From Candidatus Frackibacter sp. WG13 (GTDB lineage: Bacteria; Bacillota; Halanaerobiia; Halobacteroidales; Acetohalobiaceae): a stretch of DNA of 64,000 bases. The notes beneath the pieces are model-generated. The model was not told the DNA's origin. It saw only the letters and a program-made list of their open reading frames with translations, and did not search any database. Where the stretch lies: positions 1 to 64,000 of the forward strand of contig NZ_FOTT01000013.1 in NCBI RefSeq assembly GCF_900114655.1. The letters are read 5' to 3'. The position numbers and the translations under genes are program-made. Of this stretch, positions 1 to 64,000 are shown in pieces. Positions within the stretch are counted from its first letter, which is position 1. Each line of letters begins with the position of its first letter.

Positions 1-316
<316 letters not shown>

Positions 317-601
317 CTAGATAAATAAATTATAATTAACATTGTGCAGTTTTGAAGGTATAGTTGGCAGTTGACAGTTGACAGTTGAGAGTTGACAGTT
401 AAGGTCAAGATCAAGATCATTAAAACATTAAACCATAGTTAATAGTTAAAAACATTAAAGAGCTAAAAGATGTTAATGTTTTTACTCTTGACAAGTAAAA
501 TGATTAATGGTATATTATTAACTGTCATATGAATTAAAGAGTTTACGGTAAAAGTAACTGTAAACTATCAACTGTAAACTGAAAATTTTCAAAGAAAATT
601 T
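317..601 (+). other. 23S-5S intergenic spacer
   Basis: A spacer of about 285 bases, AT-rich and without any tRNA. It holds a heptamer repeat near its start (362-400) and a direct repeat of AACTGTAAACT around 555-580. No gene is visible. The spacer is presumably transcribed as part of the rRNA precursor and removed. Confidence 0.7.
362..400 (+). repeat. AGTTGAC heptamer tandem repeat
   Basis: Five head-to-tail copies of a 7-base unit, AGTTGAC with single-base variants (AGTTGGC, AGTTGAG), followed by a partial sixth. The core AGTTGACAGT recurs singly at 41037-41046 and 46338-46347, so it is a dispersed simple-repeat word of this genome. Confidence 0.75.
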
Positions 602-776
602 TCCGGTGGTAATTGCGGAGGGGTCACACCTGTTCCCGACGAACATGGATGTTCTAGTGTCCCGAGGGGCACAGGACGTGCCGGTTCCGAGGGTCCATTT
701 CGAACACAGCAGTTAAGTCCTCCAGCGCTGATGGTATTGCAAGGGTAGCCTTGTGAGAGAGTAAGTCACTGCCGGA
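602..776 (+). rRNA. 5S ribosomal RNA with internal expansion
   Basis: The 5S core is recognisable on both sides of an insert. The closing helix pairs 602-610 with 768-776 over nine pairs. The 5' half runs through GGGGTCACACCTGTTCCC, and the 3' half resumes at ATTTCGAACACAG. Between them, about 638-695, lie some 58 extra bases inside what should be the apical loop C of helix III. The gene is therefore about 175 bases instead of the usual 115-120. The insert can fold into local hairpins: 641-645 with 650-654, 657-662 with 667-672, and 674-677 with 693-696. Core elements after the insert (helix IV/V region) look normal, so the molecule is probably functional rather than broken. Expanded 5S rRNAs are known from some Halanaerobiales. 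Confidence 0.92.
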
Positions 777-809
777 TCTATTTTTAATAAATTTAATATT
801 TGTTTTTAA

Positions 810-850
810 GGACTTTCTATTGCAGTTAACTGTGATGGAAAGTCTTTTTT
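810..850 (+). terminator. Rho-independent terminator of the rRNA operon
   Basis: An inverted repeat GACTTTC / GAAAGTC with an 18-19-base loop is followed by TTTTTT, about 35 bases after the 5S gene. Confidence 0.7.
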
Positions 851-851
851 G

Positions 852-1030
852 TAGTGAAAATGATTTAAATAGGTATCAGATTGCTAGATTAATTCTAGAA
901 AGTCTATAAGTACTTAAAGAGGGGGATAACATATTAATTCCTGATTATGATAAATATCCATTTGATAATCCTTATGCACTTTAATTAATTTAGTTATTTG
1001 TATCTGAAAATTAGGAATAATCTAGAATAC
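852..1030 (+). other. Intergenic stretch with a possible gene relic
   Basis: No intact gene. One frame from 837 reads about 24 codons to a stop at 909-911 and then a further 24 protein-like codons to 983, ending in PDYDKYPFDNPYAL. It could be a decayed gene end, but the family is not recognised and the call is weak. Confidence 0.2.
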
Positions 1031-1059
1031 TTGATATAATTGTAGAAAATTGTTATAAT
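1031..1059 (+). promoter_or_regulatory. Sigma-A promoter for bdhA
   Basis: TTGATA at 1031-1036 and TATAAT at 1054-1059, separated by 17 bases, about 75 bases before the bdhA start. Confidence 0.7.
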
Positions 1060-1088
1060 ACATTTAGGAAATTAATTTTAATCATTAA

Positions 1089-1105
1089 TGTGAATGGTTT
1101 TCACA
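1089..1105 (+). promoter_or_regulatory. Possible operator, TGTGAA-N5-TTCACA
   Basis: An interrupted palindrome lies between the predicted transcription start and the bdhA ribosome binding site. Its half-sites resemble those of redox-sensing Rex or Crp-like regulators, but the 5-base spacing differs from the usual Rex arrangement. The protein that binds it cannot be named from sequence. Confidence 0.35.
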
Positions 1106-1134
1106 ATCAAACTTGAGTTAAGGAGGAGAGAATA

Positions 1135-2208
1135 ATGACAGAGAAGATGAAAGCATTAAGATGGTACGGCAGAAATGATATTAGAATAGACGAGGTTGAA
1201 GTACCAAAGATAATGCCAGGAGAAGTAAAGATTAAGGTAGAGTGGTGTGGAATTTGTGGTTCTGATTTACATGAGTATACTGCAGGACCAATATTTATTC
1301 CAAAAGAAAATCCGCATCCATTAACAGGGGTGGAAGCACCAGTTATTTTGGGCCATGAATTTGCAGGTGAAGTAGTAGAAGTAGCCGAAGATGTAGAAGG
1401 TTTTGTAGTTGGCGATAAGGTAGCTGTTGAACCAATTGTATCTTGTAGAGCCTGTGCTCAATGTAATGAAGGCAGATACAATTTATGCCCTAGTTTAGGT
1501 TTTCATGGTTTAGCTGGTGGAGGTGGAGGATTAGCCGAATATACCACTTTTACTGCTGATATGGTACATAAGTTACCAGAAGGAATGTCTACAGCAGAAG
1601 GTGCTTTAATTGAACCTCTAGCAGTAGCTGTTCATGCTGTTAGAAAAGGGCGTTTTCTACAAGGAGAGACAGCAGCAGTATTTGGTGCTGGTCCAATTGG
1701 ATTATCAACAATAGCAGCTGCTAAAGCTGCTGGAGCTGAAAAAGTAATTGCTGTTGAAATTTCTGAAGCTAGAAAAAAGTATGCGAAAGAGTTCGGGGCA
1801 GATGTAGTTCTAGATCCTAATGAAGTAGATGTTTCGACTAAAATAACAGAGTTAACTAATAGTCTAGGTGTTGATGTCTCCTTTGAAACTACAGGAGTAC
1901 AGGCTGGATATAATAGTGCAGTAGCTGCAACTACCCGTGAAGGTAGGATTGTAGTAGTGAGTATTTGGGAGAGTCAAATTGAAACTAATCTAAATGATTT
2001 AGTCTTAACTGAAAAAGAAGTAATAGGTACTATTGCTTATAGAGATGTATTTCCAGCTACTATGGCTTTAATGGCTGATGGAAGAATTGAAGCCAAAAAT
2101 ATGATTACAAGTCAAATAGGTTTAGAAGAAGTAATAGAGAATGGTTTTGATGAGTTATTAGCTAATAAAAATGAACATATTAAGATATTAGTGAACCCAA
2201 GTAAATAA
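1135..2208 (+). CDS. bdhA: (R,R)-butanediol dehydrogenase-like zinc alcohol dehydrogenase
   Basis: A 357-residue medium-chain dehydrogenase, predicted to interconvert acetoin and 2,3-butanediol with NAD(H) in the cytoplasm. Catalytic zinc ligands are C38 and H74-E75. Structural zinc cysteines are C104, C107, C110 and C118. The Rossmann motif GAGPIG is at 184-189. The stretch after C41 that includes the long PHPLTGVEAP loop is typical of BdhA rather than sorbitol or threonine dehydrogenases, but substrate range cannot be fixed from sequence. ATG 1135 follows GGAGGAGAG at proper spacing. The gene is single, with its own promoter, possible operator and terminator, so it is likely regulated alone, for example by redox state. 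This would be a fermentative electron sink. Confidence 0.85.
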   Translation: MTEKMKALRWYGRNDIRIDEVEVPKIMPGEVKIKVEWCGICGSDLHEYTAGPIFIPKENPHPLTGVEAPVILGHEFAGEVVEVAEDVEGFVVGDKVAVEPIVSCRACAQCNEGRYNLCPSLGFHGLAGGGGGLAEYTTFTADMVHKLPEGMSTAEGALIEPLAVAVHAVRKGRFLQGETAAVFGAGPIGLSTIAAAKAAGAEKVIAVEISEARKKYAKEFGADVVLDPNEVDVSTKITELTNSLGVDVSFETTGVQAGYNSAVAATTREGRIVVVSIWESQIETNLNDLVLTEKEVIGTIAYRDVFPATMALMADGRIEAKNMITSQIGLEEVIENGFDELLANKNEHIKILVNPSK

Positions 2209-2292
2209 CAATCTCTAAGCTATTTGATTTTTAGTTTATATAAAAGAAGTAATCATAAGTAATTGAAATAAAATTTAATTTTTATCTTACCT

Positions 2293-2335
2293 AAGAGTAA
2301 CTTTTGGTTTTTATTTAAAAGTTACTCTTTTTTTG
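2293..2335 (+). terminator. Terminator after bdhA
   Basis: A 13-base inverted repeat, AAGAGTAACTTTT / AAAAGTTACTCTT (2293-2305 and 2317-2329), runs straight into a T tract. Confidence 0.88.
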
Positions 2336-2450
2336 TTTGTATAGGAAATTATACTTTTGCTCTTGAATACTTTTGTATTTTAATGTAAATAATATTATAA
2401 ATTGGGTTTGATACTATAAATTATTATGACATCAAAGAAGGTGGTTAAGG

Positions 2451-4697
2451 TTGTACGAAAAGATATTAAATTTTACAATGAAATATCCTCGATTAATTAT
2501 TGTTATATTTATAGTGATTACGTTATTTTTTGCATTACAACTACCTAATGCAAAGATTGATACAGCAATTAAGAATCAAATTCCTAAGGATATGCCTTCA
2601 CGTTTAAATATGAATAAGATAAAATCGATATTTGGCGGTACTGAAATAGTAATAATCGGATTAAAGTCGGATAATGTTTTGAAAAAAGAAACTTTGGTAC
2701 GTATTAAAGAATTATCAAATAAATTGGATAATATACCTCAGGTAAAAGAAGTGAATAGTCTTTTTAATTCGTATAATATACAAGGAAGCAATAATGAAAT
2801 AATTATTGAAGATATCATAAATACAATTCCTAATACTTTTCAAGAAGAGAAGAGATTAAGAGAAAAAATAAAGAATAATAGACAAATTTATAATAATTTA
2901 ATTTCTAAAAATTTTAAATTAACATCAATAATTTTAGTTTTAAAAGATGAGTTTGATGACAAAGTTCTTTTAAATAATATAAATAAAATTATAAAAGAGA
3001 TTCCGGGTGAAGAAGAAGTCTTTTTAATAGGTTTGCCTATTATTCGGGCTAAAATTACTGATAATATTCGAAAAGATATAAAAAGATTTCTGCCTTTAGG
3101 ATTAATTATTGTATTAATCTTTTTATATTTATGTTTTAAACAGTTAAGAGGTGTTTTATTGCCTTTAATAGTGGTTATAATGTCAATTATTGTTGCGTTA
3201 GGCTCTATCTCTTTATTTAAATGGAAGATACAATTAATTACTGTTATATTACCAGTGATATTATTAGCTATAGCTAATGATTATGCAATTCATATTATTA
3301 CTAAATATCAAGAAGAGATTAGGTTTAATACTTCTATCAGTCCTAGAGAGTTATCGAAAAAAGTTATCAAAAAAATAGGCAAACCGATTATGGCTACTGG
3401 AATTACAACAATTATTGGTCTATTATCTTTATTAGCGCATATTATAGTTCCGGCGCAGCAGTTAGCAATATTATCATCTATCGGTGTTACTTTTGCCTTA
3501 TTAGCTAGTTTAATCTTTATACCGGCAATTCTATCTTTACTTCCTAAAGTTGAAGTAAATAGTACTAAGATTAATTTTATAGAGAAAGTATTATTTTATC
3601 TTTCAGATATTGTTACTATTAAGTCTAAATCATTTTTAATAATTTCTAGTATAATTATAGTAGTTATCTCTTATGGTATGGTTTATCTTGTAGTTGATAC
3701 TAACCCAATTAATTATTTTGGTGAAAATACCAAAGTGGTACAAGCTAATAGATTAGTTAGTAAATATTTTGGTGGTTCTACAAATATATTAATTGTTGCT
3801 AAGGGAGATATAAAAGACCCTATTATTATGAAAAAGATAGGTGTTTTAGAGAAGAAATTAGAAGATCATAAAGATATTGAAAGAGTATCAGCTATATCTG
3901 ATCCAATTCGGAAATTAAATAAAATATTACATAATGATATTGACAAATTTAGTAGAATTCCTAATAGCAAAAATGCCATTTCACAATATCTAATGCTTTA
4001 TTCAATGTTGACTGATTTCGAGCAATTTGTTGATTTTAATTATAAATACTCTTTAATTAGCGCCAGAATTAATACTAATAGTACTAATGAAATAAGACAA
4101 GTAATTGATTTTATTAATCGATATATAGATCAAAGTGAGGATTCACCATTTATTATTGTCGGCGGCTATGCTCATTTATTGACTGAATTAGTAGATTCGG
4201 TGGTCTATGGGCAGATTAATAGTTTGTTTTTATCTTTAATAATAGTAATGGTAATTGTTATAATTGTATTTAGGTCATTCATAGCTGGAATATTTGCAAT
4301 TATATCATTAGTAGTAGCAGTAGTTAGTCTTTTTGGATTAATGGGGTATTTAAATATTGAACTAAATATAATAACATCACTTTTATCATCTATTATGATT
4401 GGGGTCGGAGTTGATTATACAATTCATTTTTTGTGGCGCTATAAAGAAGAAAGAAGTTATCAAAGTATTAATAAAGCGATTAAAAAGACTTTACAGACAA
4501 CAGGAAAAGCAATTATTTTTAATGCTTTTTCTGTTATTATTGGATTTATGGTCTTAATAACATCTAATTTTTTACCAGTTAAATCTTTTGGATTTTTAAT
4601 TGTAATTTCAATTACATCTTGCCTGTTAAGTACGTTAATTATTTTACCGGTACTTTGTGTTATCTTTAATCCAAAGTTTTTAAATCCTAAAAAATAA
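2451..4697 (+). CDS. RND superfamily exporter (MMPL / HAE3-like)
   Basis: A 748-residue integral membrane protein with the duplicated RND layout: one N-terminal helix (about 13-31), a large extracytoplasmic loop (about 32-210), a five-helix block, a second single helix (about 395-415), a second loop and a last five-helix block. Twin motifs ANDYAIH (about 275) and GVDYTIHF (about 652) mark the helix-4 positions whose acidic residues carry protons in this family. The size fits single-chain HAE3/MMPL transporters of lipids or hydrophobic molecules, with no membrane-fusion partner nearby. The start is TTG 2451, preceded by GAAGGTGG; no better ATG is in frame. It stands alone between two intergenic gaps. 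The substrate is unknown. Confidence 0.82.
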   Translation: MYEKILNFTMKYPRLIIVIFIVITLFFALQLPNAKIDTAIKNQIPKDMPSRLNMNKIKSIFGGTEIVIIGLKSDNVLKKETLVRIKELSNKLDNIPQVKEVNSLFNSYNIQGSNNEIIIEDIINTIPNTFQEEKRLREKIKNNRQIYNNLISKNFKLTSIILVLKDEFDDKVLLNNINKIIKEIPGEEEVFLIGLPIIRAKITDNIRKDIKRFLPLGLIIVLIFLYLCFKQLRGVLLPLIVVIMSIIVALGSISLFKWKIQLITVILPVILLAIANDYAIHIITKYQEEIRFNTSISPRELSKKVIKKIGKPIMATGITTIIGLLSLLAHIIVPAQQLAILSSIGVTFALLASLIFIPAILSLLPKVEVNSTKINFIEKVLFYLSDIVTIKSKSFLIISSIIIVVISYGMVYLVVDTNPINYFGENTKVVQANRLVSKYFGGSTNILIVAKGDIKDPIIMKKIGVLEKKLEDHKDIERVSAISDPIRKLNKILHNDIDKFSRIPNSKNAISQYLMLYSMLTDFEQFVDFNYKYSLISARINTNSTNEIRQVIDFINRYIDQSEDSPFIIVGGYAHLLTELVDSVVYGQINSLFLSLIIVMVIVIIVFRSFIAGIFAIISLVVAVVSLFGLMGYLNIELNIITSLLSSIMIGVGVDYTIHFLWRYKEERSYQSINKAIKKTLQTTGKAIIFNAFSVIIGFMVLITSNFLPVKSFGFLIVISITSCLLSTLIILPVLCVIFNPKFLNPKK

Positions 4698-4759
4698 ATA
4701 ATAATTAATATAAATTGTAACAATTTACATCTAATCAGCACTATAATATATAATAAATA

Positions 4760-4788
4760 TTGACAAATTAAAGTAAAGATGATATTCT
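4760..4788 (+). promoter_or_regulatory. Sigma-A promoter upstream of the DUF3793 gene
   Basis: TTGACA at 4760-4765 and TATTCT at 4783-4788 with a 17-base spacer. The expected start of transcription falls at the left edge of the Fur-like palindrome that follows. Confidence 0.65.
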
Positions 4789-4796
4789 ATTAATAA

Positions 4797-4819
4797 TTAT
4801 TGAAAATGATTTTCAATAA
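4797..4819 (+). promoter_or_regulatory. Fur-family operator (23-base palindrome)
   Basis: A perfect odd palindrome centred on G4808. Its core TGAAAATGATTTTCA matches 13 of 15 positions of the 7-1-7 Fur box TGATAATNATTATCA. It sits just downstream of a good -10 box, where a bound repressor would block transcription. Which Fur-family member (iron, manganese, zinc or peroxide sensor) acts here is not known. Confidence 0.65.
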
Positions 4820-4902
4820 GATATTAGTAAAAAAGCTATAATGATTAACCCAGTTAAAATTTTGTGTTGACGATATTTAGTTAACACTTTGGAGGGGATA
4901 AA

Positions 4903-5502
4903 ATGGGAACATCGTTATGGAATGAAGAAGGTCAGGAGATAAGGTTTGATGAGTATTGCAAGTGCCTACTTAAAAGTATAGGTGCAACTTTAATGGGGGT
5001 AAAACCATCTGAGTTGAGAAGTGTACGAATATATGACCAAGATGAACATAAATATTGGCGAAAGTGCAAAGAAATATTAAAAGAACATAGTAAAATAGAG
5101 ATTATAGAGATTGGTAATGCAGATAAACGACAGAAGGTATTTGTTTATCATATTTCAGCATTAGATGAGCAGATTAGTAAAAAGAAGAATTTAGACTTTT
5201 TAAGGTACTTAGGTTATCCTAAAGAATATGACTTATCTAAGTATGTAGAATATCTATTAAATGAAATTGAGAAGAATTATTTTCCTCATGAAATAGGAAT
5301 ATTTTTTGGTTATCCATTAAAAGATGTATTAGGATTTATGGGATATTTAGACCTTCCAGTGACCACAAAAGCAGAATGGAAAGTATATGGCGATAAATCA
5401 ATTTCAACTATCCAACAAAAGAAGTTTAATTTAGCCCGTAACGCTTTTAATAAAAGAATACAGAAAATTAATAATTTAAGTTGTATTCATCAGCTTATTT
5501 AG
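4903..5502 (+). CDS. DUF3793 family protein
   Basis: A 199-residue soluble protein recognised by the C-terminal signature HEIGIFFGYPLKDVLGF (about 126-142), followed by the WKVYGD segment. This is the DUF3793 pattern of clostridial proteins of unknown function. Members tend to occur beside ferrous iron transport or flavodoxin genes (established context), though neither is next to this copy. Basic residues dominate the C-terminus, and no catalytic motif is evident. The Fur-like palindrome and promoter about 100 bases upstream suggest metal-controlled expression. ATG 4903 follows GGAGGGG. It is transcribed alone. Confidence 0.75.
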   Translation: MGTSLWNEEGQEIRFDEYCKCLLKSIGATLMGVKPSELRSVRIYDQDEHKYWRKCKEILKEHSKIEIIEIGNADKRQKVFVYHISALDEQISKKKNLDFLRYLGYPKEYDLSKYVEYLLNEIEKNYFPHEIGIFFGYPLKDVLGFMGYLDLPVTTKAEWKVYGDKSISTIQQKKFNLARNAFNKRIQKINNLSCIHQLI

Positions 5503-5510
5503 ATAAGGTG

Positions 5511-5540
5511 TTGCAAATTAATTGTTGATGCCAAAAAAAC
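5511..5540 (-). repeat. Possible degraded copy of the dispersed intergenic repeat
   Basis: On the minus strand, TTTTTTGGCATCAACAATTA resembles the right half of the ~60-bp repeats at 7368, 11978 and 55966. Only this half is alignable, so the call is tentative. Confidence 0.3.
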
Positions 5541-5671
5541 ATCTAAATATTAGATTGGGTCATCTCCTAATATTAATTAGTAGATAGATAATATTAAAGG
5601 AATTTTAATATTTATGGGGAATAATGATAATAATCTTTATTTATAATTTAATAATTGAGGAGATGATATGA

Positions 5672-6349
5672 TTGAATAATATATCTTACTTAAAGAAGAT
5701 ACCCTTCTTTGAAGGTTTAACTATTGATGAATTAGAGCAGATAAATGAATTAATTATTATGAGAAATTATAAAAAGGGTATGTTTATCTTTTTAGAACAT
5801 GAACCAGGAGAAGCTTTATATTTTATAAAAACAGGACAAGTAAAATTATCCAAAATGCTAGAGACTGGTGAAGAACAGATCTTAAGAATTTTACAAGAAG
5901 GAGATATTTTTGCTGAGGTTGTATTATTTGACCAAGGCCCATACCCGGCTACAGCAGAAGTGATTGAAGATGCTAAAATAGGTATGATTAAGAGTGAGGA
6001 TGTTAATGAGTTAATTAAAGAGAATCCTGAAATTGCAATTAAAATATTGAATGTTATGAGTAAACGATTAAGACAGGCTCAGATGAAGATTAGAGATTTA
6101 GGTTTAAAGGATACAAGAGGTAGAACAGCCAGTATGTTAATTAAGTTAGCAGAAGAGTATGGTAAAGATGCCAAAGAAGGGATTGAATTAGATCTTTCGC
6201 TAACTAGAGAAGAATTTGCTAACTTAATTGGTACTTCTCGTGAAACAATTACTAGAATACTGAGCGATTTTAAAGATGATGGCTTGGTTAAGGTAGGTAG
6301 AAAGAAAATAGTAATTCTTGATTTAGAGTCCTTAAAAGAATGGAGTTAA
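5672..6349 (+). CDS. Crp/Fnr family transcriptional regulator
   Basis: A 225-residue regulator with a cyclic-nucleotide-like beta-barrel domain (about 10-120), a dimer helix (about 120-150) and a C-terminal winged helix. The recognition helix lies in LTREEFANLIGTSRETITR (about 173-191), the standard Crp/Fnr motif. There is no N-terminal cysteine group, so it is not an Fe-S FNR, and the cAMP-pocket Glu/Arg pair of Crp is not evident in its GDIFAEVVLF region. The effector is unknown. The start is TTG 5672, the only in-frame start after GAGGAG; nearby ATGs run into stops. It precedes a tiny membrane peptide and the ccdA-cytochrome genes, so it may control that redox module (inference). Confidence 0.88.
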   Translation: MNNISYLKKIPFFEGLTIDELEQINELIIMRNYKKGMFIFLEHEPGEALYFIKTGQVKLSKMLETGEEQILRILQEGDIFAEVVLFDQGPYPATAEVIEDAKIGMIKSEDVNELIKENPEIAIKILNVMSKRLRQAQMKIRDLGLKDTRGRTASMLIKLAEEYGKDAKEGIELDLSLTREEFANLIGTSRETITRILSDFKDDGLVKVGRKKIVILDLESLKEWS

Positions 6350-6374
6350 AGTTGTAGAGTAAGGAGGGATAAAG

Positions 6375-6455
6375 ATGTTATCTACTGATTTAAAGTTAAC
6401 TATAGGTATCTATATTTTAGCTATTTTATTATCCTTACTTGGTTTTATGGGTTAA
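6375..6455 (+). CDS. 26-residue single-pass membrane peptide
   Basis: A short reading frame with a strong ribosome binding site, AAGGAGGG, ten bases before ATG 6375, starting 26 bases after the Crp/Fnr gene and ending before a clean terminator. The product starts MLSTDLKLT and continues as a hydrophobic helix (about 9-24). Length and shape recall small subunits such as KdpF or CydX, but there is no sequence match I can claim. It is probably co-transcribed with the regulator. Whether it is translated is unproven. Confidence 0.55.
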   Translation: MLSTDLKLTIGIYILAILLSLLGFMG

Positions 6456-6485
6456 AAGAATAAAGTAAATTATTTCAGATATATG

Positions 6486-6523
6486 AATAAGAATACAGTT
6501 TACTAATAAACTGTATTCTTATT
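6486..6523 (+). terminator. Terminator after the Crp/Fnr-peptide unit
   Basis: A long inverted repeat, AAGAATACAGTTTA / TAAACTGTATTCTT, with a short loop. The T-rich tail is modest. Confidence 0.75.
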
Positions 6524-6634
6524 AGTTTAACTTCACAATTTCGTTATATTTTTATGGTATACTTTATTTAAGTGTAATATTATTTAAACGTAATATTTAA
6601 ATATAATAAGATTTACCTAAAGGATGGAGGCAGG

Positions 6635-7354
6635 ATGGCTATGGGAGAAGAAGTAAATTTATTTATTGCTTTCAGTGCTGGATTAATTTCATTTTTATCA
6701 CCTTGTGTTTTACCTTTAATACCAACTTATATAACTTACTTATCTGGTGCTTCAATAGAGGAGATGAAGAAAGATAAAAGAAAAAGAAAAAGTAAAATTA
6801 AAAAGAAGTTATTTTTAAATTCAATTATGTTTATTTTTGGTTTCTCTATCATATTTATATTATTAGGGATGTCTGCAACTTTTTTAGGGAGATTCATGTT
6901 ACAGAATCAACCGATTATTAGAAAGATTAGTGGGATAATAGTTATTATTTTTGGTTTACATATGACTGGATTAATTAAAATACCATTCTTTTATCGTCAA
7001 AAGAAAGTGAATTATCAACCTAAAAAAGTAACCCCTATTAATTCTTTATTATTAGGTATGGCATTTTCAGCAGGATGGACACCGTGTATTGGACCGATTT
7101 TATCATCAATCTTAATTTATGCTAGTTCAAGTCAAACAGTATGGTTAGGAGGTGGGTTGCTAGGTATTTATGCTCTAGGTTTAGCTATTCCTTTTTTAAT
7201 AACTACGTTATTTATTAGTTACTTGTCTCAATACTTAAGAAGATTAAATAAGCATTTAAATAAAGTATCTATTGTTAGTGGAGTCTTATTGATAATAATG
7301 GGGATTTTAATCTATAATAATGCATTTCAGTGGCTTTCTCAGTTTGCATTATAA
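6635..7354 (+). CDS. ccdA: Cytochrome c biogenesis protein CcdA
   Basis: A 239-residue, six-helix membrane protein of the CcdA/DsbD-transmembrane family. It moves electrons from cytoplasmic thioredoxin across the membrane. The redox cysteines are visible in both homologous halves: C24 in SPCVLPLIP and C151 in GWTPCIGPIL. A very basic cytoplasmic loop (about 45-59) follows the first helix. Its likely partner is the lipoprotein thioredoxin encoded next, and its likely purpose is to keep apocytochrome cysteines reduced for haem attachment (system II pathway). ATG 6635 follows GGAGGCAGG; ATG 6641 is an alternative. The haem ligase proteins ResB/CcsA are not in this window. Confidence 0.9.
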   Translation: MAMGEEVNLFIAFSAGLISFLSPCVLPLIPTYITYLSGASIEEMKKDKRKRKSKIKKKLFLNSIMFIFGFSIIFILLGMSATFLGRFMLQNQPIIRKISGIIVIIFGLHMTGLIKIPFFYRQKKVNYQPKKVTPINSLLLGMAFSAGWTPCIGPILSSILIYASSSQTVWLGGGLLGIYALGLAIPFLITTLFISYLSQYLRRLNKHLNKVSIVSGVLLIIMGILIYNNAFQWLSQFAL

Positions 7355-7367
7355 TTTAATGCTTTTG

Positions 7368-7427
7368 TATAATCGGTTGCTGACACCAAAAATTTCATAT
7401 TAATTATGCTTGAGATCTAATTATGAG
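7368..7427 (-). repeat. Dispersed ~60-bp intergenic repeat, copy 1
   Basis: Read on the minus strand, it contains ATAATTAGATCTCAAGCAT near the start and AAATTTTTGGTGTCAGCAAC near the end. It aligns along its length with the plus-strand copies at 11978-12040 and 55966-56027. The outer ends are inverted repeats (ATAATTAG ... related to CTAATTAT). It lies between ccdA and the TlpA-like gene. Confidence 0.6.
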
Positions 7428-7466
7428 ATTTGTTTAATTTAAAAATGATTAGCGGAAGGTGATTTT

Positions 7467-8021
7467 ATGAATTATAAAAGAAAGTTATCTTTAATTATAG
7501 TTTTAGTTAGTATTTTATTCTTAGTAGGTTGTAGTCAATTAAGTTTTAAAAAAGGTACAGGCTCTGAGCAAACAAAGGAAGAAATTAATAATATACCTAT
7601 TAAACCACAAGTAGGTTTTAGGGCTCCTGATTTTACTTTAACAGATTTAAATGGTAAACAAGTTAGTTTATCAGATTTTCGTGGTAAGCAAGTCGTTTTT
7701 ATTAACTTCTGGGCAAGTTGGTGTCCACCGTGTAGAGCTGAGATGCCTTATATTGAAGAAGTTCACCAAGAAGGCAAAGATAAAGTTAAGGTATTAGCAG
7801 TAAATTTAAAAGAGTCTAAATCTAAAGTACAGAATTTTGTAGAAAAGAATGATTATAACTTTACAGTTTTATTAGATAAAACCGGAGAAATAGCTAATAA
7901 TTACTTAGTACGAGGAATTCCAAAGACAGTAATAGTTGATAAGAATGGAATTATTAAAGCACAACATGTTGGCGCAATGAATAAAGATCAGATGAATAAA
8001 TTAATTAACAAAGCATTTTAG
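7467..8021 (+). CDS. TlpA/ResA-like thiol-disulfide oxidoreductase, lipoprotein
   Basis: A 184-residue thioredoxin-fold protein anchored outside the membrane. A signal peptide ends in the lipobox LVGC with C22 as the lipidated residue. The redox motif WCPPC has cysteines C86 and C89, and the cis-proline lies in RGIPKT (150-154). An AhpC/TSA-like start ([15 protein letters not shown]) places it among ResA/TlpA proteins. It should accept electrons from CcdA and reduce the CxxCH cysteines of apocytochrome c; the triheme cytochrome gene follows immediately. ATG 7467 has GGAAGGTGAT upstream. Confidence 0.88.
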
Positions 8022-8137
8022 GACATATGACCTAGGAAATTAAGGACAAAAGACTCTTTTACCATTAAATGTAATGTAATACAATATTAGTAACGAAAGT
8101 ACTAAATTAAAATTTAGTGGTAAGGAGGTGGCGTAAA

Positions 8138-8527
8138 ATGAAGAAGGGGTTATTAATTTTATTTACATTAGTACTAATAGTTTCATTAATGGGTACTATA
8201 TCACTTGCTAAATCAGTAGAAGATTTAGTAACTAATAATGGTGACTGTAGTACTTGTCATCAACCAGGGACAGACGATAGTCTGGAAAGTATTCTTACAA
8301 ATGGACATATGCCTGTTGATAATGCTGATGAAGATGGAGTAAAGGCTTGCTTAAAGTGTCATGGTCAATTTGCAAGTGATATAGGTAATACTCTTCATAA
8401 GAAGCATTTAGTAGGAACTCCTGATAGTAATGAATTTTTAGCAGGGGTAAAATCTGGTGAGAACAATTGTGTAAGTTGTCACGATTTCAAAGTTAAAAGT
8501 GGGAAAGTGACTGTTAGTGGACTTTAA
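8138..8527 (+). CDS. Small exported triheme cytochrome c
   Basis: A 129-residue protein with a signal peptide (about 1-24, basic start, hydrophobic core, cleavage near LAK) and three haem attachment motifs: CSTCH (37-41), CLKCH (71-75) and CVSCH (111-115). Extra histidines (H57, H87, H90) could be distal ligands. It should be a periplasmic-face or secreted electron carrier matured by the CcdA-TlpA pair upstream. The start is ATG 8138, seven bases after AAGGAGGTGG; a longer frame from GTG 8117 has no ribosome binding site. The redox partner is not visible. It is the last gene of the module. Confidence 0.87.
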   Translation: MKKGLLILFTLVLIVSLMGTISLAKSVEDLVTNNGDCSTCHQPGTDDSLESILTNGHMPVDNADEDGVKACLKCHGQFASDIGNTLHKKHLVGTPDSNEFLAGVKSGENNCVSCHDFKVKSGKVTVSGL

Positions 8528-8552
8528 TTAATGATTATATATTAAACGTATT

Positions 8553-8581
8553 GAGACTTCCTAGCGGAAGTCTCTTTTTTA
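8553..8581 (+). terminator. Terminator after the cytochrome gene
   Basis: A perfect nine-pair stem, GAGACTTCC / GGAAGTCTC, with a TAGC loop and a T6 tail. Confidence 0.92.
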
Positions 8582-8661
8582 TAATAATAATTTTGTTTTT
8601 AAGCAGGATTATTTATGTTTAACTTGAAATATGTATATTGAATTGAAAATTAAATATATTT

Positions 8662-8815
8662 CTACTAGGGGAGCCTAATATATAAGTGCTGAGAAAGAGA
8701 TTAATTACTCTTGACCCTTTGAACCTGATCTAGTCAACTCTAGCGTAGGGAAGTAGTGGATAAATGAAAGTTTAGCCACTGAACTACTTTGTTAGAAGGT
8801 TCGGTGGCTATTTTT
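8662..8815 (+). promoter_or_regulatory. TPP riboswitch with transcription terminator
   Basis: The THI-element aptamer spans about 8662-8758, with the conserved GGGGAGCC, GTGCTGAGA, CCCTTTGAACCTGAT and CGTAGGGAAG blocks. A 12-pair stem (8773-8784 with 8799-8810) plus T tract follows. The bases ACTACTT (about 8784-8790) can pair with AAGTAGT (8751-8757) at the 3' edge of the aptamer, which gives a simple antiterminator that TPP-bound P1 would disrupt. Control is therefore by premature termination, upstream of thiE-thiC. Confidence 0.95.
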
Positions 8816-8856
8816 ATTTATATAATAAAATTTTATGAAGCACTAGGAGGAAAAAG

Positions 8857-9471
8857 ATGAACTTTAAATTATATGTAATCACTAACCAGAGTATTTCACA
8901 AGGTAAGAGTAATTTAGAAGTAGTTAAAGAGGATATTGCTGGAGGGGCAGATATTATTCAGCTGCGTGAAAAGAATATGTCTGCTAAAGAATTAGTAGCA
9001 ATGGGAATTGAGCTCAAGAAGATTACTGCTAGAAAAGGAATTCCATTGATAGTTAATGATAGGGTGGATATAGCATTAGCTATTAATGCTAATGGAGTGC
9101 ATTTGGGTCAGGATGATCTTCCTATTAAAGAAGCAAGAAAGATACTAGGTAGAGATAAGATTATTGGCATCTCTACACATAGTCTAGAACAAGCTAAAGA
9201 GGCTGAAGCTAATGGGGCAGACTATATTGGAGTTGGTCCTGTCTTTGCTACTCAAACTAAGCCAGATTATACTCCAGTGGGCTTAGATTTAGTGAAGAAG
9301 GTTAGTAATGAAGTTAATATTCCTTTTGTAGCTATTGGTGGTATAAAAATAGACAATGTAGGGCAAGTACTTAATGTAGGAGTAGATAGAGTTGCTGTTG
9401 TTTCAGGGATAGTAGCAGCTGATAATGTAAAATTAGCAACTAAAGGTTATTATGAAAAGATATCAAAGTGA
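8857..9471 (+). CDS. thiE: Thiamine-phosphate synthase ThiE
   Basis: A 204-residue TIM-barrel enzyme that joins HMP-pyrophosphate to thiazole phosphate, giving thiamine phosphate. Family motifs are in order: GADIIQLREKN (about 30-40) for pyrophosphate and substrate, VNDRVDIA (about 67-74), HLGQDDLP (about 82-89), and GVGPVFATQTKP (about 127-138). The length is normal. It is the first gene behind the TPP riboswitch, with ATG 8857 after AGGAGGAAAA. It precedes thiC in what looks like a two-gene unit. Confidence 0.95.
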   Translation: MNFKLYVITNQSISQGKSNLEVVKEDIAGGADIIQLREKNMSAKELVAMGIELKKITARKGIPLIVNDRVDIALAINANGVHLGQDDLPIKEARKILGRDKIIGISTHSLEQAKEAEANGADYIGVGPVFATQTKPDYTPVGLDLVKKVSNEVNIPFVAIGGIKIDNVGQVLNVGVDRVAVVSGIVAADNVKLATKGYYEKISK

Positions 9472-9564
9472 AATTTGAGCAAATTATATTTGTAGAAATG
9501 TAGAGTAGTTGCTTGATTAGATTTTAATCTTTATTAAGTTCTAAATACTAGAGGAGGAATTAAA

Positions 9565-10848
9565 ATGACACAGGTAACAGAGGCAAAAGCAGGAAAAATT
9601 ACACCCATTATGGAAGTAGTAGCTAAGAAGGAAGGAGTAACAGCAGAATTTGTTAGAAAAGGATTAGCGGAAGGAACGATTGTAATTCCAGCTAATAAGA
9701 ATCATAATAATTTAAATCCAAACGGTTTTGGGGAAGGTCTATCAACAAAAGTAAATGCTAATTTTGGTACGTCGGAGGATGATCAAGACCTAGAAAAAGA
9801 ATTAAAGAAATTAGCAGTTGCTGTTGAAGTGGGAGCCGATGCTGTAATGGATCTTTCGACTGGAGAGCAGATTACTGAAACGAGGAGAGAGATATTAGCT
9901 AATTCTAAGGTTCCTTTAGGTACCGTTCCTATCTACCAAGCAACAGTGGAGATATTACAATTAAATAAGGCTATTGTTGATATGACAGTAGAAGATTTAT
10001 TTAGGGTAATAGAAGAACATGCACAAGATGGAGTTGATTTTATTACAGTACATTGTGGGCTAACTTTGGAGACGGTTCGCCATTTAAGAGAAGAAGGACG
10101 GGTTACTGATATAGTAAGTCGTGGTGGGTCGTTTATGACCGGATGGATGTTACATAATGAAGAAGAGAATCCATTATATGAGTATTATGACCGTTTATTA
10201 GATATAGCTTATGAATATGATGTAACTTTAAGTTTAGGCGATGGGTTACGTCCAGGCTGTTTAGCAGATGCAACGGACCGAGCTCAAATCCATGAGCTAT
10301 TAGTCTTAGGTGAATTAGTTGATAGAGCAAGAGAGGCTGATGTGCAAGTTATGGTAGAGGGACCTGGTCATGTACCGTATGATCAGATTGAAACTAATAT
10401 TAAGATTCAAAAAGAATTATGTAAAGGGGCTCCTTTCTATGTTTTAGGTCCATTAGTGACTGATATTGCTTTAGGATATGATCATATTACTTCTGCTATT
10501 GGTGGTACTCTAGCAGCTACTGCTGGCGCTGACTTCTTATGCTATGTAACTCCTGCTGAACATATTGGTCTACCGAGTGTTGAGGACGTAAGGGAAGGAG
10601 TTATTGCCTCTAAGATAGCTGCTCATGCGGCTGATATTGCTAAAGGTATCCCTGGGGCTAGAGAGAGAGATTTAGAGATGGCACAAGCTAGAAAATCGTT
10701 AGATTGGGAGAAGCAGATTGAATTAGCCATTGATCCTAAGAAAGCTAAGGAATCAAGAACTGAACATAATCAAAGCTTAAAGGATGAAGAAACCTGTACC
10801 ATGTGTGGGTCATATTGTGCTATGAAGGTAGTAGATGAAGCATTATAA
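9565..10848 (+). CDS. thiC: Phosphomethylpyrimidine synthase ThiC
   Basis: A 427-residue radical SAM enzyme that rearranges aminoimidazole ribotide into HMP phosphate, the pyrimidine branch of thiamine synthesis. The characteristic C-terminal CxxCxxxxC cluster motif is present as CTMCGSYC (C411, C414, C418). The short form without the long N-terminal extension is usual in clostridia. It starts 93 bases after thiE with GGAGGAAT before ATG 9565. The thiazole genes are not in the window, but thiL is on the minus strand at 29077. Confidence 0.96.
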
Positions 10849-10963
10849 GTGATTACAAATATTAATAATATTAGAGACTTATTTTTGAATTATCATAATT
10901 TCGATTCTGTGTTTTGGTTATGTTAAAGGGGAAGGTCTGTTTTAAAGTTAGGGGGTTAGTCAA

Positions 10964-11965
10964 ATGGATTTCAGTCTTAAAAAGATAGTCATATTTGTTT
11001 TGGTTGGTCTTTTGGTTGGTTTACTCTTATTAGGTGGTATTGGATATCTAATAGTTAATACTTTTACTGCCCAACCACAGAAAGCCAATGAGAATATAGC
11101 TGTAATTAATGTTAGTGGTCCAATTGTTAGTGGTGGTAGTAGTTCATTTCTTGGTGAAGTTCAAGCTAATGCTAATGAGATCATGCGTCAAATTAATCGA
11201 GCTAAGGAAGATGACACGGTTAAGGCTATCTTATTAAAGGTTAATACTCCAGGAGGGAGTTCAGCTGCCTCTGATGCTATTTACAGAGAGCTTAAAAAGT
11301 TTAAGAAGAGCGGTAAACCGATTGTAGTTTCTATGGGAGATGTTGCTGCATCAGGTGGTTATTATGTATCGGCAATTGCTGATACGATTTATGCTAATCC
11401 TGCTACTATCACTGGAAGTATCGGTGTAATTATGCAGTTTCAGAATTTAGAGGAGTTATACAATAAGATAGGAGTTAGACCGGTAACCTTTAAAAGTGGT
11501 CCATATAAAGATATGGGAAGCCCAAGTAGAGACTTAACTGAGGAAGAGAAAGAAATTTTACAGAATATGATTGATAGGATTTATGAGGAATTTGTTGATG
11601 TAGTAGTAGAAGGAAGAGGAATGTCGAAAGAGAAAGTAAAAGAGATAGCTAATGGCAGAATTTATACCGGAAAGAAAGCTAAAGAATTGGGATTAGTTGA
11701 TAAATTAGGTACTTTTTATGATGCAAGAGATAAGACAGCTAAGTTAGCAGGAATAGAAGGAAAACCCAATTTAATCTATTATAATCAATCATCACCTTTA
11801 AAACGCTTATTAAGTTCTGTAACTCAATTAATAACATATACAATATTTGAAGAGAACGTTAAATCTAATTTAAAGCTAAATTCAAATACTAAACAAGAGT
11901 TGTATAAAAAACTTTTAATTGAGCAGCAGAATAACTATCTACAAGATTTACAGTTGCAATATTAA
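10964..11965 (+). CDS. sppA: Signal peptide peptidase SppA
   Basis: A 333-residue membrane-anchored serine protease of the short gram-positive SppA type, which degrades cleaved signal peptides. One N-terminal transmembrane helix (about 8-33) is followed by the protease domain. The nucleophile is S130 in GDVAASGGYY, and the general-base lysine is K182 in SGPYKDMG. The last 60 residues are less conserved and carry many Asn/Gln/Lys. ATG 10964 has AGGGGG upstream. It is monocistronic as far as can be seen. Confidence 0.92.
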   Translation: MDFSLKKIVIFVLVGLLVGLLLLGGIGYLIVNTFTAQPQKANENIAVINVSGPIVSGGSSSFLGEVQANANEIMRQINRAKEDDTVKAILLKVNTPGGSSAASDAIYRELKKFKKSGKPIVVSMGDVAASGGYYVSAIADTIYANPATITGSIGVIMQFQNLEELYNKIGVRPVTFKSGPYKDMGSPSRDLTEEEKEILQNMIDRIYEEFVDVVVEGRGMSKEKVKEIANGRIYTGKKAKELGLVDKLGTFYDARDKTAKLAGIEGKPNLIYYNQSSPLKRLLSSVTQLITYTIFEENVKSNLKLNSNTKQELYKKLLIEQQNNYLQDLQLQY

Positions 11966-11977
11966 AGCTAAGCTAAT

Positions 11978-12040
11978 TTTATGATTAGATTTTGAGTATC
12001 ATTAACGCGAAATTTTTGATCAGCAGCAACTAATTATGCA
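11978..12040 (+). repeat. Dispersed ~60-bp intergenic repeat, copy 2
   Basis: It contains ATGATTAGATTTTGAGTAT early and AGCAGCAACTAATTATG at the end, matching copy 1 (7368-7427, opposite strand) and copy 3 (55966-56027). Its ends are inverted repeats (ATGATTAG / CTAATTAT). It follows the sppA stop closely. Confidence 0.6.
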
Positions 12041-12080
12041 AGAGTCTTAGTTAAATTCAAGTTTAAATTATAAATATTGC

Positions 12081-12109
12081 TTGCATTTTAACTAGAAATA
12101 TTATATAAT
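12081..12109 (+). promoter_or_regulatory. Sigma-A promoter of the serine operon
   Basis: TTGCAT at 12081-12086 and TATAAT at 12104-12109 with a 17-base spacer, about 45 bases before the T-box leader. Confidence 0.65.
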
Positions 12110-12149
12110 GCTTTTTAACACGACTTAAAAATTATAATTAAAGATGATT

Positions 12150-12398
12150 TAAACACGATGATTGGGAATAGTAGGCCTTATTTTGGTTCGAGAGAGTTGG
12201 TGGTTGGTGTGAACCAATACCAAAAGAGGTTGAATCCGCCTAGGAGTGATTAGTGAATTCAAGCTAAATCGGTAATGACACCGTTATCTGTCATAAGAGT
12301 GGGTTGCTATAAAGACCAATTAGGGTGGCACCACGGGAAGATAATTATCTCTCGCCCCTAACAATTTGAATCTAAGTTGTTAGGCGTGAGAGTTTTTT
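12150..12398 (+). promoter_or_regulatory. Serine T-box leader
   Basis: The T-box sequence AGGGTGGCACCACGGG is at 12322-12337. Stem I shows the AGAGAG and GGTTGGTGTGAA loop motifs. In the specifier loop, GAA-TCC-GCC places the codon UCC (Ser) at 12235-12237. The T-box reads TGGC, which would pair with a GCCA tRNA 3' end; the tRNA-Ser genes downstream all end in GCCA. The terminator stem is about 12349-12364 with 12376-12391 and a T6 tail. Uncharged tRNA-Ser should allow read-through into the aminotransferase-serA-serS operon. Confidence 0.93.
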
Positions 12399-12453
12399 AT
12401 ATTTATACAACATTAATTTAAAATTTATGAGTATTAGAGAAGGGAGTTGAAGG

Positions 12454-13620
12454 ATGATGAAGGAAAAACGAACATTAATGTTGCCTGGTCCAACGCCAAT
12501 TCCAGAACAAGCTCGTTTGGCTGCAGCAGAGGAGATAATCGGCCATCGAGAACCAGAATGTGATGAATTAATAGAAGAAGTGGTTAATGGCTTAAAGTAT
12601 GTCTTTCAAACAGAGAATGATGTATTAGTCTTAACCTGTTCTGGAACAGGAGGATTAGAGGCATCACTTGCTAATACTTTATCGGCTGGTGATAAAGTAT
12701 TGTCGCTTTGTACTGGAGCTTTTGGTGAAAGGTATGCAACAATTGCTGAAAAATATGGATTAGATGTAGAGAGGATTAATTTTGAGTGGGGGACAGCTGT
12801 AGATGTAGATAAAGTAAGAGAAAGGTTAGAGGAAGATGAGATTGGTGAAATTAAAGCCATTCTAATGACTCATAATGAAACATCTACAGGAGTGATGAAT
12901 CATCCACAGGCAATAGGTGAATTAGCTACTAAACATGATACTTTACTTTTAGTAGATGCTGTTAGCTCACTAGGAGGAATGGAGATGAAGACTGATGAAT
13001 GGGGTATAGATGTAGTTGTAACCTCATCACAGAAGGCCTTAATGACTGCGCCTGGTTTATGTTTAGTTAGCGTGAGTGAGAAGGCTTTAAAAGCAGGTGA
13101 GGATTCAGATTTACCTAAGTTTTATTGGGATTTCAAACGGGCAAAAGATCGTTACGACCGTGATTCTCAAACACCATCTACTCCAGCAATTGCTACTTTA
13201 TATACCCTAAGGGAAGTATTAAAGGAGATTAAAGATGAAGGGATAGAGAATGTCTTTGCACGGCATAGGATAGTAACCAAAGCTATTCGTAAAGCAATGG
13301 AGGCTATAGGGTTAGAATTATTAGTTGATGATGAAGTAGCCTCAAAGACAGTAACGGCAGTTAAAGTTCCAGAAGATATTGAGTATAGTACTCTTCGTCA
13401 AAAGTTGAAAGACGATTATAATGTTTATATTACTGGTAGCAAAGGAAAGCTTAAAGGTAAAGTCTTTAGAATTGGACATATGGGGAATGTAAGTAGAACT
13501 GATATTTTATCTACTATTTCAGCAATCGAAATGGTATTGAAAGAAGAAGGATTTAAATTAGAGTTAGGTATAGGTCTAAAATCAGCACAGAAAGTATTTT
13601 ATGAGGAGGAGAGTAGTTAA
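12454..13620 (+). CDS. Class V aminotransferase, probable phosphoserine/serine aminotransferase
   Basis: A 388-residue PLP enzyme of the alanine-glyoxylate / serine-pyruvate aminotransferase group. The Schiff-base lysine is K194 in TSSQKALM, and the cofactor aspartate lies in LLVDAVSSLGG (about 166-176). The opening LMLPGPTPIP is typical of this group. Position is the main clue to its role: it is first after a serine T-box, overlaps serA by one base (TAATG) and precedes serS. It therefore probably supplies the aminotransferase step of serine synthesis in place of a classic SerC. A serine-glyoxylate or alanine-glyoxylate role is possible. ATG 12454 follows AGGGAGTTGAAGG. Confidence 0.85.
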   Translation: MMKEKRTLMLPGPTPIPEQARLAAAEEIIGHREPECDELIEEVVNGLKYVFQTENDVLVLTCSGTGGLEASLANTLSAGDKVLSLCTGAFGERYATIAEKYGLDVERINFEWGTAVDVDKVRERLEEDEIGEIKAILMTHNETSTGVMNHPQAIGELATKHDTLLLVDAVSSLGGMEMKTDEWGIDVVVTSSQKALMTAPGLCLVSVSEKALKAGEDSDLPKFYWDFKRAKDRYDRDSQTPSTPAIATLYTLREVLKEIKDEGIENVFARHRIVTKAIRKAMEAIGLELLVDDEVASKTVTAVKVPEDIEYSTLRQKLKDDYNVYITGSKGKLKGKVFRIGHMGNVSRTDILSTISAIEMVLKEEGFKLELGIGLKSAQKVFYEEESS

Positions 13621-15203
13621 TGAAAGTATTAGTTAGTGATAATATTTCGGAAGCAGGAATTGATATTTTAAAGGATAATGAGATAGACGTTACTTTTGAC
13701 ACTGAATTATCTTATGAGGAACTTTTAGAGGAGATTGGTAAGTATGATGGTATCATTTTAAGAAGTATGACTCCTTTAAATGAAGAAGTATTAAGTCAGG
13801 CCGATAACTTAAAAGTAATTGCTAGAGCAGGTTCAGGTTATGATAATATTGATGTAGATGCTGCATCTAAGCAAGGAATTGTTGTTTTGAATACACCAGG
13901 GCAGAATACTATCTCTGCTGCTGAACAGACTATGGCTTTGATGCTAGGTCTATCTAGAAATGTACCACAAGCCAATGATGCTTTACATAAAGGTGTTTGG
14001 GATAGAAATAAGTATATGGGTGTAGAGCTGAATGGTAAGACACTAGGTATTATCGGATTAGGGAGAGTTGGAGGTAATGTTGCGACTAGAGCTAAAGCAT
14101 TTAATATGGAAGTTATAGCTAATGATCCTTATATTCCGACTGAAAGAGGAAAGAAGTTAGGGGTAGAGTTAGTAAGTTTTAAAGAAATTTTACAGAGATC
14201 TGATTATATTACAATTCATACTCCATTGACTGATGAGACTTATCATATTTTAGGTAAGAAAGAGTTTGCTCAGATGCAAGATGGAGTAAGGATATTAAAC
14301 GTTGCTCGTGGTAAGAATGTTGATACTCATGCTTTAGCTGAAGCGATAAAAGAAGGTAAGGTTGTAGGAGCAGCTCTTGATGTACATGAAGAGGAACCAT
14401 TAGATGTAGAACATCCGTTATTAGGATTAGAAGATAAAGTAATTGTTTCACCACATCTAGGTGGTACTACTGTAGAGGCTATGGATAATGTAGCGATCGA
14501 TGCTGCTAAACAGGCAATTAGTGTACTTGAAGGTGGACTGCCACGAACTCCATTAAATGTACCTACTTTACAGCCAGAAGCTATGGAACAGATAAAGCCG
14601 CATGTGATGTTAGCTGAAAAGTTAGGTTCTTTCTATGCCCAATGGGGGGAAGGAAGAATTAAAGAATTAAAGATAACGTATAATGGTGATATAGCTAAGC
14701 AAGAGGTTAGCCCGGTTACTACTGCTTTATTAAAAGGTTTATTAAATCCAATCTTAGATGTAGCAGTTAACCTAGTAAACGCATCATTAATTGCTGAAGA
14801 GCGGGGGATTAATGTTACAGAGAGTAAAAGTTCATCTATAGATAAATATTCTAATCTAATCACTTTAGAAGTAGTTACTGAAGAAGGAACTAATAAGTTG
14901 GCTGGTACTGTATTTAACGAATCTGACTTAAGAATAGTTAATATTAATGATTATCATGTTGACGCTGTGCCAGAAGGAAAATTATTAGTTTCAACTCATA
15001 CTGATAAACCAGGTATTTTAGGTAATTTTGGTACTATATTAGGAGAAGATGGTGTTAATATCGCTAACATGCAACTAGGACGTCATGATATAGGCGGCAT
15101 GGCAGTAATGGTGATGAGTATAGATAGTGAAATAACTGACCAAACTAAAGAAAAACTCTTAAATATTAATGGAATTTCTGAAGTTAAAGAAGTTAATCTA
15201 TAA
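13620..15203 (+). CDS. serA: D-3-phosphoglycerate dehydrogenase SerA
   Basis: A 527-residue NAD-dependent enzyme that commits 3-phosphoglycerate to serine synthesis. It is the long form: catalytic and Rossmann domains (1-315, GLGRVGG at 147-153, catalytic His in SPHLGGTT near 280), an intervening allosteric-substrate-binding-like domain (about 320-450) and a C-terminal ACT domain (about 455-527, with THTDKPGILGNFG) that usually mediates serine feedback inhibition. The one-base overlap with the preceding aminotransferase suggests translational coupling. It is regulated transcriptionally by the serine T-box. Confidence 0.95.
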   Translation: MKVLVSDNISEAGIDILKDNEIDVTFDTELSYEELLEEIGKYDGIILRSMTPLNEEVLSQADNLKVIARAGSGYDNIDVDAASKQGIVVLNTPGQNTISAAEQTMALMLGLSRNVPQANDALHKGVWDRNKYMGVELNGKTLGIIGLGRVGGNVATRAKAFNMEVIANDPYIPTERGKKLGVELVSFKEILQRSDYITIHTPLTDETYHILGKKEFAQMQDGVRILNVARGKNVDTHALAEAIKEGKVVGAALDVHEEEPLDVEHPLLGLEDKVIVSPHLGGTTVEAMDNVAIDAAKQAISVLEGGLPRTPLNVPTLQPEAMEQIKPHVMLAEKLGSFYAQWGEGRIKELKITYNGDIAKQEVSPVTTALLKGLLNPILDVAVNLVNASLIAEERGINVTESKSSSIDKYSNLITLEVVTEEGTNKLAGTVFNESDLRIVNINDYHVDAVPEGKLLVSTHTDKPGILGNFGTILGEDGVNIANMQLGRHDIGGMAVMVMSIDSEITDQTKEKLLNINGISEVKEVNL

Positions 15204-15230
15204 TATAATGAACTGTAAGAGGAGGGCTAG

Positions 15231-16508
<1,278 letters not shown>

Positions 16509-16531
16509 GTTAAAAAGAATTAAAAATGATA

Positions 16532-16560
16532 TTGACAATCCCTAAAGCTTATGTTATACT
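16532..16560 (+). promoter_or_regulatory. Promoter of the first tRNA-Ser pair
   Basis: TTGACA (16532-16537), a 17-base spacer and TATACT (16555-16560), about 20 bases before the tRNA. Confidence 0.75.
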
Positions 16561-16580
16561 TTTCTATGTGTTAAATGGAT

Positions 16581-16666
16581 GGAGGGATGACCGAACGGCA
16601 AGGGGCTAGACTTGAAATCTAGTGAAGGCGAAAGCTGTCTGGGTTCGAATCCCAGTCCCTCCGCCA
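16581..16666 (+). tRNA. tRNA-Ser (anticodon TGA), copy 1
   Basis: Acceptor GGAGGGA pairs with TCCCTCC. Anticodon loop CTTGAAA. The variable arm is long, discriminator G and encoded CCA. Identical to the gene at 16983. Confidence 0.97.
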
Positions 16667-16675
16667 TCATAATGC

Positions 16676-16769
16676 GGAGAAGTACCCAAGTCAGGTTGAA
16701 GGGGACGGTTTGCTAAATCGTTAGGTCGCTCTAAGCGGCGCGAGGGTTCAAATCCCTCCTTCTCCGCCA
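16676..16769 (+). tRNA. tRNA-Ser (anticodon GCT), copy 1
   Basis: Acceptor GGAGAAG pairs with CTTCTCC. Anticodon loop TTGCTAA. The long variable arm (TAGGTCGCTCTAAGCGGCG) and encoded GCCA end are present. Identical to the gene at 17078. Confidence 0.97.
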
Positions 16770-16791
16770 TTTAAAACTTAATGAAATTAAG

Positions 16792-16819
16792 AAATCATCC
16801 TGTAACAAGGGTGATTTTT
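16792..16819 (+). terminator. Terminator after the first tRNA pair
   Basis: Stem AATCATCC / GGGTGATT with an eight-base loop and a short T tail, 22 bases after the tRNA. Confidence 0.6.
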
Positions 16820-16933
16820 ACAATAAATGGCACTTGACTTATGATGTATTTATATGTTAGTATATTAGATGTGCCAGTTAGAAAGTTCCTGATTGCTAGG
16901 GAAGGTTATAAAGTGTTTGTAAATACTTTTATC

Positions 16934-16962
16934 TTGACAACTTTTTGATAATGGTATATAAT
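16934..16962 (+). promoter_or_regulatory. Promoter of the second tRNA cluster
   Basis: TTGACA (16934-16939), a 17-base spacer and TATAAT (16957-16962). It is a consensus sigma-A promoter 20 bases before the second tRNA-Ser(TGA). Confidence 0.85.
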
Positions 16963-16982
16963 AGTCGAGCAAGTAAATATGT

Positions 16983-17068
16983 GGAGGGATGACCGAACGG
17001 CAAGGGGCTAGACTTGAAATCTAGTGAAGGCGAAAGCTGTCTGGGTTCGAATCCCAGTCCCTCCGCCA
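16983..17068 (+). tRNA. tRNA-Ser (anticodon TGA), copy 2
   Basis: Base-for-base repeat of the tRNA at 16581-16666, with the same nine-base gap before the following tRNA-Ser(GCT). This points to a recent tandem duplication of the pair. Confidence 0.97.
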
Positions 17069-17077
17069 TCATAATGT

Positions 17078-17171
17078 GGAGAAGTACCCAAGTCAGGTTG
17101 AAGGGGACGGTTTGCTAAATCGTTAGGTCGCTCTAAGCGGCGCGAGGGTTCAAATCCCTCCTTCTCCGCCA
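17078..17171 (+). tRNA. tRNA-Ser (anticodon GCT), copy 2
   Basis: Same sequence as the tRNA at 16676-16769. Loop TTGCTAA, long variable arm, encoded CCA. Confidence 0.97.
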
Positions 17172-17179
17172 TTTAATAA

Positions 17180-17256
17180 GCGCCCGTAGCTCAACTGGAT
17201 AGAGTAACTGACTACGAATCAGGAGGTTGGAGGTTCGACTCCTCCCGGGCGCGCCA
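17180..17256 (+). tRNA. tRNA-Arg (anticodon ACG)
   Basis: Acceptor GCGCCCG pairs with CGGGCGC; discriminator G, encoded CCA. Anticodon loop CTACGAA. A34 of this tRNA is the substrate of TadA, whose gene starts 20 bases downstream. Confidence 0.96.
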
Positions 17257-17276
17257 TTCTATAACTAGGTGATAAG

Positions 17277-17732
17277 ATGGAAAAAAATGACTATTATTAT
17301 ATGAGATGTGCTTTAGAGGAAGCTCAAAAAGCATATCAAAAAGAAGAAGTGCCTATTGGAGCAGTTATTATTAAGGATGATGAAATAATTGCTCGTAGTC
17401 ATAATTTAAAAGAAGAATTAAATGATCCAACTGCTCATGCTGAGGTTTTAGCAATCAAGGATGCTGCTCAAAGATTGGGAGGTTGGAGATTAAATAATTG
17501 TACGCTTTATGTTACGATTGAGCCATGTCCAATGTGTGCAGGAGCATTAGTACAAGCTAGAGTTGATAGAGTAGTTTACGGTGCTAGTGATTCTAAAGCT
17601 GGAGCAGCAGGTTCAGTGGTCAATCTATTTAATTTGGATGAATTGAATCATCAAATTGAAGTTGAAGTTGGTGTACTAGAAGAAGAATGTAGTAATATAA
17701 TGAAAAGATTTTTTAAAGAATTGCGTAATTAA
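17277..17732 (+). CDS. tadA: tRNA(Arg) adenosine-34 deaminase TadA
   Basis: A 151-residue zinc deaminase that turns A34 of tRNA-Arg(ACG) into inosine, needed to read CGC and CGA codons. Catalytic signature: HAE (H54, proton-shuttle E56) and PCPMC (zinc ligands C84, C87). Length and the C-terminal EECSNIMKRFF segment match TadA rather than cytosine or guanine deaminases. ATG 17277 is preceded by TAGGTGAT. It is flanked by tRNA-Arg(ACG) upstream and tRNA-Ser(GGA) downstream, and may be read from the tRNA promoter. Confidence 0.95.
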   Translation: MEKNDYYYMRCALEEAQKAYQKEEVPIGAVIIKDDEIIARSHNLKEELNDPTAHAEVLAIKDAAQRLGGWRLNNCTLYVTIEPCPMCAGALVQARVDRVVYGASDSKAGAAGSVVNLFNLDELNHQIEVEVGVLEEECSNIMKRFFKELRN

Positions 17733-17749
17733 GATTATTTATATATCGT

Positions 17750-17842
<93 letters not shown>

Positions 17843-17955
17843 TTTATAAAAATTTGACGTTAGTAAGTTACTTTGTTATAATAAAAATTGTTGAATCAAT
17901 TAAGAGGCTCATAAGCAATAGGAAGGTATTATTAATACCTTTTTATTATAGATTT

Positions 17956-18223
17956 GCCGTGCTAAACGGGGTGGTAGCGGTGCCCTGTAACCCGCAATCC
18001 GCTATAGCGGGGTTGAAGTCTACTTAAGCGTTCTTCTTTTTAAGGTCAGGCTTGAGTAAGTGGTGTTGAAGGTTGGGTCCTATGCAACGGGAAGGTATGA
18101 ACTCCGTCAGGCCCGGAAGGGAGCAGCGGTAAGTACTCTCTCTCGTGTGCCGTAGGGGTGCCTGGCTTGAGCTAACTGCTTAAGTAACGCTTAAGAAGAA
18201 TTGCGTGAGAGTAGATGCACGGC
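17956..18223 (+). ncRNA. scr: Signal recognition particle RNA, large (Bacillus-type)
   Basis: About 268 bases closed by GCCGTGC (17956-17962) and GCACGGC (18217-18223). It has an Alu domain (GGGGTGGTAGCGGTGCCCTG region) and the universal S-domain hairpin with CAGGCCCGGAAGGGAGCAGCGG-type sequence near 18109-18130. T-rich sequence follows. Position between tadA/tRNA-Ser and dnaX is the same as in Bacillus. Confidence 0.96.
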
Positions 18224-18384
18224 TTCTTTTTATATCTATATTTATTTACATAAGTGAGTTACATAATTAAATTTTAATAATAATTATAAGTATAAGTACA
18301 AGTATGACTAATTATGTTAGAGTATTACATAAAATAGATTGAAAATTTACTATAATTAATTATATAAGGTTAGGGGAATAATAA

Positions 18385-20169
18385 ATGGGTTACCTATCAT
18401 TATATCGTAAATGGAGACCACAGAGTTTTGCTGATATTGCTGGTCAAAAGAATGTAGTAGAGACTTTAAAAAATGCTATTCGTTTAGATAGGATTGCTCA
18501 TGCTTATTTATTCTGTGGTCCACGGGGGACTGGGAAGACAAGTACTGCTAAAATTCTAGCTAAATCTTTAAATTGTTCAGAAGGGCCTACTATTGACCCT
18601 TGTGGAGAGTGTGAAGTCTGCCAGAAGATTCAAAACAATAGTTCTATAGATGTTATTGAAATAGATGCAGCATCTAACCGAGGAATTGATGAAATTAGAG
18701 AGTTAAGGGAAAAGGTGAAGTTCTTTCCTACTGAAGGAAATTATAAAGTATACATAATAGATGAAGCGCATATGTTGACTAAAGAAGCATTTAACGCTTT
18801 GCTCAAAACTTTAGAAGAGCCACCAGAATATGTTATCTTTATCTTAGCAACTACTGAACCACATGCTTTATTACCGACGATTCTTTCTCGTTGCCAAAGA
18901 TTCGACTTTAGTAGGTTATCAGTAAATGATATTATAGATCGTTTGAACTTCATCTGTGAACAAGAAGATGTAAAACTTACTTCAGAGGCTGGAGTGGCAA
19001 TTGCTCGTAGTGCTGAAGGCGGTATGCGAGATGCAATAAGTATTTTGGACCAAGTTATTTCTTACAGTGGTAACCAGGTTGGTTTAGATGATGTCGCTGC
19101 TGTCTTGGGATTAGTAGAGGAAGCGGTTCTCTTTGAGATGGTTAATATTATTGTTAAGCAGAAGGTTGATGAAGGAATAAAATTGGTTAATAAAGTCATT
19201 AATCAAGGTAAGGATATTCTACAGTTTGTCAGTAGTTTAATTAATCACTTTCGAAATTTATTGATTCAAAAAGAGTGTGAAATAACAGAAGGATTAATTG
19301 AGCTTCCCAATGAACAGATAAAAAAGCTCGAAGAACAAGCAGCAGATTTAACAACAGAAGAATTATTACGATTAATTAATATCTTAGTAGAATTAGAAAC
19401 TGAGCTAAAACGGAGTAATCAGCCAAGAATTTTGTTGGAAATGGGAATTATTAAGTTAACTAAACCAGAAATAGATACTTCATTAGCAGGGGTTTTAGAT
19501 AGATTAACAACTTTAGAGGAAAAGATTAAAGGTAAAAACTATCTTCCTGCAAAAGATGAAAGACAGATTAGCAATGAAGAAGTTAAAGAGGTTACTGAAA
19601 AGATTCAAGATATTGAGCAAATAAATGACCAGTCAGTACCTGATGAAAAATTGGTAAGTAAGAAAGAAGAAAGAGCAGAAGATAAGAATGTACAAACAGA
19701 TGATGGAGATTCTAGTGCTGAAGTTAATGAAAGTGGTCTTTCTTTTGCAGAGATAAAGGATAAATGGTCTGATATATTAGAGTACATTCGACAAAAAGAA
19801 ATTAGAACTCATGCTATGTTGACTGAAGGTAGACTATCTGCTATTAATGGGAATAATTTAATTATTGAATTTGATAATAATAGAAGGTTTCATAAGGAAA
19901 ATGTAGACCGCAAGCGAGAAGTGATCGAAGGTGTCATTCGAAAAAATTTAGGTAAGAAACTAAAGGTTAAAACTGTCTTTGCTGAGAATAATAATTATAA
20001 AGTTAAGGAAAATAGTAAGCAAGAAGAAAAAAAAAGAAAGAATGAAGTTAAAGATAGTAAAGAATCCAACTTAGATAAAGTTAAGGATGAGAGGATTATA
20101 GAAGATCCTTTGGTTAAAGATGTATTAGAAATATTTGATGGTGAGGTTCTTAAAGTTAAGAAGGATTAA
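18385..20169 (+). CDS. dnaX: DNA polymerase III gamma/tau subunit DnaX
   Basis: A 594-residue clamp-loader ATPase. Walker A GPRGTGKTS is at 45-53, zinc-binding cysteines are C64, C73, C76 and C79, and Walker B (YIIDEAHML) is near 123-131. AAA+ domains II and III extend to about 365. A long, charged, low-complexity linker (about 385-465) and a C-terminal polymerase-binding region follow. AAAAAAAAGAAAG at about 20028-20040 near the 3' end could cause slippage, but I do not claim frameshifting. It leads the dnaX-ybaB-recR-yaaL set. ATG 18385 follows TTAGGGG. Confidence 0.95.
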   Translation: MGYLSLYRKWRPQSFADIAGQKNVVETLKNAIRLDRIAHAYLFCGPRGTGKTSTAKILAKSLNCSEGPTIDPCGECEVCQKIQNNSSIDVIEIDAASNRGIDEIRELREKVKFFPTEGNYKVYIIDEAHMLTKEAFNALLKTLEEPPEYVIFILATTEPHALLPTILSRCQRFDFSRLSVNDIIDRLNFICEQEDVKLTSEAGVAIARSAEGGMRDAISILDQVISYSGNQVGLDDVAAVLGLVEEAVLFEMVNIIVKQKVDEGIKLVNKVINQGKDILQFVSSLINHFRNLLIQKECEITEGLIELPNEQIKKLEEQAADLTTEELLRLINILVELETELKRSNQPRILLEMGIIKLTKPEIDTSLAGVLDRLTTLEEKIKGKNYLPAKDERQISNEEVKEVTEKIQDIEQINDQSVPDEKLVSKKEERAEDKNVQTDDGDSSAEVNESGLSFAEIKDKWSDILEYIRQKEIRTHAMLTEGRLSAINGNNLIIEFDNNRRFHKENVDRKREVIEGVIRKNLGKKLKVKTVFAENNNYKVKENSKQEEKKRKNEVKDSKESNLDKVKDERIIEDPLVKDVLEIFDGEVLKVKKD

Positions 20170-20190
20170 TATATTAAGGAGGCAAAAATT

Positions 20191-20499
20191 ATGGATATGG
20201 GTAAGATGATGAAGCAAGTTCAAAAGATGCAATCACAAATGTCAAAGGTGCAAGAAGAATTAGCAGAGAAGAAAGTAGAAGCTACTGCTGGTGGGGGAGT
20301 AGTTAAGGTAGTTGCCAATGGACAACAAGAGATTGTCGATATTACTATTGAACCAGATGCAGTTGATCCTGAAGATGTAGAGATGCTAGAGGACTTAATC
20401 TTAGCTGCAACTAATGAAGCGATGCGTAAAGTACAGGATATGGCTTCCAAAGAGATGGGTAAATTAACTGGAGGTATGAATATTCCTGGATTATTCTAA
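20191..20499 (+). CDS. YbaB/EbfC family nucleoid-associated protein
   Basis: A 102-residue DNA-binding protein. An N-terminal Met/Gln-rich amphipathic helix (about 3-30), a beta core with [16 protein letters not shown] (about 33-48) and a Gly/Met-rich tail ending in GMNIPGLF are the family marks. It binds DNA as a dimer near dnaX/recR functions. The spacing of 21 bases from dnaX and 16 from recR shows one operon. SD AAGGAGG precedes ATG 20191. Confidence 0.94.
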
Positions 20500-20515
20500 A
20501 TAAGGAGACATTTGA

Positions 20516-21115
20516 ATGAAATATTATGCCCAACCGATAGCAAAATTAATTGGGAGATTAACTAAGTTACCTGGAATTGGTCCTAAGACTGCACAGAGAT
20601 TAGCATTTCATATTTTGAATACTTCACAGGAAGAAGCAGATGAATTAGTAGAGGCTATTAAAGAAGTTAAAGAGAAGATTGATTATTGTACAGAATGTAA
20701 TAATTTAACAGAGAGTGAACTCTGTAATATCTGCGCTAATCAAGAAAGGGATCGTTCTACTATCTGTATAGTAGAAAGTTCTAAAGATATAGTGGCGATG
20801 GAGAAGACTGGTGAATATAAGGGATTATATCATGTTTTGCACGGTTCTATTTCTCCTATGGAAGGTATAGGTCCAGATGATATTGAGATTAAAGGTCTAT
20901 TATCAAGAGTAAAAGAAGGAGATGTAGATGAAGTGATCTTAGCAACTGACCCAAATGTAGAAGGGGAAGCAACAGCTATGTATATCGCTCGTTTACTAAA
21001 ACCCTTAGGTATTACTACAAGTAGAATAGCACATGGTCTACCAGTAGGTGGCGATTTAGAGTATGCTGATGAGGTTACTCTTTCGAAGGCCTTAGAAGGT
21101 AGGAAGGAAGTATAG
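20516..21115 (+). CDS. recR: Recombination mediator RecR
   Basis: A 199-residue repair protein that works with RecF/RecO in loading RecA. N-terminal helix-hairpin-helix ([18 protein letters not shown], about 15-32), a C4 zinc finger (C58, C61, C70, C73) and a Toprim domain (about 80-175, with the [12 protein letters not shown] segment) appear in the standard order and length. It is the third gene of the dnaX operon. Confidence 0.96.
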
Positions 21116-21176
21116 GTCAACAGATTTTTGGTTACCCTAATAACTAAAGATTATAAAGGGGGTAATCATAATTTCT

Positions 21177-21446
21177 GTGATTACAAGTTTTGTGAATCAA
21201 TTATCAAATCGGTTAAATGTCTATTATCAAGAGTTTAAAGCAGAACTAGTAACTTTAGAAGAGACAGATTATACAATTGATGAAGAGCTAGAGGATGCAC
21301 GTCAAGAGTGGTTAGAAGCAAGGGAGTATTTTGAAACTGTAAATGATCCTGATTTAATCGATTATGCTATTTATTCATTAGAAGCAGCAGAAGCTAGATA
21401 TAATTACTTATTAAAAGAAGTGAGACGTTCACAAAGTCACCGTTAA
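21177..21446 (+). CDS. DUF2508 / YaaL family protein
   Basis: An acidic helical protein of about 89 residues with the family pattern NDPDLIDYAIYSLEAAEARY (about 60-79). Function is unknown. The gene follows recR in Bacillus as well. The start is uncertain: GTG 21177 lies about 14 bases from the AAAGGGGG binding site, whereas in-frame ATA 21168 or ATT 21171 sit at ideal distance. The stop codon lies in the loop of the terminator hairpin. Confidence 0.8.
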   Translation: MITSFVNQLSNRLNVYYQEFKAELVTLEETDYTIDEELEDARQEWLEAREYFETVNDPDLIDYAIYSLEAAEARYNYLLKEVRRSQSHR

Positions 21447-21458
21447 GCGGTGGCTTTT
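21435..21458 (+). terminator. Terminator overlapping the yaaL stop codon
   Basis: Stem AGTCACCG / CGGTGGCT; the TAA stop codon of the upstream gene sits in the loop. TTTTG tail. Confidence 0.75.
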
Positions 21459-21501
21459 GTTTAAAGTAAAGATATTATTTTGAATTTAAATTGTTTGAGT
21501 A

Positions 21502-21530
21502 TTGACACAATTATCATTATTTGGTATACT
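21502..21530 (+). promoter_or_regulatory. Probable promoter of the nifJ unit
   Basis: TTGACA (21502-21507), a 17-base spacer and TATACT (21525-21530). The spacer holds ATTATCATTAT, a partial Fur-box-like word. If this is the start, the nifJ transcript has a leader of nearly 390 bases. Confidence 0.6.
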
Positions 21531-21833
21531 AAAGGATAAGTCTCTATGGATAAAATTGTTAAATAGGAGTTAGGTAGAATAGACCCTAATTTAGAATAAT
21601 AGTTAAGGATAAAAGATGAGTTTTCAGTAAAAATATTCAGAAGATTTAAATTTAGGGAATTATAAAGGAATATGTCATTAGGATAGAGAATGTATAGCAA
21701 TTAGAAGATGAAAACTTATTTCTTATGGTGATAAAATGAGGCTACACAAGAAATTTTTAAGTTTTCATTTTCTAAAATGATAAAAAAGTGGCCTAATAAA
21801 GAATGAGGCTAAAATATGAAAGGGGGAATATAG
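21531..21833 (+). other. Long untranslated leader before nifJ
   Basis: About 300 AT-rich bases without a recognised gene or riboswitch. It contains an inverted repeat ATGAAAACTTA (21708-21718) / TAAGTTTTCAT (21758-21768) and a direct repeat AATGAGGCTA (at about 21735 and 21803). Either could be structural, but nothing matches a known leader class. Confidence 0.4.
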
Positions 21834-21923
21834 ATGACAAGATTATTAAAGGTTCATTGGCATGAGAGTCGAGAACTAAGTTCTAAGATAGCATCTATTT
21901 CATTAGGAGGTGAATTATATTAA
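21834..21923 (+). CDS. 29-residue PorG-like leader peptide or gene relic
   Basis: A short frame from ATG 21834 with a strong site, AAAGGGGGAATATAG. Its stop overlaps the nifJ start as TAATG. The peptide matches the first 25 residues of the oxidoreductase gamma subunit encoded at 25664 (shared L-x4-WH, SK-x-ASI-x-LG; 11 of the first 26 positions identical), and the DNA match runs upstream through the ribosome binding site. The GRGGQG nucleotide-binding loop is lost (replaced by ESRELS). It is therefore either the decayed stub of a duplicated porG or a remnant now serving to couple translation into nifJ. Confidence 0.6.
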   Translation: MTRLLKVHWHESRELSSKIASISLGGELY

Positions 21924-24900
21924 TGACAAAAGAAATGAAAACGCTAGATGGAAATCAAGCTGCTGCATATACATCATATGCATTTACTGAAGTAGCTGGG
22001 ATTTATCCTATTACACCATCATCTCCGATGGCAGAATATGTTGATTTATGGGCTTCTGAAGGTAAGAAGAATTTATTTGGTATGCCAGTAAATGTTGTAG
22101 AAATGCAATCTGAGGCAGGAGCTGCTGGTACAGTGCATGGTTCTTTACAAGGTGGTGCATTGACTACTACTTACACTGCTTCTCAAGGTTTATTATTGAA
22201 GGTTCCTAACTTATATAAGATAGCTGGAGAATTATTACCAGGGGTTGTTCATGTGGCTTCTAGATCTATAGCTACACAAGCGTTATCAATCTTTGGTGAT
22301 CATCAAGATGTAATGGCTGCACGTCAGACTGGCTGTGCTTTATTAGCAAGTGGATCAGTACAAGAAGTTATGGATTTGGGTGGAGTTGCTCACTTATCTG
22401 CAATTGAGGGGCGTGTACCTTTTATTCATTATTTTGATGGATTCCGTACTTCTCATGAAATTCAAAAGGTTGAAATGATGGATTATGAGGTATATGATCG
22501 TTTGTTAGACAGGGAGGCAGTACAAGAGTTTAGAGATAACGCTTTAAATCCTGAACACCCAGTAACTCGTGGTTCAGCGCAAAATGATGATGTCTATTTC
22601 CAAGCTGCAGAGGTTCAAAATAAATATTATGACAAATTACCTGATATTGTTGCAAACTACATGGATGAAATTTCTAAAGAGACTGGTCGTAACTACGCCC
22701 CATTCGTATACTATGGTGCAGAAGATGCAACTGATATTATCGTTGCAATGGGCTCAGTAACTGAAGCTATTGAAGAAACAGTTGATTACTTAGTAGAGCA
22801 AGGGCGTAAAGTAGGTTTAATGACTGTTCACTTATATCGTCCATTTAGTGCTGAGTATTTCTTTGATCAATTACCAGAGACTGTTGAAAGAATTGCTGTA
22901 TTAGATAGAACAAAAGAATCTGGTTCTGCTGGAGAACCATTATATTTAGATGTTAAATCAATCTTTTACGGGAAAGAAGATGCTCCATTAATTATCGGTG
23001 GTCGTTATGGATTATCTTCTAAGGATACTAATCCTGCGCAAATTATTGCTGTATATGATAATTTAGTAGGCGAAGCTAAAGATAACTTTACAATTGGTAT
23101 TGAAGATGATGTAACTAATTTATCTTTACCTGTTGAAGAAGAAGTCAATGTATTATCTGATGATGTTACAGAAGCTTTATTCTTTGGTTTAGGTTCAGAT
23201 GGTACTGTAGGTGCTAATAAGAATACAATTAAGATTATTGGTGATAATACTGATCTATATGCTCAAGGTTACTTTGCATATGATTCTAAGAAGTCAGGTG
23301 GAGTAACTCGGTCTAACTTAAGATTTGGTCCAGAACCAATTCGTTCTACTTACTTAGTATCTAACCCAGACTTTGTGTCTTGTTCTACTGATTCATACTT
23401 AGGTAAGTATGATATGCTAGGTGGCTTATGTCAGGGAGGAACATTCTTATTAAATACAGTTTCTGATGCTGAAGAGATTGTAGAAAAGATGCCTAATAGT
23501 GTTAAGAAGAAGTTAGCTGAGAAAGAAGCTAAGTTCTATATTATTGATGCTGTTGCTTTGGCTCAAGAGATTGGATTGGGACGTCGTACAAATACTATTA
23601 TGCAATCTGCATTCTTTAAGTTAAATGAGCAAATCATGCCTTATGATAGAGCGCAAGAGTTAATGAAAGAGTATGCTGATAAGTTATATGGACGTAAAGG
23701 TAAAGAGATTGTAGAAATGAACTGGAAAGCTATTGAAAAAGGTGGAGAAGGATTAGTAGAGGTTTCAGTTGATCCAGCATGGGCTAACTTAGAAGAAGAA
23801 GATACTTCTGTAGAGGAAGATCGTCCAGATTTTGTTAAAAATATTGCTGACCCAATTAATGCAATTGAAGGATATGACTTACCAGTTTCCGCGTTTGAAG
23901 GTTATGAAGATGGTACAATGGTAAACGGCACTGCCGCCTACGAAAAGCGTGGTATTGCTAACTTTGTTCCACAATGGCAAGAAGACAACTGTATCCAATG
24001 TAATCAGTGTGCTTTTGTATGTTCTCATTCAGCAATTAGACCTTTCTTAATGGATGAAGAAGAGGTTGCTAATGCTCCGGAAGGAACTACTACTATTAAG
24101 CCATTTGGTAAAGGGTTAGATGGATTACAATATCGTCTTCAGGTTTCACCTTTAGATTGTACTGGATGTGGAGTTTGTGCGAAGGTATGTCCTGCCAAAG
24201 AAAAGGCATTAGATATGGTTCCAATTCAAGAGTCTATTGATGCTGGTGAAGCAGTTAAAACTGATTATATGTATAATGAAGTAACGTATAAAGATGATCT
24301 ATTATCAGTAACTAAAGTCAAAGGTTCACAATTTGCTCAGCCATTATTTGAATTTTCGGGAGCTTGTGCTGGTTGTGGAGAGACTCCATATGTAAAATTA
24401 GTTTCTCAATTATTTGGAGATAGAATGACAATTGCTAATGCAACTGGTTGTTCATCAATTTATGGTGGATCTTATCCAGCAACTCCATTCACAACAAACT
24501 CAGAAGGTAGAGGTCCAGCGTGGGCGAATTCACTATTTGAAGATAATGCTGAGTTTGGATTTGGTATGAGGATTGCTTCTGAAACTATTCGTGACCAGAT
24601 TCAAAACATTATGTCTGAAACTATGAATGATGTTGAAGCAGACTTAAGAGATCTATTTGAAGAATGGATAGAAAATCGTAATAGTGGGGCTATTACTAAA
24701 CAATTAAAATCTGATTTAGTTTCTCAATTAGAGAGCACTGATTGTGAAAAAGCTAAGGAGATTCTAGATCTTAAAGATTATATTATAAAGCAATCTAACT
24801 GGATGATTGGTGGAGACGGTTGGGCTTATGACATCGGTTATGGTGGATTAGACCATGTAATTGCCAGTCAAGAAGATATTAATATCTTAGTAGTAGATAC

Positions 24901-25507
24901 ACAAGTCTATTCTAATACAGGAGGGCAATCTTCTAAAGCTTCGCAGACCGGTTCAATAGCTAAATTTACGGCTGCCGGTAAGCAAGGTAAGAAGAAAGAC
25001 TTAGCTGCTATCGCAATGACTTATGGCCATGTGTATGTAGCTCAAGTTTCTCATGGTGCAAGCCAAAGACAAGTATTAAAGGCCATGTTAGAAGCAGAAG
25101 CTCATGAAGGCCCATCAATTGTAATTGCTTACTCTCCATGTATTAACCATGGAGTTAAGGGCGGATTAACTAATGTTCAAAGGCAATCTGAATTAGCTAC
25201 AAAATGTGGTTATTGGCCAACATTTAGATTTGATCCTTCATTAGCTGAAGAAGGTAAGAATCCATTCCAGATTGACTGTAAAGAGCCTGATTGGGATAAA
25301 TATCATGACTTCTTGATGAGTGAAAGACGTTATTCTCAATTAAGTAAGATTAATCCAGAAGAGGCTGAAGAATTACTAGAGGCAAATAAAGCAGAAGCTC
25401 AGCGTCGTTGGAAGATGTATCAACGTTATGCTGCAATGGATTATTCGCAAGATGATGACTCTACAACAGTTTCTGCTTCAGAAGAAGTAGCGAGTACAAA
25501 AGAATAA
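21923..25507 (+). CDS. nifJ: Pyruvate:ferredoxin (flavodoxin) oxidoreductase, single chain
   Basis: A 1194-residue homodimeric PFOR that oxidises pyruvate with CoA to acetyl-CoA and CO2, reducing ferredoxin. Domains in order are: pyrimidine-binding domain (about 1-240, with GIYPITPSSPMAEY near 27-40), transketolase C-like domain II (about 255-400), the EKR/gamma-like domain (about 420-625), a 2[4Fe-4S] ferredoxin insert (CIQCNQCAFVC near 690 and CTGCGVCAKVC near 745) and the TPP domain (about 805-1160, GDGWAYDIGYGG near 964). All four cluster cysteines per motif are intact. The SD (AGGAGGTG) lies inside the preceding 29-codon frame, which ends on its start codon. A terminator follows. Confidence 0.97.
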   Translation: MTKEMKTLDGNQAAAYTSYAFTEVAGIYPITPSSPMAEYVDLWASEGKKNLFGMPVNVVEMQSEAGAAGTVHGSLQGGALTTTYTASQGLLLKVPNLYKIAGELLPGVVHVASRSIATQALSIFGDHQDVMAARQTGCALLASGSVQEVMDLGGVAHLSAIEGRVPFIHYFDGFRTSHEIQKVEMMDYEVYDRLLDREAVQEFRDNALNPEHPVTRGSAQNDDVYFQAAEVQNKYYDKLPDIVANYMDEISKETGRNYAPFVYYGAEDATDIIVAMGSVTEAIEETVDYLVEQGRKVGLMTVHLYRPFSAEYFFDQLPETVERIAVLDRTKESGSAGEPLYLDVKSIFYGKEDAPLIIGGRYGLSSKDTNPAQIIAVYDNLVGEAKDNFTIGIEDDVTNLSLPVEEEVNVLSDDVTEALFFGLGSDGTVGANKNTIKIIGDNTDLYAQGYFAYDSKKSGGVTRSNLRFGPEPIRSTYLVSNPDFVSCSTDSYLGKYDMLGGLCQGGTFLLNTVSDAEEIVEKMPNSVKKKLAEKEAKFYIIDAVALAQEIGLGRRTNTIMQSAFFKLNEQIMPYDRAQELMKEYADKLYGRKGKEIVEMNWKAIEKGGEGLVEVSVDPAWANLEEEDTSVEEDRPDFVKNIADPINAIEGYDLPVSAFEGYEDGTMVNGTAAYEKRGIANFVPQWQEDNCIQCNQCAFVCSHSAIRPFLMDEEEVANAPEGTTTIKPFGKGLDGLQYRLQVSPLDCTGCGVCAKVCPAKEKALDMVPIQESIDAGEAVKTDYMYNEVTYKDDLLSVTKVKGSQFAQPLFEFSGACAGCGETPYVKLVSQLFGDRMTIANATGCSSIYGGSYPATPFTTNSEGRGPAWANSLFEDNAEFGFGMRIASETIRDQIQNIMSETMNDVEADLRDLFEEWIENRNSGAITKQLKSDLVSQLESTDCEKAKEILDLKDYIIKQSNWMIGGDGWAYDIGYGGLDHVIASQEDINILVVDTQVYSNTGGQSSKASQTGSIAKFTAAGKQGKKKDLAAIAMTYGHVYVAQVSHGASQRQVLKAMLEAEAHEGPSIVIAYSPCINHGVKGGLTNVQRQSELATKCGYWPTFRFDPSLAEEGKNPFQIDCKEPDWDKYHDFLMSERRYSQLSKINPEEAEELLEANKAEAQRRWKMYQRYAAMDYSQDDDSTTVSASEEVASTKE

Positions 25508-25524
25508 ATTTAGTATTGTTTAAG

Positions 25525-25554
25525 GCAGTGGATAAAATATCCACTGCTTTTTTT
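25525..25554 (+). terminator. Terminator after nifJ
   Basis: Ten-pair stem GCAGTGGATA / TATCCACTGC with a short loop and a long T tail. Confidence 0.92.
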
Positions 25555-25663
25555 TATTTTTATGGATATTAAATTTAAGATAAACAAATATTATATGTGG
25601 AGATTGCTTAATCTTATTGTATTAATATTAAAGCTGATTTCTTATATGGAAGGGGGACTATAG

Positions 25664-26239
25664 ATGGCAAATTTAACAGAAATTCGTTGGCATGGTCGTG
25701 GAGGACAGGGTTCTAAGACTGCATCTATTTTGCTAGGTAAAGTAGCATCTAAAACTGGTAAGAATATTCAAGCATTTCCGGAGTATGGTCCAGAAAGAAT
25801 GGGGGCGCCAGTACTAGCATTTAATAGAATTAGTGATGAAAAGCTGACAGTTCATTGTCAGGTTTATTCTCCTGATATAGTAATGGTTTTAGACCCTACT
25901 CTATTAGAATCAGTTGATGTAGATGAAGGTGTGCCTGCTGATGGAACTATTATTATTAATACTACTTTACAACCGAGCGAAATTAAGGAAAAGTTAGGGT
26001 TTGATGGCAAGGTGTTTACCGTTGATGCAAATGGTATTTCTACTGAAGAGATTGGAGCACCATTCCCAAATACACCAATGTTAGGTGCTTTAATTAAAGC
26101 TACCGGCCTATTAGAATTTGAAGGATTTAAGACAGAGATCAAAAAAGAGTTTGAAAAGAAGTTTGCTAGTAAGCCTGAAGTTATCGATGGTAACATGAAA
26201 TCAATTGAGAGGGCTTACCAGGAGGTGAAAAGTGAGTAA
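25664..26239 (+). CDS. porG: 2-oxoacid:ferredoxin oxidoreductase, gamma subunit
   Basis: A 191-residue gamma subunit of the four-subunit POR/VOR family. The N-terminal RWHGRGGQGSKTASILLG (about 8-25) forms the CoA/nucleotide-contacting loop typical of the family. It heads a four-gene operon gamma-delta-alpha-beta, matching archaeal-type enzymes that oxidise pyruvate or another 2-oxoacid. Substrate (pyruvate, 2-ketoisovalerate or other) cannot be fixed; symbols follow the pyruvate naming. ATG 25664 follows GGAAGGGGG. Its stop overlaps the next start (TAATG). Confidence 0.88.
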   Translation: MANLTEIRWHGRGGQGSKTASILLGKVASKTGKNIQAFPEYGPERMGAPVLAFNRISDEKLTVHCQVYSPDIVMVLDPTLLESVDVDEGVPADGTIIINTTLQPSEIKEKLGFDGKVFTVDANGISTEEIGAPFPNTPMLGALIKATGLLEFEGFKTEIKKEFEKKFASKPEVIDGNMKSIERAYQEVKSE

Positions 26240-26547
26240 TGTCTAAAAAAGATAAACAAAAGCCAGGTTGGAAGAGTATTCCTGAAGGTGGGTTGATTTT
26301 AGAAGCTGGTAATGCTATTAAGTATAAAACAGGTGGCTGGAGAACCCATCGGCCTGAATTAGATATGGATAAATGTATTAACTGTCATTTTTGTTGGATC
26401 TATTGTCCAGATTCAGCTGTTGTGTCAGAAAAGAAAGAAGTTACAGGTTTTGATCATGATTATTGTAAGGGGTGTGGAATCTGTGCCCATGAATGTCCTG
26501 TTGATGCTATAACTATGGTGAAAGAAGAGCCATCAACCGAGAAATAA
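26239..26547 (+). CDS. porD: 2-oxoacid:ferredoxin oxidoreductase, delta (ferredoxin) subunit
   Basis: A 102-residue subunit with two [4Fe-4S] motifs, CINCHFCWIYCP (about 46-57) and CKGCGICAHECP (about 76-87). It carries electrons from the alpha-beta TPP centre to free ferredoxin. The N-terminal KPGWKSIPEGGLI stretch is the family lead-in. It overlaps the gamma gene by one base and is followed after 20 bases by the alpha gene. Confidence 0.93.
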   Translation: MSKKDKQKPGWKSIPEGGLILEAGNAIKYKTGGWRTHRPELDMDKCINCHFCWIYCPDSAVVSEKKEVTGFDHDYCKGCGICAHECPVDAITMVKEEPSTEK

Positions 26548-26567
26548 ATGGAAGGGGGAAGATAAAA

Positions 26568-27749
26568 ATGTCAAATCAAGTTGCTTTAACTGGAAACGAA
26601 GCTATGGCACAGGCTATGAAGCAGATTAATCCAGATGTTGTAGCTGCTTATCCAATTACTCCACAGACAGAAGTTGTTCAGATGTTTTCACAATTTGTTG
26701 CTGATGGAGCTGTAGATACTGAATTTGTTACTGTTGAGAGTGAGCATAGTGCAATGAGTGCTACAGTTGGAGCTGCCGCTGGTGGAGCTCGAGCTATGAC
26801 TGCTACTGCTGCTAATGGCTTAGCTTTAATGTGGGAAATTGTTTATATTGCTGCTTCAACACGTTTACCTATTGTTATGCCAGTAGTTAATCGAGCATTA
26901 AGTGGACCGATTAATATTCATTGTGATCATAGTGATGCTATGGGAGCTAGAGATTCAGGGTGGATTCAATTATATGCTGAAAATGCTCAGGAAGCTTATG
27001 ATAATGCTATTCAAGCAGTTAGAATTGGTGAGCATGAGGATGTTAGATTACCTGTTATGGTGAATATGGATGGATTTATCATCAGTCATGCTGTAGAGAA
27101 TTTAGAATTATTAGCTGATGAAGATGTGAAGGAGTTCATTGGTGAATATACTGCGGAACATACATTATTAGACACTGAAAATCCAATTGCTGTAGGGCCT
27201 CTTGATTTACAGGATTACTATTTTGAACATAAGGTACAGCAAGCTGAAGCTATGGAGAATGCCCAAAAGGTTGTAGTTGAAGTTGCTAAGGAGTATAAAA
27301 ATTTAACCGGGCGTGGTTTTGAGTATTTTGAAGAATATAAATTAGAAGATGCTGAAATTGCTATTTTAGCTTTAGCATCTACAGCAGGAACTGCTAAGGC
27401 TGCTGTTGATAAGTTAAGAGAAGAAGGGGTTAAAGCAGGGTTACTTAAATTAAGAATGTTTAGACCATTCCCTGCTAAAGAGGTTGCTAAAGCCCTCAGT
27501 GGTTTAAAGGCAGTAGCGGTCATGGATAGAGCTGATACATTTTCAACTATCGGTGGTCCAGTATTTGCAGATGTAAGGAGTGCTCTTTATGATGTTAAAT
27601 CAGATGTAGAGGTAGTTAACTATATTTATGGTTTAGGTGGTCGTGATACTACAGTAGAGGACCTTGAGTTTGTATATAATGACTTACAAGGAATTGTTAA
27701 TTCAGGCGAGGTTAATAAACGAGTTAAATATCTTGGTGTAAGAGAATAG
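26568..27749 (+). CDS. porA: 2-oxoacid:ferredoxin oxidoreductase, alpha subunit
   Basis: A 393-residue subunit with the pyrimidine-binding fold. AAYPITPQTEVVQMF (about 25-39) and EHSAMSATVGAAAGGARAMT (about 63-82) mirror the N-terminal domain of single-chain PFOR, and a transketolase C-like domain fills the rest. It pairs with the beta subunit to form the active site. The Shine-Dalgarno site GGAAGGGGG repeats the one before porG. Confidence 0.93.
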   Translation: MSNQVALTGNEAMAQAMKQINPDVVAAYPITPQTEVVQMFSQFVADGAVDTEFVTVESEHSAMSATVGAAAGGARAMTATAANGLALMWEIVYIAASTRLPIVMPVVNRALSGPINIHCDHSDAMGARDSGWIQLYAENAQEAYDNAIQAVRIGEHEDVRLPVMVNMDGFIISHAVENLELLADEDVKEFIGEYTAEHTLLDTENPIAVGPLDLQDYYFEHKVQQAEAMENAQKVVVEVAKEYKNLTGRGFEYFEEYKLEDAEIAILALASTAGTAKAAVDKLREEGVKAGLLKLRMFRPFPAKEVAKALSGLKAVAVMDRADTFSTIGGPVFADVRSALYDVKSDVEVVNYIYGLGGRDTTVEDLEFVYNDLQGIVNSGEVNKRVKYLGVRE

Positions 27750-27761
27750 GGGGTGTAATAA

Positions 27762-28697
27762 ATGTCTAAAGTAAATTTAAAAGAGTTATCACTTCAGGAT
27801 GAAAGATTAACTGGTGGTCATAGATTATGTTCAGGTTGTGGAGCGTCAATTATTGTTCGGCAGATTTTACATGCAACTGACGATCCAGTGGTAGTTGGTT
27901 GTGCAACAGGTTGCTTAGAGGTATCAACTACTATCTATCCTTATACAGCATGGAAAGATTCTTTTATTCACAATGCCTTTGAAAATGCAGCGGCAACTAT
28001 TAGTGGAACTGAAGCTGCTTATCGATCTTTAAAGAGGCAAGGTAAGATTGATGAAGATAAAGAGGTTAAGTTTATAGCTTTTGGTGGTGATGGTGGTACG
28101 TATGATATTGGTTTCCAATCACTTTCTGGAGCTATGGAACGAGGTCATAATATGGTTTATGTCTGTTATGATAATGGTGCTTACATGAATACAGGTATTC
28201 AGCGTTCTAGTGCTACACCAAGAAATGCGAGTACAACAACTAGTCCAGCGGGAGAAGTAATTCCAGGTAAAACACAATTTAGAAAAGAGTTGACTGATAT
28301 AATAGCTGCCCATAATATTCCTTATGTAGCACAAGCTTCACCTCATAATTTCAAAGATTTAATTAGAAAAGCTAGAAAGGCTTTTGAAGTAGATGGTCCA
28401 GCTTTCTTAAATGTATTATCTCAATGTCCAAGAGGTTGGAGATATCCTGAGGACCAAGCAATGGATATTATGAGAGCAGGTACAGATAGTTGTTTTTGGC
28501 CATTATTTGAGGTTGAAGATGGAGAGTGGAAGCTAAATCATATTCCTAAAGAGAAAGCACCAGTTACCGATTGGTTAGAGCCACAAGGTAGATTCAAGCA
28601 TCTATTTAAAGAAGGAAATGAAGACCTAATTGAAGAGATTCAAGAACAAATTGATAAGAGATGGGAAGAACTTCTCCATAAATGTGGTGAAAAGTAA
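27762..28697 (+). CDS. porB: 2-oxoacid:ferredoxin oxidoreductase, beta (TPP) subunit
   Basis: A 311-residue TPP-binding subunit. GHRLCSGCGASIIVRQIL (about 19-36) begins the domain. The Mg-TPP motif GGDGGTYDIGFQSLSGA is near 108-124 and is followed by YDNGAYMNTGIQRS. Conserved cysteines C23, C26 and C51 fit the extra cluster bound by beta subunits. It is the last gene of the porGDAB operon, followed by a bidirectional terminator. Confidence 0.94.
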   Translation: MSKVNLKELSLQDERLTGGHRLCSGCGASIIVRQILHATDDPVVVGCATGCLEVSTTIYPYTAWKDSFIHNAFENAAATISGTEAAYRSLKRQGKIDEDKEVKFIAFGGDGGTYDIGFQSLSGAMERGHNMVYVCYDNGAYMNTGIQRSSATPRNASTTTSPAGEVIPGKTQFRKELTDIIAAHNIPYVAQASPHNFKDLIRKARKAFEVDGPAFLNVLSQCPRGWRYPEDQAMDIMRAGTDSCFWPLFEVEDGEWKLNHIPKEKAPVTDWLEPQGRFKHLFKEGNEDLIEEIQEQIDKRWEELLHKCGEK

Positions 28698-28713
28698 GGT
28701 GCTAAAAACAAAA

Positions 28714-28746
28714 GGGTTAGCCTAAATAAAATGGCTAACCCTTTCT
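28714..28746. terminator. Bidirectional terminator between porB and ferredoxin
   Basis: Stem GGGTTAGCC / GGCTAACCC with a ten-base loop. T-rich runs on both strands let it end the plus-strand por operon and the minus-strand ferredoxin gene. Confidence 0.85.
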
Positions 28747-28773
28747 TATTAAGAATCTATTTAAAATTTATTC

Positions 28774-28938
28774 TTATTCAACGATTGCTTCTGTAGGACA
28801 GCTGTCTGCACAAACACCACAATCTACACAGTCATCATTAATTGAGAAGATATCATCGCCTTCTTCAATTGCTTCAACTGGGCACTCATCAAGACAAACA
28901 CCACAAGCTACACATTCATCTGTAATTTCAAAAGCCAT
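28774..28938 (-). CDS. 2[4Fe-4S] clostridial-type ferredoxin
   Basis: A 54-residue protein on the minus strand beginning MAFEITDECVACGVC. Two complete CxxCxxCxxxCP motifs (C9-C12-C15-C19 and C37-C40-C43-C47) bind two low-potential clusters. It is strongly acidic, as usual for clostridial ferredoxins. ATG (28938) follows AAAGGAGGTAAC on the minus strand. It lies convergent to the porGDAB operon and is the obvious electron acceptor for both pyruvate oxidoreductases. A Fur-like box sits about 110 bases upstream. Confidence 0.95.
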   Translation of the reverse strand: MAFEITDECVACGVCLDECPVEAIEEGDDIFSINDDCVDCGVCADSCPTEAIVE

Positions 28939-29046
28939 TTTTGTTACCTCCTTTAACTAGTTTAATTAAAATGTGAGTTTGATTATTTGATATCACAAAA
29001 GATATATTTAGATATTTTTATAAAAAAACCTTCTTTTTTTATAAAA

Positions 29047-29061
29047 TAGGAATGATTATCA
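29047..29061 (-). promoter_or_regulatory. Possible Fur-like site upstream of the ferredoxin gene
   Basis: TAGGAATGATTATCA matches about 12 of 15 positions of the 7-1-7 Fur box. It lies in the gap between thiL and the ferredoxin gene. One arm is degenerate, so this is tentative. Confidence 0.35.
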
Positions 29062-29076
29062 GAGAGTAGTTGATAT

Positions 29077-30081
29077 TTAAAAATGATTATAGCCTTGCTT
29101 TTTGACTTTAACTTTACCGTCCTCTTTAATCAAATTAATTCCCTTATCTAAAGTAGTAATTTCACCAATGATAGAAATTTGAGTATCTAACTCTGTTTCT
29201 ATTTTTTCTTTAACTTTCTGGCTTTGGGAAGCAGGAGTAGTAAATAATAATTCATAATCTTCACCACCAAATAAGGCATAGTCTAGGGTAGATTTATTCA
29301 AATTTTGAGCTAATTCTTTGGTTGAGTGGGAGATAGGGATCATTTCTTCGTATATTAAGGCTCCTACCTTACTAGCAGAAGTGATTTCATGTAATTCACT
29401 GGCTAATCCATCGCTAATATCATTCATAGAGGTAATATTAAACTGTTTTTTAACTAATTGCATCTCACTTAAGCGGGGTTGAGGTTCAAGGTGTTTGTTA
29501 ATGAGGTAAGGGTATTCTTCTTTCAATTTTTGATAGTTAGCGGATAACAGAATTTCTAAGCCAGCCTTAGAAGCACCTAAATTTCCAGTTACCAAGATAG
29601 AATCACCAACTTGCGCATTAGAGCGAGAAATATATTCACCTTTAGGAACTTCACCTAAAAGATTGATATTAATTATTAAATCATTAGGGCTAGAAGTAGT
29701 ATCTCCACCAATAACACTAATTTTATACTCTTGAGCAAGGTTATTTATTCCATTATATATATCTTCAATATATTTTACTGTAGTACTTTTAGGGAGTCCT
29801 AGAGAAATAGTTAAATATGTAGGCCTACCTCCCATAGCAACAATATCACTAATATTAACGGCTAAAGATTTATATCCTAATTGGAAAGGAGAGACCTTAT
29901 CTTTTAAAAAATGAGTTCCTTCGATTAACATATCTGTAGTAATGATTGTCTGTTGGTCATTTTGATTATTAATTACTGCTCCATCATCGCCAATGCCTAA
30001 TTCTATCTTTGAAGAATTAGATTTAACTAGATTAGATAGACGATTAATTAATTTAAATTCATCTATTTCTGAGACTTGCAT
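29077..30081 (-). CDS. thiL: Thiamine-monophosphate kinase ThiL
   Basis: A 334-residue ATP-dependent kinase of the PurM/AIR-synthase fold that makes thiamine pyrophosphate from thiamine phosphate. GIGDDGAV (about 29-36) and TTDMLIEGTHFL (about 48-59) bind Mg-nucleotide and substrate; NISDIVAMGG and GGDTTSS follow in order. It completes the pathway begun by thiE-thiC. TPP is the cofactor of the oxidoreductases encoded on the other side, which may explain its placing. The minus-strand ATG at 30081 follows AGGAGGAAG. Confidence 0.93.
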   Translation of the reverse strand: MQVSEIDEFKLINRLSNLVKSNSSKIELGIGDDGAVINNQNDQQTIITTDMLIEGTHFLKDKVSPFQLGYKSLAVNISDIVAMGGRPTYLTISLGLPKSTTVKYIEDIYNGINNLAQEYKISVIGGDTTSSPNDLIININLLGEVPKGEYISRSNAQVGDSILVTGNLGASKAGLEILLSANYQKLKEEYPYLINKHLEPQPRLSEMQLVKKQFNITSMNDISDGLASELHEITSASKVGALIYEEMIPISHSTKELAQNLNKSTLDYALFGGEDYELLFTTPASQSQKVKEKIETELDTQISIIGEITTLDKGINLIKEDGKVKVKKQGYNHF

Positions 30082-30483
30082 TTTTATCTTCCTCCTGATT
30101 ATATAAGAAGTTTATAATGTTTAAAACTAACTTAATTATAATAGAATAAAGTAAGATTGACAAATTACAAACTGATTAAGTGAAAAATATGTCATGATCA
30201 AAAAGAGGTAAAAGATGGAGGGTTGTTGTAATTTATAATAGATGTAGTAATTATTATTAATGTGATGCATCTCATGGAATTTATGTTAAAATAAGTTATA
30301 ATACTGTTAAGGATTAAGGTTGAGACTGAGGCTGAGGTTAAGGTTGAAATTAAGATAACATAAAATTTTTCAGAATATTATTTAAAAACTTACTTCACGG
30401 GATATGAAACATTATAGAAGTATATAAGGATTAATTATTTCTTATATATTAGGTGTATTTATTATTAATAATAAGGGGGAAAG
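30082..30483. other. 402-base intergenic stretch between divergent genes
   Basis: No gene seen. It should hold promoters for thiL (minus) and the MoxR gene (plus); a TATAAT lies at 30297-30302 without a good -35. An imperfect simple repeat of AGGTTGAGACTGAGGCTG type runs from about 30315 to 30350. Confidence 0.5.
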
Positions 30484-31371
30484 ATGATGGAGATTACTAA
30501 AGAGAAGTTGGAGGCGGCTTTTAAAGAAGAAGATTATATTTGTGGCGAGGAGATAATTATTCCTACTTATTTGGCTTTGAATTTAGAGAAGCCATTATTA
30601 ATTACTGGAGAACCAGGTGTAGGTAAGACTGAGATCGCTAAGGTGTTGAGTAAAGTATTTGATACGGAATTAATTAGATTACAATGTTATGAAGGATTAG
30701 ATGAAAACAAGGCTTTATATGAGTGGAATTATCAGAAACAGTTGATAAGTATTCAGATTAATAAGGATAATAAATCTGAGGATATGATTGAAGAGAATAT
30801 CTTCTCTGAGGATTACCTATTACAGAGACCATTATTGAAAGCAATTAAACGTGGAAAAAGACCTGTTTTACTAATCGATGAGATTGATAAGACAGATGAA
30901 GAGTTTGAGGCTTTCTTATTCGAATTACTTTCTGATTTTCAGGTTTCGATACCAGAGTTAGGTACGGTTAAAGCTAATAAAAGACCGATAGTAGTGCTGA
31001 CTAGCAATGCTAATCGTGAATTATCGGATGGATTAAAGAGGCGTTGTGTATTCTTATATATTGACTTACCATCGGTAGAGAAAGAAGTAGAAATAATTCG
31101 GACTAAGGTGCCTAATATTGGTGAAGAATTATCAAAACAGATTGCAGCGGCTATTAGTTATTTAAGAACTAATTTAGAACTTAAGAAACTGCCTTCTATT
31201 TCCGAGACCTTAGATTGGGCACGCGCCTTAGCTGGATTAGATGCTGACCGTTTGAGTCCGGAGTTAATTCATAGAACTAGAACTCTCTTTTTAAAGACTA
31301 AAGATGATTTAGATAATTTTGAAGAGTTAGGTGCTAAAAAATTAAGTCAAGAAGCACTAAAGAGTGATTAA
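30484..31371 (+). CDS. MoxR family AAA+ ATPase
   Basis: A 295-residue AAA+ ATPase. Walker A GEPGVGKTE is at 42-50, Walker B LLIDEIDK at 129-136, and sensor 1 in VVLTSNANRELSDGLKRR (about 170-187). MoxR proteins act as chaperones that remodel or load cofactors into partner enzymes, usually together with a VWA-domain protein; here the partner is the next gene. It is the CoxD-like branch usually met with CoxE. The target complex is unknown, as no molybdenum hydroxylase or similar enzyme is nearby. ATG 30484 or the next codon; SD AAGGGGG. Confidence 0.88.
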   Translation: MMEITKEKLEAAFKEEDYICGEEIIIPTYLALNLEKPLLITGEPGVGKTEIAKVLSKVFDTELIRLQCYEGLDENKALYEWNYQKQLISIQINKDNKSEDMIEENIFSEDYLLQRPLLKAIKRGKRPVLLIDEIDKTDEEFEAFLFELLSDFQVSIPELGTVKANKRPIVVLTSNANRELSDGLKRRCVFLYIDLPSVEKEVEIIRTKVPNIGEELSKQIAAAISYLRTNLELKKLPSISETLDWARALAGLDADRLSPELIHRTRTLFLKTKDDLDNFEELGAKKLSQEALKSD

Positions 31372-31393
31372 GAGAAAAGAGAGGTGAGCTTAA

Positions 31394-32869
31394 ATGTGTA
31401 ATCTAGAAGATGATGGCTATGTACAGGTAGATGAAGAATTTGAAGAAGCTCAAAAATTACTTACTAGCTCACTTGATGAGGGTCTACCAGATTATGTAGA
31501 GAATAATATCGTTAAATTTATTCAGATACTTCGTAATTTAGGAATTAGAATTAGTTTAGCTGAGTCTATTGAGGCTTTGGAAGCATTAAAATTAGTCGAT
31601 ATTATTAAGAAAGAAGAAGTAAGAACAACTTTATGTTCTTTATTGGTCAAGGATAGTTATGAGAAAAAGATCTTTGATAAAGCTTTTGATTCGTTCTTTG
31701 TCTCTTTAGAGGATAAGGTATATCAACAAAGAATAAGAAAAGAGAAGATGATGCAACAAGAAGAGGCTAAAAAAGAGGCAGAAGAATTAAAGTTTAAAAA
31801 AGAAAGTGTTGTTGATGAGGATAAAGATGAGGAAGTTCCATTAAGTTTTACTGAAGACCAAAAAGAAATCTATTCAAAACTCGATCCCGAGATAAAAGAG
31901 AAGATTAAAAAGTTTATAGAAGAAAGCTTTCCTGGACATCTTAGTCATTCTTCTCATGCTCAGCCAATGCTAGAACGGATGGTTAGTGGTACTTTAAATT
32001 ATTGGAAGAATCAATTGAGGAATCAAGATGAGGGAGATGAACAGAAACAGAAGATTGAAGCTAAGATGACTGGTGATTTAGATATGGATGTAGTAATTGA
32101 AAATGTAATATCTAGTTTACAACAAGAGGAAGAATCATTAATAACTCAGGATATGAAAAGAATTTCAGATGAAGAATTACCAAAGGTAACGATGATTATT
32201 AAGAAACTATCACATAGATTAGCTACTAAGATTTCAAGAAGGTTTCAGCAGAGTAAAAAGACGGGCAAATTAGATTTAAGGAGAACAATTAGAAAGAATA
32301 TTAAGTACGGAGGGGCAATGCTTGAGTTAGAATATAAGACTAAGAAGATTAAGAAACCAGAATTTCTATTAATCTGTGATGTTTCTGATTCGATGGCTAG
32401 GTATGCTACTTTTGTATTACAATTTATGTATGGTATTGCTAGTGCAGTTAGAAATATGGAAAGTTTTATATTCTCTGAGGATTTAGAAAGAGTTACCGAA
32501 TTTTTTACAAGTAATCTTTCTTTTGAAGAGACAATGGCTAAGATAATTAGCCAAAGTAAGCAGTGGGGTAAGACTACAAACTTTAATCAAACACTCAAGA
32601 CTTTTCATTCTCAATATGTTGATTTATTAAGCCCAGAAACAGTGGTCTTTATTATGAGTGATACTAAAACTATAGAATTAGATGAAGCAGTAATGAATTT
32701 AAGAAGAATTAAAAGGCAAGTAAAAGAAATTGTATGGTTAAATACTCTACCTAAATCAGAATGGCCAGAATTAAATTCGGTACAAGAGTTTAAAGGTATA
32801 GCGAATATGCTAGAATGTTACACAATTAAACATCTAAAGAATTCTTTGAAAATTCAGACTTTGACTTAG
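31394..32869 (+). CDS. CoxE-like VWA domain protein
   Basis: A 491-residue partner of the MoxR ATPase. The N-terminal helical region LPDYVENNIVKFIQILRNLG (about 30-49) is shared by CoxE proteins, a charged coiled-coil middle (about 110-160) follows, and the C-terminal von Willebrand A domain starts near 320. The metal site motif is DVSDS with its first Asp at 329. The start ATG 31394 follows AGAGGTGAG. It lies 22 bases after the ATPase gene, so the two are certainly an operon. No downstream target gene shares the unit. Confidence 0.85.
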   Translation: MCNLEDDGYVQVDEEFEEAQKLLTSSLDEGLPDYVENNIVKFIQILRNLGIRISLAESIEALEALKLVDIIKKEEVRTTLCSLLVKDSYEKKIFDKAFDSFFVSLEDKVYQQRIRKEKMMQQEEAKKEAEELKFKKESVVDEDKDEEVPLSFTEDQKEIYSKLDPEIKEKIKKFIEESFPGHLSHSSHAQPMLERMVSGTLNYWKNQLRNQDEGDEQKQKIEAKMTGDLDMDVVIENVISSLQQEEESLITQDMKRISDEELPKVTMIIKKLSHRLATKISRRFQQSKKTGKLDLRRTIRKNIKYGGAMLELEYKTKKIKKPEFLLICDVSDSMARYATFVLQFMYGIASAVRNMESFIFSEDLERVTEFFTSNLSFEETMAKIISQSKQWGKTTNFNQTLKTFHSQYVDLLSPETVVFIMSDTKTIELDEAVMNLRRIKRQVKEIVWLNTLPKSEWPELNSVQEFKGIANMLECYTIKHLKNSLKIQTLT

Positions 32870-32985
32870 TAACTGCTTTTCCTTGACACTCCTAAATAAT
32901 TTTGATAAACTAATTAAAAATTTAATCAGTAATCTACAATTGTATAATAAAAAACAAGCAGTAATTAATTGCAGAAAGAACTATT

Positions 32986-33142
32986 GGTTCGTATATCTTC
33001 GAGGATAAGGCTCGAAAGTTTCTACCGAATGGCCGTAAACCATTTGACTACGAATTTTAATTAGGGATTATCTTTAACTCTAATTATAAATCCGTTAGTG
33101 AGCCTAAGTATGGTTTTTGATATAACTATGCTTAGGTTTTTT
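32986..33142 (+). promoter_or_regulatory. Guanine riboswitch with terminator
   Basis: The purine aptamer covers about 32986-33056: P1 TTCGTA (32988-32993) / TACGAA (33049-33054), with AAGTTTCTACCG and GGCCGTAAACC in the core. The ligand-pairing base sits in TTTGACTACGAA and is C, as in guanine (not adenine) sensors. A terminator stem CCTAAGTAT / ATGCTTAGG with T6 follows at about 33103-33142. It controls guaB by attenuation. Confidence 0.93.
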
Positions 33143-33162
33143 AATATTATGAATTAAATTAG

Positions 33163-34638
<1,476 letters not shown>

Positions 34639-34649
34639 TTATTAGACCA

Positions 34650-34682
34650 AAAGACTCTTCTATTTTAGAAGAGTCTTTTTTA
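34650..34682 (+). terminator. Terminator after guaB
   Basis: Stem AAGACTCTTCT / AGAAGAGTCTT with a TTTT-type loop and a T-rich tail. Confidence 0.92.
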
Positions 34683-34763
34683 AAATATTATCTTTAATTC
34701 ACGGTAAGTACTTAAGGTGCATAAGATAAAAGTGTATACTATCAATATAGGGAGGGAAAGATA

Positions 34764-34949
34764 ATGGCGAGTACCGATTTTTGTTTTATCTGTACAAAAA
34801 AACAAGTGAATGGAATTAAGATTAATGATAGAATAATCTGTTCGAACTGTGAAGATAGATTAGTAAAGACTCTACCGATTGACCCTCAATATGATGACTA
34901 TTTACATAGAATAAAGACACTTTTATTTGACGAAATTAATTATAATTAA
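34764..34949 (+). CDS. gin: Gin/CsfB family anti-sigma factor
   Basis: A 61-residue zinc-binding protein with two CxxC knuckles, C7/C10 (CFIC) and C26/C29 (CSNCE), and a helical tail. This is the pattern of Gin, which in Bacillus inhibits the late forespore sigma factor G and also sigma E. Its place just before tmk matches Bacillus csfB. It suggests that the organism belongs to the endospore-forming stock. ATG 34764 follows AGGGAGGGA. Its 3' end overlaps that of a minus-strand gene by three bases. Confidence 0.8.
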   Translation: MASTDFCFICTKKQVNGIKINDRIICSNCEDRLVKTLPIDPQYDDYLHRIKTLLFDEINYN

Positions 34950-35113
34950 TGATGGTTTTTATGTAGTTCGTCTTTAATTGTCTTAACTTTTTTAGGAGAG
35001 ATATCTAATGAGACAGCTAACTCTGTATCAGACATTCCTAATGCCCACAAAGTTAGGAATCTATGTCTATCTATGCCGTGTTTGTTTTCAAATTCTTCTC
35101 TACTTCGATACAT
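34946..35113 (-). CDS. Small helix-turn-helix protein (55 residues)
   Basis: A minus-strand gene with a clear binding site, AAGGAGGCGATTCT, before its ATG (35113). The product is basic and helical. LGMSDTELAVSLDISPKKVK (about 25-44) reads as a helix-turn-helix of the sigma-4/FaeA style, preceded by HRFLTLWAL. It is unlike any named family I can assign. It is convergent with gin, the stop codons overlapping (34946-34949), and the two transcripts would therefore be antisense at their ends. It could be a DNA-binding regulator linked to sporulation (inference from place only). Confidence 0.7.
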   Translation of the reverse strand: MYRSREEFENKHGIDRHRFLTLWALGMSDTELAVSLDISPKKVKTIKDELHKNHH

Positions 35114-35246
35114 AGAATCGCCTCCTTACATAATATAACCTTACCAAAAGTGACAAATTTTATACAAGCTTAAATTCTATAAAGGAGAATAAGTTTTTTT
35201 CAAGAATAATAAAAGTAAGCCGAATAAGAAGGTGATGAGATAGAAG

Positions 35247-35903
35247 ATGAAGGGATTATTTATTACATTAGAAGGGCCAGAAGGGGCTGGCAAATCTACA
35301 CAGATTGATTTGTTGGCATCCTATTTACTTAAGAAAGGTTACCAAGTGGTTAAGACTAGGGAACCAGGTGGAACTAAAGTAGGAGATAGGATTAGAGAGG
35401 TGCTATTAGATGACAAATTACATAACTTGCAACCTAAGACTGAACTTATGTTATATTCTGCTAGTAGGGTACAACATGTAATAGAAGTTATTAAACCGGC
35501 TTTAGGTGAAGGTAAAGTAGTTCTTTGTGATCGATTTAGCGATGCAACTTTAGCTTATCAAGGCTATGGTCGTCAATTAAATATGGAGTTGATAAAACGA
35601 TTAAATTTAATGTCTACAACTGGTTTACAACCGGATATAACTTTTATATTAGATATAAAACCAGAAGTCGGACTGCAAAGAGCTAGAGATTTAGCTCAAG
35701 ACAATTCTGAAAAAGGAGTAGGAGATCGAATAGAGAAGGAGAAAATCTCTTTCCATCAAAGAGTTAGGAATGGTTATTTGGATTTAGCTAAACAGGAAGA
35801 CCGTTTTGAAGTAATAGATGCTCATCAGGATGTAGAGACAATCTTTAAGAGATTAGTGAATCGAATAGAAAAGAGGTTAATAAGTGATGAAGATTCAAAA
35901 TAA
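35247..35903 (+). CDS. tmk: Thymidylate kinase
   Basis: A 218-residue kinase that turns dTMP into dTDP. P-loop GPEGAGKST is at 10-18, the DR(F/Y) motif CDRFSDATLAYQG at about 92-104, and a LID region near 145-160 (RARDLAQDN). GDRIEKEKISFHQRVRNGY is the usual substrate segment. ATG 35247 follows AAGGTGATGAG. It starts a run tmk-yaaR-holB-ricT that mirrors Bacillus, and overlaps yaaR. Confidence 0.95.
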   Translation: MKGLFITLEGPEGAGKSTQIDLLASYLLKKGYQVVKTREPGGTKVGDRIREVLLDDKLHNLQPKTELMLYSASRVQHVIEVIKPALGEGKVVLCDRFSDATLAYQGYGRQLNMELIKRLNLMSTTGLQPDITFILDIKPEVGLQRARDLAQDNSEKGVGDRIEKEKISFHQRVRNGYLDLAKQEDRFEVIDAHQDVETIFKRLVNRIEKRLISDEDSK

Positions 35904-36342
35904 ATTAAAGCAAGATTTGAATCAAATTCTATCTAAATCTAATATAAAGTCTTCAGACTCTGTTAAGAGTAAAAAGAGTGACTTTTTAGATACATTACAA
36001 GAGGTACATGGTAGAGAGATAAAGGCTAAATTAGATGAACTCTTAGGATTAATCGATGAGCAAGGAGAGAGATTAAGTAAGAAACGTACTTTTAAAGAAC
36101 TAGTTCGATATAAGAAGATGGTACAGAAATTTGTTAAAGAAGCAGTAGAAAAAATGTATAAAGTAAAAGAAGAGTATAGTAGTTATGGGTCTGGTAATCA
36201 TAAAGTGTATACTTTGGTTGAAAAGGTGGATGAATCGCTAGAGGAATTAACTAGATTAGTTTTAGATAAACAAGCTACACAGATGGAAATCTTAGACCGT
36301 CTAGATGAAGTAAGAGGAATGTTAGTTGATATTTATAGTTAA
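35887..36342 (+). CDS. YaaR family protein (DUF327)
   Basis: A 151-residue helical, highly charged protein matching the YaaR family found between tmk and holB in many Firmicutes. FLDTLQEVHGREIKAKLDEL (about 33-52) and KRTFKELVRYKKMVQKFVKE (about 65-84) are the recognisable blocks. Function is not established. ATG 35887 suits the AGAGGTT site; GTG 35884 is a close alternative. It overlaps the end of tmk by 17 bases. Confidence 0.82.
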   Translation: MKIQNKLKQDLNQILSKSNIKSSDSVKSKKSDFLDTLQEVHGREIKAKLDELLGLIDEQGERLSKKRTFKELVRYKKMVQKFVKEAVEKMYKVKEEYSSYGSGNHKVYTLVEKVDESLEELTRLVLDKQATQMEILDRLDEVRGMLVDIYS

Positions 36343-36348
36343 GTTAAC

Positions 36349-36385
36349 TTTATAATTAGACTTCAAGCATAATTAATACGGATTA
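36349..36385 (+). repeat. Dispersed intergenic repeat, copy 4 (left half)
   Basis: ATAATTAGACTTCAAGCATA then ATTAATACGGATT matches the first half of the repeats at 7368 (reversed), 11978 and 55966. The right half is missing or diverged. It lies just after the yaaR stop codon, before holB. Confidence 0.5.
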
Positions 36386-36416
36386 AATTATTTTAGATTG
36401 GGAGAGGGTAGTACTT

Positions 36417-37406
36417 ATGGGCTTTACAGATGTTGTAGGGCAGGAACTTCCGATTAAATTACTACAAAATGCTATAGATAATGAACGAATTAGCCATGCT
36501 TATTTATTTACTGGTAAAGAGGGAGTAGGCAAAGAGTTTGTTGCTTTTCAATTTGCTAAAGCAATTAATTGTAAAGAGTTAGAGTTAGATGCTTGTGATG
36601 AATGCATTTCCTGTCGCAAGTTTAATAATGGAAACCATCCAGATATTATTAAAATTTCACCTGATGGCAGTTCGATAAAGATAGATCAGATACGTAATTT
36701 GCAACAACAGATTTCATATAAGCCTTATGAAAGTGAATGGAAGATATATATTATTGAAGAGGCTGAAAAGATGAATTTACAGGCAGCGAATAGTTTGTTA
36801 AGAACTTTAGAAGAGCCACCATCTTATGCAATTATTATTCTATTGGCACCTAAAGAAGAGTTATTATTGCCGACAATTACCTCTCGTTGTCAAATTGTCA
36901 AATTTCGTTCTTTGACAGTAGACGAGATTACTGATAAACTAATTAGTGAGTTTAAATTAAAAACTCAAGAAGCTAGAAAAAGAGCAGTATTAGCTGATGG
37001 TAGTTTGGACAAGGCTATAACTTTATCTAAGGATGAATCATTCTTATTAAGGAGAAGTCAAATTCTGGATAAGATTAAAGATCTATTAAACTTAGATTTA
37101 GTGGAAGTGTTTGAGTTGGTAAAGGAGATTTTAGATTATAAAGATGAGATAAATAATATATTAAAAGATATAGAGATGTTCTATCGTGACTTAATTTTAT
37201 ATAAAGGTAGTAAAAATACAGATTTAATAGTTAATTTTGATTATGAGGAAGATATAATTGAATTAAGCAAAGAGTATACGTTCACTGAACTACAATCAGT
37301 CATTGAGTATGTAGAGGAAATTAGTAATTTGATCAAGAATACTAATGTTAAATTACAACTTGCTTTAGAGGTGATGCTACTGAAGATAAAAGAAAAAAGG
37401 GTGTGA
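36417..37406 (+). CDS. holB: DNA polymerase III delta' subunit HolB
   Basis: A 329-residue clamp-loader subunit. It opens with FTDVVGQE and a P-loop GKEGVGKE (33-40). A zinc module uses C52, C60, C63 and C66. The SRC sensor motif (TSRCQIVKFR, about 155-164) is intact. It works with DnaX, encoded 18 kb upstream, in loading the sliding clamp. ATG 36417; RBS GGGAGAGGG is about 12 bases before it. Confidence 0.93.
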   Translation: MGFTDVVGQELPIKLLQNAIDNERISHAYLFTGKEGVGKEFVAFQFAKAINCKELELDACDECISCRKFNNGNHPDIIKISPDGSSIKIDQIRNLQQQISYKPYESEWKIYIIEEAEKMNLQAANSLLRTLEEPPSYAIIILLAPKEELLLPTITSRCQIVKFRSLTVDEITDKLISEFKLKTQEARKRAVLADGSLDKAITLSKDESFLLRRSQILDKIKDLLNLDLVEVFELVKEILDYKDEINNILKDIEMFYRDLILYKGSKNTDLIVNFDYEEDIIELSKEYTFTELQSVIEYVEEISNLIKNTNVKLQLALEVMLLKIKEKRV

Positions 37407-37412
37407 TAATTG

Positions 37413-38225
37413 ATGTATACTGTAGTAGGTGTAACATTTAAAGAAGCAGGTAAAATATATTATTTTGATCCTAAAGATATAGAATTAGTTGTTGGTGATA
37501 ATGTAATTGTAGAGACTTCACGAGGAACAGAGTTTGGTGAGGTAGTGATTCCGGCACATGAAGTTAACGAAGAAGAGATAGTTTCTCCATTAAAGGAAGT
37601 GCAAAGAAAAGTAACTTCTAGTGATATAAAGAAGAAGCAAAAGAATGAAGAAGATGAAGAAGAAGCCTTTGATATCTGTTTAAGGAAAATTAAAGAACAT
37701 GGTTTACCAATGAAATTGATTGATGTAGAGTATACTTTTGATAGAAATAAAGTTATCTTTTACTTTACAGCTGATGGAAGAGTAGATTTTAGAGAGTTGG
37801 TTAAAGATTTAGCTGCTATATTTAAGACTAGAATTGAATTACGTCAAATTGGCGTTAGAGATGAGGCGAAGATGGTAGGAGGTCTAGGTCCTTGTGGTCG
37901 CCAATTATGTTGTGAAACGATGTTGCGTGATTTTGAACCAATTTCTATTAAGATGGCTAAAGCTCAAAATCTCTCTTTGAATCCGGCTAAAATTTCAGGA
38001 ATATGTGGTAGACTAATGTGTTGTCTGAAGTATGAATGTGATAATTATAAGAAGACTAAGAAAGAAATGCCGAATGTCGGTGATGAAGTAGAAACAGATA
38101 TAGGTACCGGTGAGATTACTAAATTGAACGTAGTAAAGGAGACAGTAACTGTTAATCTAGGTGATGATGACAGGATAGAGGTTCCTGTTGATGAGATAGA
38201 TGAAGTTGAAGAAAATAAAGATTAA
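37413..38225 (+). CDS. ricT: RicT (YaaT), PSP1 domain protein
   Basis: A 270-residue Fe-S protein. The PSP1 C-terminal domain carries the cysteine set C161, C166-C167, C198, C203-C204 and C209 (GPCGRQLCC and GICGRLMCC), which in Bacillus RicT binds an iron-sulfur cluster. RicT with RicA and RicF forms the Y complex that assists RNase Y and affects sporulation phosphorelay. Partners are not in the window. The start could be TTG 37410 or ATG 37413. It follows holB by a few bases and ends at a terminator. Confidence 0.9.
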   Translation: MYTVVGVTFKEAGKIYYFDPKDIELVVGDNVIVETSRGTEFGEVVIPAHEVNEEEIVSPLKEVQRKVTSSDIKKKQKNEEDEEEAFDICLRKIKEHGLPMKLIDVEYTFDRNKVIFYFTADGRVDFRELVKDLAAIFKTRIELRQIGVRDEAKMVGGLGPCGRQLCCETMLRDFEPISIKMAKAQNLSLNPAKISGICGRLMCCLKYECDNYKKTKKEMPNVGDEVETDIGTGEITKLNVVKETVTVNLGDDDRIEVPVDEIDEVEENKD

Positions 38226-38239
38226 AATATTAAGATTTA

Positions 38240-38266
38240 AAAAGGTATCCATAGGATACCTTTTTT
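38240..38266 (+). terminator. Terminator after ricT
   Basis: Stem AAAGGTATCC / GGATACCTTT with a three- to four-base loop and T6. Confidence 0.9.
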
Positions 38267-38406
38267 CTTATATATTTAATTGTAATATCTAGTAGTCTTT
38301 CGCATATAATATAAGTATGACTTTAATAATTAATTGTATTTAGGAAGGATTAATTTTAATTATCACGAATATAATGCAAAGAATGTTTTTATGGAGGTAT
38401 TTGACA

Positions 38407-38754
38407 GTGAAAGAGATCTTAGGTTTACTAGCTAAATTTCAAGAACAATTTAATATGTTAAATAATGAATTTCAGGAGATAAAGAAGATTACTTATAAGT
38501 TATATAAAGAGAATGAAGAGTTAAGAGAAGAGAATGATAATTTAAAATCATTACTGTTTGAAAAGAAGGAGAATGAGGATGAGGAAGAAGAAAGAAAAGG
38601 TTATAATAACTTAGCTAAGTTATATGAGGAAGGGTTTCATATCTGCCATCTTAATTATGGTGAGGTGCGAAAGGGAGAGTGTCTCTTTTGTATGGGATTA
38701 TTAGATATTCAATTAGATCCTAATGCTGAGGTTGATGAAGTTGCCAAAGGTTAA
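38407..38754 (+). CDS. yabA: YabA replication initiation control protein
   Basis: A 115-residue protein with an N-terminal tetramerising coiled coil (about 5-55), an acidic linker and a C-terminal zinc module (H78, C80, C92, C95). In Bacillus YabA binds DnaA and DnaN to curb initiation. GTG 38407 is chosen, eight bases from GGAGGT; a longer frame from ATG 38374 would include the binding site. Its end overlaps the start of trmN6. Confidence 0.88.
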
Positions 38755-39508
38755 ATTAAAACCCAAGGAAAGATTAGATGACTTAATTCACGATGATCTA
38801 AAAGTTATTCAAAGTAAAGAACATTTTTCATTTGCTATAGATGCTGTTCTGTTAGCTTACTTTATAGATGTTAGAGCTGGTGATAAAGTAATTGATTTAG
38901 GTACAGGAACCGGAGTAATTCCACTCCTAATAACGACCAGAAATAATCCTGCTCAAATAGTAGGAGTTGAGATACAAACAGAGCTAGTAGATATGGCCCA
39001 AAGAAGCATTAAATATAATCATCTTGAAGATATAATTAAGATTGAAGAGTTAGATATACGAAATTTAAAGGAAGAATTTATAGCTGAAAGTTTTGATGTA
39101 GTAGTCAGTAATCCTCCCTATCTACCAGTTGGACAAGGGAAGGTTAGTCCAAAAGAGAGTATCGCTATTGCTAGGCACGAGGTCAAGGTTGAGCTAGAAG
39201 GTATAATTGATATTAGCTCTTATTTAGTTAAATTTGGTGGAGAGGTTGCTTATGTTCATCGTGCAGAGAGATTAGATGAAATATTAACATTAATGAGTCA
39301 ACATAACTTACAACCTAAAAATTTGCGGCTAATTTATCCCAAGCAAGATAAGAGATGTAATTTAATCTTAGTTAAAGGGGTTAAAGGTGCTAAACCTGGC
39401 TTAGTAATAGACAAGCCATTAATTATTTACCAAGATAATGGTGAATATACGCAAGAAGTTTTAGATATATATTATGGAACTGATAATGAAGATAAGGTAG
39501 TTGATTAG
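38735..39508 (+). CDS. trmN6: tRNA1(Val) N6-adenosine methyltransferase TrmN6 (YabB)
   Basis: A Rossmann-fold SAM methyltransferase of about 257 residues that modifies A37 of tRNA1(Val). SAM motif I is [14 protein letters not shown] (about 53-66), and the catalytic NPPY of N6-adenine enzymes lies in VVSNPPYLP near 122-130. The start is ambiguous: ATG 38723, ATG 38735 or TTG 38741; TTG 38741 has the best distance from TGAGGT. It overlaps yabA by about 20 bases, implying coupling. Confidence 0.87.
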
Positions 39509-39509
39509 G

Positions 39510-39761
39510 ATGGGACATTATGTCTATATCTTAAGTTGTGCAGATGATACACTATATACTGGCTATACAACTGATTTTAAAAGAAGAACTAAGGAACATA
39601 ATGAAGGACGTGGGGCTAAATATACTCGAGGTAGGGGACCAGTAGAATTAGTGTACTATGAAGAGTACAGTACGAGGAGTAAAGCACAAAAACGAGAGTA
39701 TGAAATTAAACAATATAGTAGGCAACAAAAATTAGACTTAATTAACGAGAAGGAAGAATAA
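39510..39761 (+). CDS. GIY-YIG nuclease-superfamily protein YazA
   Basis: An 83-residue single-domain protein. It opens MGHYVYILSCADDTLYTGYT, the GIY-YIG motif in its YVY...YTG form, followed by the conserved catalytic Arg (KRRTKEHN) and the Glu in YEEYSTRSKAQKREYEIK. This is the UPF0213/YazA group, whose role is unsettled. ATG 39510 is preferred on family length; TTG 39501 overlaps the trmN6 end. The position between trmN6 and rsmI is as in Bacillus. Confidence 0.9.
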   Translation: MGHYVYILSCADDTLYTGYTTDFKRRTKEHNEGRGAKYTRGRGPVELVYYEEYSTRSKAQKREYEIKQYSRQQKLDLINEKEE

Positions 39762-39778
39762 TCAAGGAGGAATAGTAT

Positions 39779-40636
39779 ATGAGTAGAGGGAATTTATATA
39801 TATGCGGAACACCAATCGGTAATTTAGAAGATATTAGTTTAAGGACTTTAAGAATTTTAAAGGAAGTTGACTATATTGCTGCGGAGGATACTAGGAGAAC
39901 TCAAAATTTACTAAACCATTATGAGATAGATACTCCTTTAGTTAGTTATCATGAACATAACGAGGAAGAGATGAGTGAAAAGATTATTGAAAGATTGAAG
40001 AGTGGGGAAGAGATAGCTTTAGTTTCGGATGCTGGAATGCCAGGAATATCTGACCCAGGATATAAGTTAACTTCTTTGGCTGATAAAGAAGATATTAGAG
40101 TTATACCTGTACCGGGACCGACGGCTATGACAGCGGCTTTAGTAGCTTCTGGATTACCTACGGATAAATTTGTTTTTGAAGGTTTTCTACCACGCAAAGG
40201 GAAGCAGAGAAAGGATAGATTAAAAGAATTAAGTGCTGAAACAAGAACTATAGTATTCTATGAGTCGCCTTATAGATTGAAGGACAGCTTGCAGAATATG
40301 TTAGATATTTTAGGTGATCGGAAGATAGCTGTTTGGCGGGAGATTACTAAAAAGTTTGAAGAAAAGATTGCAGGTAAGATTAGTGAAGTCTTATCTCATT
40401 TTGAGACAAAGAATCCTAAAGGAGAGATTACAATTGTCCTAGATGGAGTAAATCTTAAGAAGTTTAAGCAGAAAGATGCTGCTTGGAAGGAGTTGTCTAT
40501 TTTAGAACATGTAGAATTATTAATGGATAAAGGTGTTACTAAGAAGGAAGCAATTAAATTAGTTGCTAAAGAGAGAGATTTACCTAAAAGTGAAGTTTAC
40601 GAAGAGGCAATTGCAATTAACGTTAAAAAGAGGTAG
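39779..40636 (+). CDS. rsmI: 16S rRNA (cytidine-1402-2'-O)-methyltransferase RsmI
   Basis: A 285-residue member of the tetrapyrrole-methylase fold. LYICGTPIGNLEDISLR (about 6-22), the AAEDTRRT motif (about 34-41), SDAGMPGISDPG (about 83-94) and PVPGPTAMTAAL (about 108-119) are the standard RsmI blocks. It methylates the ribose of C1402 in the decoding centre. AAGGAGGAATAGTAT precedes ATG 39779. It is last in the yabA-rsmI run. Confidence 0.96.
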   Translation: MSRGNLYICGTPIGNLEDISLRTLRILKEVDYIAAEDTRRTQNLLNHYEIDTPLVSYHEHNEEEMSEKIIERLKSGEEIALVSDAGMPGISDPGYKLTSLADKEDIRVIPVPGPTAMTAALVASGLPTDKFVFEGFLPRKGKQRKDRLKELSAETRTIVFYESPYRLKDSLQNMLDILGDRKIAVWREITKKFEEKIAGKISEVLSHFETKNPKGEITIVLDGVNLKKFKQKDAAWKELSILEHVELLMDKGVTKKEAIKLVAKERDLPKSEVYEEAIAINVKKR

Positions 40637-40666
40637 ATAGTTAGTTCTTCTATCCACCTCTTGTAA
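40627..40666 (-). terminator. Terminator for abrB (and possibly rsmI)
   Basis: Stem AAGAGGT-AGATA / TATCC-ACCTCTT with a small bulge. The T run lies on the minus-strand side (CTCTTTTTAAC), so it mainly serves the minus-strand abrB. Confidence 0.65.
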
Positions 40667-40709
40667 TAACTCATATCAGTTATTCTTTAATACTATATGT
40701 AATTTTTGA

Positions 40710-40955
40710 TTAAGCAGTTTCTGAAATTTCAGCCAGGCAGTCTTTACAAACCATTTTATTCTTAAAAACAGTAGTTTCCCCAGCATTACCACAGAAAACA
40801 CAAGCTGGTTCATATTTTTTAAGGATGATACTTTCGCCATCTACATAGATTTCTAGAGCGTCTTTTTCATTTATTCTAAGTGTTCGCCTTAATTCAACAG
40901 GAATCACTACTCTTCCTAATTCATCTACTTTTCTTACAATACCTGTAGACTTCAT
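40710..40955 (-). CDS. abrB: AbrB-family transition-state regulator
   Basis: An 81-residue DNA-binding protein. The swapped-hairpin AbrB/MazE domain is at 1-48, starting MKSTGIVRKVDELGRVVIP. A C-terminal part carries two CxxC pairs (C52/C55, C70/C73), suggesting a zinc knuckle, as in many clostridial AbrB proteins. In Bacillus AbrB represses stationary-phase and sporulation genes. The start at 40955 follows AAGGAGGTATTGCAA; a longer upstream frame lacks this signal. Inverted orientation between rsmI and metG is conserved with Bacillus. Confidence 0.92.
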   Translation of the reverse strand: MKSTGIVRKVDELGRVVIPVELRRTLRINEKDALEIYVDGESIILKKYEPACVFCGNAGETTVFKNKMVCKDCLAEISETA

Positions 40956-41006
40956 TTGCAATACCTCCTTTTTCTTTTTCATCTTTCGACAGTTAACCTT
41001 AAATAA

Positions 41007-41035
41007 ATTATACTATAATTTCCAATGAAAGTCAA
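41007..41035 (-). promoter_or_regulatory. Sigma-A promoter of abrB
   Basis: On the minus strand: TTGACT (41035-41030), a 17-base spacer, TATAAT (41012-41007). An AGTTGACAGT repeat word lies directly upstream (41037-41046). Confidence 0.8.
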
Positions 41036-41137
41036 TAGTTGACAGTAATTTTTTTAAAATAAAGTAATTTTTAATCTATAAAGGCAAAATAATATAAAAA
41101 TAAGTTTAGTACTGTTAATTGAAAAGGTGGTGAGTTA

Positions 41138-42169
41138 ATGTTAGAAATTTCTGATGGACTTAAGAATAGCTTAATAAATACTAATCAGGAGCTACAGCAG
41201 AAGTATTCAAGGCAAGGAGATTTGAACTCTATTAATTTAAGAAATGAAATTAAACGTAGAATAGGTAGAATAATTAAATTAGAAAGGTTGTCTAAAGATA
41301 AACTTAAATCTTGGTTAGGAGAGAAAGTAATTGTTGGAGTTGATGGTTCAGTTAATAAGATAGGTAGTAACTACCCTCATTATCTTTATCTATTGCAGGC
41401 TTTAGCTAAGAATACTGAAAAAGAAGATATTATTAAGAATGATCTTTTCTGTCCTTTAGTTTCAAATTCAAAAGAGGAGATTCTTGAGTTTAAAGATAAA
41501 CAACAGGATAGAGGGGTTAGAGTTAGTGAACAAGAAGCAGCTAGTAGAATTAGAATTTCAAAGTTAGCAACTTTGGAGCTAGAAGTAGCTATTAAGGCAA
41601 TAAAAGAGTGGAAACCTAAATTAATTATGTTAGATGGGTCGTTGATTAGGTATCGTATTGAGTCGGAAGAAAAATGGGAAGAGTTAAAGAAGCTGGCTAT
41701 TAGAGAAGAAGTTTTACTTCTAGGGGTTATTGAAGAGATTGGTACGCAAGAGATTAGTAAGCAGTTAATTGAGGGTAGTGGACGAGAAGTGCATCCTGAC
41801 AGCTTGGAACTAAATAAGTTAAAGGATTATTATGATCGAGAACTGCTTTTTGGTTTATTAGAAGCGGGAGAGATGTTGGCTTTAGAATTTAAATCTGGTT
41901 TAAAGACGGCTTTTATGCGGACAAGTCGTGACCCTCAGGTAATTGGGATTGATCTTTTAGAAGAACAAGATTCTAATCTAAGGTCAATGGCTAATCTAGT
42001 ATATACATTAACGCCAGAAGCGGGTAGAGGCATTCCGATTTGGCTAGACATTGTCGATCATGAGGTTAGAATTTCAGATCAAATGATGGAGAGCTTAGTT
42101 GATGCTTATTTAGATTCGGATTTAAAACGCAGATTATTCTACGCTAAACGTAAAGGAAGAGTATATTAA
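41138..42169 (+). CDS. nurA: NurA-domain nuclease
   Basis: A 343-residue protein of the NurA family, 5'-to-3' nucleases with an RNase H-like core. VIVGVDGSVNKIG (about 65-77) carries the first catalytic Asp (D69), LIMLDGSLIRY (about 167-177) the second, and the C-terminal LDIVDHEVRISDQM motif the last metal ligand region. It is encoded directly before a HerA helicase, the constant partner of NurA in DNA-end resection in archaea. The pair sits between abrB and metG, where Bacillus has nothing similar. ATG 41138 follows AAGGTGGTGAG. Confidence 0.85.
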   Translation: MLEISDGLKNSLINTNQELQQKYSRQGDLNSINLRNEIKRRIGRIIKLERLSKDKLKSWLGEKVIVGVDGSVNKIGSNYPHYLYLLQALAKNTEKEDIIKNDLFCPLVSNSKEEILEFKDKQQDRGVRVSEQEAASRIRISKLATLELEVAIKAIKEWKPKLIMLDGSLIRYRIESEEKWEELKKLAIREEVLLLGVIEEIGTQEISKQLIEGSGREVHPDSLELNKLKDYYDRELLFGLLEAGEMLALEFKSGLKTAFMRTSRDPQVIGIDLLEEQDSNLRSMANLVYTLTPEAGRGIPIWLDIVDHEVRISDQMMESLVDAYLDSDLKRRLFYAKRKGRVY

Positions 42170-42184
42170 GGCGAGGTGAAATGA

Positions 42185-44041
42185 ATGCAGGTTGTTGGTT
42201 TAACTACACAGCAAGAGGTCTATGTTGCATCAGAAAGCAAGAAATTTCGTAGTAACGAAATACTAAAGGTTATGGATGGTGACTTGGATAATCCATTAGG
42301 AGAGGTAGTAGAAACTCAATCTTATAACCGTTTTATTCCTTTATCAATTAAGGATAGTTTTGTAGATAGAGGTGTTATTGAGTCTTTGCGAAGTATTGGT
42401 TATAACATAGATGAGGATGAAATAAATATAGCTAAGGTAAGGCTATTGACAGAAGCTGCTTATCCAATTAAGACTGGGGCAGTAGTAGAAGTGCCGCATT
42501 TTGATGAAGTTAAGGATATAATGGTAAAAGAGAGCCCTAAGGAAGGGTTAGTTCTGGGTATTATTAAAGGAACTGAAGAGATGGCTAAAGAGATGGATTC
42601 TGAATTAAAAGGAGTGGCACCTTTATTAGAAGGAGAAGAAGTAGTAGAACAAGATGGAATTCCTTTTAATTTTAAGGTACGAGCTATGCATCAGTATCCG
42701 CATATTGGGATTATCGGTGGTTCTGGTTCAGGAAAGTCTTTTGGGATGAGGGTTATATTAGAAGAGTTGATGAAACTAAAGGTTCCTACTGTAGTCTTTG
42801 ATCCACATTTTGAAATGGATTTCAGTAATAATTTTCCGGGTTTGCCAGCAGGCTATGAAGATGATTTTAGTGATGATTTTGAGGTCTTTCAGGTGGGACA
42901 AGATGTAGGTGTTAACTTTGAGGACTTAAATACTAAGGATTTAATAGACCTTCTTGCAGCAGCAAGTAATCTTACTGAGTCGATGGTAAATGTGGTAGAG
43001 AGTTTACATAATCCTGAAGGGAGAAGGGATTCACTATTCACTTTTGAGACTCGGTTGCAAGATCTAAGAGAAGCATTAAATTTAGGTAAGAATAAGATTC
43101 AACGTAGATTAAAGTCAGGTGAAGTAAATGGACACCAAAAAGAAGAATATCAAAACTATTTAGGTCTGTTAAATGACTATGGCAGCTTACATTTAAGTTC
43201 AATTAGTGGTTTGATCTGGCGTTTAAATAAATTGAAGAGACATGGACTCTTTAATCAAAGTATCACTGATATAGAACTAACTTTAAAGGCTCGTAAATTA
43301 GTGGTAATTCAAGGTCCAATCTGGTTATTGCAGGTCTTTGCGACATATTTATTAGGGAATCTATATCGACAACGAAGAGATTACAAAGATGCTGAATATT
43401 TAGGGGAGTCAGTTGATTACTTTCCACCGTTTGTGATTGCTACTGATGAGGCACATAATTTTGCTCCTAAAGGCTATGATTCACCAGCTAAATCAGTGAT
43501 TAAGGAGATTTCACAAGAAGGTAGAAAGTATGGAACTTTCTTAATCTTAGCTACACAGAGACCTACTTTATTAGAAGATACTGTTACTGCTCAATTAAAT
43601 ACTAAGTTTGTATTTAGAACTGTAAGGGCTTCTGATATTGATACGATTAAGCAAGAGACTGATTTAACAGCTGAAGAAGCAAAGCGATTACCATATTTAG
43701 AATCTGGAGACACATTTGTTTCCTCAGCTATCTTTGGTCGTACTATGGCAGTAAGAATTAGAATTGCTAAAACGACTAGTCCACATACTGAAAATCCTTT
43801 TGATGAATTAGAGTCTAAAACAGAAGCAGACATAGATAAATTTTATGAGGCAGTAGTTAATCAATTACCTATTTATGAGACTGACCTTTTAGTTAAGTTA
43901 AAAGAGATTAATAAAGAGTTAGAAGGGATAGTATTAGATAGAAATGGTCTAGTAGAAAGATTAGACCAGTTAGTTGCTAAAGGAAAGCTAGATAAAGAAG
44001 GGTCTCCATTAGGTGGTGAAGTATATAACTTAAAGAAGTAG
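42185..44041 (+). CDS. herA: HerA-family ATPase / DNA translocase
   Basis: A 618-residue hexameric ATPase. An N-terminal HAS-barrel-like domain (about 1-130) is followed by the RecA-fold core with Walker A GGSGSGKS (about 178-185) and Walker B FVIATDEAHNF (about 415-425), then LILATQRPTLLEDTV with the sensor region. The C-terminal tail binds neighbours in the ring. With NurA it should form a translocase-nuclease for processing double-strand ends. The gap from nurA is only 15 bases. ATG 42185 is placed by GAGGTG; an out-of-frame ATG at 42181 is ignored. Confidence 0.9.
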   Translation: MQVVGLTTQQEVYVASESKKFRSNEILKVMDGDLDNPLGEVVETQSYNRFIPLSIKDSFVDRGVIESLRSIGYNIDEDEINIAKVRLLTEAAYPIKTGAVVEVPHFDEVKDIMVKESPKEGLVLGIIKGTEEMAKEMDSELKGVAPLLEGEEVVEQDGIPFNFKVRAMHQYPHIGIIGGSGSGKSFGMRVILEELMKLKVPTVVFDPHFEMDFSNNFPGLPAGYEDDFSDDFEVFQVGQDVGVNFEDLNTKDLIDLLAAASNLTESMVNVVESLHNPEGRRDSLFTFETRLQDLREALNLGKNKIQRRLKSGEVNGHQKEEYQNYLGLLNDYGSLHLSSISGLIWRLNKLKRHGLFNQSITDIELTLKARKLVVIQGPIWLLQVFATYLLGNLYRQRRDYKDAEYLGESVDYFPPFVIATDEAHNFAPKGYDSPAKSVIKEISQEGRKYGTFLILATQRPTLLEDTVTAQLNTKFVFRTVRASDIDTIKQETDLTAEEAKRLPYLESGDTFVSSAIFGRTMAVRIRIAKTTSPHTENPFDELESKTEADIDKFYEAVVNQLPIYETDLLVKLKEINKELEGIVLDRNGLVERLDQLVAKGKLDKEGSPLGGEVYNLKK

Positions 44042-44051
44042 GAATAAATAC

Positions 44052-44080
44052 TTGACAAACCTGTTATATTTGTGTATATT
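44052..44080 (+). promoter_or_regulatory. Sigma-A promoter of metG
   Basis: TTGACA (44052-44057), a 17-base spacer and TATATT (44075-44080), upstream of the Met T-box. Confidence 0.78.
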
Positions 44081-44089
44081 TTAAGGTAA

Positions 44090-44373
44090 AGTGGAGAAGA
44101 TATAGCTAAAAGATAATAAGGTATTAAAAAGCGATGAAGGGAAGAGTAGATGTTAAAGTTATTTACAGAGAACCACGTTAGCTGAGAAGTGGTAATGACT
44201 GAGATATTGAAGATGGTCCTAGAGCTATATAGTCGAAGTTAAGTAGACTGTATCGGATTAACAGAACCGTTATTTCTGTATGAGTGATTACTTAATAGTA
44301 ATAACTAGGGTGGTACCACGGAAGGTGATTATACCTCTCGTCCCTGATAATTCAGGCGACGGGAGTTTTTTAT
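44090..44373 (+). promoter_or_regulatory. Methionine T-box leader
   Basis: The T-box AGGGTGGTACCACGG starts near 44308; its TGGT would pair with an ACCA 3' end, as tRNA-Met has. In stem I, GAAG-ATG-GTCCT puts the specifier AUG at 44213-44215. The terminator stem (CTCGTCCCTGA with TCAGGCGACGGGAG) and T6 end near 44371. It regulates metG by uncharged tRNA-Met. Confidence 0.9.
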
Positions 44374-44392
44374 TTATAAAGGAGTGAGATAG

Positions 44393-46336
44393 ATGACAAA
44401 GGAAACTTTTTATGTTACGACACCGATTTATTATCCTAATGATAAGTTACATATTGGACATACTTACACTACTACCGCAGCAGATACTATTGCTCGTTTT
44501 AAGAAGTTGCAGGGGTATGATGTAAGATTCTTGACTGGGTCTGATGAGCATGGTCAGAAGATTGAGAGAACAGCTAAAGAGCATAATGTAACGCCTAAGG
44601 AGTATGTAGATGAGATTGTATCTTCTTTTAAGGACTTATGGAGTCTATTAGAGATTGATTATGATGTCTTTTTACGAACTACAGAAGAGAGACATGAAGA
44701 TGTAGTGCAGCATATCTTTAAAGAAATATATGAGCAAGGAGATATTTATAAGGATAAATATGAAGGCTGGTATTGTACTCCGTGTGAGACATTTTGGCTA
44801 GAAAGACAGTTAGAAGATGGGAAGTGTCCCGATTGTCAGCGGGAGACAGAATGGGTAGAAGAAGAGAGTTATTTCTTTAGGATGTCTAAGTATGAAGATG
44901 ACTTACTAGATTATATAGAAGAAAATCCTGAATTCATTCAACCGGAGACTCGACGTAATGAGATGGTTAACTTTATTAAAGATGGTCTAGAAGACCTTTG
45001 TATTTCAAGAACGACTTTTGATTGGGGAATTCCAGTACCGATAGATGATGATCATGTTATTTATGTTTGGTTCGATGCGTTGACTAATTACTTAACAGGA
45101 GCAGGATATTTGACCAATGACGACGATTTTGCTAAGTATTGGCCAGCAGATATACATATTGTAGGTAAGGATATCTTAAGATTCCATACGATTATTTGGC
45201 CGATTATTCTAATGGCTGCTGATTTAGAACTGCCAGATAGAGTTTTTGGACATGGATTTTTAACTGTGGAAGGCGGTAAGATGTCTAAATCGAAAGGGAA
45301 TGTCGTTGACCCTGTTAAATTAGTAGAGGATTTTGGTGTTGATGCTGTTCGCTACTATTTAATGCGCGAGGTTGCTTTTGGTTCTGATGGTTCTTACTCT
45401 ACAGAGTCATTTATCCAAAGGATTAATTCGGATTTAGCCAATGATTTAGGGAATTTATTGAATAGAACAGTAGCTATGGTAGATAAATATTTTGCGGGAG
45501 TAGTTCCTAGCCTAGGACCAGCTACTGATCATGATGAAGATTTAAAGAAGACCGCTCAGCAAGCGATTGAGGCTATGACAGAAGATATGGAGAATTTACA
45601 ATTTAGTACAGCTTTAGAACAGCTATGGACTTTAATCAGACGGACTAATAAATATATTGATGAAACGACCCCTTGGATCTTAGCAAAGGATGAAGCTAAA
45701 AAAGAGGAATTAGGTACAGTTCTCTATAATTTATTAGAATCGCTACGAATTATAGCTATTGCTTTAAAGCCATTCTTAATAGATGCTCCAGAAAAGATTT
45801 GGCAACAGTTGGGAATTAAAGAAGATATAGAGGAACAGAGTTGGGAGCAGGTTAAAGAATGGGGGGGACTAGAAGCAGGCATCAAGGTTAATTCAGGTGA
45901 CCCTATCTTCCCTAGAATTGATATTGAAGAATACTTTGAAAACCAAGTTGAAGCTGACCAAGTAGAAAAAAAAGAAGATGGTGGAAAGGATGAAGAAGAA
46001 GTGAGTGAAGATTATATTACATTTGATGATTTTACTAAGTTAGATTTACGAGTAGCTGAAGTATTAGAGGTAGAAAAGATTGAAGGTAGTGATAAATTAC
46101 TTAGAGTTCAAGTAGCTTTAGGAGAAGAAAAGAGACAGTTAGTAGCAGGAATTGCTAAGCATTATGAAGCTGAGGAATTAGTAGATAAGAAAGTGCTTAT
46201 GGTGGCAAACTTAGAGCCAGCGACTATCTTTGGAGTTAAGTCTAATGGCATGATTCTAGCGGCTTCTAATGACGAAGGAGACTTAACTGTAACTACAGTT
46301 GATAGAGATATTGATAGTGGAGCGCAGGTTAAATAA
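44393..46336 (+). CDS. metG: Methionyl-tRNA synthetase
   Basis: A 647-residue class I synthetase. HIGH motif as HIGHTY (about 22-27) and KMSKSKG at about 297-303. A zinc knuckle with CTPC and CPDC lies near 127-147. A C-terminal EMAP/Trbp111-type tRNA-binding domain (about 540-647, starting after an acidic linker) is fused. This is the bacterial two-domain form typical of Firmicutes. It is preceded by its T-box and AAAGGAGTGAG. Confidence 0.97.
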   Translation: MTKETFYVTTPIYYPNDKLHIGHTYTTTAADTIARFKKLQGYDVRFLTGSDEHGQKIERTAKEHNVTPKEYVDEIVSSFKDLWSLLEIDYDVFLRTTEERHEDVVQHIFKEIYEQGDIYKDKYEGWYCTPCETFWLERQLEDGKCPDCQRETEWVEEESYFFRMSKYEDDLLDYIEENPEFIQPETRRNEMVNFIKDGLEDLCISRTTFDWGIPVPIDDDHVIYVWFDALTNYLTGAGYLTNDDDFAKYWPADIHIVGKDILRFHTIIWPIILMAADLELPDRVFGHGFLTVEGGKMSKSKGNVVDPVKLVEDFGVDAVRYYLMREVAFGSDGSYSTESFIQRINSDLANDLGNLLNRTVAMVDKYFAGVVPSLGPATDHDEDLKKTAQQAIEAMTEDMENLQFSTALEQLWTLIRRTNKYIDETTPWILAKDEAKKEELGTVLYNLLESLRIIAIALKPFLIDAPEKIWQQLGIKEDIEEQSWEQVKEWGGLEAGIKVNSGDPIFPRIDIEEYFENQVEADQVEKKEDGGKDEEEVSEDYITFDDFTKLDLRVAEVLEVEKIEGSDKLLRVQVALGEEKRQLVAGIAKHYEAEELVDKKVLMVANLEPATIFGVKSNGMILAASNDEGDLTVTTVDRDIDSGAQVK

Positions 46337-46502
46337 TAGTTGACAGTGAAGCCCAGAAAAGAGCTTTCGGATTAAAAGTAGATAACAGATTACAGTAAAA
46401 ATCAAGACTATTATAATATTTCATGAGATAAGAGTTGTTTTAGTATAAGATAGTTAATTTAGTTGATAATATTCAGGTTTAGAACAGGAGTGATTTAATT
46501 TA

Positions 46503-47273
46503 ATGTTAGTTGATACTCATGCCCATATAGACTTTCCTCGTTTTAGTGATGATAGAGAGGATGTTATTAATCGGGCTCGGGAGAATGATCTTAAATATAT
46601 TATTAATGTTGGTGCTGATGAGGAGTCTAGTCAACGGTCTATAGATTTAGCTAATGAATATGATATGATCTATGCTGTTGTGGGAGTTCATCCTCATGAA
46701 GCAAAGAGTGTTACAGAATCTACATATCATAAGTTGAAAAAGTGGTCTGCTGAAGAAAAAGTAGTAGCTATTGGTGAGACTGGTCTTGATTATCATTATG
46801 ATAACTCTCCCCGGAAGATTCAAAAAGAAGTCTTTAGACAGCATATTAGGTTAGCTAAAGAGGTAAACTTACCTTTAGTGATTCATAGTCGGGAAGCTGA
46901 AGAAGAAACGATGCAGATATTAAAAGAAGAAGGTGCTGAAGAAGTTGGAGGAGTTATCCACTGTTTTGGTGGTGATTTAGCGATGGCTAAGGAGGCCATG
47001 GAACTTAATTTTTATATAGCTGTCGGTGGCGTTTTAACTTTTAATAATGCTCATCAATTACGAAGAGTAGTAAAACAGATTTCATTGGACAAACTACTAA
47101 TAGAGACCGATGCTCCATATTTAACACCAGAACCGAATCGTGGTAAGCGGAATGAACCTGCTTATGTAAAACATGTAGCTGAAAAGCTAGCTGAAATACT
47201 GCCATATTCAGCAGAAAAGATAGCTGAAATAACAACAGAGAATGCAGAGCGAGTCTTTGGTTTGACTAGTTAA
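46503..47273 (+). CDS. tatD: TatD family metal-dependent deoxyribonuclease
   Basis: A 256-residue TIM-barrel hydrolase with two-metal site ligands in VDTHAHID (H6, H8), GETGLDYHYD (Glu near 93), VIHSREAEEE, IHCFGG and ETDAPYLTPEP (Asp near 204). Family members show DNase/exonuclease activity in DNA repair and RNA processing. It follows metG as yabD follows metS in Bacillus. The start ATG 46503 has a somewhat distant AGGAGTGA. Confidence 0.94.
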   Translation: MLVDTHAHIDFPRFSDDREDVINRARENDLKYIINVGADEESSQRSIDLANEYDMIYAVVGVHPHEAKSVTESTYHKLKKWSAEEKVVAIGETGLDYHYDNSPRKIQKEVFRQHIRLAKEVNLPLVIHSREAEEETMQILKEEGAEEVGGVIHCFGGDLAMAKEAMELNFYIAVGGVLTFNNAHQLRRVVKQISLDKLLIETDAPYLTPEPNRGKRNEPAYVKHVAEKLAEILPYSAEKIAEITTENAERVFGLTS

Positions 47274-47344
47274 CGTTATTTTGTAATTCCAACCAGATTA
47301 TGTTATAATGGATTACATTATTAAGCCTGCAAGGAGGTTTGAAG

Positions 47345-47959
47345 ATGACTATTGCCTATGAATTAGGAGATTCTCTTTATTTAAATATAACTAATCGTTG
47401 TGTTAATGAATGTCAATTTTGTGTTAGAGACTATAAAGATGGAGTAGGAGGCTATAATCTTTGGTTGGATGAGGAACCAACAAGTGATGAGGTTATTGCT
47501 GCTATACAAGAACAGAAGGCTCTTGACCAATATCGAGAAATAGTCTTTTGTGGTTATGGTGAGCCGCTTATTAGATTAGAAGTAGTAATAAAAGTAGCTA
47601 AATGGTTAAGAAATTATGATGTAGCGATAAGAGTCGATACTAATGGCTTAGCAAATTTGATTCATGAGCGTAATGTAACACCGGATTTAGAAGGGTTAGT
47701 TGATGTTATTTCGATTAGTTTAAATGCTAAGAATGCTAATAAATATCAACAATTATGTAATCCTGAATTTGGGTCAGATTCTTTTCCAGCGATTCTAGAA
47801 TTTACAGAAGAATGTAAGAAGTATATTCCCCGGGTAGTCTTATCAGTAGTTAACTATCCAACGACTAGTATTTATGAATGCCGTAAGATTGCTAATAATC
47901 TAGGTGTAGAGTTTAGAGTACGACAATATAGTGGTTCAGATGCGGAAAAGGATGAATAA
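47345..47959 (+). CDS. TatD-linked radical SAM protein
   Basis: A 204-residue small radical SAM protein. The cluster motif CVNECQFC gives C19, C23 and C26. GYGEPL (about 60-65) is the SAM-binding GGE-like motif, and RVDTNGLANL follows. It belongs to the group regularly encoded beside tatD; its substrate has not been established. ATG 47345 sits six bases from AAGGAGGT; an upstream TTG 47339 would touch the binding site. A promoter-like TTATAAT lies at about 47302 just upstream, so it can be expressed apart from tatD. Confidence 0.88.
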   Translation: MTIAYELGDSLYLNITNRCVNECQFCVRDYKDGVGGYNLWLDEEPTSDEVIAAIQEQKALDQYREIVFCGYGEPLIRLEVVIKVAKWLRNYDVAIRVDTNGLANLIHERNVTPDLEGLVDVISISLNAKNANKYQQLCNPEFGSDSFPAILEFTEECKKYIPRVVLSVVNYPTTSIYECRKIANNLGVEFRVRQYSGSDAEKDE

Positions 47960-48028
47960 TCTATATAATAATTTTACAACATATAGATATGTATTTATAT
48001 TATTTAACTTTAATAGGAGGTAAATTTA

Positions 48029-48676
48029 ATGAAAATCTTTATTGATACTGCTAATATTGATGAAATTAGAGATATGAATCGAATAGGAATCTTAGATGGA
48101 GTGACAACTAACCCTTCTTTAATTGCTAAGGAAGAAGGAGTAGACTTTGAAGATATTATTGAGGAGATTACTTCTTTAGTTGATGGACCGGTTAGTGCGG
48201 AAGTAATTAGTACTGATACAGAAGGCATGGTTAAGGAGGCTAAGGAGTTAGCCAAGATTTCTGATAATGTTGTAATTAAGATTCCGATGAATAAAGATGG
48301 ACTGGCAGCAGTTAGCCAACTATCTAAATTAGGAATTAAGACCAATGTAACTTTAGTCTTTTCGCCAAATCAAGCACTTTTAGCTGCTCGGGCAGGGGCT
48401 ACATATGTTAGTCCATTTATTGGGCGGCTAGATGATATCGGACATGATGGAGTGGAGATAGTAAAGGAGATTAGTCAGATATTTACTCTGCATGGTATCG
48501 ATACTGAGATTATTGCGGCTAGTATTAGACATCCTAAGCATGTTAAAGCAGCAGCTATGGTTGATTCTGATATTGCTACGATTCCTTATGGAGTTTTGGA
48601 AAAGATGTTTAAGCATCCTAAGACAGATGAGGGTATTGAAAAGTTCTTAGCTGACTGGGAAGGTACAAATGAATAA
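48029..48676 (+). CDS. fsa: Transaldolase / fructose-6-phosphate aldolase family (small form)
   Basis: A 215-residue class I aldolase barrel of the TalC/MipB group. [13 protein letters not shown] and [12 protein letters not shown] (about 24-35) are the entry motifs. The Schiff-base lysine is K84 in VVIKIPM. In Firmicutes these short proteins usually act as transaldolases in the pentose phosphate pathway, while a few are fructose-6-phosphate aldolases; sequence alone does not decide. It lies upstream of a xylose-type ABC transporter, which fits pentose use. ATG 48029 follows TAGGAGGT. Confidence 0.92.
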
Positions 48677-48837
48677 GATGGAGACTGAACGGTCAGTAAA
48701 AGTGTGTTGTTTATGTGCTAGGATTTAACACAAGTTTAACACACTATCTTTTTAAGAATGATCCATAGTGTGTTATCTGTGTTAATGTGTGTGATTAGAA
48801 AAAGCAACAATAAAATAACAAATTATTTTTAACTAGG
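48677..48837 (+). other. Intergenic region with GTGTTA/TAACAC boxes
   Basis: Holds an 11-pair inverted repeat, TAACACACTAT (48737-48747) / ATAGTGTGTTA (48765-48775), and further related words: GTGTGTTG, TTAACACAAG, CTGTGTTAATG. No T tail follows, so this is more like a regulator site than a terminator. No gene is seen. Confidence 0.5.
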
Positions 48838-48873
48838 ATGAACTCTATTAGTAATAGGGTTCATCTTTTTTTT
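48838..48873 (+). terminator. Terminator before the sugar transporter operon
   Basis: Stem GATGAACTCTATT / AATAGGGTTCATC and T8. Confidence 0.88.
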
Positions 48874-48977
48874 GTTTAGATCGATTAATTAAGATTTTAT
48901 AAATTGGCATGTAGTTTGCATTTTAATATAAGTGAGATTTAAATATAGTAAAATTCAAAAAACTTAGGAGGTTATTG

Positions 48978-50045
48978 ATGATGAGAAAGAAAGGGTTAAT
49001 GGTTGTAGCTATGTTATTGGTGGTTAGTCTATTTGCTACAGGATGTTTCTTTGGCGGCACTAAACAGAAGGATAATGGGAAAATTAAGATTGGTTTTTTA
49101 TTGAAGACGATGCAAGAAGAGCGCTATCAGAAGGATAAGGCAGCGTTTATTAAAAAAGCTGAAAGCTTAGGTGCAGAAGTTGTATTTGCTGCGGCAAACA
49201 ATAACGCTAGAACTCAGTTATCTAAATTTGAGAATATGTTGGCACAAGGAGTAGACGTAATAGTATTGCAACCTGTAAATACAGGTACAGCAGGCAACAT
49301 GGTTAAGATGGCTCATAGAGAAGGTGTTAAGGTTGTTGGTTATGATTCGATGCTAGTTAACGGACCTTTAGATGTTCACGTTATGCAGGATAGTTGGGCA
49401 GTAGGTAAGTTACAAGGTGAGACAATGGTTGATTGGCTGAAAGAGAAGAAAGGTAAAGTAGAAGGTAATGTTGTTCTAATTAAAGGACAGCCAGGTGACT
49501 CTAACGCTATTGCAATGACTAGTGGAGCTAAAAAGATCATTAAGGAGACTCCAGGTTTAAATTTAGTTGCTGAAGAATGGCATGAAGGTTGGGCTCCGGA
49601 TAAAGCAATGGCGACTGCAGAAAATGTTTTAACTAAGTATAATAATGATATTGATGCTTTTATTTGTAATAATAGTGGTATGGCGCGTGGAGTTATTTCT
49701 GCTCTAAAAGCACAAGGGTTAGCAGATGCTGATAAGGTTTTTGTTGCTGGTTCTGATGCAGACTTAACTAATATTAGATACGTTGCTCAAGGGATCCAGA
49801 CAGTTGATATCTTTAAGAAGATTAAGCCTTTAGCAAGAACAGCTGCTGAAACAGCTTATAAGTTAGCTAAGAATTCTAAAAAGGATGTTAAAGATGTAGT
49901 TGAATATGAAAAGCTAATAGATAATGGTTATATGGAAGTACCGACAATTATTACTCCAATCGTGAAAGTGACTAAAGACAATATTGAAGAGACAGTTATT
50001 AAGGCTGGTTTCCATACTAAAGAAGAGATTTATGGTCAGCAGTAA
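48978..50045 (+). CDS. xylF: Sugar ABC transporter substrate-binding lipoprotein (XylF-like)
   Basis: A 355-residue periplasmic-binding-protein type 1 lipoprotein. The signal peptide ends in the lipobox FATGC (C23). KIKIGFLLKTMQEERYQKDK begins the sugar-binding fold, and VDVIVLQPVNTGTAGNMVKM and VVGYDSMLVNG are close to D-xylose-binding XylF rather than ribose or galactose binders. Sugar identity is inferred. ATG 48978, six bases from AGGAGG; TTG 48975 and ATG 48981 are neighbours. First gene of xylFGH. Confidence 0.88.
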   Translation: MMRKKGLMVVAMLLVVSLFATGCFFGGTKQKDNGKIKIGFLLKTMQEERYQKDKAAFIKKAESLGAEVVFAAANNNARTQLSKFENMLAQGVDVIVLQPVNTGTAGNMVKMAHREGVKVVGYDSMLVNGPLDVHVMQDSWAVGKLQGETMVDWLKEKKGKVEGNVVLIKGQPGDSNAIAMTSGAKKIIKETPGLNLVAEEWHEGWAPDKAMATAENVLTKYNNDIDAFICNNSGMARGVISALKAQGLADADKVFVAGSDADLTNIRYVAQGIQTVDIFKKIKPLARTAAETAYKLAKNSKKDVKDVVEYEKLIDNGYMEVPTIITPIVKVTKDNIEETVIKAGFHTKEEIYGQQ

Positions 50046-50118
50046 TTAACCATTTTATATTAGGTCTGCTCTTTTTGTTGGGGCAGGCCTAAAATAAAGA
50101 AAAGAAAAGGTGGTAAAA

Positions 50119-51663
50119 TTGTCAGAGGTAATCTTAGAGATGAAGGATATAATTAAAGATTTTCCAGGAGTTAGAGCTTTAGATCATGTTAATTTCCAAG
50201 CTAGAACTGGTGAGGTTTTAGCTTTAGTAGGAGAGAATGGAGCTGGAAAGTCAACTTTAATGAAAGTTCTAAGTGGGGTATGGCCCTATCCTACTTATGA
50301 AGGAGAACTATATATTAAAGGAGATTTGAAGGAGTTTACCAATACTAGGGAAGCAGAAGAAGCAGGGGTAGCAATTATTCATCAGGAGTTAAACCTTATT
50401 CCTGGGTTGAGTGTAACAGAGAATATATTTTTAGATAAACAGGAGACAAACTTTTGTGGTAAGATTGAATGGTTTAAGTTACATTCTAAAACTAAAGAGT
50501 TATTAGAGAAATTAAATATTACAGATATTCAGCCAACAGATTTGATTAAGGAATTGACCGTCGGACAACAACAGATGATTGAGATTGCAAAGGCACTTTC
50601 GGTAAATGCAGAGATATTGGTCTTTGATGAACCAACTTCGGCTTTGACTGACCGAGAGATAGAAGATTTATTTATGATTATTAGAGCATTAAAGGCTCAA
50701 GGAGTATGTATGATTTATATTTCGCATAAGATGGAAGAAATAGAAGAGATTGCAGATAGAGTAACTGTTTTAAGAGATGGGAAGACCATCGGTGAAACCA
50801 CGCGGATTAAAGATATAACTTTAGATGAAATTATTACACGAATGGTAGGTCGTGATATAGAGGACATGTTTCCTAAGCAAGATTTTGAACAAGGAGAGAA
50901 GACATTAGAGGTTAAAGGAATTAATGTTGAGCATCCATTCTTAACTGATGAAAAGAAGGTCGAGGATGTATCATTCTCAGCGTATAAAGGTCAGATATTA
51001 GGAATTGCAGGTCTGATGGGTTCTGGGCGAACAGAGTTAGTTAGTGGTATTTTTGGAGTTAATCCTGATGAGACAACAGGTGAAGTATACTTAAATGGGA
51101 AAGAATTAAGTATAAATTCCCCCCAAGATGCAATTCAAGAAGGAATAGGCTTAGTGACAGAGGATAGAAAATTGTTAGGTTTACTATTAGGACAAGATAT
51201 TGTGACTAATACAACTTTAGCCTCTTTAGATTATGTTTCAAAGTATGGAGTTATTAATAAGTTAGAAGAACGTAAGGTTACTAATAAGTATGTTGATGAG
51301 CTTAATATCAAGACCCCAAATATAGATGTTAATGTTAATACTTTAAGTGGTGGCAATCAGCAGAAAGTAGTAATTGGTAAATGGTTAGCTACTAAGCCAG
51401 AGGTTTTAATTCTTGATGAACCTACTCGAGGGATAGATGTAGGAGCTAAAGTAGAAGTTTATAGATTGATGAATAAGTTGGTAGAAGAAGGAGTTACTGT
51501 CATTATGATATCTTCAGAACTACCAGAAATAATGGGAATGAGTGATAGAGTTTTAGTAATGTGTGAAGGAAAATTAGTTGCTGACCTTGACCGAGAGGAA
51601 GCTACTAAAGAAAAAGTAATGGAATATGCTACAGGAAATTTTAAAGGAGGAAGTAAGGCATGA
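50119..51663 (+). CDS. xylG: Sugar ABC transporter ATP-binding protein (XylG-like)
   Basis: A 514-residue fused dimer of two ABC cassettes. First Walker A GENGAGKST (38-46) with signature LTVGQQQ and Walker B ILVFDEPTSA; second half has the degenerate P-loop GLMGSGRTE typical of the CUT2 family, with LSGGNQQK and ILDEPTRGID. It energises sugar import with XylF and XylH. TTG 50119 is preferred, five bases from AAAGGTGG; GTG 50110 overlaps that site. The stop overlaps xylH by four bases (ATGA). Confidence 0.93.
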   Translation: MSEVILEMKDIIKDFPGVRALDHVNFQARTGEVLALVGENGAGKSTLMKVLSGVWPYPTYEGELYIKGDLKEFTNTREAEEAGVAIIHQELNLIPGLSVTENIFLDKQETNFCGKIEWFKLHSKTKELLEKLNITDIQPTDLIKELTVGQQQMIEIAKALSVNAEILVFDEPTSALTDREIEDLFMIIRALKAQGVCMIYISHKMEEIEEIADRVTVLRDGKTIGETTRIKDITLDEIITRMVGRDIEDMFPKQDFEQGEKTLEVKGINVEHPFLTDEKKVEDVSFSAYKGQILGIAGLMGSGRTELVSGIFGVNPDETTGEVYLNGKELSINSPQDAIQEGIGLVTEDRKLLGLLLGQDIVTNTTLASLDYVSKYGVINKLEERKVTNKYVDELNIKTPNIDVNVNTLSGGNQQKVVIGKWLATKPEVLILDEPTRGIDVGAKVEVYRLMNKLVEEGVTVIMISSELPEIMGMSDRVLVMCEGKLVADLDREEATKEKVMEYATGNFKGGSKA

Positions 51664-52772
51664 AGAAATTTTTAAAAGATAATGCTACTTTATTGGCATT
51701 GATAGCTTTAGGACTAATTCTTACATTTTTATCACCGGCTTTCTTTACTCCCCGAAACCTAACTAACTTGGCACGACAGGTGACGATTATTGGGATCATA
51801 TCAGTAGGAATGACTATGGTAATCTTATTAGCAGGGATCGACCTTTCAGTTGGTTCGATTGTAGGGCTAGCAGCAATTGTAGTTACGTTATTAATGCAGG
51901 CTGGATTAAGTGCTTGGTTAGCGATATTATTGACGATTCTTTTATGTGGGGTTTTAATTGGATTATGGAATGGATTTTGGATTGCTCATTACGATATTCC
52001 ACCATTTATCATTACTTTAGGGATGATGACTATTGCTCGTGGTCTAGCTTTAACTTTATCTAATGGGAGCTCAGTACCAGTAACTAGCAAGGTGTTTTCG
52101 ATTATTGGAGGAGGATATATTCCTAAAGGGATTAGTGGTATAATCTTAGCTATTGGATTAATTACTATCTTATATTCTATTTATAAGAATGTTAAACAAC
52201 AGAAAGAATATGGAATGGAAGTAAAGAAGTCAGAGGTTATTACGAAGGCTGTTTTAGCAATTTTAGGTATTCTGTTTGCATTTGCAGTATTCTTCAGCTA
52301 TCGTGGAATTCCAGTACCAGTGGCAATCTTTGCAGTAATAGTTTTAGCTGGGGTATATACCTTAAGAAATACTAAGTTTGGGCGTAGATTATATGCTATT
52401 GGAGGTAATGAAGAAGCAGCTAGACTTTCAGGTCTTAATGTATATAAGACGAAGTTAATGGTTTATACAATTATGACTACCTTAGCTACAATTTCTGGTA
52501 TTATCTTAGCTTCACGATTAAATGGTGCTTCTCCTAATTTAGGCAAAATGTTTGAGCTAGATGCGATTGCTTCGGTTGTAATTGGTGGAACAAGTTTAAC
52601 TGGTGGTTATGGAACGATTACTGGCTCTATAATTGGTGCTTTTATTATTGGAGTCCTAAATAACGGAATGAGTCTCTTAGGAATTAATACTTTCTATCAA
52701 CTAATTGTGAAAGGATTAATAATTATTGTAGCGGTTTGGTTTGATGTTATGAACAAGAGAAAAAAAGCATAG
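51660..52772 (+). CDS. xylH: Sugar ABC transporter permease (XylH-like)
   Basis: A 370-residue CUT2 permease of about ten transmembrane helices. GMTMVILLAGIDLSVGS (about 50-66) and GGNEEAARLSGLNV (about 249-262) are the BPD_transp_2 signatures, the second being the coupling loop to XylG. The extra long cytoplasmic insert with KNVKQQKEYGMEVKKSE (about 176-192) is characteristic of XylH versus RbsC. It is last in the operon, followed by a terminator. Confidence 0.93.
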   Translation: MKKFLKDNATLLALIALGLILTFLSPAFFTPRNLTNLARQVTIIGIISVGMTMVILLAGIDLSVGSIVGLAAIVVTLLMQAGLSAWLAILLTILLCGVLIGLWNGFWIAHYDIPPFIITLGMMTIARGLALTLSNGSSVPVTSKVFSIIGGGYIPKGISGIILAIGLITILYSIYKNVKQQKEYGMEVKKSEVITKAVLAILGILFAFAVFFSYRGIPVPVAIFAVIVLAGVYTLRNTKFGRRLYAIGGNEEAARLSGLNVYKTKLMVYTIMTTLATISGIILASRLNGASPNLGKMFELDAIASVVIGGTSLTGGYGTITGSIIGAFIIGVLNNGMSLLGINTFYQLIVKGLIIIVAVWFDVMNKRKKA

Positions 52773-52789
52773 GATATACCTTTTTCTTA

Positions 52790-52820
52790 AAGGTCAGAGA
52801 TAACTTCTCTGGCCTTCTTT
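52790..52820 (+). terminator. Terminator after xylH
   Basis: Stem AAGGTCAGAGA / TCTCTGGCCTT with a short loop, tail TCTTT. Confidence 0.8.
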
Positions 52821-52838
52821 AAATTGTTAATACTCTGT

Positions 52839-52855
52839 TTAACCTAGGTTATAAT
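52839..52855 (+). promoter_or_regulatory. -10 box and palindrome before the LevR-type gene
   Basis: TATAAT (52850-52855) overlaps a 12-base palindrome TAACCTAGGTTA (52839-52850). The -35 is weak (TTAATA). The palindrome at a -10 box looks like an operator. Confidence 0.4.
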
Positions 52856-52932
52856 ATAAGATAGACTTAGTGGGGGTTGGTGACCTTATTTAGCCAATAA
52901 CATTTATAGCAATAAAAAAGGCAGGGAGATAT

Positions 52933-55929
52933 ATGAGGCGAAAGGAGAAAGTATATCATAAGTTAAAAGAGGTTTGTTATAATAGATTAAGTTTAGATAA
53001 ACTTAGGAATAGACTAAAAATTGGATTTAGTGCGGGTGATATTGCTGATGAGTTGGGGATTGCTCGCAGTAATGCTAGTCGTGACCTAAATAGCCTCCAT
53101 AAGGAAGGAGAAGTAATTAAGATTACTGGTAAGCCAGTCTATTTTTTAGATAGAGAGTTTGTAGAAGAAGTTAGTGGAGTGATGTTAGAAGAAGAGCATT
53201 TGAAGTTTAGTAGTAGTAAAGAGTTATTTAGAAATAATATACGTCATAAGGGAATTTCTAAGTCAAAGGTGAAGTCGGAGGCAAAAAAAGCTAGTATTAA
53301 CTCGGAAGTAAAATCTAAAGTAGTATCTAAGGATAGATTACAGCCTAAATTTAAGGTTAATTTAAAGAATAAACCTTCTTCAGAAAAAGAAGATTATATA
53401 CTATCCAATTTAATAGGGAATGAAGGGAGTTTAAAGACACAAGTACAACAGGCACAGGCTGCTATTATTTATCCTCCTAATGGGCTTCATACTTTAATTC
53501 TAGGACCAACTGGTGTGGGGAAGACTATGTTTGCTGAATTGATGCATAGGTTTTCTATTGAAACTGAAAGACTAACTAATGATGCACCGTTTGTGTCTTT
53601 TAATTGTGCTGATTATGCTAATAATCCACAACTATTACTTTCACAGCTCTTTGGGTATGCTAAAGGTGCTTTTACCGGAGCGAAACGAGAAAAGGATGGT
53701 CTAATAGAGAAGGCAGAGGATGGAATTCTATTTTTAGATGAGATTCATCGTTTGCCGCCGGAAGGTCAAGAGATGTTATTTTACTTAATCGATAAAGGAT
53801 TATATAGAAAGTTAGGCGAGACAGAAGCTGATAGAAAGATTAACTTATTAATAATTGCTGCGACAACAGAGTCTCCAGAGTCTAGTCTGTTACGGACTTT
53901 TACGCGGCGGATTCCGATGGTTATTGAACTACCTCCTTTATCAGAACGACCTCTAAAAGAAAGGTTACGATTAATAAAAATTTTCTTTCAAGAAGAAGCT
54001 GCTCGTATGAATGCTACTGTAAAAGTGACTAGAGAGGTTCTACGGGCTTTGTTACTATATAATTGTCCGGGAAATATTGGGCAATTGAAGAGTGATATTC
54101 AACTATGTTGTGCGCGGGCTTTTCTAGATCATCTTTCAGGAAATGAGCCAGTAATTAAGATAGGTTTAGATAGATTATCCTCTCATGTTAAGGAAGGAAT
54201 CTTAAAGATTGAAGATAATAGAGTTGAGTTAAGAAATGTTTTGAAGTATATTGGTGATAAACTTATTGTCAATGCTAATTCTGATTTGGGGGAAGGGAAG
54301 GAACATGTTAGCCTTGTAGAAGGATTTGATAATATATATGAAACTCTAGAAAGACAGATGGTAGAGCTAGAAACAAAAGGAATCCAACAACAAGAGATCA
54401 ATAGATTATTAAGTGCTGATATTGATATCTTCTTTAAACGTTTCTTAAATAAATTTAAAGATAAAGAAACTGCTAAAGAAGAAGAGTTAGAAAAGATAGT
54501 GGACAAAGAGATCATTGAGGTCGCTAAGGAGATGCTTGTATTAGCTGAGGGAGAATTAGATAAAGAGCTAGAGAGTAGAATTTTATTTGGTTTGGCGATG
54601 CACCTTAGTGCTACTTTAGAAAGAATTGAAGCAGGTAAAGAGATTAATAATCCTCATTTAGATGAAATTAAAGCTAACCATAAAAAAGAATTTATAGTAG
54701 CTAATAAGATGGTTGACTTGTTAGAGACTAAAGTGGGTATCAATGTGCCTCGTGATGAAGTTGGTTTTATTGCTATGTTTCTATATTCTGGCCTTGAAGA
54801 AGGTGAAGAACAGGGGAAAGTAGGGATAGTAGTAATTACTCATGGCAGTGCAGCAGCTACTTCTATGGCTGATGTAGCTAATACTTTACTCAATGCTGAC
54901 CATGCTGTCGGTGTTGATATGCCCTTAGAAAGAAGTCCTGAAGAGATATTAGAGATAGTTAAAGGTGTCGTTAACGATGTAGAGCAAGGAAAAGGTATAT
55001 TATTGTTAGTAGATATGGGTTCACTGATTACTTTTGGTGAAATTCTTTCTAAAGAGTTAAAGATTCCGATTAGAACTGTAGATTTAGTTAGTACACCGAT
55101 GGTATTAGAGGCTACTCGAAAAGCAGTTTTTACCGAAGTTACTTTAGACGAATTAGCAGAAACAGTTGAAGATATGAGCTCTTTTTCGGGACGATTAGGA
55201 GTAAATAAGTTAGGGGAGAGTGAGACAGGTCAGGAAGAAAAGGTTATTTTAGCAGTATGTATGACCGGTCAAGGAAGTGCTATTAAGCTAAAGAAATTAA
55301 TTACAGAGTCGATTCCGCTAATTAAAGAGAAGAAGATAAAAGTCTTAACTATTAGTATTAATAGATTAGAAAAAAATAAAGATTACATTAATCAGATTAT
55401 GGAAGAGAAGGATGTCTTAGCAATTGTAGGTACTTTTGACCCGCAAGTAAAGGAAGTACCATTTATTTCATTACAGAGTCTCTTAGCAAGGCAAGGTATC
55501 AAAGAATTACAGAATTTAATTAAGGCTAAAATAACCGTTGTTAATCAAGAGAATAAAGAAGTAAATGAAATTTATGATAGAATAGAAGATACATTTAATC
55601 ATTATTTGAAATTTGTCAATCCTAGGCTAGTACTAACAGCAATTAAAGATTTAATTAGTAAGCTAGAAATTAGTCTGAATATTAAACTAGATAAAGAGGT
55701 AAAAGTGGGTTTAATTATGCATCTAGGTTGTACTATTGAAAGATTAATTAAAGGAGAAGAAATAGAAATTTCTGAAGAAGAGTTGATTGAGATAGATAGA
55801 ATTAAGGAAGAAAATAAAGAAGAGATTAAGATTATAGCAAATAAGATAAGAAATATAGAAGATGAATTTAATATTAGGTTCCCTTTAAGTGAATTAGCTT
55901 ATGTAATGAAGATAATTAAGCATAATTAG
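52933..55929 (+). CDS. LevR-type sigma-54-dependent PTS regulator
   Basis: A 998-residue enhancer-binding regulator with PTS control domains. N-terminal helix-turn-helix (about 25-65), Lys/Ser-rich linker, AAA+ sigma-54 interaction domain (Walker A GPTGVGKT near 191-198, the sigma-54 contact motif GAFTGA near 246), then PRD1 with H557, EIIA-Man-like domain with H637 in ITHGSA, EIIB-like domain with C776 in VCMTGQGSA, and PRD2 with H930. These sites are phosphorylated by PTS proteins to tune activity. It is the LevR/ManR/CelR architecture and presumably controls the PTS genes that follow. ATG 52933 has AGGGAG upstream. Confidence 0.93.
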   Translation: MRRKEKVYHKLKEVCYNRLSLDKLRNRLKIGFSAGDIADELGIARSNASRDLNSLHKEGEVIKITGKPVYFLDREFVEEVSGVMLEEEHLKFSSSKELFRNNIRHKGISKSKVKSEAKKASINSEVKSKVVSKDRLQPKFKVNLKNKPSSEKEDYILSNLIGNEGSLKTQVQQAQAAIIYPPNGLHTLILGPTGVGKTMFAELMHRFSIETERLTNDAPFVSFNCADYANNPQLLLSQLFGYAKGAFTGAKREKDGLIEKAEDGILFLDEIHRLPPEGQEMLFYLIDKGLYRKLGETEADRKINLLIIAATTESPESSLLRTFTRRIPMVIELPPLSERPLKERLRLIKIFFQEEAARMNATVKVTREVLRALLLYNCPGNIGQLKSDIQLCCARAFLDHLSGNEPVIKIGLDRLSSHVKEGILKIEDNRVELRNVLKYIGDKLIVNANSDLGEGKEHVSLVEGFDNIYETLERQMVELETKGIQQQEINRLLSADIDIFFKRFLNKFKDKETAKEEELEKIVDKEIIEVAKEMLVLAEGELDKELESRILFGLAMHLSATLERIEAGKEINNPHLDEIKANHKKEFIVANKMVDLLETKVGINVPRDEVGFIAMFLYSGLEEGEEQGKVGIVVITHGSAAATSMADVANTLLNADHAVGVDMPLERSPEEILEIVKGVVNDVEQGKGILLLVDMGSLITFGEILSKELKIPIRTVDLVSTPMVLEATRKAVFTEVTLDELAETVEDMSSFSGRLGVNKLGESETGQEEKVILAVCMTGQGSAIKLKKLITESIPLIKEKKIKVLTISINRLEKNKDYINQIMEEKDVLAIVGTFDPQVKEVPFISLQSLLARQGIKELQNLIKAKITVVNQENKEVNEIYDRIEDTFNHYLKFVNPRLVLTAIKDLISKLEISLNIKLDKEVKVGLIMHLGCTIERLIKGEEIEISEEELIEIDRIKEENKEEIKIIANKIRNIEDEFNIRFPLSELAYVMKIIKHN

Positions 55930-55965
55930 CAGAATTATATTGATAACACTTCTGTGATAAACAAA

Positions 55966-56027
55966 TTAATAACTAGATTGCAAGTATAATTAACACGAAT
56001 TTTTGAGCATTAGCAATTAATTATGTA
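55966..56027 (+). repeat. Dispersed ~60-bp intergenic repeat, copy 3
   Basis: Contains CTAGATTGCAAGTATAATTA and later GCATTAGCAATTAATTATG, aligning with copies at 7368 (reverse) and 11978. Arms ATAATTAA / TTAATTAT can pair. It lies between the LevR-type gene and the PTS genes. Confidence 0.55.
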
Positions 56028-56102
56028 AAATCTTTTAATGTAAGATTTATATTTATAGATGGTGGTATTCTTAAGCTAGATTAGCTAAAGCGAGGTGAGA
56101 GT

Positions 56103-56402
56103 ATGAATAATGTCAATATCTTATTAGTATGTAGCTTTGGTATGTCGACTAGTTTATTAGTTAGAACAATGAAAGAAGCAGCAGATGAGAGAAGACTCAA
56201 TGTTGAAGTCAAATCTGTAGGTTCAAGTCAATTAAACGAAGAAGCAGATGATATCGATGTAGTCTTATTAGGACCACAAGTGAGGTATATGCAGGAAAAA
56301 GTTGAGGAGTTAGGGAAACCGGTAAAAGTAATAGATTCGATGACATACGCAGTTGCAGATGGTGACCAAGCGTTGGATGAGGCATTATCTTTGATAGACT
56401 AA
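56103..56402 (+). CDS. PTS lactose/cellobiose-family IIB component
   Basis: A 99-residue cytoplasmic phosphocarrier. The phosphorylated cysteine is C10 in LLVCSFGMSTS, the P-loop-like site of the cellobiose/lactose IIB family. It passes phosphate from IIA to the sugar bound by IIC. It starts the three-gene PTS set IIB-IIC-IIA. ATG 56103 follows CGAGGTGAG. Sugar not fixed by sequence. Confidence 0.92.
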   Translation: MNNVNILLVCSFGMSTSLLVRTMKEAADERRLNVEVKSVGSSQLNEEADDIDVVLLGPQVRYMQEKVEELGKPVKVIDSMTYAVADGDQALDEALSLID

Positions 56403-56427
56403 TTATTATAAGAGGTGATTAAGGTCT

Positions 56428-57768
56428 ATGGAGAAATTATTAAAGTATATAGAAGAGAAGATGATGCCTTATGTGGTAAAGATTATTGAATTTCCGTATT
56501 TAGTTGCGATTAGAGATGCTTTTGTTACTTTTGCTTTACCGATGATCATTGTAGGAAGTTTATTTTTAATTTTAGCATTCCCACCTTTACCCCAAGAGAC
56601 TTCGATTGAACTTCTAAATGAGCTTAGAAAGTTGGCTCTTCTATATAGACCAGTAATGATGGTGCCTTTTCAATTATCATATGGCTTAATGGGCTTCTTT
56701 ATCTCTTTTGGGGTTGCTTATAACTTGGGTGAATATTATAAATTGGATAAGGTCCATTTAGGGATGATTAGTATAGTGGCATTCTTGATAGTGTCATTGC
56801 CTATTGGAGTTAGTGGTCAAGAAGGGATTAAATCGATTGGTGATTTCTCCTTAAGGATTTTACTTAATAATTTAGGTGGTGAAGGGTTATTTGTGGCAAT
56901 TTTGGTTGGGGTCTTAGTTACTGAAATTTTTAAGAAGGTTCAAGAAAGCGGGTTAATGATCGAAATGCCACAAGGAGTTCCACCTCGAGTGACTCATTCT
57001 TTTGAAATTCTTCTACCTGCTTTGATAATTATCACTATATTTTGGTTATTGGAATGGTATATCAGTAGTAATTTTATAATTACTAATTTGCAAGGGGAGA
57101 AGTTACCAGCTACGTTACCACAATTAATAATGCAATTTTTGAAGCCTTTAGTACAAGCTAGTGATACATATATTGCTGCTTTGCTGCAGATATTTTTAAT
57201 GATGTTATTATGGTCAGTAGGGATTCATGGCATGAATATTGTTTCGGCAGTGGCTTATCCTTTTTGGACAGCAGCATTGAGTGATAATATCCAAGCAGCA
57301 GCAGTAGGTGAGCAGTTACCTCATATAGTGACTGAACCTTTCTTTCATATGTATACTCATTTAGGTGGCTCAGGAGCTACATTACCGTTGGTATTCATGC
57401 TATTGAGGTCGCGTTCTAAACAGTTAAAGCAGATAGGCAGGGTCGGTTTATTGCCAGGGATATTTAATATAAATGAACCAATTACTTTTGGAGTTCCTAT
57501 TGCGTTTAATCCATTAATGGTCGTGCCTTTTATCCTGGCTCCATCGGTAATTGTAACGATAAACTATTTAGCAATGAAGATAGGGTTAGTAGCAAAGCCA
57601 ATTGCTCAATTACCATTGACTGTACCAGTGATTATCGGTGGTTTTTTAGCTAATCATTCTATTAGTGGTGCGTTATTACAGGTCTTTGATTTGGCAATTG
57701 CAGCTGTGATCTACTATCCATTCTTTAAAGCATGGGAATTAAAGATGGTAAATAGGGAGGAGGAGTAA
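56428..57768 (+). CDS. PTS cellobiose-family IIC permease
   Basis: A 446-residue membrane permease of the lactose/cellobiose family with around eight to ten transmembrane helices. The conserved sugar-binding regions are LLWSVGIHGMNIVSAVA (about 261-277) and FNINEPITFGVP (about 348-359). It imports and phosphorylates a beta-glucoside, chitobiose or similar disaccharide with the IIB and IIA on either side. No phospho-glucosidase gene is adjacent. ATG 56428 follows AGAGGTGAT. Confidence 0.93.
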   Translation: MEKLLKYIEEKMMPYVVKIIEFPYLVAIRDAFVTFALPMIIVGSLFLILAFPPLPQETSIELLNELRKLALLYRPVMMVPFQLSYGLMGFFISFGVAYNLGEYYKLDKVHLGMISIVAFLIVSLPIGVSGQEGIKSIGDFSLRILLNNLGGEGLFVAILVGVLVTEIFKKVQESGLMIEMPQGVPPRVTHSFEILLPALIIITIFWLLEWYISSNFIITNLQGEKLPATLPQLIMQFLKPLVQASDTYIAALLQIFLMMLLWSVGIHGMNIVSAVAYPFWTAALSDNIQAAAVGEQLPHIVTEPFFHMYTHLGGSGATLPLVFMLLRSRSKQLKQIGRVGLLPGIFNINEPITFGVPIAFNPLMVVPFILAPSVIVTINYLAMKIGLVAKPIAQLPLTVPVIIGGFLANHSISGALLQVFDLAIAAVIYYPFFKAWELKMVNREEE

Positions 57769-57769
57769 T

Positions 57770-58090
57770 ATGAATTTAGAAGAAGTGGCATTGCAGATAA
57801 TTTCTCGTGGAAGTGATGCTCGTAATATCTCCTATCAAGCATTAGCAGCTAGTAAAGCAGGAGATTTTGAGGATGCAAAGAATTTGTTAAATGAAGCAGA
57901 AGAGAAATTACAGGCAGCCCATAAACTACAGACAGAGTTACTACAAAAAAAATTAAATACTAAAGACCCACTTTCTATCCTATTAATTCATGGTCAGGAT
58001 CATTTGATGACTGCTATGGCAGAGAAGAATTTAATTATGGAAATGATAGATTTATATAAAAGATTAAATAACGAAGAGATTGATAAGTAG
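57770..58090 (+). CDS. PTS lactose/cellobiose-family IIA component
   Basis: A 106-residue trimeric helical phosphocarrier. The phosphorylation region is LLIHGQDHLMTA with H74 and H78, the former/latter pair conserved in the LacF/CelC family. It accepts phosphate from HPr. It starts one base after the IIC stop codon, with GGGAGGAGG overlapping the end of IIC. Confidence 0.93.
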   Translation: MNLEEVALQIISRGSDARNISYQALAASKAGDFEDAKNLLNEAEEKLQAAHKLQTELLQKKLNTKDPLSILLIHGQDHLMTAMAEKNLIMEMIDLYKRLNNEEIDK

Positions 58091-58170
58091 AAAAATTAAG
58101 CATATAATAAAGGTAATAGTCAATCCGTCACTAATTTATATAAAGAGACTAAAAGGGTAGAGGTGTTAGA

Positions 58171-59043
58171 ATGAAAAAAAAGATTGCAACTCCTAGTAAG
58201 ACTAAACAGATTTTGAGGCAGAATGAAATTAGGTTAAAGAAGAGTCTAGGTCAAAACTTCTTAGTAGACTATAATATTATTGACAAGATTGCTGCTGGGG
58301 CTGATTTAAATAAAGGGGATTATGTAATTGAAATTGGACCGGGAATCGGATCTTTAACTCAGAAGCTAGCCGAAGAAGCAGAAGAAGTTTGGGCCATCGA
58401 GCTAGATGAAAGGTTAATTTCAATCTTAAAAGATAATTTAAATGCCTATGATAATATTAATTATATTCATGCTGATGCTTTAGAATATGATTTTCAGGGT
58501 TTATTAAATAATTTAGATGGTAGTTCGGTTAAGGTAGTGGCTAACCTTCCGTATTATATTACTACGCCAATCATTATGCGTTTGCTAGAGGAGAGACTAG
58601 ACTTAGATAGAGTAGTAGTGATGGTTCAAAAAGAGGTAGCTGAAAGAATGGTAGCGACTCCAGAGGATGGTAAGGATTACGGGTCGCTGTCTTTGGCTGT
58701 TCAGTACTATTCTGAACCAATAATCTATGCGCATGTACCTAAGAATGTCTTTATTCCTCAGCCAAAGGTTGATTCTGCAGTTGTATCAATGCAGATTAGA
58801 GAAGAACCACCGGTAGAGGTTAAGGATAAGGAACTATTATTTTCTATAATTAAGGCTGCATTTCAGCAACGCAGGAAGACTATTAGAAATTCTTTAAGTA
58901 AAGCAGCTAATATAGATTTAGAGCGTGATTTAGTTGATGCAGCATTAGCAAAGGTGGAGATTGATTCCCGAAGACGTGGTGAAAAGTTAACTTTAGAACG
59001 TTTTGCCGATTTAAGCAATACTATATTTAATCTATTAAATTAA
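58171..59043 (+). CDS. ksgA: 16S rRNA dimethyladenosine transferase KsgA (RsmA)
   Basis: A 290-residue SAM enzyme that dimethylates A1518 and A1519 of 16S rRNA. KKSLGQNFLVD (about 23-33), SAM motif EIGPGIGSLTQKLA (about 55-68), and the catalytic NLPYYITTPI (about 125-134) are intact. A basic start KKKIATPSKTKQILR is normal for Firmicutes. It is positioned before veg as in Bacillus, but with three other genes between. ATG 58171 follows GGTAGAGG. Confidence 0.96.
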   Translation: MKKKIATPSKTKQILRQNEIRLKKSLGQNFLVDYNIIDKIAAGADLNKGDYVIEIGPGIGSLTQKLAEEAEEVWAIELDERLISILKDNLNAYDNINYIHADALEYDFQGLLNNLDGSSVKVVANLPYYITTPIIMRLLEERLDLDRVVVMVQKEVAERMVATPEDGKDYGSLSLAVQYYSEPIIYAHVPKNVFIPQPKVDSAVVSMQIREEPPVEVKDKELLFSIIKAAFQQRRKTIRNSLSKAANIDLERDLVDAALAKVEIDSRRRGEKLTLERFADLSNTIFNLLN

Positions 59044-59062
59044 CCTAAATGGAGGGTAATAG

Positions 59063-59533
59063 ATGAACTTTATAAGTCCTACCGATGGTAAATTAGACTT
59101 TGAAGAGACTTTTGCTAGTATCATTAGATTTGTTAAAGAGGCTCCAACAGCTAATTATCGTCTAATGATAGGTAGTGATTCACAACAAGCTAAAACGGCA
59201 ATCTTTGTAACTACTATTGTTATTTATCGTGAAGGGAAAGGGGCGCGCTTTTATTATAATAAAGAGCAAGTTAAGCCCCAACCTACTTTAAGACAGAAGA
59301 TATATCATGAAACACTAAAGAGCTTACAAGTAGCAGGTAAGGTTGCAGAGAAGATGACTGATGAAGCATTGCTAGATTTGAATATTGAAGTTCATCTTGA
59401 TATCGGGCGTAATGGAGAGACACGGGACTTAATTAAAGAAGTAGTAGGCATGGTAGTAGGTAGTGGCTATGAGGCCAAAATAAAACCATCTGCTTATGGA
59501 GCTTCAAATGTAGCCGATAGATACACAAAATAA
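59063..59533 (+). CDS. YkuK-like RNase H-fold protein (DUF458)
   Basis: A 156-residue protein resembling the YkuK/DUF458 family. RLMIGSDSQQAKTAIFVTTI (about 33-52) supplies the first acidic residue of an RNase H-like core, LDIGRNGETRDLIKEVVGMV (about 112-131) a second, and KPSAYGASNVADRYTK ends the protein as in the family. Nuclease activity is inferred from the fold, not shown. It follows ksgA by 20 bases with GGAGGG before ATG 59063, suggesting co-transcription. Confidence 0.82.
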   Translation: MNFISPTDGKLDFEETFASIIRFVKEAPTANYRLMIGSDSQQAKTAIFVTTIVIYREGKGARFYYNKEQVKPQPTLRQKIYHETLKSLQVAGKVAEKMTDEALLDLNIEVHLDIGRNGETRDLIKEVVGMVVGSGYEAKIKPSAYGASNVADRYTK

Positions 59534-59605
59534 AGGATAACTATTTTTATTGTATTCATAAAGATATACTTAATAGTAGTTAGATTACTGAGGAGGAGAG
59601 AGGTT

Positions 59606-60127
59606 ATGAATAAGACTAAAAAATTAGCTTTAGGTGGCTTATTAATTGCGTTGGTTACTGTATCAACTATGGCAATTAAGATTCCTATGGTTGCTACTAG
59701 TGGTTATATTCATGCTGGAGATAGCATGATTTATTTGGCTGGTGTCCTATTTGGTCCCCAATTTGGATTATTAGCTGCTGGCTTGGGATCATCGTTAGCG
59801 GACTTATTATCAGGATATAGTCATTGGGCGTTACCTACTTTAATTATTAAAGGTTTAGAGGGTTATATTATTGGTAAAATAGCTATCGGAATTGGAAATA
59901 GAAATTCCTCACTAGAAATAAGAGATATAATTGCCGTTTTAGTTGGTGGTGCTTGGATGGTAGTGGGCTATCTTATTGCTGGTGCGATCATAACTAAGAG
60001 TTGGACTGCAGCTTTAGGTAGTATTACAGGTAATATTGGGCAGGCTATTGGTGGAGCAGTAATTGCTTTACCACTTATATATGCTATTTTAAAGACTGAT
60101 TTGATACATAATATAAAAGACAACTAG
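59606..60127 (+). CDS. ECF transporter substrate-binding (S) component
   Basis: A 173-residue membrane protein of about five to six helices. KKLALGGLLIALVTVSTMAI at the N-terminus and GYIHAGDSMIYLAGVLFGP (about 33-51) are typical of S components that capture a vitamin for an energy-coupling-factor transporter. The A, A' and T parts are not in the window. Substrate unknown; no riboswitch precedes it. It is followed by an AIR-synthase-like gene, which may hint at the ligand. ATG 59606 follows GGAGGAGAG. Confidence 0.8.
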   Translation: MNKTKKLALGGLLIALVTVSTMAIKIPMVATSGYIHAGDSMIYLAGVLFGPQFGLLAAGLGSSLADLLSGYSHWALPTLIIKGLEGYIIGKIAIGIGNRNSSLEIRDIIAVLVGGAWMVVGYLIAGAIITKSWTAALGSITGNIGQAIGGAVIALPLIYAILKTDLIHNIKDN

Positions 60128-60156
60128 GTGAATTCTAATGTTGAAAGGTGGTTACT

Positions 60157-61155
60157 ATGCAGGCTGGCAAAATTGACATTAATAATTTAAAGGAATTAGT
60201 TCTAAAACAGATTTCAGCAAATAATAAAGATGTATTAGTCCGCCCTAAGATAGGAGAAGATTCAACAGTTATAGACTTTGGAGAGTTTGTTGCTGTTATG
60301 TCTACTGATCCGATTACTGGTGTGCAAGAGGGGATGGGTAGTTTAGCAGTAAACGTAGCTTGTAATGATATTGCTGCTAATGGAGCAAAGCCAATAGGTA
60401 TTCAAGAGGTTTTACTAGTTCCTCCGGAAACGACTGAAGAGGAGGTAATAGCTATTATTAAAGATATCAATCAAGCAGCTCAAGACTTAGGAATAGATAT
60501 TTTAGGTGGACATACAGAGGTAACGTATATCGTTAGTAAACCGTTAGTGTCGTGTACTGCTATTGGAAAGACAAAAAAAGAGAGTTATATTACATCTTCT
60601 GGTGCTAAAGTAGGAGATGATATTGTAGTTACTAAGTGGGCTGGCTTAGAGGGAACAGCTATTTTAGCTACTGATTATTGCCAAAAGTTATTGAATTTAG
60701 GTGTTGATGCTGAACTATTACAAGCAGGTCAAGCTTTAATTGAAGATTTAAGTGTAATTCCTGAAGGCTTAATCGGTGCTGAACTAAAGGTCAATGCTAT
60801 GCATGATGTGACTGAAGGTGGTCTATATGGTGCATTATATGAATTAACAGAAGCTGCTGAAGTCGGTTTTGAAGTTGAAGAAGAGAAGATTCCTCTTCAT
60901 CCAGCGACTAAAGCGATTGCTAAAGTATTAGAAATTATTCCATATCAATTGATTGGGTCAGGAATGATGCTCTTAACGACTGAACAAGGTAAAGAGCTTG
61001 TAGAAGAATTAAAGCAGAATAATATCGAAGCAACTATCATTGGAAAGATTACAAGTGAAGGCAGAGTAATAATTAATACAGGAGAGAAAGCTAGATTAAC
61101 AGCGGCACCCCAAGATGAACTGTGGAAATTTTTAGCGAATAATCACGATGCTTAA
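60157..61155 (+). CDS. AIR-synthase-fold protein (HypE/ThiL-like)
   Basis: A 332-residue protein of the PurM/HypE/ThiL/SelD superfamily. PKIGEDSTVIDFG (about 30-42) and VMSTDPITG (about 47-55) line the ATP/Mg site, ILGGHTEVTY (about 121-130) and NAMHDVTEGGLYGALYEL (about 216-233) match the HypE side of the family. The C-terminal Cys of HypE is absent, and no hyp genes are near, so it is not the hydrogenase maturation enzyme itself. True function unknown. ATG 60157 is chosen, five bases after AAAGGTGG; GTG 60148 lies in that site. It lies close behind the S component. Confidence 0.78.
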   Translation: MQAGKIDINNLKELVLKQISANNKDVLVRPKIGEDSTVIDFGEFVAVMSTDPITGVQEGMGSLAVNVACNDIAANGAKPIGIQEVLLVPPETTEEEVIAIIKDINQAAQDLGIDILGGHTEVTYIVSKPLVSCTAIGKTKKESYITSSGAKVGDDIVVTKWAGLEGTAILATDYCQKLLNLGVDAELLQAGQALIEDLSVIPEGLIGAELKVNAMHDVTEGGLYGALYELTEAAEVGFEVEEEKIPLHPATKAIAKVLEIIPYQLIGSGMMLLTTEQGKELVEELKQNNIEATIIGKITSEGRVIINTGEKARLTAAPQDELWKFLANNHDA

Positions 61156-61198
61156 TTATTTTAGTATAATATTTATTAAGGCACTGGCGATAATTATA

Positions 61199-61227
61199 TT
61201 GACATATCCTTTAATTTCTGTTATAAT
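61199..61227 (+). promoter_or_regulatory. veg promoter P1
   Basis: TTGACA (61199-61204), 17-base spacer, TATAAT (61222-61227): a full consensus sigma-A promoter. Confidence 0.9.
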
Positions 61228-61238
61228 GTTGTCTTGTC

Positions 61239-61267
61239 TTGACAACTGTTTGTAAATATGTTATAAT
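61239..61267 (+). promoter_or_regulatory. veg promoter P2
   Basis: TTGACA (61239-61244), 17-base spacer, TATAAT (61262-61267). A second full consensus promoter exactly 40 bases after P1. Confidence 0.9.
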
Positions 61268-61304
61268 TCTTTAAGACACTATTATAGATGAAAGGTGGAC
61301 GGGT

Positions 61305-61571
61305 ATGGAGAATAATATTTTAAATCAGATTAAAGACGATTTAGAGTCGTTTGTAGGAAAACAGGTTAGTTTGAAAGCTAATCAAGGAAGAAGAAAGATT
61401 ATCCAAAAAGAGGGAGTCTTAGAAGAAACCTATTCGAATATCTTTGTAGTTAAGGTAGACAATGAACAAACACCAAGAAAAGTGTCTTATAGCTATGCTG
61501 ATGTACTAACAGAAACTGTAGAAATTAAGATAAAAGAGAACAATACAAAAATTGGATGTGTGAGTGTTTAA
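61305..61571 (+). CDS. veg: Veg family protein
   Basis: An 88-residue protein of the Veg (DUF1021) family. DLESFVGKQVSLKANQGRRK (about 12-31) and TYSNIFVVKVD are conserved blocks. In Bacillus Veg is strongly expressed and influences biofilm and spore properties. Two perfect promoters stand before it, as expected for a highly transcribed gene. ATG 61305 follows AAAGGTGG. A terminator closes the unit. Confidence 0.93.
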   Translation: MENNILNQIKDDLESFVGKQVSLKANQGRRKIIQKEGVLEETYSNIFVVKVDNEQTPRKVSYSYADVLTETVEIKIKENNTKIGCVSV

Positions 61572-61577
61572 ATTTCT

Positions 61578-61612
61578 AACACAAGTGATATATATCACTT
61601 GTGTTGTTTTTT
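61578..61612 (+). terminator. Terminator after veg
   Basis: Stem AACACAAGTGATA / TATCACTTGTGTT, then a T-rich tail. Confidence 0.92.
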
Positions 61613-61642
61613 TATTAGCTTTAAGATAGAGGAGGAGGAGTT

Positions 61643-62413
61643 ATGGCTAAAAGAAAGATTGTACAATCTGTAGACAGAGCATTGATTATTTTAGAAGCAT
61701 TGGCAGATGAAGGACAACCTATGACTTTAAGTAACTTAACAGAAAAAGTAGACTTAAATATTAGTACTACTCATAGAATTCTTAACACTTTAGGAGAACG
61801 CGGCTTTACAGCACAAGAAGAAGATAGCGGCAAATATTACTTAGGATTAAAGGCTTTTGAGATTGGTAATGCAGCACAGAAGAACATTAATTTAATTAAT
61901 ATTGCTAAACCTTACTTGCAAAAATTAGTAGATGAATGCAATGAGACTACTAATTTGGCTATTTTAGATGAGGGTGAAGTTGTTTATATAGATCAGGTAG
62001 CCTCAACTAATATGGTGAAGATGTTTGCTCAGATAGGTAGTAGAGGGCCTGCTTATTGTACTGGGACCGGTAAAGCATTATTAGCTTATGAAGACCAGGA
62101 TAAGTGGCCAGAGCTATTTGAAAAGATGGATTTTAATAAATTAACATCTAATACTAAGGTAAGTTTTGAAGAATTAGAAGAAGAATTAATACAGATTAGA
62201 GAGCAAGGGTATGCTTTAGATATTGGAGAGTTAGAGCGAGGAGTTCGTTGTGTTGCTGCTCCTATTAAGAATCATAAGGGAGATGTCGTTGCTGCAGTAA
62301 GTGTTTCTGGTCCTAGTATTAGGATGACTAGAGAATATATCGAAGAAGAGGTCATTCCGGCTGTTGTCAATGTGGCAAGACAGATTTCTGATCAATTAGG
62401 CTTTCATAGATAA
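61643..62413 (+). CDS. IclR family transcriptional regulator
   Basis: A 256-residue regulator. N-terminal winged helix (about 5-65, SVDRALIILEALADEGQPMT, with ISTTHRILNTL as recognition helix) and C-terminal IclR effector domain (about 80-250, with GSRGPAYCTGTGKALLA and GELERGVRCVAAPI). IclR proteins usually sense small organic acids and control catabolic genes. The following gene, glutamate dehydrogenase, is one possible target. ATG 61643 follows GGAGGAGGAG. Confidence 0.93.
   Translation: MAKRKIVQSVDRALIILEALADEGQPMTLSNLTEKVDLNISTTHRILNTLGERGFTAQEEDSGKYYLGLKAFEIGNAAQKNINLINIAKPYLQKLVDECNETTNLAILDEGEVVYIDQVASTNMVKMFAQIGSRGPAYCTGTGKALLAYEDQDKWPELFEKMDFNKLTSNTKVSFEELEEELIQIREQGYALDIGELERGVRCVAAPIKNHKGDVVAAVSVSGPSIRMTREYIEEEVIPAVVNVARQISDQLGFHR

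Positions 62414-64000
<1,587 letters not shown>

Follow-up and report, generated by a model that had tools for sequence, protein, structure and literature searches.

Enlarged 5S rRNAs with an insertion at positions 34-37 are known in Halobacteroides halobius and two Halanaerobium strains (Stepanov & Fox 2021, PMC7812874). In that study, the H. halobius gene is 175 nt long (NC_019978.1 20186-20360), the insert is described as an unbranched helix to which no origin is assigned, the hosts of expanded 5S genes are considered to be linked by horizontal transfer, and positions 34-37 are rated among the least obstructed sites of 5S rRNA. According to the same study, the 5S rRNAs of H. morrhuae and T. 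thermosaccharolyticum, which carry inserts of other kinds, retain their expansions. Another set of RNAs that bears on the present locus is connected with the protein CsrA, for which the SELEX consensus RUACARGGAUGU and the CsrB repeat CAGGA(U/A/C)G have been described (PMC7652899). Gardner & Eldai found TwoAYGGAY and the reverse complement of Bacillaceae-1 to match the motif of CsrA, and voiced doubt about the strand (PMC4333381); the idea of a CsrA motif in these two RNAs belongs to them, and CsrA binding by the family is a published prediction (PMC4333381).

We analysed a stretch of 64,000 nucleotides from Candidatus Frackibacter sp. WG13 (contig NZ_FOTT01000013.1, positions 1 to 64,000; "the window" denotes this whole stretch), which begins within an rRNA operon with the following features:

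1..319, plus strand: 3' end of the 23S rRNA gene, upstream of the expanded 5S gene in the same operon (Rfam RF02541)
488..516, plus strand: promoter-like TTGACA-N17-TATATT in the 23S-5S spacer (11 of 12 consensus matches)
602..776, plus strand: expanded 5S rRNA gene, 175 nt (alignment to the genome's two ordinary 5S genes; Rfam RF00001)
636..694 (638-696 equivalent), plus strand: 59-nt loop C insert (ordinary-5S alignment; match of model R2, described below, at 635-703, 46.6 bits, E=9.2e-12)
808..847, plus strand: terminator-like hairpin after the 5S gene

We confirmed that an expanded 5S gene lies at 602-776. Aligned with the two ordinary 5S genes of the genome (C47:350-466 and C13:90807-90923, 116 nt each), it matches end to end with one substitution and one insertion of 59 bases, which can be slid by two bases, from 636-694 to 638-696, because CC flanks it. 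The first-pass annotation had placed the insert correctly in loop C; its estimate of about 58 bases at 638-695 is replaced by these values. By hand alignment the insertion site corresponds to E. coli positions 34-37, with a junction identical to that of H. halobius, and the gene combines the complete core and the insertion of 13-109 nt at positions 34-37 by which loop-C-type expanded 5S is recognised. In the predicted fold of the full 175 nt (all folds in this work are predictions for isolated RNA without proteins), the core folds like ordinary 5S and the insert departs from loop C. The Rfam 5S model matched only 660-777, with 38.8 bits against a cut-off of 38. Since this match starts inside the insert, automatic annotation would miss the expansion, in agreement with an earlier remark to that effect. 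It had also been pointed out that loop C faces uL5, so that the insert could protrude near the central protuberance; positions 34-37 being little obstructed (PMC7812874), uL5 need not be disturbed.

The assignment to the Halanaerobiales type, also made in the first-pass annotation, is borne out by the alignment with ordinary 5S genes and by the published H. halobius gene, since our own genome search recovered a 5S gene at exactly NC_019978.1 20186-20360 (genome G005). The window gene shares the loop-C site with the 5S genes of H. halobius DSM 5150 and Halanaerobium sp. DL-01, and with H. halobius also the total length of 175 nt; the inserts are 84-87% identical. Unlike them, it resides in a host from another family of the order, with two ordinary 5S genes alongside. 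The class of object is already known, and the window adds a host from a different family. The element occupies the identical 5S site in four further lineages: H. halobius (4 genes), G003, G013 and the Bacillota MAG L148 (isolate AS23ysBPME_338), of which G003 and the MAG are additional hosts, unnamed in the text of PMC7812874. A comparison of all 5S copies of the genome, which had been proposed earlier, gave one expanded gene among the three found; the corresponding values are 1/2 in G003, 4/5 in H. halobius and 1/1 in G013, all being counts in which draft assemblies may collapse copies.

Where the expansion segments of bacterial 5S come from had not been known. When the genome was searched with the 5S gene, a match to the insert only was found at C35:5100-5160, in an intergenic region, with 85% identity; compared with the five 5S copies, this free copy is 72-85% identical. 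A covariance model (R1) built from this free relative of the window insert and related copies gave 23 matches in 10 of the 59 genomes of the class, 16 outside 5S and seven within it (the window, four in H. halobius, G003 and G013). In those genomes which allowed comparison of multiple copies, the free copies lie in longer repeats with inverted flanks; these repeats span about 230-700 bp, and the inverted flanks were seen in several. For the core pattern, at least 119 matching stretches were counted in GTDB genomes, and the matches listed include many from Bacillaceae, as well as Acidiferrobacterales (tandem arrays), Spirochaetes, Desulfobulbaceae, Fretibacterium and others. A second model (R2) was built from 16 Bacillaceae copies only, with an RNAalifold structure and with the window insert held out; it recovered the held-out insert with 46.6 bits (E=9.2e-12 in 121 kb) and matched the remaining 5S inserts too. 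These comparisons showed that the insert is, at the level of sequence, a copy of a dispersed two-hairpin repeat with CsrA-type GGA loops. Our literature search found no description of this element as a dispersed repeat or within 5S, and it is the insert's identity as a repeat copy that is new; the first-pass annotation had recognised the type of loop-C expansion and not the GGA-hairpin repeat. For the Halanaerobiales type of expansion a source can now be named, namely a family of repeats that have CsrA-type loops and are scattered over several bacterial phyla. The element was also found on two IMG/VR viral contigs (L165:6837-6904 and L166:1254-1278), and the L166 copy matches, together with its flanks, a Desulfocapsa genome (L065).

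The free form of the repeat (fold B) consists of two GGA-loop hairpins, the second of which lies within an outer stem. Mapped on the window, its elements are as follows, together with the alternative rod (fold A) discussed below:

641..654, plus strand: hairpin 1 of fold B, GAAC-AUGGAU-GUUC, loop GGA at 647-649 (compensatory changes across copies)
668..682, plus strand: hairpin 2 of fold B, GGCAC-AGGAC-GUGCC, loop GGA at 674-676 (compensatory changes across copies)
659..695, plus strand: outer stem of fold B, 659-663 with 691-695, enclosing hairpin 2 (one mismatched pair in the window copy)
641..687, plus strand: fold A rod, 641-644/684-687, 646-655/673-683 and 657-662/667-672, both GGAs paired (predicted minimum-energy fold)

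Compensatory changes, seen in two independent alignments, occur in all three helices of fold B, and by this sequence criterion we showed that the two-hairpin fold is conserved outside 5S. Among the non-Watson-Crick cells of 64 copies, read on the GGA strand, G-U pairs outnumber A-C pairs by 23 to 9 (p=0.02), which favours the GGA strand, i.e. the reverse complement of the Rfam model of Bacillaceae-1. Against that model (RF01690) the insert scored 13.1 bits on the minus strand (E=6, cut-off 35), and it falls outside the Rfam family as defined. It does belong to a wider Bacillaceae-1-like element on the opposite strand, being matched by the repeat model and having two GGA hairpins with an outer stem. 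Like the reverse complement of Bacillaceae-1, it has two hairpins whose AGGAN loops sit on a C-G closing pair, with an outer stem that surrounds the second; unlike Bacillaceae-1, it sits inside a 5S gene and is predicted to fold as a rod. The two models meet in one Salibacterium copy (L051), a match of the core pattern which is also Rfam Bacillaceae-1 (49.5 bits) on the opposite strand. Bacillaceae-1 itself was found in 24 of 34 genomes of one family, with up to at least 107 matches per genome (107 being the number of candidates scored). It appears to be a dispersed repeat with tens to more than 100 copies per genome, rather than a single sRNA gene, and the strand chosen for RF01690 appears, judging from the wobble pairs, to be the less likely of the two. 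These data extend the proposal, made in 2015, that CsrA-binding RNAs exist outside Gammaproteobacteria: the family is multi-copy, occurs in several phyla and has wobble pairs that speak for one strand. TwoAYGGAY (RF01731) has two AYGGAY loops that have been matched to the CsrA motif (PMC4333381), and loop 1 of the present element reads AUGGAU; membership of the insert in this family was dropped, as a permissive search with Rfam assigned RF01731 neither to the insert nor to any of the diverse copies tested.

Both loops of the insert carry motifs of CsrA type. Hairpin 1 (ACAUGGAUGU at 643-652) fits the SELEX core ACARGGAUGU apart from a U for R, and hairpin 2 (CAGGACG at 672-678) fits the CsrB repeat. 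The insert thus shares with CsrB-type sRNAs the loop motif CAGGA(U/A/C)G and the placing of GGA in hairpin loops (PMC7652899); it differs from them in having two sites instead of many, in being a dispersed repeat and not one gene, and in the predicted masking of its loops within 5S, whose predicted fold leaves the GGAs inaccessible. In Acidiferrobacterales the GGA-hairpin element forms tandem arrays with a period of about 53 bases (L096:3128-3483, L059:3310-3517 and L102:852-1025), which resemble CsrB-like arrays made of units of this element. A further parallel is offered by the E. coli rrn sRNAs RrA, RrB and RrF, which are CsrA-interacting RNAs transcribed with rRNA (PMC8144298), the link of the insert to CsrA being a motif prediction; unlike the insert, these sRNAs are located outside 5S, in the region that follows the rRNA genes and between terminators (PMC8144298). 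The csrA gene is present in all 10 element-bearing genomes of the class compared with 31 of the 49 without the element (p=0.018, kinship ignored). Elsewhere, 41 of 45 genomes with the element have it, and the four in which it was not detected are MAGs. All 34 Bacillaceae genomes have csrA, hence they offer no contrast for co-occurrence.

The predicted structure of the element depends on where it resides. All five 5S-borne inserts have as their minimum-energy fold a single rod with both GGAs paired (P unpaired ≤0.01), whereas each of the 16 free copies that were folded has all its remaining loop GGAs open (P ≥0.81). The "up to three" stems of the first-pass annotation fit fold B (two hairpins and the enclosing stem); the minimum-energy fold is one long rod instead. 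In the four 5S copies tested, fold A lies 5.4-8.9 kcal/mol below a forced fold B. When the 5S is folded at full length, hairpin 2 has its GGA buried in each of the five copies (P unpaired ≤0.17, highest in H. halobius), and the ensemble buries at least one GGA in every copy, almost always both, with P unpaired mostly ≤0.01. Shuffled sequences that preserve fold B bury both GGAs in 0-0.7% of cases. For GGA burial in 5S versus free copies, Fisher's test gives p 5e-5, a value which ignores the kinship of the copies, because the five 5S copies may share one insertion. Loop access is thus predicted by these models to be lost only in the 5S copies. The five may descend from one insertion spread by transfer, in which case 5/5 does not stand for five independent events. 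Fold B is still nearly complete in every 5S copy, and in the G013 insert three strands are altered together in a way that, by eye, preserves both folds. Because free and 5S-borne copies are 72-85% identical and yet differ in predicted fold, the system offers a clear test of how rRNA accommodates foreign structured RNA.

Promoter-like sites similar to that at 488-516 also precede the 5S genes of relatives, expanded or ordinary, and are absent from the two ordinary 23S-5S spacers of the genome. The idea that such a site is a hallmark of expanded 5S was dropped, since ordinary 5S genes of the relatives have one too. The spacer of the window operon (320-601) is 282 nt long, against 57 nt before the ordinary 5S gene at C47, and contains short tandem repeats (AGTTGAC, AACTGTA) as well as the strong promoter-like site.

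We consider it probable that a repeat inserted into loop C of 5S and has persisted there as an expansion segment in the shape of a rod, in which the CsrA-type sites are masked; such an insertion would explain, in a way open to test, how a rare type of enlarged 5S RNA arose. A short dispersed repeat, whose free form is a dual hairpin related to the Bacillaceae-1 reverse complement and displaying two GGA loops of CsrA-binding type, would have entered loop C of a 5S gene, where the insert would prefer one closed rod that pairs both GGAs, exits loop C and leaves the core undisturbed. The rod would be transcribed and retained in mature 5S as a tolerated expansion segment, and the refolding may prevent both the trapping of CsrA on ribosomes and the misfolding of 5S. 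Transfer was presumably from the repeat into 5S and not the reverse, because the repeat is widespread and 5S copies are rare. Avoidance of CsrA may be the reason why the rod is kept; a simpler reason, that the insert must close on itself to spare the 5S core, would favour the same rod equally. The near-complete fold B of the 5S copies is more than masking alone would require, and is consistent with a different reading, in which the insert is an active CsrA-binding module that opens on the ribosome or during transcription and titrates CsrA with rRNA synthesis. The preservation of both GGA loop motifs in all five 5S copies despite stem variation, the survival of both folds in G013, the presence of csrA and the in vitro binding of CsrA by co-transcribed rrn sRNAs of E. 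coli (PMC8144298) point in the same direction. We nevertheless regard such a module as quite improbable, given that the predicted 5S ensemble buries one or, nearly always, both GGAs of each copy and that the insert is found in only one of three 5S genes here. It seems to us very improbable that the insert is a conformational switch, normally a closed rod but able, in certain circumstances, to change into a pair of hairpins that bind CsrA, with the result that some of the ribosomes or of the nascent 5S transcripts would titrate CsrA to an extent proportional to rRNA synthesis.

Retention of the rod in mature 5S, as the insertion of a masked repeat implies, might be questioned on the ground that the rod is long enough to be a substrate for a double-strand RNase. 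The insert could then be an intervening sequence excised from the precursor, e.g. through cleavage of the rod by RNase III, which would yield a 5S in two pieces that still works. Excision is admitted as possible for these families by Stepanov & Fox (PMC7812874); H. morrhuae and T. thermosaccharolyticum keep their (different) expansions according to the same study, and we find excision unlikely. It is distinctly unlikely that the expanded copy is silent or decaying and the ribosome is served by the two ordinary 5S genes alone. These genes do coexist with it, as a caveat in the first-pass annotation had in part anticipated, so the expanded copy could be dispensable, and the window copy has a mismatch in the outer stem of fold B. 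The gene is, however, not obviously silent as judged from its intact core, one base off the ordinary genes, and its promoter-like and terminator-like sites, and expanded genes make up four of five in H. halobius and the sole one found in G013. Convergence of short GC-rich hairpins could in principle make an insert that arose in place look like a member of the repeat family; the existence of a non-5S copy with 85% identity in this genome and the match of the held-out insert to a model from another class (E=9.2e-12), on which chance resemblance was rejected, make this extremely improbable.

The genome also contains a 230-bp dispersed repeat, in about nine copies with inverted ends (ATACATTTTTCG):

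C8:7575, C9:44811 and 61757, C11:128073, C17:45034, C21:80646, C23:19972, C29:45671 and C32:14452: copies of the 230-bp repeat (L191, L196-L203)

This repeat has the same two-hairpin architecture with CAGGANG loops as the 5S insert, and its stem sequences are unrelated. Between its two subtypes the stem pairs covary in a compensatory manner and the loop motif is constant. Elsewhere in the window, a tRNA-Ser(TGA)/tRNA-Ser(GCT) pair occurs twice, 402 bases apart (16581-16769 and 16983-17171).
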